Source of the DNA: Lachnospiraceae bacterium
GTDB taxonomy: Bacteria; Bacillota; Clostridia; Lachnospirales; Lachnospiraceae
Assembly: GCA_021201095.1 (NCBI GenBank)
Contig: JAJQFO010000036.1
Span: 1-46,304 of the forward strand
Direction: 5' to 3'
DNA length: 46,304 nucleotides
The notes under the pieces are model-generated. The model had not been told where the DNA came from, did no database searches, and was given only the letters and a program-made list of their open reading frames with translations. Positions within the stretch are counted from its first letter, which is position 1; each line of letters begins with the position of its first letter. This document shows, piece by piece, positions 1 to 46,304 of the stretch. A program made the translations under genes and the position numbers.

Positions 1-55
1 TTAGAGCAACCGGCTCATAACCGGTCGGTCCTGGGTTCGAGTCCCCGAAGGTCCA
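1..55 (+). tRNA. tRNA-Met (CAT), 5' end outside the window
   Basis: The anticodon stem CCGG/CCGG encloses the loop CTCATAA, giving anticodon CAT. A T-arm with TTCGAGT follows, and the acceptor strand ends GGTCC plus discriminator A. The 5' acceptor and most of the D arm lie before base 1. The sequence looks like elongator Met rather than initiator or Ile2, but the missing 5' half leaves that open. It is the first of three closely spaced host tRNAs. Confidence 0.85.
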
Positions 56-64
56 TTACATTAT

Positions 65-138
65 GGCCCAGTGGCTCAGTTGGTTAGAGCGCCGCCCTGT
101 CACGGCGGAGGTCGTGAGTTCGAGTCTCATCTGGGTCG
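65..138 (+). tRNA. tRNA-Asp (GTC)
   Basis: A full cloverleaf of 74 bases. The acceptor GGCCCAG pairs with CTGGGTC (one G-T pair), the discriminator is G, and the anticodon loop CTGTCAC gives GTC. No CCA is encoded. It lies 9 bases after tRNA-Met, probably in the same transcript. Confidence 0.95.
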
Positions 139-169
139 TTTGAGCATAGAGAATTTCTCTGTGCTCAAA
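139..169 (+). terminator. Rho-independent terminator of the tRNA operon
   Basis: A long hairpin starts directly after tRNA-Asp. The arm TTTGAGCATAGAGA pairs with TCTCTGTGCTCAAA, and a T-rich stretch follows. Confidence 0.75.
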
Positions 170-263
170 TGTTATTTTGCTTTTATCACATAAATGAGTG
201 CTTTGGTTACTGATGTTTTTCAGGTCTAATTTTATTTTGATATATTGTTCATATTAAGATTTT

Positions 264-347
264 GCCGGCTTGGCGGAATTGGCAGACGCAAGGGACTTAA
301 AATCCCTCGAGGGCAACTTCGTACCGGTTCAAGTCCGGTAGCCGGCA
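264..347 (+). tRNA. tRNA-Leu (TAA), likely phage attachment gene
   Basis: The acceptor GCCGGCT pairs with AGCCGGC and the discriminator is A. The anticodon loop CTTAAAA gives TAA. The variable arm is long, as in class II Leu tRNAs. The integrase gene ends 33 bases downstream and faces this tRNA, the classic layout for integration into a tRNA 3' end. Confidence 0.93.
325..347. other. Candidate attL core in the tRNA-Leu 3' end
   Basis: Inferred only from position: T-arm and acceptor 3' half of tRNA-Leu beside an inward-facing tyrosine integrase. A matching attR copy was looked for by eye to base 46304 and not found, so the core length is unknown. Confidence 0.4.
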
Positions 348-353
348 GTCGAT

Positions 354-378
354 AAAGCCCGTATTTACGGGCTTTTTT
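354..378. terminator. Terminator between tRNA-Leu and integrase
   Basis: A perfect inverted repeat, AAAGCCCGTA/TACGGGCTTT, is followed by a T run on the plus strand and preceded by A residues, so it can act in both directions. It ends the tRNA-Leu transcript and possibly the convergent integrase transcript. Confidence 0.75.
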
Positions 379-379
379 C

Positions 380-1450
380 TTATTCATCTTGCATGTCATC
401 TTGCATAAGCTTCGTGAAGTAATCATTCGCTTTTTGGTTCATTTCAGCAGCCTTTTTCTCCATCGTATGGCGGTAAACGTTCTTCAATACACCGTCGTTT
501 CCCCAGCCTCCGCGCTCCATGATATAGGCATCCGGGATCCCGAGGGCATGCTGAATGCTGGCGGAGTAATGTCTCAAGTCGTGGAAACGGAAATGCGGCA
601 GCCCGGCGCGGTGCAGACAGTTTTTGAATTTGTTCGTGATATTGTTCGGGGTCAGTTCGACGATCCGCCCGTCAATACCGGCCCACTTCTCGGCCACGAA
701 GTCCGGGTAAGGGATATACCTGTCGCCGGCATAGCTCTTCGGGGTTTTGGTGATCCATTCACCGGATTCCGTCATAACCATATTGCGGCAGACATGCACA
801 ATATTTCCGGTAATGTCCTTTGACTCCAGGGCAGAAATTTCCCCGCGGCGCATCGGCCCGAAAGCGGAAAGCAGCACGGGCATTTCCATTTCTGTTCCCT
901 TCACGGTATCAATCAGGCGCTGGATTTCCTCGTCTGAGGGAACGTAGATCTTCGGCCGGCGCTTCTTCGGCAGGTCGGTTTTGATAGCGAAGTTCGGGCG
1001 GTAGACACCCATGACGGCAGTCACAAGGCCGTGAGAATTTCGGACAGTTTTAGGGGCGTGCCGGGCAGACTCCAGATTTACCTCACGCTGGATATCTTCC
1101 TGGGTAATCTGCGAGATCTTTTTGTCCATCAGCCCCTGCATTTCCTGTTTACGGATCCTCTTATAGTCCATGATTGTCCGCGGGGACAGGACGGACTCCC
1201 TGGCCTCGATGTAACGATCCAGCGCAGTCCCGAAGGTGATGTCGTCAATCTTATTATCTTCCTTCTGCGCTGCCCAGTCCGCAGCCATTTTTTCACATTT
1301 CCGTTTTCCTTTAGTTGTTGGATCGTCACAGGTAAATGATTTGTAGACGCGCTTTTTCTTGATGGTCCCGTCTGGCTGCACAATCTCCTCAATATGGGAG
1401 AACACCTGACAGTTCCAGGATCCGGATGGCAGTTTCTTTGCAGTAGCCAT
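380..1450 (-). CDS. int: Tyrosine recombinase / phage integrase
   Basis: Site-specific recombinase that integrates and, with a directionality factor, excises the prophage. About 356 residues, normal for the family. It has an N-terminal arm-binding region, a core-binding SAM-like region (about residues 60-150) and a C-terminal catalytic domain. Visible catalytic residues are the first Arg in GPMRRGE (about 201), HDLRH (about 290-294) and the nucleophile Tyr in NVYRH (about 326). The start is the ATG at 1450, preceded by AAGGAGG; a longer frame to 1486 lacks a good ribosome binding site. It reads toward tRNA-Leu. No excisionase was recognised. Confidence 0.95.
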   Translation of the reverse strand: MATAKKLPSGSWNCQVFSHIEEIVQPDGTIKKKRVYKSFTCDDPTTKGKRKCEKMAADWAAQKEDNKIDDITFGTALDRYIEARESVLSPRTIMDYKRIRKQEMQGLMDKKISQITQEDIQREVNLESARHAPKTVRNSHGLVTAVMGVYRPNFAIKTDLPKKRRPKIYVPSDEEIQRLIDTVKGTEMEMPVLLSAFGPMRRGEISALESKDITGNIVHVCRNMVMTESGEWITKTPKSYAGDRYIPYPDFVAEKWAGIDGRIVELTPNNITNKFKNCLHRAGLPHFRFHDLRHYSASIQHALGIPDAYIMERGGWGNDGVLKNVYRHTMEKKAAEMNQKANDYFTKLMQDDMQDE

Positions 1451-1612
1451 AAAAATATCCTCCTTGCTGTAAAATTTGCTGTACAAACTCCAGAGGATTG
1501 TGGTATAATTTCCTTGCTTTCCACAGCAAAGGATATACCATTATCCTCTATAAAAACGCTCGGTGCGCCAACACTGGGCGGTTTTATTATTTTATCGTGA
1601 TGCAAAAATATT

Positions 1613-1640
1613 TTGACATACGAATAAAAACTGTTATAAT
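1613..1640 (+). promoter_or_regulatory. Promoter of antisense RNA 1
   Basis: Consensus TTGACA (1613-1618), a 16-base spacer and TATAAT (1635-1640). No convincing ORF follows. The transcript would run into the 3' end of the minus-strand peptide gene at 1740-1823. The 1451-1612 gap before it holds the integrase leader; nothing else was recognised there. Confidence 0.75.
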
Positions 1641-1646
1641 ATGCTT

Positions 1647-1753
1647 AACAAGGGAGCCGGAAGGGAACCATCACTTCCCCGACCCGGCGTTAACATTTAC
1701 CTAAGAGATAGCCGCCAACTTTTCCAGAGTACAGGACGGCTATTTCTTATTTT
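1647..1753 (+). ncRNA. Putative type I antitoxin RNA 1
   Basis: The ends are estimated from the promoter and from a hairpin ATAGCCG (1708-1714)/CGGCTAT (1737-1743) followed by a T-rich run. The RNA begins TTAACAAG..AGCC, shared with the two following units. Its 3' end overlaps the peptide gene 1740-1823 on the other strand, the arrangement of TxpA/RatA and BsrG/SR4. Function is inferred from that layout. Confidence 0.55.
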
Positions 1754-1823
1754 TCATGTCCAGAATCGCGATGACTAAAGAAACAATTGTCAGAAAAACC
1801 ATGATTCCTTCGTATGTACTCAT
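1740..1823 (-). CDS. Holin-like type I toxin peptide, copy 1
   Basis: A 27-residue peptide, MSTYEGIMVFL...KNKK: polar start with the MSTYE signature, one hydrophobic helix of about 18 residues, and a Lys-rich end. This matches the small holin-like toxin (Hol_Tox, TxpA/BsrE-like) pattern of Firmicutes prophages, which act at the membrane. A very strong SD (GGGGAGGGGG) precedes the ATG. The plus-strand RNA at 1647-1753 overlaps its 3' end. It is too short for ordinary gene callers. Confidence 0.7.
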   Translation of the reverse strand: MSTYEGIMVFLTIVSLVIAILDMKNKK

Positions 1824-1872
1824 AATAATCCCCCTCCCCGCTAGGTACTCGGATCAGGTGAGAGACGTCCCC

Positions 1873-1971
1873 CGGCTCCCCGGTTAAGCATATTATGTTG
1901 TCAAGGTACTTTTGCGCCGGCGCAAATGAATCTTGATTTTAGAAATATTTTTCTTGAAAATCGAAATTTTT
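1873..1971. repeat. 98-bp direct repeat, copy A (divergent control region)
   Basis: Almost identical to 2244-2342. It carries the likely minus-strand start of toxin mRNA 1 (-10-like CATAAT, complement of 1892-1897) and the perfect palindrome TTTGCGCCGGCGCAAA at 1911-1926. The promoter of antisense RNA 2 begins just to its right. The minus strand also has TTGACA directly beside the CATAAT, too close to be its -35, so toxin promoter geometry is unusual. Confidence 0.8.
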
Positions 1972-1984
1972 TACTTGCAGAATG

Positions 1985-2014
1985 TTGACAATTTCCTTGT
2001 GTGGGAATTATAAT
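1985..2014 (+). promoter_or_regulatory. Promoter of antisense RNA 2
   Basis: TTGACA (1985-1990), an 18-base spacer and TATAAT (2009-2014), reading toward the 3' end of the second toxin peptide. Confidence 0.75.
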
Positions 2015-2020
2015 ACATTT

Positions 2021-2116
2021 AACAAGAGAGCCGAACGCTGATGTAGCCAGCCGCCGGCAAATCAATGGTACAAAAAGTAGCGCGTTAGTTTGCTGGACTG
2101 AGAGCGCTACTTTTTG
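2021..2116 (+). ncRNA. Putative type I antitoxin RNA 2
   Basis: Begins near TTTAACAAGAGAGCC and ends in a strong bidirectional terminator, AAAAAGTAGCGC (2072-2083)/GCGCTACTTTTT (2104-2115). Its last bases overlap the 3' end of the toxin gene 2107-2193. Ends are estimated, not measured. Confidence 0.55.
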
Positions 2117-2193
2117 CGTGTAATCGTGACGACAAGAGTTATTACAGCGCAAAGCATAATTACAAACTGGATCAAATCCGAATATGTAACCAT
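2107..2193 (-). CDS. Holin-like type I toxin peptide, copy 2
   Basis: A 28-residue peptide, MVTYSDLIQFV...TRKK, with one transmembrane helix and a basic end. Same plan as copies 1 and 3 but with clearly different residues, so this is divergence within an array and not a recent duplication of the coding part. SD GAAAGGGG lies upstream of the ATG. The stop codon lies inside the terminator stem shared with the antisense RNA. Confidence 0.65.
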   Translation of the reverse strand: MVTYSDLIQFVIMLCAVITLVVTITRKK

Positions 2194-2243
2194 CAGCAAC
2201 AGCCCCTTTCTTTTGCAAGTCCAGCGCTGACGTACCGCCCTTT

Positions 2244-2342
2244 CGGCTCCCCGGTTAAGCATATTATGTTGTCAAGGTACTTTTGCGCCGGCGCAAATGA
2301 ATCTTGATTTTAGAAATATTTTTCTTGAAAATCGAAATTTTT
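2244..2342. repeat. 98-bp direct repeat, copy B (divergent control region)
   Basis: Second copy of 1873-1971, with the palindrome TTTGCGCCGGCGCAAA at 2282-2297 and the minus-strand CATAAT at 2263-2268. A third, diverged copy lies near 2620-2670, where the minus -10 becomes TATAAT and the palindrome has one changed base. Confidence 0.8.
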
Positions 2343-2354
2343 ACCTGCTGAATG

Positions 2355-2384
2355 TTGACATTTTTGCGATCAGAGCCTTATAAT
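2355..2384 (+). promoter_or_regulatory. Promoter of antisense RNA 3
   Basis: TTGACA (2355-2360), an 18-base spacer and TATAAT (2379-2384), placed as in the second unit. Confidence 0.75.
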
Positions 2385-2390
2385 ACATTT

Positions 2391-2490
2391 AACAAGACAG
2401 CCAGTAAGGGAGGTTAAGGCTCCCCACTCTGGCAAATATTAGCTAAGGAACAGCCGCTTACTTTACCAGGGTAGGGCGGCTATTTCTTAT
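2391..2490 (+). ncRNA. Putative type I antitoxin RNA 3
   Basis: The 5' part can fold as a hairpin (GCCAG..GGGAG with CTCCCC..CTGGC). The 3' part has AGCCGC (2452-2457)/GCGGCT (2476-2481) followed by a T-rich run. It overlaps the 3' end of toxin gene 2480-2563. Confidence 0.55.
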
Positions 2491-2563
2491 GGGTATATGT
2501 AAGTATGGATACGATCAGGTTTGTCACCGCAATGATCACCATTAGCATCTCATAATCACTCAT
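2480..2563 (-). CDS. Holin-like type I toxin peptide, copy 3
   Basis: A 27-residue peptide, MSDYEMLMVIIA...THKK, with the MSxYE-type start, one hydrophobic helix and a Lys-rich tail. SD GAAGGGA precedes the ATG. Its probable minus -10 is a perfect TATAAT (complement of 2633-2638). Third unit of the array and nearest to the repressor operon. Confidence 0.7.
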   Translation of the reverse strand: MSDYEMLMVIIAVTNLIVSILTYTHKK

Positions 2564-2674
2564 AAGCATCCCTTCCTGTCAAGACTCAGGGTGGGGAACC
2601 ACAGCCGCTCTGCTGGCTGCCCAGTTAAATGTATTATATTGTCAATGTACTTTTGCTCCGGCGCAAATCCATCA

Positions 2675-3154
2675 TTATAAAGAATCATCCAGAAAACTTA
2701 TCTTTCTCATAATAATCAGCGATGGCTCAAAAATAATCACGTAGTTATCAATTTGTACGCTGATTTCATATTTTTCACGGTAGCAATCCACGGCTTCCTG
2801 CAAAAATTCTTCTGTAACATCCAGGTATTCCGCAGCCTCAAATCTGTTTTTACATCCGTATTTATAGGCTTCGATCAGACCGATCAGGCCGATCTTCTGG
2901 TCATACGCCCACAGCCTCGCGCGTAGCTCCTGCTTGCGGTTTTTGACAGTCTCCTGGTTGAGTATGTCACCGGAGCTTGTGTAGTAGTGTCCCAATTCTT
3001 CGGCAAGGACACACGACTTTTCAGCCTGCGTTCTCAGATCGCGATTAATGGCAATTCTGTTGCCTCGGATCCGTCCACCATATCCAGGTATATCTTTTTC
3101 TTTCACGATCAGACGTTCTTTGTCTGCCTGAATCAACATTTGTTCGTATGTCAC
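2675..3154 (-). CDS. ImmA/IrrE-type metallopeptidase
   Basis: About 159 residues. ImmA proteases cut the phage or ICE repressor when activated by DNA damage, causing induction. The family-like start (VTYEQML), the GNRIAI strand and the LAEELGHYY helix are visible; the usual HExxH reads EELGH here, as in some phage members, so the zinc site is slightly atypical. The GTG at 3154 is chosen because it follows GGGAG with good spacing and gives the usual family N-terminus; an ATG at 3178 is the alternative. It lies 4 bases after the repressor stop and is co-transcribed with it. Confidence 0.85.
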   Translation of the reverse strand: MTYEQMLIQADKERLIVKEKDIPGYGGRIRGNRIAINRDLRTQAEKSCVLAEELGHYYTSSGDILNQETVKNRKQELRARLWAYDQKIGLIGLIEAYKYGCKNRFEAAEYLDVTEEFLQEAVDCYREKYEISVQIDNYVIIFEPSLIIMRKISFLDDSL

Positions 3155-3158
3155 ACGA

Positions 3159-3629
3159 TCACTCCCATTCACTGTCATCAGCCATAATATCATCTGCGTG
3201 CTGTTTCTGCTCCGGAGTTGCTCCGGCGGGATCTTCATGTGCGGCGTTCAGTAGTACAAAGGATTCTGAGTTGATCTGGCTCTCCAGGCTGGCGATCTGC
3301 TCTACTCGGTCAGATTCCCACTGGATGACTGTATCCACATGCTTGCGGCCTACCTGATCAAGGGAGCGGTATTTTTCTATTAATGCAACCTCTGGACTGC
3401 TAAGGGATATACCACCAAAAATATCCATGGGGTTATCGCATTTATATATTCTACAAAGAGCTACGAAAACATCTGCATTTGGCATACTCAGCCCACTTTC
3501 GTATCCATATAAGGTTTTGGCTGAAATATTAATATCATATTCCGTTAACATCTCAACGATTTCATTTGCAGAGTATGCAGATGTTTTTCTAAGTTGCTTT
3601 AAACAGTTCGCGATATTTTGCTTGCTCAT
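3159..3629 (-). CDS. XRE-family lysogeny repressor (CI-like)
   Basis: A 156-residue protein. The N-terminal 65 residues form a helix-turn-helix of the XRE type (KTSAYSANEIVEML through KTLYGYESGLSMPNADVF). The C-terminal half is charged and probably mediates oligomerisation and contact with ImmA. The ATG at 3629 follows GGAGGTG; a longer frame to 3668 runs into the promoter. It is divergent from the Cro-like gene at 3800, with three operators between them, which identifies it as the main repressor. Confidence 0.88.
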   Translation of the reverse strand: MSKQNIANCLKQLRKTSAYSANEIVEMLTEYDINISAKTLYGYESGLSMPNADVFVALCRIYKCDNPMDIFGGISLSSPEVALIEKYRSLDQVGRKHVDTVIQWESDRVEQIASLESQINSESFVLLNAAHEDPAGATPEQKQHADDIMADDSEWE

Positions 3630-3658
3630 TTCTACACCTCCGTTTCTCTGATGGACAA

Positions 3659-3687
3659 ATAATAGCACGATTTTTTCACACTGTAAA
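3659..3687 (-). promoter_or_regulatory. Repressor promoter (PRM-like)
   Basis: On the minus strand: TTTACA (complement of 3682-3687), a 17-base spacer and TATTAT (complement of 3659-3664). Operator O1 ends the upstream side of this promoter. Confidence 0.7.
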
Positions 3688-3693
3688 TAAAAA

Positions 3694-3783
3694 TCTTAGC
3701 AAGTAAGAAAAATATTTTCAAAAATCTATTGACAATCTTAGAAACTAGGAATATATTATTGTCAAGTTCTTAGAAACTAAGAA
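3694..3783. promoter_or_regulatory. Three repressor operators O1-O3
   Basis: Three 16-base near-palindromes of consensus TCTTAGNAANTARGAA: O1 3694-3709 (TCTTAGCAAGTAAGAA), O2 3736-3751 (TCTTAGAAACTAGGAA) and O3 3768-3783 (TCTTAGAAACTAAGAA). O2 fills the spacer of the rightward promoter and O3 lies just downstream of it, so bound repressor would block the Cro-like gene. Spacing and divergence resemble a lambda-type switch. Confidence 0.8.
3729..3757 (+). promoter_or_regulatory. Rightward early promoter (PR-like)
   Basis: TTGACA (3729-3734), a 17-base spacer that contains operator O2, and TATATT (3752-3757). It drives the Cro-like gene and probably the early region. Confidence 0.75.
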
Positions 3784-3799
3784 ATAGGAGGTGATAGAA

Positions 3800-4024
3800 T
3801 TGAATGTGACTAAGAATATTGCGAAATATGTAAAAGATATCGGCGTTAATCTTTCCGAGCTTTCAAGAAAATCAGGAGTGCCATACGGAGTTCTATATGC
3901 AAGTATCGGAGACGAAAATCGAGGAAGAGACTTGAGAGCGGATGAGCTTACAAATATTTGCTTCGTTCTCCGAATCAACCCCATGGATTTTGCCGATGAA
4001 CCAAAAAAGGAGTCAGCAGTATAA
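3800..4024 (+). CDS. Cro-like XRE transcriptional regulator
   Basis: A 74-residue helix-turn-helix protein (LSELSRKSGVPYGVLYAS through LTNICFVLRINPMDF). The start is taken as the TTG at 3800, since AGGAGG at 3787-3792 is then 7-8 bases upstream; the GTG at 3791 would lie inside the SD. It is divergent from the repressor across three operators and probably antagonises it early in lytic growth. The last codons and the downstream leader are duplicated near 5150. Confidence 0.8.
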   Translation: MNVTKNIAKYVKDIGVNLSELSRKSGVPYGVLYASIGDENRGRDLRADELTNICFVLRINPMDFADEPKKESAV

Positions 4025-4110
4025 ACCCGCGATCCTTACCCAGGTAAGGATAATACAAAAATATTGAACTGCCTGTTGACAGTTCAATAAAGAGAATGAA
4101 TGAGGAGGTG
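4011..4110 (+). repeat. Duplicated leader, copy 1 (pair at 5150-5248)
   Basis: About 100 bases repeated with one indel and one or two changes at 5150-5248. Each copy holds two hairpins: ATCCTTACC/GGTAAGGAT with a 2-base loop, and ATTGAACTG/CAGTTCAAT. Both end at a GAGGAGGTG ribosome binding site of a different small gene. Copy 1 includes the end of the Cro-like gene, so copy 2 is the derived one. Confidence 0.85.
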
Positions 4111-4116
4111 AGAGAA

Positions 4117-4302
4117 ATGGATCTGAGCAAAGAAATAAATGCCTTGATCGAAAAGCAGTACAACGAAATAAAGCAAAGCGGAAAGGTTAATTCTGGGATA
4201 GAGAAGATAGTTAAAGAAATCAGATGGGAAGAACCCAGCCTTGCACAGCATGTATATAACAGATTGATAAGACTGGCTAAGGACAACGGCGATCTGCCGT
4301 AA
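4117..4302 (+). CDS. Small acidic/basic helical protein, unknown function
   Basis: A 61-residue protein starting MDLSKEINAL. The ATG at 4117 is 7 bases after GAGGAGGTG; an upstream ATG at 4096 overlaps that SD and is less likely. It is predicted to be mostly helical (KEINALIEKQYNEIK) with no membrane segment. I do not recognise the family. It sits directly behind leader copy 1. Confidence 0.6.
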   Translation: MDLSKEINALIEKQYNEIKQSGKVNSGIEKIVKEIRWEEPSLAQHVYNRLIRLAKDNGDLP

Positions 4303-4321
4303 AGACAGACCACCAGTGTAG

Positions 4322-4582
4322 TTATGAAAGTATGATTTTCACGACCGCCTGTGAATTATAGGCAGTGGAATATTCATGATTCAGATAAAAATAATCGCCA
4401 GCAACGAAAGCGTCCATTATTGATGGAATCAAACCATTGTGAGTATGATTCCAAACTTCAACAGATTCAGCCATAGATGCGCTTGACTTTTCAAGTTCGT
4501 TTCTGACAATCGGGGTAATTAAATCTCCTTCATGAATTTCGAGCATACTTTTATCAGAAAAATAAAGAGTTGCCTTATTCAT
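4322..4582 (-). CDS. Small phage protein, unknown function
   Basis: An 86-residue protein starting MNKATLYFSDKSM, followed by an acidic helix and a C-terminal mixed part (DYFYLNHEYSTAY). The ATG at 4582 follows GAAAGGAG; the frame extends further upstream but without a ribosome binding site. It has its own promoter and operator-like palindrome at 4603-4660, one of three copies in this region. Convergent with the gene at 4117. Family not recognised. Confidence 0.65.
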   Translation of the reverse strand: MNKATLYFSDKSMLEIHEGDLITPIVRNELEKSSASMAESVEVWNHTHNGLIPSIMDAFVAGDYFYLNHEYSTAYNSQAVVKIILS

Positions 4583-4602
4583 TATGTTTTCTCCTTTCTT
4601 CG

Positions 4603-4660
4603 ATACTCGGCATGGCAGTGCCTGTATCGCAAGAATAGGAGCGGGAGACAGGAAAGTCAA
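4603..4660 (-). promoter_or_regulatory. Minus promoter plus palindrome, copy 1
   Basis: On the minus strand: TTGACT (complement of 4655-4660), a 17-base spacer and TATTCT (complement of 4632-4637). At the expected transcription start is an imperfect palindrome of the form ATAC-GGCA-TGCC-GTAT (4603-4627). The same cassette recurs at 5060-5117 and 5710-5767, each serving a different small minus-strand gene. Confidence 0.7.
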
Positions 4661-4727
4661 TAAAGAAGTTCGACATCTGCGGATGGTCGGATGAAGCAGC
4701 AGTATAGGGGAAAGCAGGTGAAGGAAG

Positions 4728-4898
4728 ATGACAGATGCGGATAACTGCATACAGAGAGCGGCAGAAATTGAAAAACTGAAGGGACAGATATTTGATATAG
4801 AGAAACGGCTCCAAACCTTAGAGGAGAGAATGGAGCCGCGCATAACGATTACCATGGATGGAAATAACATTAGCCCTCGTCCGGGCAGTCCATCTTGA
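4728..4898 (+). CDS. Short coiled-coil protein
   Basis: A 56-residue protein, MTDADNCIQRAAEIEKL..., with heptad-like spacing (AEIEKLKGQIFDIEKRL) and a Pro-rich tail. SD GAAGGAAG precedes the ATG. The last 29 bases overlap the 3' end of the minus-strand gene 4870-5037. Function unknown. Confidence 0.5.
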   Translation: MTDADNCIQRAAEIEKLKGQIFDIEKRLQTLEERMEPRITITMDGNNISPRPGSPS

Positions 4899-5037
4899 TA
4901 GCAGCCAAAGCGGATTTATAAGCAGCCTTGTAGCAATCATAAATGTCAAATGATTCAGTAGAGTGCTTAGTACTGTCGTATTGGATATAAATTGTTGCAA
5001 CCGCTATATCATGAGCACGCTTTTCTGTGTCAGTCAT
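4870..5037 (-). CDS. Small phage protein, unknown function
   Basis: A 55-residue protein, MTDTEKRAHDIAVATIYIQY...CPDEG. The ATG at 5037 follows AGGAGGAG. It resembles short phage proteins with a helical region around DIYDCYKAAYKSAL. It is driven by the second copy of the repeated promoter cassette and overlaps the 3' end of the plus-strand gene 4728-4898. Confidence 0.65.
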   Translation of the reverse strand: MTDTEKRAHDIAVATIYIQYDSTKHSTESFDIYDCYKAAYKSALAAIKMDCPDEG

Positions 5038-5059
5038 TTTAAATCATCTCCTCCTATAA

Positions 5060-5117
5060 ATACTCGGCATGGCAGTGCCTGTATCACAAGAATAGGAGCA
5101 GATGACAGAAATGTCAA
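5060..5117 (-). promoter_or_regulatory. Minus promoter plus palindrome, copy 2
   Basis: TTGACA (complement of 5112-5117), a 17-base spacer, TATTCT (complement of 5089-5094) and the palindrome at 5060-5084. Best -35 of the three copies. Confidence 0.7.
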
Positions 5118-5149
5118 TAAAGAAGTCCGGTATCCACGATTGCCAGACG

Positions 5150-5248
5150 AGTCAGCAGTATAAACCCGCGATCCTTACCCAGGTAAGGATAATACAAAAT
5201 ATTGAACTGCCTGTTGACAGTTCAATAGAGAGAATGAATGAGGAGGTG
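5150..5248 (+). repeat. Duplicated leader, copy 2
   Basis: Near-identical to 4011-4110, including the stop-proximal codons of the Cro-like gene, both hairpins and the GAGGAGGTG site. Here it leads into the gene at 5254. Confidence 0.85.
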
Positions 5249-5253
5249 AAGGA

Positions 5254-5385
5254 ATGCTGACGGATGACGAAAAAGAATTCTATGAGAAGATATCCCAGAT
5301 TGAGCACAAGGGTTTCCAAAAAGGAATCCTGGCGGGCTTTTTTATGGCAATGGCTATAGCAATCCTAGTCGCCATAATTCTATAA
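5254..5385 (+). CDS. Small single-pass membrane protein
   Basis: A 43-residue protein, MLTDDEKEFYEKIS..., with an acidic N-terminal helix and one C-terminal transmembrane helix (ILAGFFMAMAIAILVAIIL). Strong SD from leader copy 2. Its 3' end overlaps the convergent gene 5354-5689 by 32 bases. Function unknown. Confidence 0.55.
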   Translation: MLTDDEKEFYEKISQIEHKGFQKGILAGFFMAMAIAILVAIIL

Positions 5386-5689
5386 AAGCGTTTCCGATCA
5401 GCCCGATCAGCGAGATGGTGATGGCAATCCAGTTTGGGAGATCGTGGATACGTTTTTCACGGCGGTAGATTTTATAACGTCTGTACTGGTCGGAAATTGA
5501 GTAGATGCCTTTGTAGATTGGGAAGCCATCCTGGTCTATATCTGGCTCCGAAGTATCGATTATGAATTGATATTCATAATAAAGACTTTGAAAACATTTG
5601 ATTCGTTCAGCTGGCTGTTGCCTTTGAAAGATGAAAGTAAAGAGCGAACGCTTTTCTTCTGGAAGAAGATGAATGTCATCAAAATTCAT
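5354..5689 (-). CDS. Small protein with C-terminal membrane helix
   Basis: A 111-residue protein, MNFDDIHLLPEEKRSL.... A charged soluble region is followed by one hydrophobic segment near residues 88-108 (NWIAITISLIGLIGNAFI). SD GGAGGA lies before the ATG at 5689. The third repeated promoter cassette lies upstream at 5710-5767. Family not recognised. Confidence 0.65.
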   Translation of the reverse strand: MNFDDIHLLPEEKRSLFTFIFQRQQPAERIKCFQSLYYEYQFIIDTSEPDIDQDGFPIYKGIYSISDQYRRYKIYRREKRIHDLPNWIAITISLIGLIGNAFIELWRLGLL

Positions 5690-5709
5690 AAGATATCCTC
5701 CTTTCTATG

Positions 5710-5767
5710 ATACTCGGCATGGCAGTGCCTGTATCACAAGAATAGGAGCAGGAGAAAGGAAAGTCAA
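5710..5767 (-). promoter_or_regulatory. Minus promoter plus palindrome, copy 3
   Basis: TTGACT (complement of 5762-5767), a 17-base spacer, TATTCT (complement of 5739-5744) and the palindrome at 5710-5734. Confidence 0.7.
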
Positions 5768-5797
5768 TAAAAACTAACATGGGAGGCAGTAAAAAAT

Positions 5798-6040
5798 ATG
5801 CCGAAATCAAATTTATGTAAACCACGCGATGATCCGCGCAAAGCGGAAGTCCTGGTAGCGATCGAGTCAGGGCTGATCCGGCAGGACATGACAAGGAAAA
5901 GCCTGGCAAAGAAAATTGGAATGCCATACAGCACATTGACACAACGGCTCAGAAACCCACAAGACATCCGATTGGAGGAATTATGGTCGATATTGGATAC
6001 ACTGAAGGTTTCGGAGGATGGGCGGACAAAGATTATCTGA
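5798..6040 (+). CDS. Small HTH DNA-binding protein
   Basis: An 80-residue protein. A helix-turn-helix of XRE type is visible (TRKSLAKKIGMPYSTLTQRLRNPQDIRLEEL, residues about 31-61). SD GGGAGG precedes the ATG. It lies 15 bases before the DGR target gene 6056 and probably shares its transcript. It may bind one of the repeated operators in this region; no direct evidence. Confidence 0.75.
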   Translation: MPKSNLCKPRDDPRKAEVLVAIESGLIRQDMTRKSLAKKIGMPYSTLTQRLRNPQDIRLEELWSILDTLKVSEDGRTKII

Positions 6041-6055
6041 GGAGGAACAGACAAG

Positions 6056-6586
6056 ATGAAAGTAAAAAGAACCACGACAATCAAAACGGAATCTTATCAG
6101 GTCGGTGATGTGATTTCGTTTAAGCTTAAAACCGGCGAAAAGGTCAAAGCAATGGCTGTCGATCAGGACACAGAAGGCACGACATTTCTGTTCGTGGCTT
6201 GTCTGGGAAAAGAATACCCGATGAATTTAATCGGTACTGTTGAAGGAGGATATGATGCATCGGAACTTCGGAAAACACTGAACAGCGATATCCTCAAAAC
6301 CTTCCCTGGGAAAATCAGAGAGCTGATGCTGCCGGTATACGAAGATGATTTACTGACGATACCATGCAGAGCGGATATCTTCGGCGAAGAAAGCTGGGAG
6401 CCGATGAAGAAACGTCGCAACCGTATGGCATTCCGGGGAAGGAAAGAAGAACTCGAATGGTACTGGAATCGTGATGTTGTCTCTTCGACGTATTTCGCGT
6501 ATGTGACCAGCATCGGCCTTTCGTACGCGACCTACGCGTCCTACGTCTATGGGGTTCGCCCCGCTTTCCGAATCCGTAATCTTTAA
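6056..6586 (+). CDS. Remote DGR target protein, DUF6273-like lectin fold
   Basis: A 176-residue protein. Residues 1-130 resemble the DUF6273 type of Clostridia phages (EGGYDASELRKTLNSDIL, a Leu/Pro-rich strand LMLPVYEDDLL, then FGEESWEPM). The last 40 residues, from DVVSSTYFAY to GVRPAFRI, match the DGR template with most changes at template adenines, many giving Tyr. No signal peptide or membrane helix is visible. SD GAGGAGG precedes the ATG. It sits in the early region behind an HTH gene, 34 kb from the retroelement, so it is not an obvious virion protein. Role unknown; C-type lectin-like binding is inferred. Confidence 0.85.
   Translation: MKVKRTTTIKTESYQVGDVISFKLKTGEKVKAMAVDQDTEGTTFLFVACLGKEYPMNLIGTVEGGYDASELRKTLNSDILKTFPGKIRELMLPVYEDDLLTIPCRADIFGEESWEPMKKRRNRMAFRGRKEELEWYWNRDVVSSTYFAYVTSIGLSYATYASYVYGVRPAFRIRNL
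6478..6568 (+). repeat. DGR variable repeat 2 (VR2)
   Basis: Ungapped alignment with the template at 40791-40881. Thirteen differences fall at template A positions and four at other bases (template 40834, 40859, 40866 and 40875). Homology weakens upstream of 6478. The A bias shows past retrohoming; the non-A changes suggest an older event or a slightly different ancestral template. Confidence 0.85.
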
Positions 6587-6590
6587 ATCT

Positions 6591-6610
6591 CACCGGCCTT
6601 CAGGCCGGTG
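6591..6610 (+). promoter_or_regulatory. DGR-type hairpin after VR2
   Basis: A perfect 8-bp stem, CACCGGCC/GGCCGGTG, with loop TTCA, starting 5 bases after the stop codon. A hairpin or cruciform at this place is known to be needed for efficient retrohoming in the Bordetella phage DGR. VR1 has one at the same place with a different sequence. It could also act as a terminator, but no T run follows. Confidence 0.7.
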
Positions 6611-6648
6611 GAACGCAAGCAGAAAAAACCTGATCGGAGGGGAGAAGG

Positions 6649-6921
6649 ATGGATAACCAGGCTGCAGAACGTCTGAGATACGCGATTGTCAAACAGGCCT
6701 GTCGGGATTACTTCGCGGCAAGCCGGAGGCTGCGCAGGCATCCACTCGACATAGTAGCAGCGGAAACGATAGACGAGTGCGAAAGATTTTTCCGCGGAGA
6801 CTGGTTTATGCACCTCTGCGATCTGGACGGAGAGTGGATCGTCCGGTCATTGCGGGAACGGTCCAAGAAACCTGGAAACCTTAAGTTTGGCGATAGAGCA
6901 ACAGAGGAGGAAGAAAATTGA
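6649..6921 (+). CDS. Conserved phage protein, unknown function
   Basis: A 90-residue protein, MDNQAAERLRYAIVKQACRDY..., with the central pattern DECERFFRGDWFMHLCDLDGEW common in Firmicutes prophages near the early genes. Mostly helical, soluble. SD GGAGGGGAGAAGG. It ends in an acidic run and overlaps the next start by 4 bases. Confidence 0.8.
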   Translation: MDNQAAERLRYAIVKQACRDYFAASRRLRRHPLDIVAAETIDECERFFRGDWFMHLCDLDGEWIVRSLRERSKKPGNLKFGDRATEEEEN

Positions 6922-7181
6922 AACTGAGAGAATATGCCGCCGGATTAACCGGGGCGATGACATTTTTTGCGACGATGGCTGCGCAGTGGATCATGACGGA
7001 CAGGCCGATCGAGGACATTCTGTTTCTGGCGGTCCTGGCGTATTTTATCGGGATTGGCGTAGTGTTGGCGGTTACGGAGCCGCGCAGAAAACAGCCGCGC
7101 CGGAAGCACCGGGCGAGGCCGATTGATCAGCCGGAACCGGGGCACCCGGTGACGGTCACACTAAACGAGGAGGAATGGTAG
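6918..7181 (+). CDS. Small membrane protein
   Basis: An 87-residue protein starting with TTG after GAGGAGGAAG. Two hydrophobic segments (about residues 9-25 and 34-53) are followed by a very basic Arg/Pro stretch (EPRRKQPRRKHRARP). Topology suggests a membrane hairpin with a cytoplasmic basic tail. Function unknown. Confidence 0.7.
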   Translation: MKLREYAAGLTGAMTFFATMAAQWIMTDRPIEDILFLAVLAYFIGIGVVLAVTEPRRKQPRRKHRARPIDQPEPGHPVTVTLNEEEW

Positions 7182-7462
7182 TGAAGAGATTCTGGAAGAA
7201 TTACGGATTAAAGGGCAAGAGCATCCTGATCCGGCGGAAGGCACCGAATGACGCAATACATGCGTCTGAACCCTGGTCCTATGGTCAGCAGGAAGCAGTG
7301 GTGGTAGATGAAACAAATTGCTTCCTGACGCTGGAGATCCAGCCGCACATGAACCCGGAGGGATTTGCCGAGTCGAAACCGTACTGCACAAGCATACATA
7401 AACATGATATCGCGACAGGCGTTTACCAGCTGAAAAGGTTAAACGGCGCGGTGATCGGATAG
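7181..7462 (+). CDS. Hypothetical phage protein
   Basis: A 93-residue soluble protein. GTG at 7181 is preferred because GAGGAGG at 7167-7173 then has normal spacing; an ATG at 7175 lies too close. Mixed sequence with DETNCFLTLEIQPH and a C-terminal YQLKRLNGAVI. It overlaps the upstream stop by one base. No family recognised. Confidence 0.7.
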   Translation: MKRFWKNYGLKGKSILIRRKAPNDAIHASEPWSYGQQEAVVVDETNCFLTLEIQPHMNPEGFAESKPYCTSIHKHDIATGVYQLKRLNGAVIG

Positions 7463-7471
7463 GAGGAAGCT

Positions 7472-7858
7472 ATGATCAGCATTGAGGAAGTAAAGGGAGT
7501 TGTTACTACCGAGGAGATGATCGACAGGATCAGGGAGCTGGTAAGAAACGCAGGAGAAGAACCGGCAAAGGAGGGAACTCCCAAAACGCGGGGAATTGAT
7601 CTGGACATGATTGAGATCGAGCAGATGACACTGAGGCTGCTGTTGTTGGCAAAAAAGTACGGCATTGAGATGTCAATCTGCACCGGCGATGATGGCAGCC
7701 TGGCATGGGCGAGAGTCGGAGCATATGAGTTTACCGTGCTGGACGGCGGAAAAACGTGGGACTATAGCCCATTAGGTCGTACCAATATACATCAGGACGA
7801 CGTGGCCACTGGGAGGATCACAAGCTTTACAGATCCGCCGCGGGCAAGGACGGACTGA
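7472..7858 (+). CDS. Hypothetical phage protein
   Basis: A 128-residue protein. The N-terminal half is helical (SIEEVKGVVTTEEMIDRI); the C-terminal half is strand-rich with LAWARVGAYEFTVLDGGKTW. SD GGAGGAAG. Part of the early operon; no family recognised. Confidence 0.7.
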   Translation: MISIEEVKGVVTTEEMIDRIRELVRNAGEEPAKEGTPKTRGIDLDMIEIEQMTLRLLLLAKKYGIEMSICTGDDGSLAWARVGAYEFTVLDGGKTWDYSPLGRTNIHQDDVATGRITSFTDPPRARTD

Positions 7859-7872
7859 GAAAAGAGGCAGCG

Positions 7873-8091
7873 ATGACAGAACTGCTGGAGAAAGCAAAAA
7901 AGAACGCATGGAGCATCGAGAATATGAAGGCTCATGGCGCGGAAGACCGGGAGGTATATCTGATCGGGATGGAGCAGGTCGGAGGACTTATATTCCGGTA
8001 TTACCAGGACGACCAGGGAGACTTCTGGTACAAGTCAACAGCCGGGGAGGATATCCCGGAACGCACATTGAAAAGAAAACGGCTGGCATAA
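7873..8091 (+). CDS. Small hypothetical phage protein
   Basis: A 72-residue soluble protein, MTELLEKAKKNAWS..., with a strand-rich centre (GLIFRYYQDDQGDFWYK) and a basic end. SD AGAGGCAG. The stop codon sits in the loop of a 9-bp hairpin (8080-8101). Confidence 0.65.
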   Translation: MTELLEKAKKNAWSIENMKAHGAEDREVYLIGMEQVGGLIFRYYQDDQGDFWYKSTAGEDIPERTLKRKRLA

Positions 8092-8190
8092 ATGCCAGCC
8101 GGCCGCGAAGGGCGATGTAAAACTAACCTTACTCATCGTATCATCTGCGGTTAAATATGTCAAGAAAAACGGCGGATTTTGGGCCGTTTT
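8080..8190 (+). terminator. Double hairpin ending the early operon
   Basis: CGGCTGGCA/TGCCAGCCG (8080-8101) is followed by AAAACGGC (8166-8173)/GCCGTTTT (8183-8190). The second has a short T tail and looks like a true terminator. The 145-base gap to the next gene holds nothing else clear. Confidence 0.6.
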
Positions 8191-8236
8191 CCAACTTGAT
8201 AAGAATATTAAAGTTAGGCTGCAGAGGGGTAACATA

Positions 8237-8959
8237 ATGAGTTACGTGAAAGCGACATATAAGTCGAAGAATGCGATGGATGTCTCCGAGTATCACACCG
8301 GGAGGTACGGGGCACCTGGGCAGGAAAGGCAGAAGAGAAAGAAAGCTACTCCGGAACAGATCAAAAAGCAGAATCAGTACAATCGAGAAAGAAAAGTAAA
8401 GTGGATGATTTGGGACCATTTTGACGTGAACGACTGGTTGGTGACATGGACATACCGAAAGGACGAACGGCCTCCGGATATGAACACGGCAAAGAAGGAT
8501 TTCAAAAAAGCGATTGAGAAGGTGAAAAAAGAATACAAAAAGCGAGGGCATGAACTTAAATGGATCCGGAACATAGAAGTCGGAACAAGGAATTCCTGGC
8601 ACGTTCACCTGATCATTAATAGCTTTGACGGATCAGCACCGATCATCAAGGATGCCTGGGAACACGGTGGGACAGACTTCAAACTGCTATATGCAGATGG
8701 GGAATTTAGAGAGCTGGCATCATATATCAGCAAGACACCAGAAACTGGAGCTGGGTTAAAGGAGACAAGCCTTTCTCACTCAAGGAACCTCCCGATCAAA
8801 GAAAGAGAGAAAAAAGTCTATCTCCACTGGAAGACCTGGAAGAAGGTCAGGATCCCGAAGGGCTGGCATCTGGACAAGGATACCCTGCAGGAGGGCGTCA
8901 ACCCGGTCACAGGATATGCATACCGGACATACACGCTGATCAGGAGCAGGAGGTGTTGA
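8237..8959 (+). CDS. HUH-type rolling-circle Rep-like protein
   Basis: A 240-residue protein. HUH nucleases nick one DNA strand and stay bound through a Tyr. The HUH motif is visible as WHVHLIIN (His 122 and 124), after a strand LKWIRNIEVG. A candidate nucleophile is Tyr163 in ASYISKTP, followed by SHSRNL, a pattern seen in replication-associated Rep proteins of Firmicutes and in microvirus replication proteins. No helicase domain, so it would need host or other helicases. It starts a run of replication genes (RNase H-like, SSB). The catalytic Tyr is inferred from position. Confidence 0.8.
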   Translation: MSYVKATYKSKNAMDVSEYHTGRYGAPGQERQKRKKATPEQIKKQNQYNRERKVKWMIWDHFDVNDWLVTWTYRKDERPPDMNTAKKDFKKAIEKVKKEYKKRGHELKWIRNIEVGTRNSWHVHLIINSFDGSAPIIKDAWEHGGTDFKLLYADGEFRELASYISKTPETGAGLKETSLSHSRNLPIKEREKKVYLHWKTWKKVRIPKGWHLDKDTLQEGVNPVTGYAYRTYTLIRSRRC

Positions 8960-8964
8960 AGAAG

Positions 8965-9459
8965 ATGCGGTGGGTGAATATCTACATAGAGACAGACAGC
9001 ACGGTCCTCAAAGAAGCCATTCGCCGGACGGGTTACGTAATGGAATGTCTGGTCCATGGCGAAGCGGTGACAAGGGAGACGTTCGGGACAAAAACAGGCA
9101 CGTACAACGCCGCAGTGCTGCAGACGATGGCGGAGGCGCTCGGCAGGATGAAAGAACCCTGTGAGATTCACATCTACAGCAGGAACGTCTATGTCATGAA
9201 CATGCTCCAGTATCTCCCAGAGTGGGAGCAGGAGGGATACCGGCTCAAAAGCGGGGAACTGCGAAAGAACACATCCGAGTGGCAGGCTATCCGCAGGTTG
9301 TCCACCCAGCATTTGCTCGTAGGCGAAGCGGGAGAACATCCGTACTCCGAGTGGATGATAGCACAGATGGCACATCTTGTATCTGAACACGAAACAGACG
9401 GCTCTGATAACAAAAATGGCACGTCTGATAACAAAACAGGCGGCTTTGATAACAAATAG
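8965..9459 (+). CDS. RNase H-like phage protein
   Basis: About 164 residues. The order of strands and acidic residues (VNIYIETDSTVLKEA, then GTYNAAVLQTMAEAL, then CEIHIYSRNVYVMNML) fits an RNase H fold. The ATG at 8965 is chosen; GTG 8953 and TTG 8956 lie on or beside AGGAGG. The C-terminus has three short repeats ending SDNK or FDNK. It follows the Rep gene and precedes ssb, fitting a replication role. Confidence 0.7.
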   Translation: MRWVNIYIETDSTVLKEAIRRTGYVMECLVHGEAVTRETFGTKTGTYNAAVLQTMAEALGRMKEPCEIHIYSRNVYVMNMLQYLPEWEQEGYRLKSGELRKNTSEWQAIRRLSTQHLLVGEAGEHPYSEWMIAQMAHLVSEHETDGSDNKNGTSDNKTGGFDNK

Positions 9460-9486
9460 CAGCAAATAATAACAAACATAAAACAA

Positions 9487-9519
9487 ACAAGTTAAAAACA
9501 AGTTAAAAACAAGTTACAA
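9487..9519 (+). repeat. Three 11-bp direct repeats (iteron-like)
   Basis: ACAAGTTAAAA at 9487-9497 and 9498-9508, then ACAAGTTACAA at 9509-9519, with exact 11-base period. They lie in the AT-rich gap between the RNase H-like gene and ssb, close to a Rep gene. An origin role is speculation; they could be simple slippage. Confidence 0.6.
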
Positions 9520-9540
9520 ACAAAGAAAGGCAGGGAGAGG

Positions 9541-10050
9541 ATGAACAAGGTAATTTTGATGGGCCGTCTCACACGCGACCCGGATGTCCGGTACTCGCCG
9601 GCGGAAGGATCTCTGGCATATGCCAGGTACACTTTGGCGGTCGACCGGCGCGTAAAGAGGGACGACAACAACCAGACTGCGGACTTTATCAGCTGCGTTA
9701 CGTTCGGGAAGGGCGCGGAATTTGCCGAGAAGTATCTCCGGCAGGGGATCAAGATTGTAGTCACCGGCAGGATCCAGACCGGCAGCTATACGAACCGGGA
9801 CGGCCAGAAGATCTACACGACGGATGTAGTCGTGGAGGAGCAGGAATTTGCCGAGAGTAAGTCGGCCCAGAACGGGAACGGTCAGGGAACCGGCGGGGCA
9901 GCTTCACAGCGATCCGGCGGAGCGACGCCTCGCCAGGGAACTGGCGCGCAGGGCAGGCAGAGGGAGGATTACAGGCAGCAGTCATTCGTGGATGGAGACG
10001 GATTCATGAACATTCCGGATGGCATTGACGAGGAGTTGCCGTTTACATGA
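9541..10050 (+). CDS. ssb: Single-stranded DNA-binding protein
   Basis: A 169-residue protein with an OB fold in residues 1-105 (MNKVILMGRLTRDPDVRYSP, then FISCVTFGKGAEFAEKYLRQG and the TGRIQTGSYTNRDG strand). A Gly/Gln-rich linker and the acidic tip EELPFT follow, close to the partner-binding tail DDDIPF. SD AAAGGCAGGGAGAGG. Acts in phage replication. Confidence 0.95.
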   Translation: MNKVILMGRLTRDPDVRYSPAEGSLAYARYTLAVDRRVKRDDNNQTADFISCVTFGKGAEFAEKYLRQGIKIVVTGRIQTGSYTNRDGQKIYTTDVVVEEQEFAESKSAQNGNGQGTGGAASQRSGGATPRQGTGAQGRQREDYRQQSFVDGDGFMNIPDGIDEELPFT

Positions 10051-10063
10051 GAGGAGGAATTCT

Positions 10064-10705
10064 ATGTTTCTGAAGACAAGCGGATTTAAGAGGCTGTTGA
10101 AAGAAGCCTATAAAGGCAGAGGGCTGCACATCGGCGGGACGGAGAACACGACAATCCTGGCGGGCTCCTACTGGGCGATCGAGGTATTTTCGCATGAGAT
10201 CCCAAAAGAGAAGCTGGCGGCCATCATTGAGTTGTTCGGACGGCTGCCGAATCCGGGAGAGCGCTGGCTGCTCACAAAAGACGGGGCGCAGAGCGAACTG
10301 GACATATACGATGATTATAGGGCAATGGAGAATATCCGTGGTTTGCCGGTAAAGACCAATTACACGAGGCTCCTCATCAGCACCGGCGGCGGTACTTTTC
10401 GCGTCCTTCAGGCGGGAAACGGGAGGATCGACCTGATTGACGAAACAGTCAGGGAAATGATCAGCCAGGAAGAAATCCAGCCAGGCCACGGTAAATTAAA
10501 AGGTCCGTTTTTGAACGGCAGAGAGGATCGCGTATTTTTCTCAAATGACAACATGGCGCTGCAGATATTCCCGACAAGGCCGTCTCCGACAGGGCACAGC
10601 CTGGAACTATTCGAATATCTGGAAGCGTTCGACCTGAATGGAGAAGACAATGGACCTGATGTTCCCGAAGAAGACAGCGAAGAAGAAGAGGAGGAAGATG
10701 CATAG
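10064..10705 (+). CDS. Hypothetical phage protein with acidic tail
   Basis: A 213-residue protein starting MFLKTSGFKRLLKEAYKG. ATG at 10064 follows GAGGAGG; an upstream frame start at 10019 lies inside ssb. It has a strand-rich middle and a Glu-rich end. No family recognised; the place after ssb suggests a replication or DNA metabolism role. The last 56 bases overlap the next gene. Confidence 0.75.
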   Translation: MFLKTSGFKRLLKEAYKGRGLHIGGTENTTILAGSYWAIEVFSHEIPKEKLAAIIELFGRLPNPGERWLLTKDGAQSELDIYDDYRAMENIRGLPVKTNYTRLLISTGGGTFRVLQAGNGRIDLIDETVREMISQEEIQPGHGKLKGPFLNGREDRVFFSNDNMALQIFPTRPSPTGHSLELFEYLEAFDLNGEDNGPDVPEEDSEEEEEEDA

Positions 10706-11003
10706 GGAGAGCATCCTGCACAGGAAGGACGGCACCTGTTACCTGTGCATCGCACTCCATGGAGATTACCGGCTCCATAAAGATCTGCACCGCCACCACA
10801 TCTTCGGAGGATCGAACAGGAGCTTGTCCGAGGCGTACGGCTTGGCTGTTTACCTCTGCCTCGAACACCATGAATTCGGCCCGGAGGCGGTGCATAACAA
10901 TGCGGAGGTCGCGGAGATCCTCCATAGAATCGGACAGGAGGCTTTTGAAAAGACATATCCGGATACTGAGTTTTTAAGTCTTTTCGGGAAAAACTACCTG
11001 TGA
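10650..11003 (+). CDS. HNH-like zinc protein (phage DNA processing)
   Basis: About 117 residues. CYLC, then DLHRHHIFGGSNR, then LCLEHHEFG form an HNH-like treble-clef zinc site of the type found in phage recombination or junction-processing proteins. A basic start (KKTAKKKRRK) fits DNA binding. The start is uncertain: ATG 10650 gives the usual basic N-terminus, while ATG 10698 has the better SD (GAGGAGG). Confidence 0.75.
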   Translation: MDLMFPKKTAKKKRRKMHRESILHRKDGTCYLCIALHGDYRLHKDLHRHHIFGGSNRSLSEAYGLAVYLCLEHHEFGPEAVHNNAEVAEILHRIGQEAFEKTYPDTEFLSLFGKNYL

Positions 11004-11087
11004 ATTGTGGACAAAATCAGAAATGTCTTTGCGTAATTGCTGAAAGACACAAAAAAGACAACAATTTAGATATACCAACAGCATCTT

Positions 11088-11116
11088 TTGATAAATAATC
11101 AAAGACAAATTATAGA
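11088..11116 (+). promoter_or_regulatory. Promoter for the PcfK/PcfJ operon
   Basis: TTGATA (11088-11093), a 17-base spacer and TATAGA (11111-11116), in the 197-base gap before the PcfK-like gene. The same gap has repeated AGAAATGTC and GTGTCCGCGA-like words. Confidence 0.5.
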
Positions 11117-11200
11117 AATGTCCGCGATAAAGAACAAAAAATAACCTGCACAACTTAAAGAATGAATCGTGGAAGTGTCCGCGAAGAGAGGAAGAGAGAT

Positions 11201-11692
11201 ATGTTCGATAAGTTTGGAGAGATGGATTCCTGCGAAGAGATCAATGAACTCGCAGAGAATCTGTTTAACGAAGGCGATACAGAGAGCCTGAAGCTGATGG
11301 CGAAGGAGAACGGGATCCCGGAGGAGATGACCGATCTGTACCTAAGCGGGGAAATGCCGGAACTCTGCGACGCCCTGACAGCAGCCCTGGGAAAGATCGA
11401 GATAGAATCTGCCGATCTGAAACCGAAGGAGATCATGGAAGACTGGGTGGAATACCTGAAAGGCCAGTGCATGGAGGATGAACACTTCGCTGCACAGGTA
11501 CGGAAGAAGGGAAAAAGCCTGAAAGGCTGCATAGCCTCTCTGCTCAAATGGTCCTTTGGGCACCAGCAGGAGATCGACCATGACATCGTCAAAGCGGCGA
11601 ATATGACCAATGTTAGGAGAGTCACACTGGGCATCCCGGGGATGGGTCAGGCAAAGCAGCTCATCCGTGAGTATTACGGAGGTGCGGCATGA
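11201..11692 (+). CDS. PcfK-like protein
   Basis: A 163-residue, acidic, mostly helical protein. The phrases LAENLFNEGDTESLKLMAKENGIP and DHDIVKAANMTNV fit the PcfK family, named for the enterococcal conjugative plasmid pCF10 and found in many Firmicutes mobile elements. ATG 11201 follows GAGGAAGAG; a frame start at 11162 is weaker. It overlaps the PcfJ-like gene by 4 bases (ATGA), so the two are translationally coupled. Confidence 0.8.
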   Translation: MFDKFGEMDSCEEINELAENLFNEGDTESLKLMAKENGIPEEMTDLYLSGEMPELCDALTAALGKIEIESADLKPKEIMEDWVEYLKGQCMEDEHFAAQVRKKGKSLKGCIASLLKWSFGHQQEIDHDIVKAANMTNVRRVTLGIPGMGQAKQLIREYYGGAA

Positions 11693-13686
11693 AGAGAGCG
11701 AAACTTTTAAAGACAGAACCGATTGAATATCCGAAGATCATCAACAAAAGGAAAGCAGTTGCCTTAAGCCGCATCACAGAAGCCGATGGGGAGCAGGCAC
11801 TGGAAATCGACCTGTTCTTTGCAGGAGAAAGGAGAGCCAGATATTTCGCGGATCCGGAGAATCATTACGCATGGATCAATGGGAAATGGACGGATGACAG
11901 GCTGGATAACGCCGCGCTGGTCTGCCTGGCCGGGAAGGCAAGGACCGGAGGCTGGTATTACTACGGCGAACGGAATTACGTATGGGCATCAGCGGAAGAC
12001 GAGGAACGCACAGAGAATTATCTGGGCGAATGTGTTGAATATTACGAGGACAACCTATCACAATCAAAGCGCCAGCAGGCACAAAATCGTAAAACTGAAA
12101 GAATCAACGACATCATGAGCCATGTGCCAGTCGTGCCGGATGGAATGGATCGGTGGATAGAGGAAGAGATTTTCCCAGAGAATTATCTGTTTTTCCGGAA
12201 AACACCGAAGGGCTGCGCTTACAGCTGCACTGCCTGCCGGGGAAAAGGCTGGCAGAAAAAGCGATTAAAGAGCGGAGCACGCATCATCTGCCCAAAGTGC
12301 GGCGCGGAGGTGATCACGCAGAAATCGAAGGAACAGACCATCTCCAGAAAAGAGACCATCGTGCTCCTGCAGAAGCTTTCCCTCCCGAAACCGATAAAAA
12401 TTGGCAGGATACAGATCATGGCTTCAGAGAAACACTGGATCGAACGCCAGTTTCACGCGGTGTGCAGCTGGGAGCAGGAGAAAAAAGAGATTCATCTGTA
12501 CGAGGATATCCGGGTACTCATTCCGGAGAACAAGACATACGGGAAGGTTTATTACGGTACCAGTCCGAATGCGGACGAGTTCGGCCAGACATTCTGGGAT
12601 AGCAATCCATACAACAAACGCTTCGCGAGTGCGTATCTCTACCCGGGCACTCTCCCGGATGCATTGCCGGACTGTCTGAAGAAAAGCGGAATCATGGAGA
12701 TGATGCCACAGAAATTTCAGGTAAACAAATACATTGTCAATTATGAGTCTCAGCCCTGGCTGGAATATCTCGCAAAAGCAGGTCTGACGGTTTTGACGTC
12801 AGAAATTCTGACGGAGTACGGATGGTTTTATGTATCGAACGAACCGTATGAAATCGAGAAGAATGCCGCAAGCCTGAAAGAAGCCCTGAAGCTGGACGGG
12901 AACCGCACGCACCGCATGAAGCAGATCAACGGGACCTTGAACGCGCTCCGCTGGCTCCAGTATGAGCAGCGGCAGGAGGACAAAGGAAAGCATCTGCGGA
13001 TATCCCAGGAGTCTCTTGAATTCCTGAACAGAAAGAAAATAAGCCCGCGCGACTGCGAGCAGCTCCTCAAAGAGCTGGGGAGCGTGGACCGGATGGTGAA
13101 CTACCTGAAAAAGCAGAAGGTTGCACCGACGAATTTTATTTATACCTGGCGCGACTATCTGCGGATGGCACAGAATGAAGGCTACGACATTACAGATGAC
13201 ATCATCCGGTACCCGAAGGACCTGAAAGCCCGCCACGACCAGCTGGTTGAGCAGATTAACCGGAGAGAGCAGGAAAAGATAGCCAGAGGGAAGGAAAACA
13301 GGTACAGAGAGCTGGACATAAAGATCCAGGCACACCTGCTGGAAGCAAAGAAATACTTTTACGAGGACGATACCTACATGATCATACCGGCGGGGAAATG
13401 TATGGAGCTGGTCGAGGAAGGCCGAACACTTCATCACTGCGTAGGGCTCAACGACACCTATATGTCCCGGATGGCAAGGGGCGAGTCATGGATCCTGTTT
13501 CTGCGGAAAAAGGAGAATCTGGAAAAGCCGTGGTACACCATAGAGATCCGGATGGAGGATGACAAGATCCTGCAGTATTATTCCAAGTTTGACCGCAAGC
13601 CGGAGCTGGACAAAGTGGACGCGCTGTTGAAGAAGTTCAAGCAGAGTATCCCGAAGACCAGGAAGGTACAGATCCGTATCGCGTGA
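11689..13686 (+). CDS. PcfJ-like protein
   Basis: A 665-residue protein. It has a Cys4 zinc-ribbon-like region near residues 180-206 (CTACRGKGW, then ICPKCG) and the PcfJ signature near residue 578 (GRTLHHCVGLNDTY) followed by WYTIEIRM. PcfJ is known from conjugative plasmids; its biochemical role in phages is unsettled. Length and pairing with PcfK are normal. Likely linked to replication or DNA processing by context. Confidence 0.85.
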   Translation: MKRAKLLKTEPIEYPKIINKRKAVALSRITEADGEQALEIDLFFAGERRARYFADPENHYAWINGKWTDDRLDNAALVCLAGKARTGGWYYYGERNYVWASAEDEERTENYLGECVEYYEDNLSQSKRQQAQNRKTERINDIMSHVPVVPDGMDRWIEEEIFPENYLFFRKTPKGCAYSCTACRGKGWQKKRLKSGARIICPKCGAEVITQKSKEQTISRKETIVLLQKLSLPKPIKIGRIQIMASEKHWIERQFHAVCSWEQEKKEIHLYEDIRVLIPENKTYGKVYYGTSPNADEFGQTFWDSNPYNKRFASAYLYPGTLPDALPDCLKKSGIMEMMPQKFQVNKYIVNYESQPWLEYLAKAGLTVLTSEILTEYGWFYVSNEPYEIEKNAASLKEALKLDGNRTHRMKQINGTLNALRWLQYEQRQEDKGKHLRISQESLEFLNRKKISPRDCEQLLKELGSVDRMVNYLKKQKVAPTNFIYTWRDYLRMAQNEGYDITDDIIRYPKDLKARHDQLVEQINRREQEKIARGKENRYRELDIKIQAHLLEAKKYFYEDDTYMIIPAGKCMELVEEGRTLHHCVGLNDTYMSRMARGESWILFLRKKENLEKPWYTIEIRMEDDKILQYYSKFDRKPELDKVDALLKKFKQSIPKTRKVQIRIA

Positions 13687-13698
13687 GGGAGGCTGCGT

Positions 13699-14103
13699 AT
13701 GATCGAGGATTACGACATCAGGATGCGCAATTTCCGGATGATTCTCACTGGAAGGTTTGAGATTACGAGAAACGGAAGGAAAGTGGAAATTCGCAAAGGT
13801 TCAGACGTCTATGCGACTGCAAAGGGTGAATTTCTGCCGAAACAATGGAAAGACGCAGCACTCTCAGTGATTGAACGATGCGGGGAAATGGACATTTTAC
13901 TCGCAATCGAACATCATGTTCGGGAGAACTGCGCATGGCTCCATAAAGAATCAGAGATAGAAGAATATGCTATAGAATGCCAGTGCTGCCGGGCATACCT
14001 GCACTGGCCCGAATGGCGGGAAAATGCAGGAATTGCGCCGGCGCAAAAACCCGAAGAACCCGAGCCTCTTTATGAGGCCGGAGACACCATAATCTGGATG
14101 TGA
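13699..14103 (+). CDS. Hypothetical phage protein
   Basis: A 134-residue protein. Strand-rich start (RMILTGRFEITRNGRKVEIR), a CQCC motif near residue 95 and a C-terminal segment IAPAQKPEEPEP. That segment is coded by a perfect palindrome (14033-14046) and is repeated in the next gene. SD GAGGGAGG. No family recognised. Confidence 0.7.
   Translation: MIEDYDIRMRNFRMILTGRFEITRNGRKVEIRKGSDVYATAKGEFLPKQWKDAALSVIERCGEMDILLAIEHHVRENCAWLHKESEIEEYAIECQCCRAYLHWPEWRENAGIAPAQKPEEPEPLYEAGDTIIWM
14033..14046. promoter_or_regulatory. Palindrome TTGCGCCGGCGCAA inside a gene
   Basis: A perfect 14-bp palindrome, same core as at 1911-1926 and 2282-2297, here within coding sequence (codons for IAPAQ). Another intragenic copy is at 15147-15160. 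Confidence 0.6.
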
Positions 14104-14113
14104 GGAGGATAAG

Positions 14114-15403
14114 ATGGGATACGTACAGATGACAATAGCAGACTGGCTGGAGATGAAAAAGTCGTTGGAGCAGGATCTGGCAGGAGTACAGGAAAGCTTC
14201 GTGCGGATCGGTTTTAAACTCCGCCGGATCGAGGACCAGAAGCTTTACGAGCAGGACGGATACAAGAGCGTAACGGAATTCGCGAAAGCGGAATATGACT
14301 TAAGCCCGTCCACCGTATCGCGGTTCATGGCGATCAACGCGAAATATTCAATTGATGGTTACTCGGACCGGCTCCGCCCGGAGTTTGCCCGCTTGGGGAG
14401 CAGCAAACTTTCAGAAATGCTCTCCCTGCCGGATTCCGACCTGACGATGATCCAGCCGGAAACGCCGCGCGAGAGCATCCGCGAGCTGAAACAGTTCAAC
14501 AAATCAGAGCCGCCGGCGGGAGAAGCAGACGACATCCGGGAGCTGGTCGGGAAATTCTTCAGGGACAACCCGGGAGACGCAAAAAGAGTCCGCGCTGCAG
14601 GCCTGGAGGAAATCCTCGCGGGCGGATCCGTAAAGCGTCTTTCGGAGGAAATCAATCCGGGCGGGAGCAGGAGCTACCGCAAAGGCCTGTATTTTATGAT
14701 GATGTATGAGAACCGGATCTCCATCAAGAAATTCGGAGGGACGGCACAGGACATGTCATGGGAAGAGTTCCTGCGAATCGCGGCGGAAGAATTATTGAAC
14801 GAGCCGGAGAAAGAAGAGACAGAAGAGCTGGAGACAGAGCGGGAGAAAGTTGAGCCGCCGGCGGAGCAGGAGACTGCAGAAGGGAATGCCATCGCTGAGC
14901 AGGAGGAAGAAGAACCAGAAGAACAGGAAGATCCAGAAGAAAGCGACACTGAGGAGCAGACTGTAGAAGAAAACACCAGCGCGGATCAGGAGGAGACTAC
15001 AGAAGAAGATACCGATGTGGAGCAGGCGGGAATTTGTGACACCAGCATTGCAGCGGAGCAGGAGCAGGTCGAAGAAAGCGCCCCATTGGAGCAGGATGAT
15101 AAGACCGAAAATACAACTACTGAGGATGCAGAAACGCAGGGGAAAATTGCGCCGGCGCAAAAATCAGAAGAGCCAGAGCCTGCCCAGGAGGACGAACCTG
15201 AAAGCGAAGAAACCGTCATTGAAAAACCGTTCGGGAGCAGGAAAGATTATCTGGACACTCTATCGATTGAAGACGCGGCAGCATACTTCGCCATGGAATA
15301 CATGCGGCGAAACCTGACAAATAACACATTACGGTCGATACCGGCGGTAAAAGTGTGGCTCGAAGAGCAGGTGGACGGAAATGGGAGGGTCTACTATGAA
15401 TGA
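14114..15403 (+). CDS. Phage DNA-binding-like protein with long acidic region
   Basis: A 429-residue protein. The N-terminal 190 residues are helical with a helix-turn-helix-like segment (DLSPSTVSRFMAIN, about 60-74) and resemble phage proteins that pair ParB-like or RepA-like modules with HTH. Residues about 235-385 are Glu/Gln-rich and low complexity. The last 45 residues (DYLDTLSIEDAAAYFAMEYM) form a separate helical end. SD GAGGAGG. The acidic part carries IAPAQKSEEPEP, shared with the preceding gene. Confidence 0.65.
   Translation: MGYVQMTIADWLEMKKSLEQDLAGVQESFVRIGFKLRRIEDQKLYEQDGYKSVTEFAKAEYDLSPSTVSRFMAINAKYSIDGYSDRLRPEFARLGSSKLSEMLSLPDSDLTMIQPETPRESIRELKQFNKSEPPAGEADDIRELVGKFFRDNPGDAKRVRAAGLEEILAGGSVKRLSEEINPGGSRSYRKGLYFMMMYENRISIKKFGGTAQDMSWEEFLRIAAEELLNEPEKEETEELETEREKVEPPAEQETAEGNAIAEQEEEEPEEQEDPEESDTEEQTVEENTSADQEETTEEDTDVEQAGICDTSIAAEQEQVEESAPLEQDDKTENTTTEDAETQGKIAPAQKSEEPEPAQEDEPESEETVIEKPFGSRKDYLDTLSIEDAAAYFAMEYMRRNLTNNTLRSIPAVKVWLEEQVDGNGRVYYE
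15147..15160. promoter_or_regulatory. Palindrome TTGCGCCGGCGCAA inside a gene, second copy
   Basis: Perfect 14-bp palindrome inside the acidic region of the gene 14114-15403, again coding IAPAQ. Confidence 0.6.
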
Positions 15404-15659
15404 AAAATTTAATAGCATGTTCGGGAACGAATTTGGCGGACAATTCAGCTTTGACCAGGAAACAAAGATGGTAGGCCAAAAAATGGAGATCATACTGAGA
15501 AAAGAAGAATTGACCAGGCTGCTTGATGAAATGTGGGAGATTTACGGGAAAGGGAATATAGCCCAGCTACAGCACTACAAGAAGCAGGTCAGCTATATCA
15601 AAGAGACCGGATGCAAAGTGTTCCGGAATTCTCAGGGAAAACACAAGATTTTAACCTAA
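15396..15659 (+). CDS. Hypothetical phage protein
   Basis: An 87-residue protein starting MNEKFNSMFGNEFGGQF. ATG 15396 follows GGGAGGG; an earlier ATG at 15381 lacks a site. A helical middle (ILRKEELTRLLDEMWEIYG) and basic end. It overlaps the upstream gene by 8 bases. Family not recognised. Confidence 0.7.
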   Translation: MNEKFNSMFGNEFGGQFSFDQETKMVGQKMEIILRKEELTRLLDEMWEIYGKGNIAQLQHYKKQVSYIKETGCKVFRNSQGKHKILT

Positions 15660-15669
15660 GGAGGCACAA

Positions 15670-16338
15670 ATGAAAATTACAGAGCAGTCAGTAACCATCA
15701 TAGACCCGATAGACAAAGACTACATTTACCGCAAATTGGAACTGATCGGCCGGGTCTGCTACAAGAGCGAAGACAAGATCACTGAAGGAAGCGCGGAACA
15801 GTTCATCCGCAGAATCATCAAATCAGGCCACGAGTCAGTTCTGGAGCATCAGAGCATATCTGTGAAATTTATCGTCAGCCGGAGCATAGCAAATCAGATC
15901 GTTCGACACCGGGTAGCCAGCTACAGCCAGGAATCAACAAGGTACTGCGACTACAACTCCGGCAGGCTGGGCGGAGAGATCACAGTAATCAGACCGATCG
16001 ACATCAAGCCGGACACGTTAGAATTCGACACCTGGGAGCAGGCGGCAATGGATGCGGAAAAAGCATATCAGAACCTGCGCTATATCGATGTACCGCCAGA
16101 AGACGCGAGGGAAGTCCTGCCGCATTGCCTGAAAACAGAGCTGGTCATGACCGCGAACATAAGAGAATGGAGACACTTTTTCCGGATGCGGTGCGCGCCG
16201 GCGGCGCACAAACAGACACGGCAGGTGGCGAAGAAATTACTGAAACAATTTTACGGGAAGCTTCCTGTGCTTTTTGAGGATGAATGGGCAGAATTTGTCG
16301 GATGGGAGGGCAAGAATGAAGAAGATGATCAAAAGTGA
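15670..16338 (+). CDS. thyX: Flavin-dependent thymidylate synthase
   Basis: Makes dTMP from dUMP with methylene-tetrahydrofolate, FAD and NADPH. 222 residues, normal for ThyX. The signature RHRxxSxxxxSxR is present as RHRVASYSQESTR (79-91), and the later NIREWRHFFRMRCAPAAHKQ segment fits the FAD/dUMP site. SD AAGGAGG. A phage copy would raise the thymidylate pool for replication. Confidence 0.97.
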   Translation: MKITEQSVTIIDPIDKDYIYRKLELIGRVCYKSEDKITEGSAEQFIRRIIKSGHESVLEHQSISVKFIVSRSIANQIVRHRVASYSQESTRYCDYNSGRLGGEITVIRPIDIKPDTLEFDTWEQAAMDAEKAYQNLRYIDVPPEDAREVLPHCLKTELVMTANIREWRHFFRMRCAPAAHKQTRQVAKKLLKQFYGKLPVLFEDEWAEFVGWEGKNEEDDQK

Positions 16339-16507
16339 TCCAGCCGGGAACTGGCAGCTGGACGGAGTATCCTGGGAAGATCTGAAGGTTGGTGCCATCA
16401 TCAATAAAGAGATGTTCGACAAGCTTTACAGCGCTCTGTGGAAGCTGAAAGATTACGAGGCCAGCGGCCTGACGCCAGACGAAGTGATTGACAGCATGTG
16501 GACATAG
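16316..16507 (+). CDS. Small hypothetical phage protein
   Basis: A 63-residue protein, MKKMIKSDPAGNWQLDG.... ATG 16316 follows GGGAGGG and overlaps the end of thyX by 23 bases. C-terminal pattern LKDYEASGLTPDEVIDSM is common in small phage proteins of this region. Confidence 0.7.
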   Translation: MKKMIKSDPAGNWQLDGVSWEDLKVGAIINKEMFDKLYSALWKLKDYEASGLTPDEVIDSMWT

Positions 16508-16518
16508 GAGGATTGAGA

Positions 16519-16833
16519 ATGCTGATAGCAAGCAAGAATAAAAAACAGATCATCAACGCGGAACATTGCATGGCAATCTTTGCAAACACAGAAAACCATC
16601 GTGTGATTGCTTCGGACCCTCGCGGGAAGAATATGATATTGGATTCTTACGGAACGGAAGAAGAAGTCCTGAAAGCTGTAGAAATACTGGTAAACAGGCT
16701 GAGAACAGCACCGGACAGGGCGGTGATCGTGTACATGCCGACTGACGAAGAAGTAGAAACCGCACTGATCGGACAGCGGGAGCATTACCGCCACCTTGAC
16801 GGAAGGAAAACGAAAGGACACGGAGGGTCATGA
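16519..16833 (+). CDS. Hypothetical phage protein
   Basis: A 104-residue protein, MLIASKNKKQIINAEHCM.... It has a compact alpha/beta look (HRVIASDPRGKNMILDSYG, then a helix EEEVLKAVEILVNRL) and a basic tail. SD AGGAGG. Overlaps the next start by 4 bases. Function unknown. Confidence 0.7.
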   Translation: MLIASKNKKQIINAEHCMAIFANTENHRVIASDPRGKNMILDSYGTEEEVLKAVEILVNRLRTAPDRAVIVYMPTDEEVETALIGQREHYRHLDGRKTKGHGGS

Positions 16834-17156
16834 AATGTCCAAATTGTGGGAAAGAGTTCACTGCGCTGACGGTTATCCAGAAATATTGCTCCACAAAGTG
16901 TGGTTACCAGTACCGAAAAATTCATCCGCCGGAATATCCATCAATTACGTTTGACTGCGCGAACTGCGGAAAGAAAGTTGTTACTGACGGAATCCGGGAC
17001 AAACGATCACGCTTTTGCTGCGCGGAATGTGAAAAGAAATACTGGAAACACCGCCCATGGGACGAGACGAATAAGCGCAGAGATTCAGGGAGCGCGAGGA
17101 TGCAGTTTCACTCAGTCGAAGAATATGCAAGCTGGGAAAGAAGGACGAATACATGA
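16830..17156 (+). CDS. Double zinc-finger protein
   Basis: A 108-residue protein with two zinc-ribbon units: CPNC..CSTKC near the start and CANC..CCAEC in the middle. Basic residues between them suggest DNA or RNA binding. SD GGAGGG. It overlaps the methylase start by 4 bases. Confidence 0.75.
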   Translation: MKCPNCGKEFTALTVIQKYCSTKCGYQYRKIHPPEYPSITFDCANCGKKVVTDGIRDKRSRFCCAECEKKYWKHRPWDETNKRRDSGSARMQFHSVEEYASWERRTNT

Positions 17157-18073
17157 AGCAAAAGAGCATCAAAAATATCCGACAGGAGTTCAAGGACAAT
17201 GGCATATTCTACACGCCTGAAGCACTGGCACTGAAATTGAAATCTTATGTCGATATCGAACCGGAAAGCGTATATGACCCAACGTGTGGAGCCGGGAACC
17301 TGTTGAGGGTATTCCCAGACAGCGTAAAGAAATACGGGCAGGAACTGGATGCAGAACAACTTGTTTTGATAGATATTCCCAATTTTACGGGATATGCCGG
17401 GGACACGTTGGCAGATGATAAATTCGCAGGAATACAATTTGACTGTATCGTGGCAAACCCACCGTTTTCTATCAAATGGAATCCGGACGAACTGAAAGAG
17501 GATCCCCGTTTTTGCGACTGCCCGGCACTTCCACCGCCGTCAAAAGCTGATTGGGCGTTTATGCTACACATCCTGCATCATCTGTCAGATAATGGCGTTG
17601 CGGTCGTTCTGGAATTTCCGGGGATTCTCTACAGAGGACAGAGAGAATACAAAGTGCGGCGGTGGTTCATCGAAAATAACTACGTTGACAGAGTTGTAAA
17701 TATTCCGGGAAATACGTTTGAAGATACTTCAATCAGTACTTGCATTATTGTGCTGAAAAAGAAACGACAGACAACGGATGTTACGTTTGAGGATGGCGAA
17801 CGGAGCGTTTGCGTATCGCAACAAGATATTGCAGATCAGGGATATACGTTGTCGGTCAATACATATTTGCCGGAAGAAGTGGCAAAAGAGGAGATCGACA
17901 TAAACGCACTGAATAAGTCGATTGTCACAACTCTGCTGGAACAGGTGGAAGCAATATTCAGCACCACGGAAAAATTGCAGGAGATATTTGACGATAACTT
18001 TTATCTTGTGGACCTGTGGAAGGGATTAAGAAGCATACTGGAAAAGTATAGACCAAAGGAGATAACCAAATGA
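17153..18073 (+). CDS. N6-adenine DNA methylase (orphan, HsdM-like)
   Basis: A 306-residue protein. It transfers methyl from S-adenosylmethionine to adenine. The SAM motif DPTCGAGNLL (42-51) and catalytic NPPF (102-105) are clear, in the order of gamma-type/HsdM methylases. No restriction subunit or specificity gene lies nearby, so it probably protects phage DNA or regulates. The long type I target-recognition partner is absent. Confidence 0.9.
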   Translation: MKQKSIKNIRQEFKDNGIFYTPEALALKLKSYVDIEPESVYDPTCGAGNLLRVFPDSVKKYGQELDAEQLVLIDIPNFTGYAGDTLADDKFAGIQFDCIVANPPFSIKWNPDELKEDPRFCDCPALPPPSKADWAFMLHILHHLSDNGVAVVLEFPGILYRGQREYKVRRWFIENNYVDRVVNIPGNTFEDTSISTCIIVLKKKRQTTDVTFEDGERSVCVSQQDIADQGYTLSVNTYLPEEVAKEEIDINALNKSIVTTLLEQVEAIFSTTEKLQEIFDDNFYLVDLWKGLRSILEKYRPKEITK

Positions 18074-18270
18074 GCAAATCCCGTTACAGCAAAACCAAAG
18101 CTGCAGGCGCAGCAGTAGGATTAAACAACTGCAACCGTAACATGGGCAAACAGGCACAACAAGAAAAAGGAGGAGTAAGCCATGGTGCATCTGATAGCAT
18201 TTCAGACGGAAAGAGTAGCAATAGATTGCGTCAGACAGACAGGCAAGTCAGCTACATGGAGTGTGATTGA
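18070..18270 (+). CDS. Small basic hypothetical protein (uncertain)
   Basis: A 66-residue frame that starts with an ATGA overlap on the methylase stop. Basic and Ser/Gln-rich with no structure I recognise. Its last third overlaps the better supported small gene at 18182. It may be real only in part or not at all. Confidence 0.35.
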   Translation: MSKSRYSKTKAAGAAVGLNNCNRNMGKQAQQEKGGVSHGASDSISDGKSSNRLRQTDRQVSYMECD

Positions 18271-18295
18271 CGCTTGCAAGGTAAAGGAGGACTAA
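18182..18295 (+). CDS. Very small hypothetical protein
   Basis: A 37-residue frame, MVHLIAFQTERVAID.... A strong SD (AAGGAGGAG) sits before the ATG, and its TAA overlaps the next ATG (TAATG), a sign of translational coupling. Function unknown. Confidence 0.45.
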   Translation: MVHLIAFQTERVAIDCVRQTGKSATWSVIDACKVKED

Positions 18296-18576
18296 TGAGC
18301 AAGGCGATATTGGTACTGGATGAAATGCCAGAAAGCTGTGAAAAGTGTCCACTATTGAGATACGATGTCGTCAGGCATATAGGATGCGCAGTAACAAGCA
18401 ATATTGTGTTACGCAAGGTTGGAGAGAAAAAGCCTAAATGGTGCCCGTTGCGTCCGATGCCAGAGAAACAAGACATATGTGGTACATATCCAAGGGAAGA
18501 CGAGAAAACGCCGTCATACTTTATTGGATGGAATGATGCACTGAGATCGATAGAAGGGAGCGGAAATAATGAATAG
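18295..18576 (+). CDS. Cys-rich phage protein
   Basis: A 93-residue protein, MSKAILVLDEMPESCEKCPL.... Cys residues in CEKC and later WCPLRP fit a small zinc-binding phage protein often found near the replication module. SD AAAGGAGG. Overlaps the next gene by 8 bases. Confidence 0.8.
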   Translation: MSKAILVLDEMPESCEKCPLLRYDVVRHIGCAVTSNIVLRKVGEKKPKWCPLRPMPEKQDICGTYPREDEKTPSYFIGWNDALRSIEGSGNNE

Positions 18577-19000
18577 CTATGCATTGGAATTTCCGAGAGG
18601 AGTACAGGTGGATGTGTTTAACCCACCAGAAGATTTCGAGGAGCAGATCAGGAAATCTTTTGCAGGCTACACGGAAGGCACGAATAAAGACTATACATAC
18701 CAGGACAAGCTGGCCTATATCGATCTGATGCGAATATATGCACACGGCGAACCGGATGGAGAAGAAACGGCCGAAGAGTATATCACGGAGCGGTTCGAAT
18801 ACGAACTGCATGAGAACGGAACCTTTTTAAAAGAATCAGATTTCCGGACAACAGAAGTTTTATCAGATATGTGGGAAAGAGGGCATCTTGATTTGCATGC
18901 CAGCTTTACCGGAGACCACCATATTGACGAAAGGATTCAGCAACTGCTCGTTCGGGCAATAAAGGTGGTGATCAACTATGAAGGAGGCAGCGGAGAATGA
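18569..19000 (+). CDS. Hypothetical phage protein
   Basis: A 143-residue acidic protein, MNSYALEFPRGVQVDV.... Tyr-rich first half and a helix-rich second half. Close overlaps on both sides place it in the same transcript. No family recognised. Confidence 0.7.
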   Translation: MNSYALEFPRGVQVDVFNPPEDFEEQIRKSFAGYTEGTNKDYTYQDKLAYIDLMRIYAHGEPDGEETAEEYITERFEYELHENGTFLKESDFRTTEVLSDMWERGHLDLHASFTGDHHIDERIQQLLVRAIKVVINYEGGSGE

Positions 19001-19188
19001 TAGCAGTAGCAATTATACTATTCACACTGATAGCGTTCCTGAATTACGGTGTAGCCGCCGGGAGTGTGATCCTGGAAAGGATGAGGGAGGACAAAGCGGA
19101 TGACGACAAAGCAGTATCTGTCAAAGATAAGATGGCTGGACATCAGGATGAAGGAAAAAGCGAACGAGTTGAAGAAACTACAGGATAA
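18997..19188 (+). CDS. Small membrane protein
   Basis: A 63-residue protein with one N-terminal membrane helix (IAVAIILFTLIAFLNYGVAAG) and a charged tail. It starts within the upstream stop (ATGA). Its last 89 bases overlap the regulator at 19100 in another frame, so the C-terminal part may be shaped by that gene. Confidence 0.55.
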   Translation: MIAVAIILFTLIAFLNYGVAAGSVILERMREDKADDDKAVSVKDKMAGHQDEGKSERVEETTG

Positions 19189-19513
19189 TGCCATTGGGAT
19201 ACGTGGCATAGATTATTCAGCGGACCGTGTGCAGCACACAGGGATCAATAACAGTATGGCATCCGTGGATGAGTATGTGGATTGGATGAGAGATATCCAG
19301 AAGGAATACAATCGCCTGGCTTATCACAAGCGAAAAATTATACATCAGATCAAGGCAATCGAGGATCCGTTGTATTCGCAGGTATTGTATCTACGATATG
19401 TAAACTATATGCCGTGGGATCGTATTGCAAAAAGGTTAGGGAAAAGCAGCAGCCACATATACAGAATTCACAAAGACGCACTGGAGCAGTTCGAAAACAA
19501 ATTTTTAAAGTGA
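19100..19513 (+). CDS. ArpU/DUF1492-type late transcription regulator
   Basis: A 137-residue protein. The N-terminal coil (RWLDIRMKEKANELKKL) and a C-terminal sigma-70 region-4-like helix-turn-helix (YMPWDRIAKRLGKSSSHIYRIHKDAL) match the DUF1492 type in Firmicutes phages. It is the last gene before the packaging operon, where such factors switch on late genes. The promoter at 19537 is its likely target. Confidence 0.82.
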   Translation: MTTKQYLSKIRWLDIRMKEKANELKKLQDNAIGIRGIDYSADRVQHTGINNSMASVDEYVDWMRDIQKEYNRLAYHKRKIIHQIKAIEDPLYSQVLYLRYVNYMPWDRIAKRLGKSSSHIYRIHKDALEQFENKFLK

Positions 19514-19536
19514 ATAATTTGCTATAAAATCAGCAG

Positions 19537-19565
19537 TTGCAAATGAGAGTCCGATCTGCTACAAT
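19537..19565 (+). promoter_or_regulatory. Candidate late promoter
   Basis: TTGCAA (19537-19542), a 17-base spacer and TACAAT (19560-19565), directly after the late regulator. It would serve the short RNA and, by readthrough, the packaging and structural genes. Confidence 0.6.
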
Positions 19566-19571
19566 ATGCTA

Positions 19572-19655
19572 AGATGCGGAAGCTGTAAGAATACAGCACA
19601 CCAACTTCTCTTTCTCTCATACGCGAAGGCAGACTAAAAGGTCTGCCTTTTGTGT
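19572..19655 (+). ncRNA. Possible small leader RNA
   Basis: About 84 bases between the candidate promoter and the terminator. It contains a small GCTGTA/TACAGC stem and no ORF. It may be a terminated leader that is antiterminated in late growth, or a free small RNA. Not matched to a known family. Confidence 0.35.
19626..19652 (+). terminator. Intrinsic terminator
   Basis: AAGGCAGAC (19626-19634)/GTCTGCCTT (19641-19649) followed by a T-rich stretch. The 140 bases to the HNH gene contain no gene I can support. Confidence 0.75.
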
Positions 19656-19797
19656 TGGATAAAACAGATAACTGACGGGCAGCGCGCACACAGCCAGCGG
19701 TTTCGGGCATTGACCGTTTACTCCTCTTTGGGCGGCACGGATCGCGTGTCGCTGATGGCTGCGGCGGGACTGCTTTAATCTGATATATAGGAGCAGG

Positions 19798-20185
19798 ATG
19801 CGATGGGGTAGAAAAACCACCATATTTAACACCATATGCGCTAAAACAATGGATACCAAAACTGATATCAGCGCACAAAGTATACCGCTTTTACAATACA
19901 CCCGAATGGAAACGCCTGCGAAAACAAGTGCTGGAACTAAACCACTATGAATGCGAAGACTGTAGAAAGAAAACACCAACAAAGATCACAGCAGCAACGA
20001 CTGTGCATCATGATCAGACTGTCGAACGTCATCCAGAGCTCGCGTTGTCTACTGTTTGGATTGATGGGCAGGGGCGGCAACACCAGCAGCTCTTCGCTTT
20101 GTGCGAAGAATGCCACAACAAACGTCACGAGCGATTCGGTTTTGAAAATACAAACGAAGAACCGCTCACGCCTGAGCGGTGGTAA
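19798..20185 (+). CDS. HNH endonuclease, start disturbed by apparent frameshift
   Basis: The clear HNH reading frame gives KVYRFYNTPEWKRLRKQV, then CEDC, VVHHDQ-like VHHDQTVER, and CEECHNKRHE. It is open back to 19784, but that frame has no ATG, GTG or TTG before GTG 19928, which would cut into the domain. The only good start (ATG 19798, SD AGGAG) is in another frame; one base fewer in the GGGG run at 19805-19808 would join them. Such HNH genes next to terminase are needed for cos cleavage in HK97-like phages. It could be damaged, use a non-standard start, or carry a sequence error. Confidence 0.65.
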
Positions 20186-20215
20186 TATAGTACCCCCGGG
20201 TACCCCTATAGGGTA
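20161..20215. other. Inverted repeats before terminase, possible cos region
   Basis: ACCGCTCA/TGAGCGGT with a 4-base loop (20161-20180), then TACCCCCGGGTA (20191-20202) and TACCCCTATAGGGTA (20201-20215). Cohesive ends of HK97-like phages often lie between HNH and terS. Assignment is by position and symmetry only. The rest of the 20186-20319 gap is AT-rich leader. Confidence 0.35.
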
Positions 20216-20319
20216 TTTTGGGAAAGGGGGTTGACAACGGGCAGGGTTTAGGCATTCGGAGATTTTGAAAAATTTTTAAAAATTTGATAGTTTTTCTGAA
20301 AATAAGGAGGCGCGAGCAC

Positions 20320-20607
20320 ATGGCTGCCACAAAAAAGAGCAGAATCAGAGATGATTTAAGACAAAGGATGAAGCAGAAAAATCTCACCTCCGCATTATAT
20401 GAGGCGCAGCTGGAGCAGTACATGGCATATTACGATCAACTCCAGAATCTGAATAAAGTGATTAAAACCACTGACAGTCAGAAAATAAAAATTGAATGTA
20501 TGAAGGAGACCAGACAGATCGAGAAGTCCATGCAGGGAATCCTGAAGTGGATGGGCGTTGATCCTGCGGAGGAGAAGACGGAGGCAGAGGAAAACTATGA
20601 CCTATAG
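20320..20607 (+). CDS. terS: Terminase small subunit
   Basis: A 95-residue basic helical protein (P27-like type): LRQRMKQKNLTSALYEAQLEQYMAYYDQL, then KIKIECMKETRQIEKSM. It recognises the packaging site. ATG 20320 follows AAGGAGG. It overlaps terL by 11 bases. Confidence 0.85.
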   Translation: MAATKKSRIRDDLRQRMKQKNLTSALYEAQLEQYMAYYDQLQNLNKVIKTTDSQKIKIECMKETRQIEKSMQGILKWMGVDPAEEKTEAEENYDL

Positions 20608-22255
20608 CAGGTTCCTTGATCCGTACATAGATGATATACGGTCCGGACGCATCAATCATTGCAAAGATCAGGAGCAGCTGATTGACAATGTGTTGATACC
20701 GGCGCTGGAACGGGAAGATGTATATGTCGACGATGAGAAAATTGAGGAAGGCCTGAAACTCCAAAGGTATTTCGATTATGATCTGTTGGAGTGGGAGGTT
20801 TTTTTGTTTGCTGTGATTGTTGGGATCCGGTACAAAGAGCGCAGGACGATCTATTTTACAGACATCCGGATCATACTCGGACGAGGAAGCGGAAAGAATG
20901 GGTTTATTTCTTTTCTGGCATTTTACTTTCTGTCGCCGGCGCACGGGATCCGGTACTATGATATTGATCTATTGGCAAACAGCGAGGCGCAGGTCAAGAC
21001 ATCGTTTAAAGATGTGCATGATGTGATCACGGATCCGACGGATAAAACGCTGAAGAAAGCACTGGAGCATAATTTTTACGCGACACTTGAAGTTGTGACA
21101 GGGTTAAAAACACAATCGTCACTGCGCTTTAACACATCCAGTAAGAGGGGAAAGGATTCGAAGCGGACAGGCTGTATCATCCTGGACGAGATACATGAAT
21201 ACCTGGATTTTACAAATATCAATACGCTGAAGTCCGGCCTTGGAAAAAGGCGGGATGGGCGCTGCATCACAATTTCAACTTTCGGGCATATACGAGGCGC
21301 AGTATTCGATCGCCAGATGGAACAAAATGAAGATATCCTGAAAGCTTACAATCCGAAGAACCGGGTATTTCCTTTCATTTGCCGGATTGAATCTGAAGAC
21401 GAATGGGACAAACCGGAATGCTGGATCAAGGCAATTCCTTCTATCAACGATTTTGATTCGCTGCGGGAGCAGATCGAGAAGGAAGTTGTGGAAATGCCTT
21501 ACACACCAGAATACAGGTCAGAGTTCATTACCAAGCGCATGAATTTTCCGATTGGGAACGCGGAGACGGAGGTTGCCAGCTGGGATGACATCATGGCGAC
21601 CAACAGGCCGCTGCCGGATTTGGAAGGATGGCCATGCATTGGCGGGCTGGATTATGCCAAAACAAACGATTTTGTGGCTGCAGTTTTACTGTTTTTGGTG
21701 GGCGAGGAGCTATGTGTCATCCAACATACCTGGGTTTGCACAGAAAGCCGTGATCTGCCTGGAATCAAAGCACCGCTGAAAGAATGGGCGGAGCGAGGCG
21801 ATCTTGAATTTGTTGAGGCACCAGAGATTCCGCCGGAATACATTGCAGAATGGTTTGCGGAGCAGGCGCAGCACTATACAATAATCTGTCTGTCGATTGA
21901 TAACTTCAGGTTTTCACTGATGAGATCAATGCTGAGTGACGTCGGCATTGGCGTGGGAGAGGATTATAGTGTTCCTGTTAAGCTGACAAGAAAATCTGAT
22001 GTGATAAAGGTTTTCCCGGTAATCAATTCTGCTTTTGTCAGACACAGGTTTGTGTGGGGCGACCTGCCGATCATGCGGTGGTTTACCAATAACACAAAGG
22101 TTGTGCCAGAGGGAATCAATTTTAATTACGGAAAAATCGAGCCACACGCGCGGAAAACGGATGGATTTATGGCGCTGGTTCACGCGATGACACAGCTGGA
22201 CATTTTGGAAAATGCAAATACGACAGCGCCGGTATTTGAACCGATTGTATTTTAG
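20597..22255 (+). CDS. terL: Terminase large subunit
   Basis: A 552-residue packaging ATPase and nuclease. Walker A is GRGSGKN (95-101), Walker B is CIILDEIHEY (about 192-201), and the C-terminal nuclease has GLDYAKTNDF and SIDNFRF acidic motifs, as in HK97/T1-type terminases. ATG 20597 is chosen because it overlaps terS in the normal way. Confidence 0.95.
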   Translation: MTYSRFLDPYIDDIRSGRINHCKDQEQLIDNVLIPALEREDVYVDDEKIEEGLKLQRYFDYDLLEWEVFLFAVIVGIRYKERRTIYFTDIRIILGRGSGKNGFISFLAFYFLSPAHGIRYYDIDLLANSEAQVKTSFKDVHDVITDPTDKTLKKALEHNFYATLEVVTGLKTQSSLRFNTSSKRGKDSKRTGCIILDEIHEYLDFTNINTLKSGLGKRRDGRCITISTFGHIRGAVFDRQMEQNEDILKAYNPKNRVFPFICRIESEDEWDKPECWIKAIPSINDFDSLREQIEKEVVEMPYTPEYRSEFITKRMNFPIGNAETEVASWDDIMATNRPLPDLEGWPCIGGLDYAKTNDFVAAVLLFLVGEELCVIQHTWVCTESRDLPGIKAPLKEWAERGDLEFVEAPEIPPEYIAEWFAEQAQHYTIICLSIDNFRFSLMRSMLSDVGIGVGEDYSVPVKLTRKSDVIKVFPVINSAFVRHRFVWGDLPIMRWFTNNTKVVPEGINFNYGKIEPHARKTDGFMALVHAMTQLDILENANTTAPVFEPIVF

Positions 22256-22271
22256 ACGGGAGGTGAGCAGG

Positions 22272-23522
22272 ATGGCCTTTTTTGGAAAAAACGGATCTGT
22301 GAAGGATTGGTTGGATAATCTGCTGGGGACAGCGACAATTGATAAAGACACAGCTCTGAAAGAACGATGGAAGGAAACCAGGATTAAAGAAATCGCACTG
22401 TATACGGCGATCAGCCTGGTGGCTGATATCATCGGGCGGTGTGAACGTAAGGTATATAAAGGCGGAAAGATTGTAAAAGACCGCAATTGGTACGTGCTGA
22501 ATGTATCACCAAATGCGAACCAGACAGGTGACCAGCTGATAGCAGAATGGATTATGCATCTGTATTATCACGGAGACGCGCTGCTGGTACCGCTGAAAGA
22601 TAGTTTATATGTCGCGGATAAATATGCAATTGATGAGTATCCGCTGAAAGAAGACGTATTTTCTGGCATCTCGATCAGGACATACCAGATCAACAAGACA
22701 TTTAAGGCAAGTGGAGTATATTACCTCAAGCAGTATAATCCGGAGGTTAAAAAACTGGTAGACAGTGTATTTGAAAATTATGCGGAGCTGCTGGAATATG
22801 CAAAGAAAACCTATGGGCAGAACAGCGGGGAAAAATATGTGCTGCAGCTGGGCACATATCCCACATCTTCGCAGACGGACAAAGAGGCATACATGTCAAA
22901 GGTCAAAACAAACCTGGAATCATTCGTCAATGCTTCATCTGCTGCATATCCGATCACCAAAGAGCAGTCATTGCAGAGACTGTCTACCGCACAGTCTGTA
23001 TCATCCGCAAGTGATTACGCGTCAATTCGGAAAGATGTTTACAACATGGTAGCAGCTGCACTGCACATTCCGGCCGGGCTGCTGGATGGAAACATTACAT
23101 CCGTAGATCAGATCATCAATCAGACGTTAACCATGGCGATTGATCCATTGGCAAAAAAGATAAGCAATGAGCTGACGAGGAAAACATTTTCGGAATATCA
23201 GATTATCCATGGTGGATGCAAGATAAAGGTGGACACCACAAACATCAAACATACGGACATCCTTGACGCAGCGGCGAATATTGACAAGCTGATAGCATCC
23301 GGGTACGCAAGCATTGATGAGTTACGCGAGTATAGCGACATGCCGGAAATTGGCGAGGAATGGAGCCAGAAACACTACATTACCAAAAACTATGCTGATA
23401 TCGAGAACCCGGAAGCGGCAGCAACCCCTGATCCAGCCAGTGAATCATCAAACGGTGACACTGATGGAAATATAGATAATGTTGATGGCGGCAACACGTC
23501 GGAAGGAGGTGAGGAAGAATGA
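22272..23522 (+). CDS. Portal protein (HK97 type)
   Basis: A 416-residue protein that forms the head portal ring. Typical start (MAFFGKNGSVKDWL), the phrase ALYTAISLVADIIGRCERKVYK and the later ALHIPAGLLDGNITSVDQIINQTL near residue 280 fit the family. The Asp/Gly-rich tail is normal. SD GGAGGTG. Confidence 0.93.
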   Translation: MAFFGKNGSVKDWLDNLLGTATIDKDTALKERWKETRIKEIALYTAISLVADIIGRCERKVYKGGKIVKDRNWYVLNVSPNANQTGDQLIAEWIMHLYYHGDALLVPLKDSLYVADKYAIDEYPLKEDVFSGISIRTYQINKTFKASGVYYLKQYNPEVKKLVDSVFENYAELLEYAKKTYGQNSGEKYVLQLGTYPTSSQTDKEAYMSKVKTNLESFVNASSAAYPITKEQSLQRLSTAQSVSSASDYASIRKDVYNMVAAALHIPAGLLDGNITSVDQIINQTLTMAIDPLAKKISNELTRKTFSEYQIIHGGCKIKVDTTNIKHTDILDAAANIDKLIASGYASIDELREYSDMPEIGEEWSQKHYITKNYADIENPEAAATPDPASESSNGDTDGNIDNVDGGNTSEGGEEE

Positions 23523-24310
23523 CGAGAAAATATTATTCGCTGGAAACGAACGAAGCCGAAAAGAAAGCAGAACTGACCATTTTTGGAGATATCACAAGTT
23601 TCCCGTGGCTGGAAAGTGATGTGTCAAGCTACGGCCTGAGCCAGCGGCTGCAGGGGCTGGATGTTGACCAGATCGATGTGCACATCAACTCCTACGGCGG
23701 CGAGGTGGCGGAAGCCCTGGCAATTTACAACACGCTCAAACGGCATAGTGCATCAGTTACAACCTATGTTGACGGGTTCGCGTGCTCAGCAGCTACGATT
23801 ATTTTTATGGCGGGCGATCGGCGCATTATGTCGCAGGTTGGTAATTTCCTGGTGCATCCTGCATCCACCTACACTGCCGGAAATGCCGAACATCTCAGAA
23901 GAGAAGCAGATAATCTGGATGCGATCACGGAGCAGTCCATTACAGCATATATGCAGGCGCTCACAAAAAGCCGCGAAGAGCTGATTGATTTGATGTCGCA
24001 GGAAAGGTTTCTGAAACCATCGGAAGTACTGGAGTGGGGATTTGCTACGGAAATCGAAGACCAGGATGATGAAGACGATGACAAGGCAACTCAGTCCGTT
24101 AGGGAAATGGTAAACACAAAGCTGACCAACAGGCCGTATATAGTCAATTTTACAATGGAAGATGAGAAAGTGTCTGAGATCGTAAAAGCGACTGTAAAGG
24201 AAATGCTGGAAGAGCAGAAAAAGCCAGAACCGGCGGAGCACAAGCCGGAACAAGGCAATCCGCACAAAGAGCCGACCTATATGGAACGGCTGATGAACGC
24301 ATTCAAATAA
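23519..24310 (+). CDS. ClpP-like prohead protease
   Basis: A 263-residue serine protease that matures the head. Catalytic Ser lies in DGFACSAATIIFMAGD and His in NFLVHPAST, in ClpP order. The C-terminal 60 residues are charged and probably act as a scaffold. It overlaps the portal stop by 4 bases. Confidence 0.93.
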   Translation: MTRKYYSLETNEAEKKAELTIFGDITSFPWLESDVSSYGLSQRLQGLDVDQIDVHINSYGGEVAEALAIYNTLKRHSASVTTYVDGFACSAATIIFMAGDRRIMSQVGNFLVHPASTYTAGNAEHLRREADNLDAITEQSITAYMQALTKSREELIDLMSQERFLKPSEVLEWGFATEIEDQDDEDDDKATQSVREMVNTKLTNRPYIVNFTMEDEKVSEIVKATVKEMLEEQKKPEPAEHKPEQGNPHKEPTYMERLMNAFK

Positions 24311-24315
24311 TTTAC

Positions 24316-24356
24316 CATCAGCATGCAAAATGCTGATGACCTGCAAGAGATACAGG
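24316..24356 (+). promoter_or_regulatory. Double-hairpin leader of the capsid gene
   Basis: CATCAGCAT/ATGCTGATG (24316-24338) is followed directly by CCTGCA-AGAGA-TACAGG (24340-24356) and the SD. The second hairpin recurs at 27126-27142 before the tail tube gene. Confidence 0.65.
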
Positions 24357-24371
24357 AGGAAGGAGCTACAA

Positions 24372-25562
24372 ATGGATTTCAACAAAACTCAGAGCGTCTC
24401 CAAAAGGCTAAGAGAAGCGATGGAGACGAATGACGCAAACCAGATTGAGGAAGCATTTGACGACATCGCGACGGCAGCTGCTGAGGATGCCTATGCACAG
24501 CTGAAGCAGGATATGGAGCTGTACGAACAGACCCACGATCAGGCAATTCTGGAAAGACGCGGCGCACGCGATCTGACCACGAAAGAAACGGCGTGGTACA
24601 ACCGGATTGCGGATGTAATGCGCAGCAGCAATCCGAAACAGGTATTCACGGAGATCATTGGGTCCGACGATGAAGATGACATCATGCCGAACACGATCAT
24701 TGAGGATGTATTCCGGAATCTGACGCAGGATCACCCGCTGCTGTCAAAGGTCAATCTGCAGAACGTCGGTTATCTGACAAAGTGGATCCGCAACCGGCAC
24801 AGCGTACAGTCTGCAGCATGGGGAACCATTACTGCAGCAATTGAGAAGGAGATCACATCTGCATGGGATGTGGTGGATGTGAAACAGAATAAGCTGTCCT
24901 GCTTTGTTGTGTTGGAACGCGGCATGGCCGATATGGGCCCGGTTTGGCTTGACACCTATATTCGGACCGTCATGAAAGAAGCAATGGCTGTTGCCCTGGA
25001 AACGGCGATCGTATCCGGCACCGGAATATCTATGCCGATCGGTATGGATAGAATTACCACGACTGGATCCACTACTGAAGGATATACGCAGAAGACCGCA
25101 GTGGCAGTCACAAGCTTCCAGCCGGCGGAGTATGGTACACTGCTGGCAAACTTTGCGAAAGATGAGGATGGACACAGACGGAAGTTTAACTCTGTTGCAA
25201 TCATCTGCAATCAGAACGATTACCTGACAAAGATCATGCCGGCGACCACTGTATTGAATGGAAACGGCGTATACGTGAATAACCTGTTCCCGTTCCCGAC
25301 TGAAGTTATTGTCTCTGATGTGGTCGAGGATGGAAAGGCAATCATTGGTTTGCTGAAGGAATACTATCTGTATGTCGGCAAAGCAGCACGGAACAACGTG
25401 ATTGAGTATACCGATGATTATAAATTCCTGGAAGACCAGCGGGTATTTAAGGTTGTACAGTATGCGGATGGCCGCGCGTTTGACAACACCTCTTTCCAGC
25501 TGCTCGATATCTCCGGCCTGAATCCGGCATATATCACAGTTGAGAATGTGGCTACTGCATGA
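24372..25562 (+). CDS. Major capsid protein (HK97 fold)
   Basis: A 396-residue protein. The N-terminal 100 residues form a charged, helical delta-like domain (EAFDDIATAAAEDAYAQLKQ), then the HK97 core (LTKWIRNRHSVQSAAWGTIT through VIEYTDDYKFLEDQRVF). ATG 24372 follows GGAGGAAGGAG. Cleavage of the delta domain by the upstream protease is inferred. Confidence 0.93.
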   Translation: MDFNKTQSVSKRLREAMETNDANQIEEAFDDIATAAAEDAYAQLKQDMELYEQTHDQAILERRGARDLTTKETAWYNRIADVMRSSNPKQVFTEIIGSDDEDDIMPNTIIEDVFRNLTQDHPLLSKVNLQNVGYLTKWIRNRHSVQSAAWGTITAAIEKEITSAWDVVDVKQNKLSCFVVLERGMADMGPVWLDTYIRTVMKEAMAVALETAIVSGTGISMPIGMDRITTTGSTTEGYTQKTAVAVTSFQPAEYGTLLANFAKDEDGHRRKFNSVAIICNQNDYLTKIMPATTVLNGNGVYVNNLFPFPTEVIVSDVVEDGKAIIGLLKEYYLYVGKAARNNVIEYTDDYKFLEDQRVFKVVQYADGRAFDNTSFQLLDISGLNPAYITVENVATA

Positions 25563-25966
25563 CGGGGCATGATGATCTAATAAAGCTGGCCAAAATGAAA
25601 TTGAACATCACATGGGATGATGAAGGGACGAATGCCAGGGTTGCGGCTATCCTGGCTGAGTCCATCCCGACAGTGAGTAATATGGTCGGCCTGGCATACG
25701 ACTATAGCGCAAAGGACGCACTGGATGAAAATGGCGATGTATTCGATTATTCGGCTCCGTCTATGGAGCAGAATGTGCTGCTGAACTATATAGCGTATGA
25801 ATGGAATCACTGCGTTGATACATTTTGGCAAAATTACTGGCAGATGATAGCGGCGTGCAGACAGCGGCATGAGCTGGCGGAGGACGCCGTGGCAGAATCA
25901 GATAGCGCTGATGACAGTGCAGAGGAGAGTGATACAGATGCCGATTCCGACGAAGAAAGTGAATAA
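25559..25966 (+). CDS. Head-tail connector (gp6-like)
   Basis: A 135-residue protein, LIKLAKMKLNITWDDEGTNARVAAILAES, the typical start of phage gp6-like connectors. The C-terminal 30 residues are an Asp/Glu/Ser-rich tail. It overlaps the capsid stop by 4 bases. Confidence 0.85.
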   Translation: MTGHDDLIKLAKMKLNITWDDEGTNARVAAILAESIPTVSNMVGLAYDYSAKDALDENGDVFDYSAPSMEQNVLLNYIAYEWNHCVDTFWQNYWQMIAACRQRHELAEDAVAESDSADDSAEESDTDADSDEESE

Positions 25967-26315
25967 AGCCTATAATGATGGCGTATGCACAATCTGCCGG
26001 GAAACTAAGGACGCATCGACATTTTCCGCACGGGTTGGTGCTACCTCAGCGGATGATCTGGAAGCAATCTGCACCATGCAGTTTGCCGAAAATTCCGTGC
26101 GAATGGAAGACAGTTCCTATGCCGAGCAGATGGGATACAGGCTGGACAGGAAAATATCCATTCGCAAACCGGGCGGTATTCGTATTGATACGGAATGTTC
26201 GGCTGTAATCGGCCGGACATTGTATCATGTGGCAAAAGCTGAATACACGCGCGAGGAAGTCTATTTATCGCTGACAGAAGTAAGGGAACTGGAGGTGGAC
26301 GCAGATGCTGAATGA
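25938..26315 (+). CDS. Head closure / head-tail joining protein
   Basis: A 125-residue protein starting MPIPTKKVNKAYNDGVCTI. ATG 25938 has GAGGAGAG upstream. A strand-rich body (YAEQMGYRLDRKISIRKPGG) fits a head completion protein by position and size. It overlaps the acidic tail of the gene before. Confidence 0.7.
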   Translation: MPIPTKKVNKAYNDGVCTICRETKDASTFSARVGATSADDLEAICTMQFAENSVRMEDSSYAEQMGYRLDRKISIRKPGGIRIDTECSAVIGRTLYHVAKAEYTREEVYLSLTEVRELEVDADAE

Positions 26316-26688
26316 GATTACCGCAGCACTGGAGAAGGCATTCCCTGAACTGCCTGTGTACTATGGGAGCAGTGCGGAAGCTACCGGGAAGAAAATCTAC
26401 GACTACATCGTGTTTTATCGTGAAAGAATGTCGTGGAAAAATGGCTCAATGGGCGACCCGTCGGTATATTACAAGGTCGCCCTGGTACACCAGAATTACA
26501 TTCCGGAAGACGAACAGACAACTGTTATTGACGCGCTGCGGGGAATCCCGGGGCTGAAAGAATCAGGCGATGTTTCTTTCGATTACATGACGCAGCCGGG
26601 GACACAGCTGGCACTGGAGGCGGCAATTTATACGTTCGTGGCGGCACGAAAACGATTGCCAGCGAGGGTGGTGACTTTGGATGGCTGA
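26305..26688 (+). CDS. Tail terminator-like protein
   Basis: A 127-residue protein: an N-terminal helix LNEITAALEKAFPELPVYYG, then a beta sheet (DYIVFYRERMSW, YYKVALVHQNYI), as in gpU or YqbJ-like tail completion proteins. By order it could also be a neck protein. Confidence 0.65.
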   Translation: MLNEITAALEKAFPELPVYYGSSAEATGKKIYDYIVFYRERMSWKNGSMGDPSVYYKVALVHQNYIPEDEQTTVIDALRGIPGLKESGDVSFDYMTQPGTQLALEAAIYTFVAARKRLPARVVTLDG

Positions 26689-27094
26689 AATATTCAAAAT
26701 TGATATTTCTGGCGTAGAAGAGTTGCAAAGCAAAATCGAACAGTATGGAGAAGGAACCGGGCAGATTATACAGGAATATCTGCGGGACGATGGATTTAAA
26801 AAAATTGCATCGCATATCCCGGACCTGATCCACGCATCAGGACGGCGCTGGAAGGGCAAAGCAGCATCCGCCGCAACTGCAAGCTATTCAAGCGTATTTC
26901 AGGGAAGTGTAAGCGGCACGGAGCTGACCGTCAAAAGCAAATCAAAATACGGTTACCTGTATTTTCCAGACGATGGAAGCAATACAACACACCACGCGGG
27001 GAACCAGCAGTTCATGCAGCGCGGCGCAGAGGAATCCACTGATGATATTATTTCTGATGTGGTGCAGCGATTAGTAGCTGCATTCGAGGGATGA
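26681..27094 (+). CDS. HK97 gp10-like neck protein
   Basis: A 137-residue protein, IDISGVEELQSKIEQYGEG, then a basic strand-rich part (YLYFPDDGSNTTHHAGNQQFM). The Pro-Asp-Asp-Gly and His-rich C-terminal pattern is typical of the gp10/HK97-type family. Overlaps the gene before by 8 bases. Confidence 0.75.
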   Translation: MAEIFKIDISGVEELQSKIEQYGEGTGQIIQEYLRDDGFKKIASHIPDLIHASGRRWKGKAASAATASYSSVFQGSVSGTELTVKSKSKYGYLYFPDDGSNTTHHAGNQQFMQRGAEESTDDIISDVVQRLVAAFEG

Positions 27095-27097
27095 CAC

Positions 27098-27142
27098 TGG
27101 CTCACACTCAATAGAGCCACTGTGGCCTGTAAGAGATACAGG
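27098..27142 (+). promoter_or_regulatory. Double-hairpin leader of the tail tube gene
   Basis: TGGCTC/GAGCCA (27098-27119) and then the perfect hairpin CCTGTA-AGAGA-TACAGG (27126-27142), followed by GCGGAAAGGAG. Same order as the capsid leader. Confidence 0.65.
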
Positions 27143-27157
27143 CGGAAAGGAGCAGAA

Positions 27158-27712
27158 ATGGAACGTTCAACGGACACAGTTTTTTCGGAATTTTTCCTGG
27201 ATGAGCTGGGGTTTATTTTTCCCGATGGGACAACATTTGATGTAACCTGTGTCGGGAAACTGGAAGAGGAGATGGAGACCAAAACCATCACAAAAAGCTG
27301 CCGGGGGCGAGTGAAGAAATCCCGCACAAAGGGCAGCCAAGGCACGGTAACGATTAACGCACACCTGCCTTATGACTTGAAGCTGAAGCTGTACAACATG
27401 GCGGAACTGGCTACCGGCGTATATGGGTATGGCACAGAGTCACTGCACGAAGAAGTTACTATGACGGCAAAGGTGAGGGACGAGGACGATAATGCGCAGT
27501 ACAGAGCTTATCCTGTGGCAATTTGCAACACGAAGGGAACATCCATTGATGATGACGCAGAAGAAGTTGAGATGGATGAGCTTGAGTTTACGGTGACGGC
27601 GGACGACAACGAGATGATCGTTTACCAGGCACTGGAAGAAGATGTCAGCACGACGATTGCAGAAAGCTGGATGACTGGCTTCACAGCTGATCTGGTAGCA
27701 GCAACAGCATAA
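27158..27712 (+). CDS. Major tail tube protein
   Basis: A 184-residue protein. A strand-rich core (GKLEEEMETKTITKSCRGRVK, TVTINAHLPYDLKLKLYNM, ELEFTVTADDNEMIVYQAL) fits a tail tube subunit, and it directly precedes the chaperone and tape measure. ATG 27158 is chosen after AAAGGAG. Confidence 0.88.
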   Translation: MERSTDTVFSEFFLDELGFIFPDGTTFDVTCVGKLEEEMETKTITKSCRGRVKKSRTKGSQGTVTINAHLPYDLKLKLYNMAELATGVYGYGTESLHEEVTMTAKVRDEDDNAQYRAYPVAICNTKGTSIDDDAEEVEMDELEFTVTADDNEMIVYQALEEDVSTTIAESWMTGFTADLVAATA

Positions 27713-27725
27713 GGAGGTATGAGCA

Positions 27726-28025
27726 ATGGCAGCAAGAAAAGCAACCAAGGAAACTAATGCAACTGAGGAGAACATGACAACTGAGAAGACTATCGCAGCC
27801 GAAGAAACTGCGGCGACTGAAGAGACTATCGCTACCGAGGAAGCTGTGGCAGCCGAGGAAACTGCTGGATCGGAAGAATCCGACGGAATGGTTACAGTAA
27901 AGGTAATCAGAATATTCCGCGACAAGGAAACACAGAAGATCCACAGAGCCGGGGAAACTCTGAAAATCACGGAAGAGCGTTATCAGGAGATCATGAAAGC
28001 CGGCAAGTATCTGAGAAAGGTGTGA
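27726..28025 (+). CDS. Hypothetical protein with Thr-Glu-Ala repeats
   Basis: A 99-residue protein. The first 50 residues are short ATEE/TEE-type repeats; the last 45 are a compact fold (TVKVIRIFRDKETQKIHRAG, then ITEERYQEIMKAGKYL) seen in small phage tail-region proteins. SD AAGGAGG. Confidence 0.75.
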   Translation: MAARKATKETNATEENMTTEKTIAAEETAATEETIATEEAVAAEETAGSEESDGMVTVKVIRIFRDKETQKIHRAGETLKITEERYQEIMKAGKYLRKV

Positions 28026-28029
28026 GCGC

Positions 28030-28398
28030 ATGGTTAAACTGACATTGATGGATGGGAAAGAAGTCGAATTGTCGTTAAATAATCGCGCAATAGCACAGCT
28101 GGGGGAACTCGACAGCGCAATATGCGAGAAGTATTATAAAGCGCTGGCTGATGTGCAGGATAATACCAGCAAACGTCTTTTTGCCAGTATGGTAATTGAT
28201 TATGTTGCGTATCTGTGCAAGCTGATTCTGGATGATCAATACGATCAGAGGATGAGCTATGAGGATTTCCTGGATCAGGCGCCGGATGATGGATACAGCC
28301 TGATCACATCCGCAGTGACGCTGGTAACAGCAAAAAAAGCAAAGGGTTCCGCGACGCCTTCAAACGAGCCGGAAAAGGGAAAAAGCGAAGCGGTGTAA
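28030..28398 (+). CDS. Tail assembly chaperone, short form (gpG-like)
   Basis: A 122-residue helical protein, VKLTLMDGKEVELSLNNRAIAQLGELDSAICEKY. It ends after a Lys-rich stretch. A 7-A slippery run near codon 102 allows a longer fusion form (see next entry). Acts on the tape measure during tail assembly. Confidence 0.85.
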   Translation: MVKLTLMDGKEVELSLNNRAIAQLGELDSAICEKYYKALADVQDNTSKRLFASMVIDYVAYLCKLILDDQYDQRMSYEDFLDQAPDDGYSLITSAVTLVTAKKAKGSATPSNEPEKGKSEAV

Positions 28399-28592
28399 AA
28401 ATCCCGCATTTTAAGATCGAGGGCATAGAGGACGCTTATACCTACTATGTCCTTATTCTGCAGATACCGGAACACATTTTTTGGGACGTGGAGTACTCCA
28501 GTCTACTGACCATTGTGGCAGACAAAGCTGCATATGATGACTGGCTGAACTACGAACGGGAAAAACAGAGGGAACGCGAAAGAAGGAGGTGA
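28030..28592 (+). CDS. Tail assembly chaperone, -1 frameshift form (gpGT-like)
   Basis: The -1 frame is open from the A7 run to the stop at 28590-28592, adding FRDAFKRAGKGKKRSGVKIP and then a charged helical part with DYY-like TYYVLILQIPEH. Reading GCA AAA AAA GCA, the ribosome can slip back one base on A-AAA-AAA. This matches the G/GT arrangement conserved before tape measure genes of long-tailed phages. Frameshift use is inferred. Confidence 0.8.
28332..28338 (+). other. -1 programmed frameshift slippery site
   Basis: Seven consecutive A residues placed as A AAA AAA in the zero frame of the chaperone gene, 58 bases before its zero-frame stop. Confidence 0.75.
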
Positions 28593-28596
28593 GAGC

Positions 28597-31341
28597 GTGG
28601 CATCGAAGAACGAGGCGAAAGTTATTTTTACGGCGGAGACGTCGGGCTTTAATTCAGCGATCAAATCAGCCAATAGTGAAATATCAAGTCTGAAGGCCGA
28701 GATGAAGCTGGCAGACGCGACATTTCAGAATACCGGCGACAGTGTGGAGTACTTACAGCAAAAACACGACCTGTTGGAGCAGGCCTTGAAAGCGAATCAG
28801 GAAAAGCAGGAAGCTTTGACCGGGAAGATCGAAGCAGCAACAAAATGCTTTGGCGAAGACAGTGACGAAGTACAAAAGCTGGAAAAACAGCTGACAAACG
28901 CAAAAATCGAAGAACAGAACCTGACAAGTCAGTTAAACAGTACGAATGCACAACTGGATAATCAGGCAGATTCTGCAGATGACGCTGCCGATGCGGCAGA
29001 TGATTTGAGCGATGCTGTGGATGATGCGGGCGATTCTGCCGACGATACGGATGGGAAATTTACAACTTGGAAAGCCACGCTTGCAAACCTCGCGAGTGAT
29101 GCTATTACAAAGGTAATAGATGCATGCGTGGATCTTGGGAAAGAAATTGTTGAATTAGGAGTTGATACTGAGACCGCGTTTGCAAAGCTGGAAACGATTG
29201 CAGGCACAGAAAATATTGACGCATTAACTGAATCAATCAGTGAGTTATCTGTGCAAACCGGCATATCCAGCGCAGAGCTGGCAGATGTGGCTTACAATGC
29301 AATTTCCGCCGGCGCAAGTGCCGATACTGCAATGGATATGGTGACTGCAGCTACAAAATTAGGTGTCGCTGGTTTTACTGACACTTCGGACGCATTGTCG
29401 GTGCTCTCCACCGTCATGAACAGCTACGGAGATTCGTGCGGTACAGTAGAGGAAGTATCTGACAGCCTGATTATGGTGCAGAACCTTGGGGTTACCACAA
29501 TTGATGAATTGTCATCCAGTATGGGCAAGGCCATTGCAACCGGATCCGCATACAATGTCAGCCTGGGCAACCTGGAATCCGCTTATGTATCTTTAACAAA
29601 ATCCGGCATCAGCACAGAAGAGTCCACAACATACTTAAACAGTATGCTGAATGAGCTGGGCGATACAGGGTCTGATGTTTCCACAATTTTGCAGGAAAAG
29701 ACAGGAAAAAGTTTTTCCGAATTGATGACGGACGGATATTCGCTGTCCGATGTACTTGGGATACTGTATGAGGATTGCGGCGAGGATAGCACGGCATTAA
29801 TGAACCTGTGGAGCAGTGCAGAAGCTGGCAAGGCGTCAAACGCTATCGTCAATCAGGGGCTGGAAGAGTTTAATGAAAACTTGGAAGCAATCACCGATAG
29901 CTCAGGAGCCACCGAAACAGCGTATGCTACGATGGCGGATACAACCGGGACGAAAATCGAGCAGATGAAGCAGGGCTTTGCCTCACTCGGTTTGCAGATC
30001 TACGATGGTCTGGAAGAACCACTGAATAGCGGGATTGATTTCGTCATTGGAAGTGTGATACCAGGCTTGAGTGATTTGATTACTAATGTCGGAAACGCTG
30101 GCAGCGCAGCGATAGAATTCGGAACGCAGCTGGCAGGGGATGTATCAGACGGAGTAAGCACTCTCAGCAACAAAATAACAGAAGATATCGTGCCGACACT
30201 TGGAGATTTCGCGGAGACAGCAAGTGAAAAACTGGGTGACATTTCAGGCTGGTTTTCCGAACACCTGGGAAGTGCATATGATACGGCCTCGGAAAAACTG
30301 AGTGGAGTTAAGTCGTTTTTTACCGATAATCTGGGAAGCTCCGACACGACAGTGACTCAAAAATTAGCAAGCATCAAAAGCTCTTTTTCCACAAAAATGA
30401 GCAGCGCATATTCGACAGTAAACACAAAGCTAAGCGGAATAAAAGGGTTCTTTACGTCAAACCTGAGCAGCTCGGATTCTACGGCTACATCAAAGCTGAC
30501 GAGTATTAAAAGTTCCTTTTCCACAAAGTTGAGCAGCGCATATTCGACTGCGTCCACAAAACTGAGCGGTATTAAAGGATTTTTTACCAAGAATATGTCC
30601 AGCTCCGACACGACTGTAACTGATAAATTGAAAAGCATTAAGAGCTCATTCTCCACAAAATTAAGCACAGCCTATACGACATCAAAGACCAAGCTGAGTG
30701 GGATCAAGGGATTTTTTAAGAATAACCTGACAAGCTCCGATACTACAGTGAGCGGTAAGCTGTCGTCCATTAAGAGCAGCTTCAGCACAAAATTAGGCAC
30801 GGCCTATACGACGGTGTCCACCAAAATGGGTGACATTTATAACAAAATCAGGGACAAGATGGAGGACGCAAAGACCAAAGTGAGTAATGTGGTCGAATCG
30901 ATCAAAGGCTTTTTCAACTTCACTTTTTCCTGGCCGAGTATTCCGCTGCCTCACTTTTCTATCAAACCATCTGGGTGGACAATCAGCGATCTGCTGCAGG
31001 GCAGCATTCCGACATTGGGGATCAGCTGGTACGCGGAAGGCGGTGTATTGGATGGCGCCACAATATTTGGCATGCTGGGCGGCAATATGCTGGGCGGCGG
31101 AGAAGCTGGCCCGGAAGCGGTTGCTCCGATCGACGTGCTGCAGGACTACGTGGCAACGGCAGTAGAGTCTGTAATTGGAAATTCCATTGAGGATTTGGCC
31201 GACGCTATCATAGCACTGGCAAGCAGGCCGACCCAGGTCAACCTCAACGGGCGAACACTTGCGACTGCTGCAGCTGGTGCTATGGACACTGCACTGGGTA
31301 CGCGGCAATCATTAACTGCGAGGGGGCTGAGTCTGTCATGA
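28597..31341 (+). CDS. Tail tape measure protein
   Basis: A 914-residue protein that sets tail length. GTG start with AGGAGG 7 bases upstream. Coiled-coil start, a TP901-type phage tail domain (about residues 185-500, LETIAGTENIDALTESISEL onward), then 44-residue repeats (about residues 570-745) of the form SSFSTK..AYST..KLSGIKGFF, and a C-terminal GGVLDGATIFGMLGG region. It is shorter than many tape measures, consistent with a moderate tail. Confidence 0.93.
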   Translation: MASKNEAKVIFTAETSGFNSAIKSANSEISSLKAEMKLADATFQNTGDSVEYLQQKHDLLEQALKANQEKQEALTGKIEAATKCFGEDSDEVQKLEKQLTNAKIEEQNLTSQLNSTNAQLDNQADSADDAADAADDLSDAVDDAGDSADDTDGKFTTWKATLANLASDAITKVIDACVDLGKEIVELGVDTETAFAKLETIAGTENIDALTESISELSVQTGISSAELADVAYNAISAGASADTAMDMVTAATKLGVAGFTDTSDALSVLSTVMNSYGDSCGTVEEVSDSLIMVQNLGVTTIDELSSSMGKAIATGSAYNVSLGNLESAYVSLTKSGISTEESTTYLNSMLNELGDTGSDVSTILQEKTGKSFSELMTDGYSLSDVLGILYEDCGEDSTALMNLWSSAEAGKASNAIVNQGLEEFNENLEAITDSSGATETAYATMADTTGTKIEQMKQGFASLGLQIYDGLEEPLNSGIDFVIGSVIPGLSDLITNVGNAGSAAIEFGTQLAGDVSDGVSTLSNKITEDIVPTLGDFAETASEKLGDISGWFSEHLGSAYDTASEKLSGVKSFFTDNLGSSDTTVTQKLASIKSSFSTKMSSAYSTVNTKLSGIKGFFTSNLSSSDSTATSKLTSIKSSFSTKLSSAYSTASTKLSGIKGFFTKNMSSSDTTVTDKLKSIKSSFSTKLSTAYTTSKTKLSGIKGFFKNNLTSSDTTVSGKLSSIKSSFSTKLGTAYTTVSTKMGDIYNKIRDKMEDAKTKVSNVVESIKGFFNFTFSWPSIPLPHFSIKPSGWTISDLLQGSIPTLGISWYAEGGVLDGATIFGMLGGNMLGGGEAGPEAVAPIDVLQDYVATAVESVIGNSIEDLADAIIALASRPTQVNLNGRTLATAAAGAMDTALGTRQSLTARGLSLS
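30340..30830 (+). repeat. 132-bp in-gene repeats of the tape measure
   Basis: About four copies of a 132-base unit (44 codons) with AGCTCC-rich spacers. The units differ at many third positions, so they are not very recent. Confidence 0.7.
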
Positions 31342-31778
31342 ATACCAAAGCCGGGATAATGATAAATGATTTGCACAGTTATGATGATTTTGGGTTATAT
31401 ATTGCTGACCGGAATGTATCACCACCAGAACGTGTGACAAATTTTGTGTCATTGCCGTACATGAACGGATATTATGATTTTGGCGCAATCATAAAGCCGT
31501 ATTATAGCAGCAGGACGCTGACTTATACGTTTGACATCATGGAAGACGATGAGGTTACGGTGGAAGCGTTAAAAAATGAAATCATCAGCTGGGCACAGAC
31601 GGCAGTTGAATCCAAAATCTACGATGATGAGGATCCGGATTATTATTTTATTGGCAGCTACACCAGCGCGCAGTTTACATCAGATGACAATCTGCCGGAA
31701 TACGGCGGGAAAATGACATTGACATTTACGGCACAGCCATACAGATACAATCGCGAAACAGATGAGGGTGTGATTTAA
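31338..31778 (+). CDS. Distal tail protein (Dit-like)
   Basis: A 146-residue protein, shorter than classic Dit. The pattern LHSYDDFGLYIADRNVSPPE and later YTFDIMEDDEVTVEALKNEI, GGKMTLTFTAQPYRYN matches the N-terminal domain of Dit-type phage tail proteins. It overlaps the tape measure and the Tal start (TAATG). Confidence 0.82.
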   Translation: MNTKAGIMINDLHSYDDFGLYIADRNVSPPERVTNFVSLPYMNGYYDFGAIIKPYYSSRTLTYTFDIMEDDEVTVEALKNEIISWAQTAVESKIYDDEDPDYYFIGSYTSAQFTSDDNLPEYGGKMTLTFTAQPYRYNRETDEGVI

Positions 31779-34700
31779 TGTATCGAGTTACAATCTATAA
31801 TGGGACAGAATCAACCATAATCCATGAGGTGAGCGTGGATCCGGCTGACCCGCATCTGTATAGCTGTACGTTGACAGAGGGGTCATCAGGAGAGATTGAC
31901 ACACTGCAGTTCGTGATTCTGCCGAACAATCCGGGATATGAATTACTAAACAGCCGGACAACTATGGTTGAGGTACTTAATACCAAAACCAATAGGACGG
32001 AGTTTACCGGGCGTGTGCTTACGATCACGCCGGAAATGTTAGAGGACGGGACGATCTACAAAACAGTAATCTGTGAGGATCGTCTCGGCTTTTTATGCGA
32101 TTCTGTACAGCCGTACCTGGCGAAGACAACATATTACGACGATGGTGACCGGACGGGAGTAGAACAATTTCTGGACCTGCTGCTGGAAAACCACAACAGC
32201 CAAGTGGAAGATTACAAAAAAATCTATCGTGGCACTGTGACGTTTACCACCAGCACGAATAACGTGACTAAGGGCCTGACCTATGAAACTACATGGGAAG
32301 CAATCACCCAGAAACTGCTGACCGATCTGGGCGGAGAAATACAGCTATATGAAGATGATGGCGTTTTATATCTGGATTACACAACAGAATTAGGGCAAAT
32401 TGACGAAGATGTTGTGATTGAATTCGGACGCAATATGAGATCCATCAGCCAGGAAATCGACCCGACAAGTGTGATAACCAGGTTAATCCCGCTGGGAGCA
32501 CACCTGGAAGCTGACGGAACGGAAGAAGACGAAGTTGACACAGATGATTACGTGACGATTGCATCCGTCAATGATGGAGTGATCTACCTGGATGACGAGG
32601 ATGCGCAGGCAGTATACGGGATCGTTGAAGGCGTTGTGGAATGGGAGGATGTCACAGAACCATCGAACCTGCTGACCAAAGCACAGAATTGGCTGGATCA
32701 GCAGACAGTTGCAGACAAAATAACTTTATCAGCGCTGGACTTGTCATTGATCGGACTGGATGACAGCGCAATTGAGAGATACAACTATTACCGTGTAGTT
32801 AATGCTGCGATCGGGCTGGATGCATATCTGCGAGTGATCAAACGGACGGTAAATATCTGCAATCCATCAGACATTACATACGAAATGGGAGACCGGACAC
32901 AATCATTGGCTGCAGCGCTAACCAGTACGAGCAATGCAGCTTCTGGCGCGTCTGATGCGGCATCCGCACTGAGTGCATCTCTTAGCAAAACGGTCAATAC
33001 ATTAATCGTGGCGTATATCAGCACCGGAGTTTTAGACGCGACGTATGTGACAGCCGAATATCTGAGTACGGTCGTTGCAGATATCGAAAGCGCGATCATC
33101 GACGAGGCGACGATACGCGAACTGATTGTATCTTATGGATACATTACATCAGCAGACATCGAAACCCTGACGGCTGACGTAGCGGCGATCAAGAGCGCAT
33201 ATATATCATCAGCCGAGATCGATACATTGTTGGCAAATTACATACTTGCAGGAGAATTAAACGCGGCAGTTGCGGACCTTGGATATTTAACCGCAGACTC
33301 TGCGGAGATCACCGATCTGGCTGCGGCTGTAGCAGATATTGAAAAGGCCTACATAACAGAAGCTGATATCGAATTGTTGCTTGCGTCCTATGCCACCATC
33401 ACGGACCTTAACACGGTAACGGCAAATATTACCGACCTGACTGCGGACATCGCGAGCATCAACGCACTGCTGGCCGGGAGCGTCGGAACAGGGACGGTGC
33501 AGACGATCCACCTGACCGCGGACAACAGCACAATCGACGAGGCAGTTATCACGAATGCCCTGATTAATAACGCGATCATGTCTACGCTTTTGGCTGGGAC
33601 GATCTACACGGATTATGTCACGATCATGTCAGAATCCGGCAATCTGTATATTGCGGACAACACCATCCAGATTATGGACGGCGAATCTGTTGTGCGTGTG
33701 CAGATTGGAGAGGATGCAAGCGGAGATTACAATCTGTATCTGTGGGACGCGGACGGTAACCTGATCTGGGACGCGCAGGGCCTGACGGAAGCTGGCCTGA
33801 CCGGGAACGGTGCAATCATCAAAGACGCAGCTATCGCAGATGATGCAGCGATCAGCGGGTATAAGCTGGATATTGAAAGTGTTATTTCATGCATCGAGGA
33901 TGATGGGAGCCTGACAGTAGACTACGCGCAGGTGGCCATCAACGACAGTACGCTGTCTGCGTGGTATACGACTGTGAATTCCGCAGTCAGCGATCTGGAA
34001 TCATCGACCAGCACACTACAGACAGGGCTGTCTGTCGTACAAGGACAGATTGAGGCAAAGATCTGGCAGGACGACATAGACACAGCAATTGACGGCGTGG
34101 AGACTGAGATCACCACACTCACGAGCAATTATACGTCAATCAGCGCGGATCTGGACGGGATTACAGCGCAGGTGTCCACACTGGAAACAACTGTGGCGGA
34201 GCAGGCGGAAACAGTTAACGGCCTGATCAAGAGACACGAAATCTACTATGCCGTATCAGAATCACCAGATTATTATCCGTCGCTGAAGGATGACGGCACG
34301 ACCGCGATTCTGGATACCTGCGTGCTCGACAGCATGGTGCTTGGCAACTCCGGAACGTGGACGACGGACCGGCCAACAGTGGGCGAAGATGAGTATTTAT
34401 GGCAGCGTGAGTATATCTTATACGCAGATGGAACAGAAGAGTGGACTGATCCGGTCCTCATAACGGATGAAACCACCAGAACATTGATTTCGTCCTTGAC
34501 AGAAAAGACGTCCGAGCTGGAGATGACTGACGAGAGCATCAAGTCAAGCGTCACCTCGCTGCAGACGGAGATCTATAATAATTACAGCACGACCACGGTG
34601 ATCAGCACATTGATCGAGCAGGCGGTGACCGACAGTGAAGCATCGATCACGGAATCTATATCCGCTACTTATGCAACGATGGAATACGCAGACGAGGCGG

Positions 34701-37700
34701 CGAGCGCGGCTGAGGATGCTGCAAACGAAGCAACAGACACGAAATTACTGAACTACTCAACAACTACGGATGTCACAACAGCGATCTCGCAGGCAGTGAC
34801 TGACAGCGAAGCATCGATCACGGAATCCATTTCGGCGACGTATGCCACGATGACTTATGCGGACAACGCCGCCGGCGACGCGCAAAGCGCGGCTGAATCG
34901 TATGCAGACAGCGCTGCGAATACTGCACAAAGCGCAGCAGAATCCTATGCCGATGCAGCTGCTTCATCTGCCGAAGAGAACGCAAACAGTTATACCGACA
35001 CGAAGCTGACGAGTTATTCAACTACGACGGAAGTCTCGAACACCATAGAGCAATATGTCTCCGAAAGCGAAGCTGCCATCAAGGAAGAAATCTCTGCGAC
35101 GTATGTGACCATCGAATCCCTGACAGATTCGGAAGGCACATTGCTGGGAGATTATTCCACCACGACGCAGGTGAACAATGCGATCTCGCAGGCTGTGAGC
35201 GACTCCGAGAATGTAATCACAGCCTTGGTGTCCACACTGGAAGAAACGGTCAACGGGCTGATCAAAAAGCACGTGATCTATTACGCAGTATCAGAGTCAA
35301 ACAGCTATTATCCGTCCCTGACGGACGATGGGACAACATCAGTTCTGGACACGGCAGTGCTGGACACCATGATCCTCGACAACAGTGGAACATGGACAAC
35401 GGACAAGCCAACCGTCGGGGAGGATGAATACCTTTGGCAGTGTGAATATATTTTGTACGCGGACGGGACAGAGGAATGGACAGATCCGGTACTGGTGACT
35501 GATGAAACCACCAGGACGTTGCTGTCGTCCTTGACTGAAAAAACGGCGGAACTGGAAATTGCAGATTCCAATATCTCCGCGACGGTCACCTACTTGTCGC
35601 GCAATCTTTATACGAATTACAGCACCACGACAGAAATCACAACCGCCATCGAGGAGGCGATTACCGACAGCGAAGCAAGCATCAGCGAGTCCATATCGGC
35701 AACCTATGCCACGATAACCTACGCCGACAACGCGGCATCCGGCGCGCAGAGTGCAGCGGAGGCCTATGCGGACAGTGCAGCTAATGATGCGCTGGATACG
35801 GCAAATACCTATACAGACACACAGCTGAAGGAGTATAGCACTACAACAGATGTGACAACGGCAATCACCCAGGCGGTGAGCGACAGCGAGGCGAGCATAA
35901 GCGAGTCCATATCTGCAACTTACGCCACGATAACCTACGCGGACAGTGCGGCATCTGGCGCGCAGAGCGCAGCGGAGACCTATGCAGATGGCGTAGCCGA
36001 AACGGCAGAATCGAATGCGAATACTTACACGGACAACAAGCTGGTAAGCTATTATTCGATCACACAGACAAACGAGATCATCCAGGAGGTGACGGATGAG
36101 ATCAACAGCATCACGCTGTCCGTCAGCACGGTCGAAAGCAACGTAAACTCGTCCATCAAAACATATAAAGTATATTATGCGGTATCCGAATCGGCGGATT
36201 ACTATCCAACCCATGGTGACGATGGGACAACTGCTGCGCTAGATGCGGCTGTACTGGATACGATGGTGTTGGACAACAGTGGAGAATGGACAGAGGAGCA
36301 GCCTGAGGCAGCAGATGGAGAATACATCTGGGTATCGTATTACATCGAGTATGTGAATGGGACCAGTGAATGGACGAAACCTACGCTGTTAACTGATACT
36401 GCAGCGAGAGACAGAATTACATCGCTGGAAGAAAAGACGGCCGAACTGGAATTGACTAACGAAAGTATCACAGCGACAGTAACTGCACTATCAACGGATA
36501 TACATAATAATTACAGCACTACAACAGATATTACCGTGCTGATCGAAGAATCTATATCTGATAGCGAAGCAGCTATTACGTCAAGTATTGAAGCAACTTA
36601 TGCCACAATGACATATGCAGACGAGGCGGCTGGCACGGCAGAGTCCGACGCAAATAGCTATACTGATGGACAATTGTCCAGTTACTATACCATTGAACAA
36701 ACTAATGAGATAACACAGAGCATTACAGATGACATGAACGCTATATCGCTGAGTGTGACAAACGCAATCAGCACAGCAGAAGGATATACGGATAGCCAGA
36801 TCAGCGCAACCCTTGTGCTGAAAATTACGGATGGTGTTGGTGTGTTGTCTGCAAATGTAGATTACGTTGAGTTTTCCTGCGGAGATTTTGTAATTAACGG
36901 TGATAACGGAGGGCAGTTTACATTTGACGCAAGCGGTAACGCTACATTTAGCGGCACATTAAACGCTGCAAGCGGTACATTTTCTGGAGATTTAAACGCT
37001 GCTGGCGGCACATTTACAGGCACGTTATCTGGCGCTGATGGCGACTTCAGCGGAACTGTTACAGCCACATATTTGGTTGCGAATACTGGCGGCGAGATAG
37101 GCGGGTGGACGATAACATCTAACGCCTTATATTATGGGACAAGTTCCACAACTTCCACATCCGCTGGTATCTATTTTGGCTCTGGGGTGCTTCGCGCGGT
37201 CGCCAGCGCAGGAACGATTACTATGTTGGAAAAAGGAATACTGACAACACGAGGGTATTCAAAATATACAACCAGTGACGGATCTGTATATTATGCTACT
37301 GCTTCGGTATATGGTGGAATAACATTAAACTATAGAGATTCATCAGATGTTACAAATTCTTCATTGGGGTATTTTTCGATGACTGCAGGCGAAATAGCTG
37401 GCTACTATGACGGTTCTCGTTGGTTTTACGTGACTAATTCAAGTCAGAAATTATATGCCAATGGAACTATATCATCTTCGTCATCCGACATCCGCCTTAA
37501 GGATAACATTGAAGATTGTGAGATCGAATCATTGCCGGTAATACGGCGAATTCGTATGAGGCAGTTTGATTGGAACGACAGAGATGAAGACATCCACCAA
37601 GACATCGGTATGGTTGCAGACGAATTGGAAGCAATAGACCCACGTTTGTCAGTCGGAGGCGGATACTTTGATGATGGAAACATGATGATAAAAACCGTTG

Positions 37701-37855
37701 ATACATTTTATTTAATGGGTTATGTAATCAAAGGCCTGCAGGAGCTCGACGAATACGTAACGACCACCTATCAATCAGCCGAAGCCAGGATAGCAGAGCT
37801 GGAGTCACAGGTTGCCGACCTGACCGCACAATTACAGTTACTGCAGGCGGCGTAA
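31778..37855 (+). CDS. Tail-associated protein / fibre with S74 chaperone
   Basis: A 2025-residue fusion. Residues 1-380 are the tail hub or endopeptidase-like (Prophage_tail, Tal) region. Residues about 400-820 are Ala/Asp-rich coiled coil. Three copies of a roughly 300-residue unit then follow, starting near residues 821, 1163 and 1463 with YYAVSES-type strands and GTWTTD..GEDEYLW motifs. Residues about 1690-1790 have GTFSG..GTFTG repeats, and the last 127 are a peptidase S74 intramolecular chaperone starting near SSDIRLKDNI (residue 1901), which normally cuts itself off after trimer folding. A host-binding or cell-wall-degrading tip is likely. Confidence 0.85.
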   Translation: MYRVTIYNGTESTIIHEVSVDPADPHLYSCTLTEGSSGEIDTLQFVILPNNPGYELLNSRTTMVEVLNTKTNRTEFTGRVLTITPEMLEDGTIYKTVICEDRLGFLCDSVQPYLAKTTYYDDGDRTGVEQFLDLLLENHNSQVEDYKKIYRGTVTFTTSTNNVTKGLTYETTWEAITQKLLTDLGGEIQLYEDDGVLYLDYTTELGQIDEDVVIEFGRNMRSISQEIDPTSVITRLIPLGAHLEADGTEEDEVDTDDYVTIASVNDGVIYLDDEDAQAVYGIVEGVVEWEDVTEPSNLLTKAQNWLDQQTVADKITLSALDLSLIGLDDSAIERYNYYRVVNAAIGLDAYLRVIKRTVNICNPSDITYEMGDRTQSLAAALTSTSNAASGASDAASALSASLSKTVNTLIVAYISTGVLDATYVTAEYLSTVVADIESAIIDEATIRELIVSYGYITSADIETLTADVAAIKSAYISSAEIDTLLANYILAGELNAAVADLGYLTADSAEITDLAAAVADIEKAYITEADIELLLASYATITDLNTVTANITDLTADIASINALLAGSVGTGTVQTIHLTADNSTIDEAVITNALINNAIMSTLLAGTIYTDYVTIMSESGNLYIADNTIQIMDGESVVRVQIGEDASGDYNLYLWDADGNLIWDAQGLTEAGLTGNGAIIKDAAIADDAAISGYKLDIESVISCIEDDGSLTVDYAQVAINDSTLSAWYTTVNSAVSDLESSTSTLQTGLSVVQGQIEAKIWQDDIDTAIDGVETEITTLTSNYTSISADLDGITAQVSTLETTVAEQAETVNGLIKRHEIYYAVSESPDYYPSLKDDGTTAILDTCVLDSMVLGNSGTWTTDRPTVGEDEYLWQREYILYADGTEEWTDPVLITDETTRTLISSLTEKTSELEMTDESIKSSVTSLQTEIYNNYSTTTVISTLIEQAVTDSEASITESISATYATMEYADEAASAAEDAANEATDTKLLNYSTTTDVTTAISQAVTDSEASITESISATYATMTYADNAAGDAQSAAESYADSAANTAQSAAESYADAAASSAEENANSYTDTKLTSYSTTTEVSNTIEQYVSESEAAIKEEISATYVTIESLTDSEGTLLGDYSTTTQVNNAISQAVSDSENVITALVSTLEETVNGLIKKHVIYYAVSESNSYYPSLTDDGTTSVLDTAVLDTMILDNSGTWTTDKPTVGEDEYLWQCEYILYADGTEEWTDPVLVTDETTRTLLSSLTEKTAELEIADSNISATVTYLSRNLYTNYSTTTEITTAIEEAITDSEASISESISATYATITYADNAASGAQSAAEAYADSAANDALDTANTYTDTQLKEYSTTTDVTTAITQAVSDSEASISESISATYATITYADSAASGAQSAAETYADGVAETAESNANTYTDNKLVSYYSITQTNEIIQEVTDEINSITLSVSTVESNVNSSIKTYKVYYAVSESADYYPTHGDDGTTAALDAAVLDTMVLDNSGEWTEEQPEAADGEYIWVSYYIEYVNGTSEWTKPTLLTDTAARDRITSLEEKTAELELTNESITATVTALSTDIHNNYSTTTDITVLIEESISDSEAAITSSIEATYATMTYADEAAGTAESDANSYTDGQLSSYYTIEQTNEITQSITDDMNAISLSVTNAISTAEGYTDSQISATLVLKITDGVGVLSANVDYVEFSCGDFVINGDNGGQFTFDASGNATFSGTLNAASGTFSGDLNAAGGTFTGTLSGADGDFSGTVTATYLVANTGGEIGGWTITSNALYYGTSSTTSTSAGIYFGSGVLRAVASAGTITMLEKGILTTRGYSKYTTSDGSVYYATASVYGGITLNYRDSSDVTNSSLGYFSMTAGEIAGYYDGSRWFYVTNSSQKLYANGTISSSSSDIRLKDNIEDCEIESLPVIRRIRMRQFDWNDRDEDIHQDIGMVADELEAIDPRLSVGGGYFDDGNMMIKTVDTFYLMGYVIKGLQELDEYVTTTYQSAEARIAELESQVADLTAQLQLLQAA

Positions 37856-37912
37856 CACCCGCCTGAGTATATAAAAGCAAATTATTTTTCAAAAAAAGAA
37901 AGGAGAAGCACT

Positions 37913-38167
37913 ATGCTTACATTAGTAAAAAACGTTACTCTGACAGGAACAACCACCATCGGCGGAAAGACCGTCGAGAGACACACGGCAACCATCAACA
38001 GTGAAAATCCGTCCGAAATGACGCTGAATATCGGAATCAAGGTCAACAAGGCCCTGTCCGAAGCAAATCTTGAGGCCTGCCGGGCGGAGCGTAATGAGTT
38101 TGAGGATGCGGCGTATGCACTGAAAAATGAAATGGTAGCAGCACAGACAGAGACTACGGAGGAATAA
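37913..38167 (+). CDS. Small tail-region protein
   Basis: An 84-residue protein: a beta-hairpin-rich start (VKNVTLTGTTTIGGKTVERHTATI), then a helix (NKALSEANLEACRAERNEFE). SD AAAGGAG. Position suggests a fibre accessory or assembly factor. Family not recognised. Confidence 0.7.
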   Translation: MLTLVKNVTLTGTTTIGGKTVERHTATINSENPSEMTLNIGIKVNKALSEANLEACRAERNEFEDAAYALKNEMVAAQTETTEE

Positions 38168-38171
38168 TCGA

Positions 38172-38546
38172 ATGAAAATGACAAACGAAGATATGAGGCA
38201 GTCAATTGAAGCACTGGCAACAGCGCAGGAAACCGGAAAGCTGGGTTACGCGATCGCGCGGAACCTGCGGAAACTGCGGGACGAAGCCAAGGAATATCTG
38301 GACATGCGGGATAAGCTACTGCAGAAGTACGGTACACCGACCAAAGAACCTGGCAGAGTGTTGCTGACATCGGAGGCATCCAAGAAGATTGAGGATGAAC
38401 TGGCTGAGGTTAAGGATCTCGAAAGTGATGTGGATATCTTTACGGTCAGCGAAGATATCTTTATCGGCGGAAATCTGAAATCGAACCAGATGGCGGTTTT
38501 ACTCTGGATGGTTACTGCATCGGAAAAGGAGACGAAGAAAGGGTGA
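38172..38546 (+). CDS. Hypothetical protein (DUF1617-like)
   Basis: A 124-residue helical protein, DEAKEYLDMRDKLLQKYGTP, then LAEVKDLESDVDIFTVSEDIF. It resembles the DUF1617 type from Firmicutes phage tail regions by length and pattern only. SD GGAGG. Confidence 0.55.
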   Translation: MKMTNEDMRQSIEALATAQETGKLGYAIARNLRKLRDEAKEYLDMRDKLLQKYGTPTKEPGRVLLTSEASKKIEDELAEVKDLESDVDIFTVSEDIFIGGNLKSNQMAVLLWMVTASEKETKKG

Positions 38547-38550
38547 TGCG

Positions 38551-39018
38551 ATGAGCAGCGCACTGAACAAAAAGTCACAAAAAAGCAGCATCCTCTCTGA
38601 TATGAAAGTGGGCGAGGCGCAGATATACCTTGCCCACATCGGAATGGACGACTATCCGGCACTGAAAAATAAACGTGAAGCATTTAACTTGATCGTGCGC
38701 TACTGCGGGGGCATCCCGCAGAATCCGCCGATGCCGGGCATGTGTGCGACGCTGGCTTTTACCACAAAACTATTCCGGGAAGATTTTGCCAGGGAGATAC
38801 GCGACAAGCTGGGCGTGACGGCGGGAATTGACTTTAGAATAGTTTACATCAATCGCCGGTATCTGCCGCCGCAGCACAATGTCGACCACCAGATGGACAA
38901 GTACGACTTCGCACGACTCGCAGAAAAGGCGAAGTATGAAAAGGAGATCCGAAGGGCATTACATCCAGAAGAATTGGAACCGGAGTACCTGTATCCGGAA
39001 GGGCATCTGGTACAATGA
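38551..39018 (+). CDS. Hypothetical phage protein
   Basis: A 155-residue soluble protein. Pattern KNKREAFNLIVRYCGGIPQNPPMPGMCATLAFTTK is not one I recognise. It is placed between the tail fibre and the DGR target, so a role in fibre assembly is possible. SD GAAAGGGTG. Confidence 0.6.
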   Translation: MSSALNKKSQKSSILSDMKVGEAQIYLAHIGMDDYPALKNKREAFNLIVRYCGGIPQNPPMPGMCATLAFTTKLFREDFAREIRDKLGVTAGIDFRIVYINRRYLPPQHNVDHQMDKYDFARLAEKAKYEKEIRRALHPEELEPEYLYPEGHLVQ

Positions 39019-39022
39019 GAGA

Positions 39023-39136
39023 GTGTGCTATAACGAAAAATGCCCTAGATATTATCAGGAAATATGGCCTGACGGCTATTGCCTGCCGGGGCCGACTACA
39101 TGCGAATATTTCACACCAGAATCCGGCGCAGACTAA
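39023..39136 (+). CDS. Short Cys-rich protein (uncertain)
   Basis: A 37-codon GTG frame: VCYNEKCPRYYQEIWPDGYC, then CLPGPTTCEYF. Four Cys in CxxxxC..C..C spacing suggest a small zinc site. A rival frame starts ATG at 39015 (ATGA overlap) but runs into the next gene and looks less protein-like. The SD is weak. Confidence 0.4.
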   Translation: MCYNEKCPRYYQEIWPDGYCLPGPTTCEYFTPESGAD

Positions 39137-39220
39137 ACAAAACAAACATACCGACGCACATTTTGGGAGTGCGCCGCTAACCCAATACCTTCAACAATTA
39201 TGGGTAGGAAGGAGCTTTTT

Positions 39221-40057
39221 ATGTCTACATCAGCGACATACTCCGCACGTACGTTTACGGCAGGCAACACATTTACCGCCGCGCAGGCAAACGTACTAGA
39301 TGCGGGAATCTATGACACGCACTATCCAAATTCAGGTGCGCATAATTCGATTTTCCGTGGGAAATCCCTCGGCACAGCAATGACCTCGACGCAAGCCGGG
39401 TACATTTCCAACGCGACATTTGCCGATCTTTTTGTCGGCGATTACTGGACAATCTCATCTAAAGTATACCGTATCGCAGGATTCGACTACTGGTATAACT
39501 GCTATTCATCCACGGCCATCGGTCACAATGCTATCGTAGTGCCTGATGCAACCATGTATAATGCACCGATGAATTCCACAAATACCACTTCTGGCGCCTA
39601 TGTTGGTTCCGCAATGTACACCTGCGAGGAAATCACAGTATCCGATGTAACCTATACTGGCCTCGCGAATGCCATCAGCACATTGCAATCCGCATTTGGC
39701 GATTACCTGCTGACCTATGAAAATTATCTGGCAAATGCAGTTACGAACGGATACCCATCAGCGCAGGCATGGTATACAGATCGCGTCTGTGACCTGATGA
39801 CGGAGCAGATGGTATATGGTTCTGCTTGCATGCAGCAGATGAGCTATGGCGGTACGCTGGTAGCAAACAGACGAATCGGCAAGTCGCAGCTTCCGTTGTT
39901 TGCGTTGAATCCGAGATACATAAATATTCGTGCGACCTGGTGGTTGTCTGACGTTGTCTCTTCGGCGTGTTTCGCGTTTGTGACCGCCACCGGCAATGCG
40001 AGCGCGAGCGACGCGTCCAACGCCAATGGTGTTCGCCCTGCTTTCCTCGTATCTTAA
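39221..40057 (+). CDS. DGR target protein 1, C-type lectin fold
   Basis: A 278-residue protein. The N-terminal part (STFADLFVGDYWTI-like NATFADLFVGDYWTISSKVYR) and the middle (LTYENYLANAVTNGYPSAQAW) are typical of gut Clostridia phage display proteins; the end from WWLSDVVSSACF to GVRPAFLV is the variable lectin face. ATG 39221 follows GGAAGGAG. Lies behind the tail genes, so it is probably the receptor-binding virion protein. Confidence 0.9.
   Translation: MSTSATYSARTFTAGNTFTAAQANVLDAGIYDTHYPNSGAHNSIFRGKSLGTAMTSTQAGYISNATFADLFVGDYWTISSKVYRIAGFDYWYNCYSSTAIGHNAIVVPDATMYNAPMNSTNTTSGAYVGSAMYTCEEITVSDVTYTGLANAISTLQSAFGDYLLTYENYLANAVTNGYPSAQAWYTDRVCDLMTEQMVYGSACMQQMSYGGTLVANRRIGKSQLPLFALNPRYINIRATWWLSDVVSSACFAFVTATGNASASDASNANGVRPAFLVS
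39929..40045 (+). repeat. DGR variable repeat 1 (VR1)
   Basis: Ungapped match to the template 40765-40881. All 14 differences are at template adenines (27 A in the block); no other base differs. Changes affect codons such as AAC to ACC, AAT to TGT and AAC to GCC. Confidence 0.95.
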
Positions 40058-40066
40058 ATCCTCAAT

Positions 40067-40091
40067 CTCCCCGACCCTCGCGGTCGGGGAG
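40067..40091 (+). promoter_or_regulatory. DGR hairpin after VR1
   Basis: CTCCCCGACC/GGTCGGGGAG, a 10-bp stem with a 5-base loop, starting 9 bases after the stop. Same position as the hairpin after VR2 but a different sequence. Confidence 0.8.
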
Positions 40092-40127
40092 TACAAAGGC
40101 GCTAAATAAAGAAGGGGGGAGAACAAA

Positions 40128-40724
40128 ATGTCCGTATTAAAGCGGAACCAGCAGGAATCGGATTTTGAAGTATATCATCAATACCACGTAATGCGGAGAA
40201 ACATTACGGAGCTAATGCTCCACAATTTCGGGTTCTCCAACGCAAAGATGGAAAAGATGCTGTCAAAGTATTTCCGGGGCAAGCCAAAAGACAAGCTTAC
40301 CGAGCAGGAAATTACATCATACAACCGATACCGCGAAAAGCTGGTCAATTATATAAAATATTTTATTCCGGACGAGCGCAAAGCAATAACCGACCTGATG
40401 CGCGAACTGGGCAAATACCTGCACACCGCAAATGATATATACCCAACATACATGTCAGAGCTGGAAGAACGTCGACTGTATCAGGAAAAGGCAATCGGAA
40501 TCTGTGACGCTTTAAAACAGGAATTGCAGTATGCCATTGAGACCATCCCAGTCGATATCAACAAATATACACGTATTGCAGAGCTGATCGACCGGGAGAT
40601 TGCGCTGATTAAAGGATGGCGCAAGAAAGACAATAGGCTTGTGTCGGTTATCGCCAAAGCAGAGGCAAAAAGAAAAGAAAAAATGAATAAAGCAAAATCA
40701 GATGAAAAGCCAGATATAAAATAA
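40128..40724 (+). CDS. avd: DGR accessory protein Avd
   Basis: A 198-residue, basic, mostly helical protein (HQYHVMRRNITELMLHNFGF, then RKAITDLMRELGKYLHTAND). Avd proteins form pentamers and bind the reverse transcriptase and template RNA. It lies between VR1 and the template, as in known DGRs. It is longer than the phage BPP-1 Avd, with a charged C-terminal tail of about 25 residues. Confidence 0.85.
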   Translation: MSVLKRNQQESDFEVYHQYHVMRRNITELMLHNFGFSNAKMEKMLSKYFRGKPKDKLTEQEITSYNRYREKLVNYIKYFIPDERKAITDLMRELGKYLHTANDIYPTYMSELEERRLYQEKAIGICDALKQELQYAIETIPVDINKYTRIAELIDREIALIKGWRKKDNRLVSVIAKAEAKRKEKMNKAKSDEKPDIK

Positions 40725-40764
40725 TCTGACTTTGAATCATGGAACCTGGGGCTGTGTCTGAACA

Positions 40765-40881
40765 CGTGCGAACTGGTGGTTGTCTGACGTTGTCTCTTCG
40801 ACGAATTTCGCGAATGTGAACAACAACGGCAATGCGAACGCGAACAACGCGTCCAACGCCAATGGTGTTCGCCCTGATTTC
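40765..40881 (+). repeat. DGR template repeat (TR)
   Basis: 117 bases in the gap between avd and the reverse transcriptase. In the target frame it is Asn-rich (AAC/AAT codons, ANVNNNGNANANN), the standard design that gives wide residue choice at mutated sites and avoids stop codons. VR1 and VR2 align to it without gaps. Confidence 0.95.
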
Positions 40882-40960
40882 GATGCCACACATAATGTCC
40901 ATTTGAGACCGCGCGGCAGAGGAAGGAGACGCAGTCCATCTGCTAAAGCAGGAAATGCAC

Positions 40961-41002
40961 GCCGGGACGGGGCAAGTTACGACAAGCCCCTATCCGCCCG
41001 GC
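40961..41002 (+). ncRNA. Structured spacer of the DGR template RNA
   Basis: GCCGGG (40961-40966)/CCCGGC (40997-41002) enclose GGGGC (40969-40973)/GCCCC (40986-40990). In known DGRs the RNA between TR and RT is needed for cDNA priming. The 40725-41021 gap holds TR and this fold only. Confidence 0.6.
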
Positions 41003-41021
41003 AGTTAAAGAACAAAAGGAT

Positions 41022-42206
41022 GTGAGAGACATTGTCGATAAAGAAAGTTTGATTATACCCGACGACTGGATAGAGCCAGATGACATCATGGACGATGCGA
41101 ATGTGTTGTATGACGCATGGCTTGCCGCTCAGAAAAATTCTGCGTGGAAACCGAAAGTGCAGATATTTGAGATGGATTATCTCTGCCAGATAGCCAGACT
41201 GCAAAGAGAAATCAGAGACCGCACATACGAGGTGAGCAAACCATCCGAATTTATCACAAGAGAACGCGGAAAGGAACGCCTCGTGCATGGCGGACAAGTA
41301 CGCGACCGGGTTGTGGAACACGCCCTGAATGACGAAATCATCATGCCGAGTATCACGCCGTACCTTATTTACAACAATGGCGCAAGCCAGAAAAACAAGG
41401 GAACGGATTTTACCCGTAGGCAGTTAGTCGAACATCTGGTGGAATCTTACAACCAGCACGGTAACGACGGATACATCCTTATAATGGATGATTCAAAATT
41501 TTATGACAATATCCGCCACGATATCCTGCTTAATCAGTTCCGCAAGTACATACATGATGATACTGCGCTCTGGCTGGTAGAAAAGTTTGTTAAGGCGTTT
41601 GAGGTGGACGTGTCGTATATGACCGACAAGGAATACGCCGTCTGCATGGACATGCTGTTTAATTCTATCGAATATCAAAAGATAGACAAGAGTTTACTGA
41701 CTGGCGAGAAATATATGGCAAAACATTTAGACATCGGTAACCAAACATCGCAGTCCGCCGGGATTCTTTATCCATCTCCCGTGGATAATTACGTGAAAAT
41801 CGTTTGCGGAGAGAAATACTACGCCAGATATATGGACGATAGCTACGTTATCCACGAAAGCCGGGAACATCTGGTGGAGTTACAGAAAGATATCACTCGT
41901 GAAGCTGCAAAAATCGGCATCACGGTAAATCAGCGCAAGACGCATATCGAAAAGCTGTCCAGCCATTGGAGATTCATGCAGATACAATACTGCCTGATGG
42001 ATAACGGCAGAATCCAGCAGAAAATAAATCCAAAGCGCGTGACAGCCCAACGCCGCAAGATGAAGAAGCTTGCACCCAAAATGGAATCCAGACAATTTCA
42101 CGACGAGGTATACGCATGGATAAAGAGTAACCGCAAATACATGAGCAGGAAGCAATATCAAAACATAGTCACATTACACAATCAGCTACAGGAGGTAACA
42201 CTATGA
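41022..42206 (+). CDS. DGR reverse transcriptase
   Basis: A 394-residue group II-intron-like RT. Catalytic YMDD is at 270-273 with an earlier Asp in YILIMDDSKFYDNI (156/157). The DGR-type signature IGNQTSQ (238-244), replacing QGxxxSP of other RTs, is linked to adenine mutagenesis. The start is taken as GTG 41022; AAAGGA lies close upstream and the true start could be slightly different. Confidence 0.95.
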   Translation: MRDIVDKESLIIPDDWIEPDDIMDDANVLYDAWLAAQKNSAWKPKVQIFEMDYLCQIARLQREIRDRTYEVSKPSEFITRERGKERLVHGGQVRDRVVEHALNDEIIMPSITPYLIYNNGASQKNKGTDFTRRQLVEHLVESYNQHGNDGYILIMDDSKFYDNIRHDILLNQFRKYIHDDTALWLVEKFVKAFEVDVSYMTDKEYAVCMDMLFNSIEYQKIDKSLLTGEKYMAKHLDIGNQTSQSAGILYPSPVDNYVKIVCGEKYYARYMDDSYVIHESREHLVELQKDITREAAKIGITVNQRKTHIEKLSSHWRFMQIQYCLMDNGRIQQKINPKRVTAQRRKMKKLAPKMESRQFHDEVYAWIKSNRKYMSRKQYQNIVTLHNQLQEVTL

Positions 42207-42526
42207 TTACTATGACACTGGCAGACGGCACTGAGGTAACCTTTTCCGGAATGAATGGGACAAACTACATCGTGCCAGACAAAAAGGAAATGGATACATC
42301 CGTGTTTACGGAAGAGAATCTGGTATCCGGGAAATTCACGGATGAGGATGGCACCGTGGAGGAATTCGCAAATCTCCGGTTCATCCAGCAACAGAAACAG
42401 CTTGACGGTGATTATTATATCTGCTTCTGGCAGAAGACCGAGCAGGAACTGAAAGACGAAGCAACAGAGAAGTACATCTCCACGCTGGAGGATGCGCTGC
42501 TGGAACTTTATGAGTCTACGATTTAA
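42203..42526 (+). CDS. Hypothetical phage protein
   Basis: A 107-residue protein. Strand-rich first half (MTLADGTEVTFSGMNGTNYIV) and a C-terminal helix (DEATEKYISTLEDALLELYE). It starts 4 bases before the RT stop with SD CAGGAGG. Often found between tail fibres and lysis genes. Confidence 0.75.
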   Translation: MITMTLADGTEVTFSGMNGTNYIVPDKKEMDTSVFTEENLVSGKFTDEDGTVEEFANLRFIQQQKQLDGDYYICFWQKTEQELKDEATEKYISTLEDALLELYESTI

Positions 42527-42539
42527 GGAGGGGTAAGCT

Positions 42540-42689
42540 ATGAGCGCAATCGCAAATATCTATGCAAAGAAGGTATCCAACGGGGAACGCACAATCGAGA
42601 GTGTACCTGAGAACATCCGAACAGAAGTCGCAGAAATTCTCGGCATCGAACTGGATATCGAAGAAACCGATAATGAGGATGAGGTATGA
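42540..42689 (+). CDS. CD1375-like small phage protein
   Basis: A 49-residue protein, MSAIANIYAKKVSNGERTIE, then SVPENIRTEVAEIL, the pattern of the small CD1375/XkdX-like family in Clostridia phages. SD AAGGAGGGG. Overlaps the next gene by 4 bases. Confidence 0.75.
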   Translation: MSAIANIYAKKVSNGERTIESVPENIRTEVAEILGIELDIEETDNEDEV

Positions 42690-42883
42690 CAGGCTTAACA
42701 GATTACATCGACCGCCAGAACTCAGTTATCCGTATACAGTCCAGCATTATCACTGACCTGATTCGCCTACTGATGCAGCATGAATCAGTAGACGAAGCTG
42801 ACTTACAACCGATGGTGGACAGGATTAATCTGGCGGCAAAACTAAGAGCAGACATCGGCATCGCGGAGGTGACAGACAAATGA
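42686..42883 (+). CDS. Small phage protein before holin region
   Basis: A 65-residue protein, MTGLTDYIDRQNSVIRIQSS, mostly helical, soluble. Overlaps on both sides (ATGA). Function unknown. Confidence 0.65.
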   Translation: MTGLTDYIDRQNSVIRIQSSIITDLIRLLMQHESVDEADLQPMVDRINLAAKLRADIGIAEVTDK

Positions 42884-43371
42884 CATTACAGGACATTGCG
42901 GGAATCATAGCGCCGGCATCCGGGTGGGTTGTGGTCATCCTGCTGATCGGTTCCAGACTGATCAAAATTAGCCAACTCGAAATCAATCCATGGAAGGCCA
43001 TAGGAAAAGCGATCGGCAAAGCAATAAATGGCGATGTGATGACGGAGCTGGAAGCCGTAAAGAAATCACAGGCCGATATAGCAAAACGCTTGGACGAGCG
43101 CGAGAAGATCGAAGACGCGCGGAATGCGGACATGCATCGGACACGGATATTGCAGTACAATCTGGAACTGATTCGGAATCTGAAGCATACAAAAGAAGAC
43201 TTCGATGATATTTTGGCGGAGGTTGACGCATATAGAAAGTACTGCAGCGGGCATCCTGACTACCCAAACAAGAGAGCGGAGCATGCGATAAAAAACATTG
43301 AACGGGTATACGACGAACGGGTTCGCAAACGCGATTTTTCTGTAGCGGAAGAAGGTGACGAAAACCAATGA
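42880..43371 (+). CDS. Membrane-anchored phage protein
   Basis: A 163-residue protein with one N-terminal membrane helix (SGWVVVILLIGSRLIKI) and a coiled-coil, charged body. Such proteins lie near the holin in Clostridia phages; it may aid lysis or act as a holin-like factor. Confidence 0.65.
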   Translation: MTLQDIAGIIAPASGWVVVILLIGSRLIKISQLEINPWKAIGKAIGKAINGDVMTELEAVKKSQADIAKRLDEREKIEDARNADMHRTRILQYNLELIRNLKHTKEDFDDILAEVDAYRKYCSGHPDYPNKRAEHAIKNIERVYDERVRKRDFSVAEEGDENQ

Positions 43372-43742
43372 AGCAAAAACAGGTAGGCGGTGGCGAGACG
43401 CTGCAGGTGCAGATCGGCGGCGATGAGCCAAAGAAAAAGCGCAGCAAAACCGCTGCCAAAAAGCAGCGAAAGAAACCGCCATGGAGCAAGCTGATGATGG
43501 TAGTTATCATTGCAATCTGCGTCGAGATTGTCATTTACTCCGAGATAGCAATGTGGGCAAAAGACAATTTCGATGCACTGTATGTTTTGCTGGGGATTCC
43601 GGCAGCCATGTTCGGTGTGTTCTGGAGTTACACCGAAAAGAGCAAAGTTGAGAACAGCGCAGGCGGCATCACCTATGAAACGGCTATGATGGAACTGGGA
43701 ACAAGAGAATCAGAAAGAACCCCCGAGGATACCGTGGGGTAG
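43368..43742 (+). CDS. Holin-region membrane protein
   Basis: A 124-residue protein with a basic start (KKKRSKTAAKKQRKKPPW) and two membrane helices (about residues 42-62 and 72-90). It overlaps the gene before by 4 bases. Possibly a holin partner. Confidence 0.65.
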   Translation: MKQKQVGGGETLQVQIGGDEPKKKRSKTAAKKQRKKPPWSKLMMVVIIAICVEIVIYSEIAMWAKDNFDALYVLLGIPAAMFGVFWSYTEKSKVENSAGGITYETAMMELGTRESERTPEDTVG

Positions 43743-43756
43743 AAAGGAAGGAAACT

Positions 43757-44059
43757 ATGAATTTTGAAATCGTGATGGCAATGCTGGCAATTGTGGCGGT
43801 GCTGACCGGGCTGGTCACTCAGGCGGTCAAATCCTTACTGGACGAATACAATAAATCATACCATCCGAATATGCTTGCAGGGTGCGTGGCACTGGTGCTT
43901 TCTTTGGCAGTCGGCATCGGGTATGCAATCCTGATTGGCGCGGCGATCAATGCACAGTATGCGGTATGGTTGATCGCCCTGGTGTTTCTGTCGTGGCTGT
44001 CGGCCATGGTGGGATATGATAAAGTCATTCAGACGCTCACACAGATTAGGGGGAATTGA
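43757..44059 (+). CDS. Holin
   Basis: A 100-residue protein with three membrane helices (about 5-25, 40-62 and 68-88) and few charges, the usual size and shape of a phage holin. SD AGAAAGGAAGG. It precedes the amidase. Confidence 0.78.
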   Translation: MNFEIVMAMLAIVAVLTGLVTQAVKSLLDEYNKSYHPNMLAGCVALVLSLAVGIGYAILIGAAINAQYAVWLIALVFLSWLSAMVGYDKVIQTLTQIRGN

Positions 44060-44061
44060 TT

Positions 44062-44223
44062 ATGATTAGGATTACAATGCGAAATGGAAGCTTTGTGGCA
44101 TGGGACAAGAACTCCTATACGGATTATATGTATGATGGCAAGTGCTTTATCATTACATATAATGATAAATGGGTAGGAATCTACAACATGGACCATGTAA
44201 GGAGTATAACCGTGGATAAGTAA
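44062..44223 (+). CDS. Small protein between holin and amidase
   Basis: A 53-residue strand-rich protein, MIRITMRNGSFVAWDKNSY..., with SD AGGGGG. The sequence suggests a compact beta fold. Function unknown. Confidence 0.6.
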   Translation: MIRITMRNGSFVAWDKNSYTDYMYDGKCFIITYNDKWVGIYNMDHVRSITVDK

Positions 44224-44239
44224 AGAAGGGGCGATTTAT

Positions 44240-45214
44240 ATGGCAATCAGTATCACAAAAAAGACAAGCACACATAACACATCGGCATCCACCGGGCGGA
44301 GCATTGAGTATATTGTTATCCATTACACGGCAGGCGTAAAATCAACATCCGGGCAGGCTGCGAGTGTTGCAAACTATTTTGCCACCACGACAGTGCAGGC
44401 GTCTGCGGACTATATTGTGGATGACGCAACTATCGTACAGTACAATCCGGATCCGGCGAACCGCTACTGCTGGGCAGTCGGTGGCAGCAAGCAGAGTACC
44501 AAAGGCGGCAGTTTGTACGGCGCTACAAAGAACGTCAACTCTGTCAGCATCGAGATATGTTCCACCAACAGCACCGGGAAGGTGAAGGATGCAAATGATT
44601 CCACATGGTCGCTGTCCAGCGCGGCGGTAGCAAAGGCGGTAGAGTTGACAAAGTATCTGATGGATAAATACGGCATTGACGCCGATCACGTTATCCGCCA
44701 CTATGACGTAAATGGGAAGCTGTGTCCTGGCGTCGTTGGCTGGAATAAGGACAGCGGAAGTGAAGCGAAGTGGACGGCATTCAAGGCGCAGCTTGGAACG
44801 ACAGCTGCAAGCTCAGCCACATCAACCACAATTTATCGTGTCCGCAAATCATGGGCGGATGCGTCCTCCCAGATAGGGGCGTATTCCAGCCTGGCAAACG
44901 CCAAAGCAAAGGCCGATGCAAACAGTGGGTATTATGTGTTTGACGAGAGTGGCAATGCAATTTATCCGACAAGCAGCAGTTCCAGTAGCACCAGCTCTGC
45001 AGTCCCGTATTCTGTCAAGGTAACTTCAGCAAAGCTCAATATCCGCAAAGGACCGGGAACAGGATATGCGTCTGTCGGCTATACGGGAACAGGGACTTTC
45101 ACAATCGTCGAGGAGTCCGCAGGCACAGGATCTACAAAAGGATGGGGATTGCTGAAATCTTATCAGTCTGGCCGAAATGGATGGATAAGTCTGGACTATT
45201 GTACGAAAATATGA
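44240..45214 (+). CDS. N-acetylmuramoyl-L-alanine amidase (endolysin)
   Basis: A 324-residue endolysin. Residues 1-185 form an Amidase_2 domain with zinc His in VIHYTAG and His/Cys in HYDVNGKLCPG. Residues about 195-245 are SPOR-like. A Ser/Thr linker is followed by a C-terminal bacterial SH3 domain (KLNIRKGPGTGYASVGY) for wall binding. SD AAGAAGGGG. Confidence 0.95.
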   Translation: MAISITKKTSTHNTSASTGRSIEYIVIHYTAGVKSTSGQAASVANYFATTTVQASADYIVDDATIVQYNPDPANRYCWAVGGSKQSTKGGSLYGATKNVNSVSIEICSTNSTGKVKDANDSTWSLSSAAVAKAVELTKYLMDKYGIDADHVIRHYDVNGKLCPGVVGWNKDSGSEAKWTAFKAQLGTTAASSATSTTIYRVRKSWADASSQIGAYSSLANAKAKADANSGYYVFDESGNAIYPTSSSSSSTSSAVPYSVKVTSAKLNIRKGPGTGYASVGYTGTGTFTIVEESAGTGSTKGWGLLKSYQSGRNGWISLDYCTKI

Positions 45215-45276
45215 AAACAATCGGATATTCGTTTTGGCTGAGATTTTATCTACTCAATTTTTGGCCTGAAGAGAAT

Positions 45277-45311
45277 AAAACAGCGGTAGGTGTTATCCTG
45301 CCGCCTGTTTT
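45277..45311 (+). terminator. Late-operon terminator
   Basis: AAAACAG-CGGTAGG with CCTGCCG-CCTGTTTT, loop TGTTAT, ending in T. It closes the lysis cassette. The 45312-45420 gap holds only the leader of the next gene. Confidence 0.75.
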
Positions 45312-45420
45312 AGTATGGAGTACTATGTGCAGCGTAATAAAAGATGAATAAGAAAAGCTGGAAATAGTCGAATCTTTGATGTATGATAAAAGAAAGTAAG
45401 TTTAGCGAAGGAGGACCATT

Positions 45421-46304
45421 ATGGCTAACATTATTGCTGTTGTATGGGATTTTGACAAAACACTGGTAGACGGGTACATGCAAGACCCGATTTTCGAATT
45501 CTACGGAGTTAACTCGACAGAATTCTGGACAGAGGTAAATGCCCTTCCTAAGAAATACATGGACGAGCAGGAAGTGCTTGTCAATCCAGATACTATATAC
45601 CTAAACCAATTCATTCATTACGCAAAAAATGAAAAATTCAAGGGGCTGACAAATGAGAAACTCAAAGAGTTTGGGAAGAAACAAAAGTTTTATGCAGGAG
45701 TGCCTGAAATATTTAAGGAAACAACTTCACTTATTGAGGAGAACCCAATATATAAAGAATATGATATCAAAGTTGAACATTACATAGTTAGCACAGGTAT
45801 GAGCCAAGTAATTCGCGGTTCAGCGGTCATGCCATATGTCGAGCATGTGTGGGGGTGCGAATTGATAGAAGGAAAGGACAAAAGTGGAGACCCATGTATT
45901 GCGGAAATAGGTTATACGATTGATAATACGAGCAAAACAAGAGCACTATTTGAGATAAATAAAGGGGTTCATGTAAAAGACGGAAGAGAAGGGGTGAATG
46001 CGAATACGACAATCCCGGAAGATTTGCGAAGAGTCCATTTTATAAATATGATGTATGTTGCTGATGGGCCAAGCGATATCCCTGCTTTTTCAGTGGTGAA
46101 TAAATACGGGGGAGCGACTTTCGCTATTTATCCAAAAGGCGACACAAAAGCCCTGAAGCAAGTGGAACAAATGCGAGTTGAGGGTAGGATAAATATGTAC
46201 GCGGAGGCAGATTACACAAAAGGGACAACAGCATATATGTGGATATGCAATAAGATTACGGAATTTGCGGAAAGAATTCGGGAAGAAGAGAAAAACAAGA
46301 TTGC
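45421..46304 (+). CDS. HAD-superfamily hydrolase, 3' end outside the window
   Basis: At least 294 residues, open to the window edge. HAD motif I is WDFDKTLVDG, motif II is in YIVSTGMSQV and motif IV is ADGPSDIPAF. The long insert after motif I (cap) suggests a phosphatase acting on a small or moderate substrate. SD GAAGGAGG. It follows the late terminator and looks more AT-rich than the phage operons, as is usual for prophage cargo (moron) genes; it could also be host DNA. Confidence 0.88.
   Translation, partial: MANIIAVVWDFDKTLVDGYMQDPIFEFYGVNSTEFWTEVNALPKKYMDEQEVLVNPDTIYLNQFIHYAKNEKFKGLTNEKLKEFGKKQKFYAGVPEIFKETTSLIEENPIYKEYDIKVEHYIVSTGMSQVIRGSAVMPYVEHVWGCELIEGKDKSGDPCIAEIGYTIDNTSKTRALFEINKGVHVKDGREGVNANTTIPEDLRRVHFINMMYVADGPSDIPAFSVVNKYGGATFAIYPKGDTKALKQVEQMRVEGRINMYAEADYTKGTTAYMWICNKITEFAERIREEEKNKI

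Follow-up and report, generated by a model that had tools for sequence, protein, structure and literature searches.

A short early-region DUF6273 protein as a putative distant second target of a prophage DGR

The copying of a template repeat (TR) by a reverse transcriptase (RT) into cDNA is the established mechanism of diversity-generating retroelements (DGRs), whose targets in phages are mostly read as receptor-binding proteins. An Avd-like accessory protein is common, though not universal, in these systems. The two-target DGR of phage Shimadzu is reportedly the work of Cornuault and colleagues. In this phage a short early-region protein, homologous to the one described here, carries a target repeat (VR2) far from RT and Avd, and one TR serves both the tail fibre and this protein. 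As cited in an excerpt of PMC11792537, Shimadzu is a case in print of a second, distant and non-structural DGR target. Quimbyvirus likewise has one DGR target beside tail genes and a distant one that was judged non-structural (excerpt of PMC8008677), and a second distal VR near counter-defence genes has been described in four gut prophage species (excerpt of PMC12629997). Two DUF6273 targets under one DGR, with small targets, are found in the Faecalibacterium prophages Lelie and CP11 (excerpt of PMC11792537), and two DUF6273 targets share one DGR in nd4/nd12 as well (excerpt of PMC10743442). Like the locus described here, Bordetella phage BPP-1 has a TR, a VR and, just after the VR, a hairpin with an 8-bp GC-rich stem (excerpt of PMC3240598). 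Here we analyse the window, i.e., the whole 46,304-nucleotide stretch of contig JAJQFO010000036.1 from a Lachnospiraceae bacterium, in which a prophage DGR has one target beside its RT and a second one in the early region (Table 1).

Table 1. Coordinates of the DGR components and of the early genes around the second target in the window
Feature	Position	Strand	Description
Metalloprotease gene	2675..3238	-	opposite strand to VR2 gene
CI-like gene	3159..3668	-	opposite strand to VR2 gene
Cro-like gene	3800..4024		upstream of VR2 gene
HTH regulator gene	5798..6040	+	directly upstream of VR2 gene
Second DGR target gene	6056..6586	+	176-aa single-domain DUF6273 protein, phrog_21980 family
Second target repeat VR2	6476..6566	+	3′ end of target gene 6056..6586
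Post-VR2 hairpin	6591..6610	+	8-bp stem, TTCA loop, CACCGGCC-TTCA-GGCCGGTG
Replication initiation protein gene	8237..8959	+	early region, downstream of VR2 gene
RNase H-like protein gene	8953..9459		downstream of VR2 gene
Single-strand DNA binding protein (SSB) gene	9541..10050	+	early region
First DGR target gene	39200..40057	+	285 aa, C-terminal DUF6273-like end
VR1	39953..40043	+	13 changes relative to TR, 13/13 at template A
Post-VR1 hairpin	40067..40091	+	10-bp stem, 5-nt loop
Avd-like accessory gene	40128..40724	+	phrog_3206, E 3.4e-6
Template repeat TR	40789..40879	+	91-nt alignments to VR1 and VR2
Reverse transcriptase gene	41022..42206	+	IGNQTSQ and YMDD motifs; RVT_1 E 3.3e-15

The DGR of the window and its second repeat

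Judged by sequence, the DGR machinery of the window is complete, with an RT, an Avd-like gene, TR, VR1, VR2 and both hairpins. The IGNQTSQ motif of the RT fits [ILV]GxxxSQ, which we take to be the DGR-type RT motif, its YMDD fits YxDD, and the RT is 39% identical to that of phage Fontainebleau and 30% identical to that of Shimadzu. The Avd-like protein shares 34% identity with the Shimadzu Avd over 77 aa (E 5.8e-10), and the Pfam match of the first target to DUF6273 lies just under the curated cut-off. The hallmarks of DGRs found in the window are TR/VR differences concentrated at A, the RT motifs, the Avd-like protein and the hairpin behind the VR.

VR2 aligns with TR over 91 nt without gaps, with 74 identical positions and 17 changes, 13 of which hit a template A (8 A>T, 4 A>C and 1 A>G), the other four being G>T, C>T, T>G and T>C. 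These counts agree with those of an earlier sequence-only reading of the same DNA, which had placed the repeat at 6478-6568 instead of at the position in Table 1; its distance of 34 kb between the second target and the retroelement also holds. The concentration of changes at A is significant in both repeats (P = 1.7e-6 for VR2 and P = 1.3e-9 for VR1, hypergeometric). None of the 13 A-changes of VR2 is at a third codon position. Of the four non-A changes, two are third-position changes close to the 3′ end of the repeat and the other two alter amino acids. The A>C change at TR position 40877 is present in VR2 and also in VR1, and a like difference is found at this site in the six other phages with enough sequence (G038, Fontainebleau, Shimadzu, L072, L070 and L109). 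Because it is common to VR1 and these six phages, we take it as a probable fixed difference between the ends of TR and VR, and therefore 12 of the remaining 16 VR2 changes would reflect mutagenesis. The four non-A changes suggest that VR2 of the window has not been fully overwritten recently.

Across the whole window only VR1 (78 matches) and VR2 (74 matches) are strong partners of TR, and the next best place has 42 matches on the opposite strand. A closer template elsewhere in the host genome, which the sequence-only reading had named as evidence that would count against it, was not found in the host assembly (GCA_021201095.1, our G000), where a 121-nt TR query finds nothing at E < 0.1 besides TR, VR1 and VR2. 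For VR2 as a DGR target, the evidence is as strong as sequence alone can make it. We propose that the RT makes an adenine-mutated cDNA of the TR RNA, which would then replace the 3′ ends of two genes, at VR1 beside the RT and at VR2 34 kb off, both targets being marked by the shared 3′ repeat end and the hairpin behind it.

The hairpin behind VR2 has a predicted DNA folding energy of -10.2 kcal/mol (z -4.2), and 0 of 200 shuffled sequences fold as well. An 8-bp hairpin after the VR2 stop codon had been noticed before and does exist, but four bases separate it from the stop, not five; in the VR1 gene nine bases do. The two hairpins had also been said to lie at the same place, which is correct when the distance is measured from the shared repeat end (CTTTCC) to the hairpin start (21 nt for VR2 and 20 nt for VR1) but not when it is measured from the stop. 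Whether the hairpin is conserved had been proposed as a check; a hairpin follows the stop in 37 of the 60 family targets, compared with 63 of the 1075 neighbour genes.

The loop most common in the hairpins of VR2 relatives is CTTGT (20 of the 37 hairpins). The post-VR2 hairpin was also considered as a terminator, and this was rejected: no T-run stands behind it, and it is absent from the output of the terminator scan.

Recurrence of the two-target layout

When viral contigs were scanned with the single VR2 protein no relative was found, and an alignment of six members was needed. With this alignment we obtained 67 viral and 27 bacterial-genome loci, and those of the window, Fontainebleau and Shimadzu bring the total to 97, of which dereplication leaves 64. 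The bacterial genome records with family loci bear titles such as Lachnospiraceae, Oscillospiraceae, Clostridium and similar. Within the order, 3 of 295 genomes have a phrog_21980 match at E 1e-10, and one of the three is the genome from which the window comes.

An RT match, by a profile that is not specific to DGRs, is present in 23 of the 37 viral contigs (at least 20 kb) with a VR2 homologue. In 22 of these 23 RT-bearing records, a TR beside the RT differs from the remote homologue by no more than one non-A mismatch in 66 nt (21 by the search itself and 22 with the VR of L127 placed by hand). The TR search keeps the placement with the fewest non-A mismatches, and hence non-cognate VR2/RT-locus pairs were used as a control, among which 19 of 528 reach the same level; related phages with similar TRs would supply some of these 19. 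The gap between target and RT in the relatives ranges from about 5 to 50 kb, and a VR1 lies near the RT for all 22 placed TRs (21 records, one with two RTs). Over 24 phages, 293 VR2 changes are located at A and 2 elsewhere, and the corresponding numbers for VR1 are 281 and 7 (66-nt windows with 489 A and 1095 non-A sites in total; L127, L100 and G038 left out).

Individual genomes show the same pattern. All 15 changes in the Fontainebleau VR2 are at A within a 70-nt core, and the gene lies between those for DNA polymerase I and a helicase; when the comparison is extended to 85 nt, beyond the 5′ end of the repeat, 15 of 23 changes are at A. In Shimadzu 15 of 15 changes are at A over 110 nt, and the gene adjoins that for the Erf recombinase. 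The same-genus genome G038 has 10 of 10 changes at A in VR2 and 17 of 17 in VR1, with TR and VR2 on different contigs. On the homologue's own contigs, no TR/VR pair with the homologue was found in G036, G038 or G024 (contig C45 of G024 read from 1 to 60000 of 62725). In the stretches examined of these fragmented assemblies, no TR was found in G036, and in G024 the best partner is another VR-like place, with no clean TR. L100 has a partial RT match and no TR was found for it. In L127 the target ORF is interrupted, and along 66 nt the DNA behind the interruption has no non-A mismatch to its TR. All 22 whole genomes examined, out of 27 genome loci, gave RT matches, which are uninformative because the profile may fit other RTs. 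Given these relatives, a DGR target is the clear reading of VR2.

Some loci depart from the simple layout. One viral record (L070 in G101, IMGVR_UViG_3300031998_003588) has two RT matches, each with a TR and a VR1 nearby, and two family targets (L070 and L085). In L114 an ORF of 187 aa that precedes the family target contains a third VR-like place (L114:6377), with 13 of 14 changes at A. The VR is internal in family members of ~285 aa (L117, L120, L121, L146, L148, L151, L152, L154 and L156), which by eye have a charged, coiled-coil-like C-terminal part of ~100 aa after the VR.

Variation of VR2 and possible roles of its protein

We compared close relatives in three sets, of 6, 4 and 3 unique sequences, which do not include the window's own lineage. 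Template-A sites vary at 24 of 25, 23 of 25 and 20 of 27 positions in the three sets, other VR sites at 5 of 61, 16 of 63 and 1 of 72, and the rest of the alignment at 31 of 574, 24 of 572 and 14 of 562. The 16 of 63 may come from a set in which some members were written from a different TR. In eight sequence pairs, dN/dS of the gene body is 0.04-0.21 in six, and synonymous sites are saturated in the other two (window-L131 and L114-L145). For seven pairs, dN/dS of the VR is ~1-3; the eighth lacks synonymous changes, and no ratio could be computed for it. The four more diverged pairs (window-L131, L114-L145, L099-L115 and L072-L073) have less synonymous divergence in the VR than in the body, which is what repeated overwriting from TR would give; the close pair L090-L113 is reversed (0.31 in the VR and 0.06 in the body). 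These three sets and eight pairs reject the view that VR2 varies like neighbouring DNA, which the sequence-only reading had named as the pattern that would speak against it. The natural VR variation among relatives is consistent with retrohoming, and the VR2 gene body is, by these ratios, under purifying selection while the VR changes.

The VR2 protein is matched by DUF6273 (PF19789, 32.6 bits vs a cut-off of 23.5) and by phrog_21980 (E 5.1e-21), and the latter is matched by 52 of the 52 members of family alignment A3. No second domain was matched in the window's VR2 protein in Pfam or PHROG. The Foldseek second-look list for the protein has no row for Mtd or TvpA, variable proteins of DGRs with a C-type lectin fold, which excludes nothing. 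By average hydropathy no export signal was found in the targets of the window, Fontainebleau and Shimadzu, which peak at 1.09, 0.88 and 0.70 and have no membrane segment. Among the relatives, a hydrophobic segment (average hydropathy at least 1.6) is absent in 93 of 94, the exception lying in a doubtful N-terminal extension.

The gene stands behind an HTH regulator gene, as had been described, 34 kb from TR and outside the virion block, between HTH genes and the genes for replication initiation and SSB. The metalloprotease encoded on the opposite strand is presumably ImmA-like. These neighbours give the VR2 gene an early lytic setting. The earlier suggestion that it is expressed in lysogens is unsupported: the gene sits in the early strand downstream of the CI-like/Cro-like pair, and rightward early genes in that position are normally repressed in lysogens of temperate phages.

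Repeats are also found in this part of the window. An 88-nt direct repeat is present in three copies (4577-4664, 5034-5121 and 5684-5771), which are 76-100% identical. On the minus strand, each copy has a sigma70-like promoter (TTGAC-17-TATTCT) that precedes a small ORF of that strand; these copies are possibly a shared operator. A second duplication (4010-4116 and 5149-5254), with 51 nt at 100% and 59 nt at 95% identity, contains a minus-strand terminator-like stem of 12 pairs.

We consider it fairly probable that the gene at 6056-6586 is the second target of the prophage's own DGR and encodes an early intracellular hypervariable binder, likely of a varying host or rival-phage factor. By comparison, its family of short DUF6273 proteins is found repeatedly in phages that also have a VR1 target on the virion side, far from the VR2 gene. 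Because its gene is in the early region and the protein is short, with neither a membrane segment nor an export signal nor any virion anchor that could be recognised, it would probably act inside the infected cell. Since fast random variation is most useful against a partner that itself keeps changing, the likeliest guess for the ligand is a varying factor of the host or of a rival phage, in counter-defence or phage-phage conflict. No defence gene was seen as a consistent partner among the 132 neighbour ORFs, as judged from the 25 families listed out of 100 with matches; these include several matches to methyltransferase models and three to DruK. Tentatively, there may be a recurrent class of temperate phages in which one DGR with one template evolves, in parallel, an external tail-side binder and a minimal early internal one from the same domain family, antibody-like and directed against a varying host-defence or rival-phage factor.

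The comparison with VR1 proteins bears on this reading and on a different, unlikely one, in which the phage would have in the VR2 protein one more adhesin or decoration of its virion, encoded in the early region only by position, with variation that tunes host or mucus binding as in Mtd. VR1 proteins are longer than VR2 proteins in 20 of the 20 phages (median 323 vs 183.5 aa). Among the ORFs upstream of VR1 (up to three each, 58 in 20 loci), the 25 commonest families include, as named ones, tail, baseplate, head and further virion proteins. Around VR2, ORFs up to three places away were tallied (25 loci, 132 of 141 listed ORFs). Here the 25 commonest of 152 PHROG families include, as named ones, replication and recombination proteins (primase, polymerase, helicase, ssDNA-annealing and exonuclease), a regulator and a transposition protein, each with at most 6 members (polymerase and helicase 4-5 each, from few related loci); the commonest neighbour family (9 of the 132 ORFs) has no known function. 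Against a virion adhesin, then, stand the shorter VR2 proteins, the lack of a second domain in the window's protein and annotated neighbours of early type in phages with differing early modules. The earlier statement that the VR2 protein shows no sign of being a virion part agrees with its single domain, its size and its mainly replication or regulatory neighbours; an early gene position does not prove absence from the virion. Published DUF6273 targets have been proposed as receptor binders (excerpt of PMC10743442), VR1 and VR2 share their scaffold and amino-acid bias, and a Hoc-like head-decoration PHROG is also matched by 2 of the 52 family members, all of which would fit an adhesin.

The bias common to VR1 and VR2 consists of more Tyr and Gly and less Cys. 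It does not separate their ligands, and RT sequence context could cause it. That VR2 is a copy of VR1 or has the same ligand was also considered and not retained: the repeats agree at 176 of the 489 template-A sites (permuted mean 156.9, P = 0.024), which is too weak either way.

An envelope role appears improbable: the VR2 protein would act with phage membrane proteins at the inner membrane face to block rival phages (superinfection exclusion). DUF6353-type proteins lie near the target in 22 of the 64 dereplicated loci and on both sides of it in 16. They are paralogous, and most are hydrophobic with two segments (e.g., L114:6520-7284, 8498-9268 and 10784-11749); our literature search found no paper on DUF6353. 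With such neighbours a membrane role of the VR2 protein is possible, and small one-segment proteins near the targets would fit it too, among them the window's hydrophobic protein two genes downstream of the VR2 gene (6918-7181, maximum hydropathy 2.86). However, the window, Fontainebleau and Shimadzu have no DUF6353-type neighbour, the targets of the last two adjoin replication genes, and the targets themselves are without membrane segments. That VR2 is a bystander, i.e., a stray repeat overwritten by homing whose product has no selected function, is strongly disfavoured and very improbable: the BPP-1 repeat end and hairpin sufficed to target a foreign gene (excerpt of PMC3240598), so a stray site could be hit, but the gene body appears to be under purifying selection wherever dN/dS was computable, the protein is conserved across diverged phages (31-68% identity), and a VR1 partner accompanies every placed TR.

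Comparison with described systems

What the VR2 protein binds, and where, is directly testable in cultured lysogens with active phages. Shimadzu is reported active in Roseburia intestinalis L1-82 (excerpt of PMC6563222) and Fontainebleau in Acutalibacter muris (excerpt of PMC10197239). A large DGR survey states that it was unable to detect distant targets, and such targets thus form a gap in its sampling (excerpt of PMC8144416). In the literature searched, which lacked most subscription papers and all preprints, we found no description of the VR2 family as a recurrent early-region partner.

The described systems differ from the window in several respects. The Shimadzu protein is ~31% identical to that of the window, and its gene has methyltransferase and Erf recombinase genes as neighbours, not an HTH gene. 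The Quimbyvirus phages infect Bacteroides and are likened here by layout, their distant target lying on the opposite strand near a nuclease, methyltransferases and a tRNA ligase (excerpt of PMC8008677). The phages with a distal VR near counter-defence genes are likened by description, and most DGR phages in that work infect Bacteroidota (excerpt of PMC12629997). In nd4/nd12 the second target is described as inside the DGR cassette (excerpt of PMC10743442). In BPP-1 the target is the tail protein Mtd, and the hairpin loop is GRNA, which is also the loop consensus given for phage DGR hairpins, compared with TTCA here and, most often, CTTGT in the relatives (excerpt of PMC3240598 for BPP-1). VR2 is less unusual than the sequence-only reading held, as distant non-structural second targets are in print (excerpts of PMC8008677, PMC12629997 and PMC11792537). 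What the present analysis would add to these systems is the family-wide pattern, in which a homologous short protein appears to be the distant second target across differing early modules, with a virion-side partner for every placed TR.
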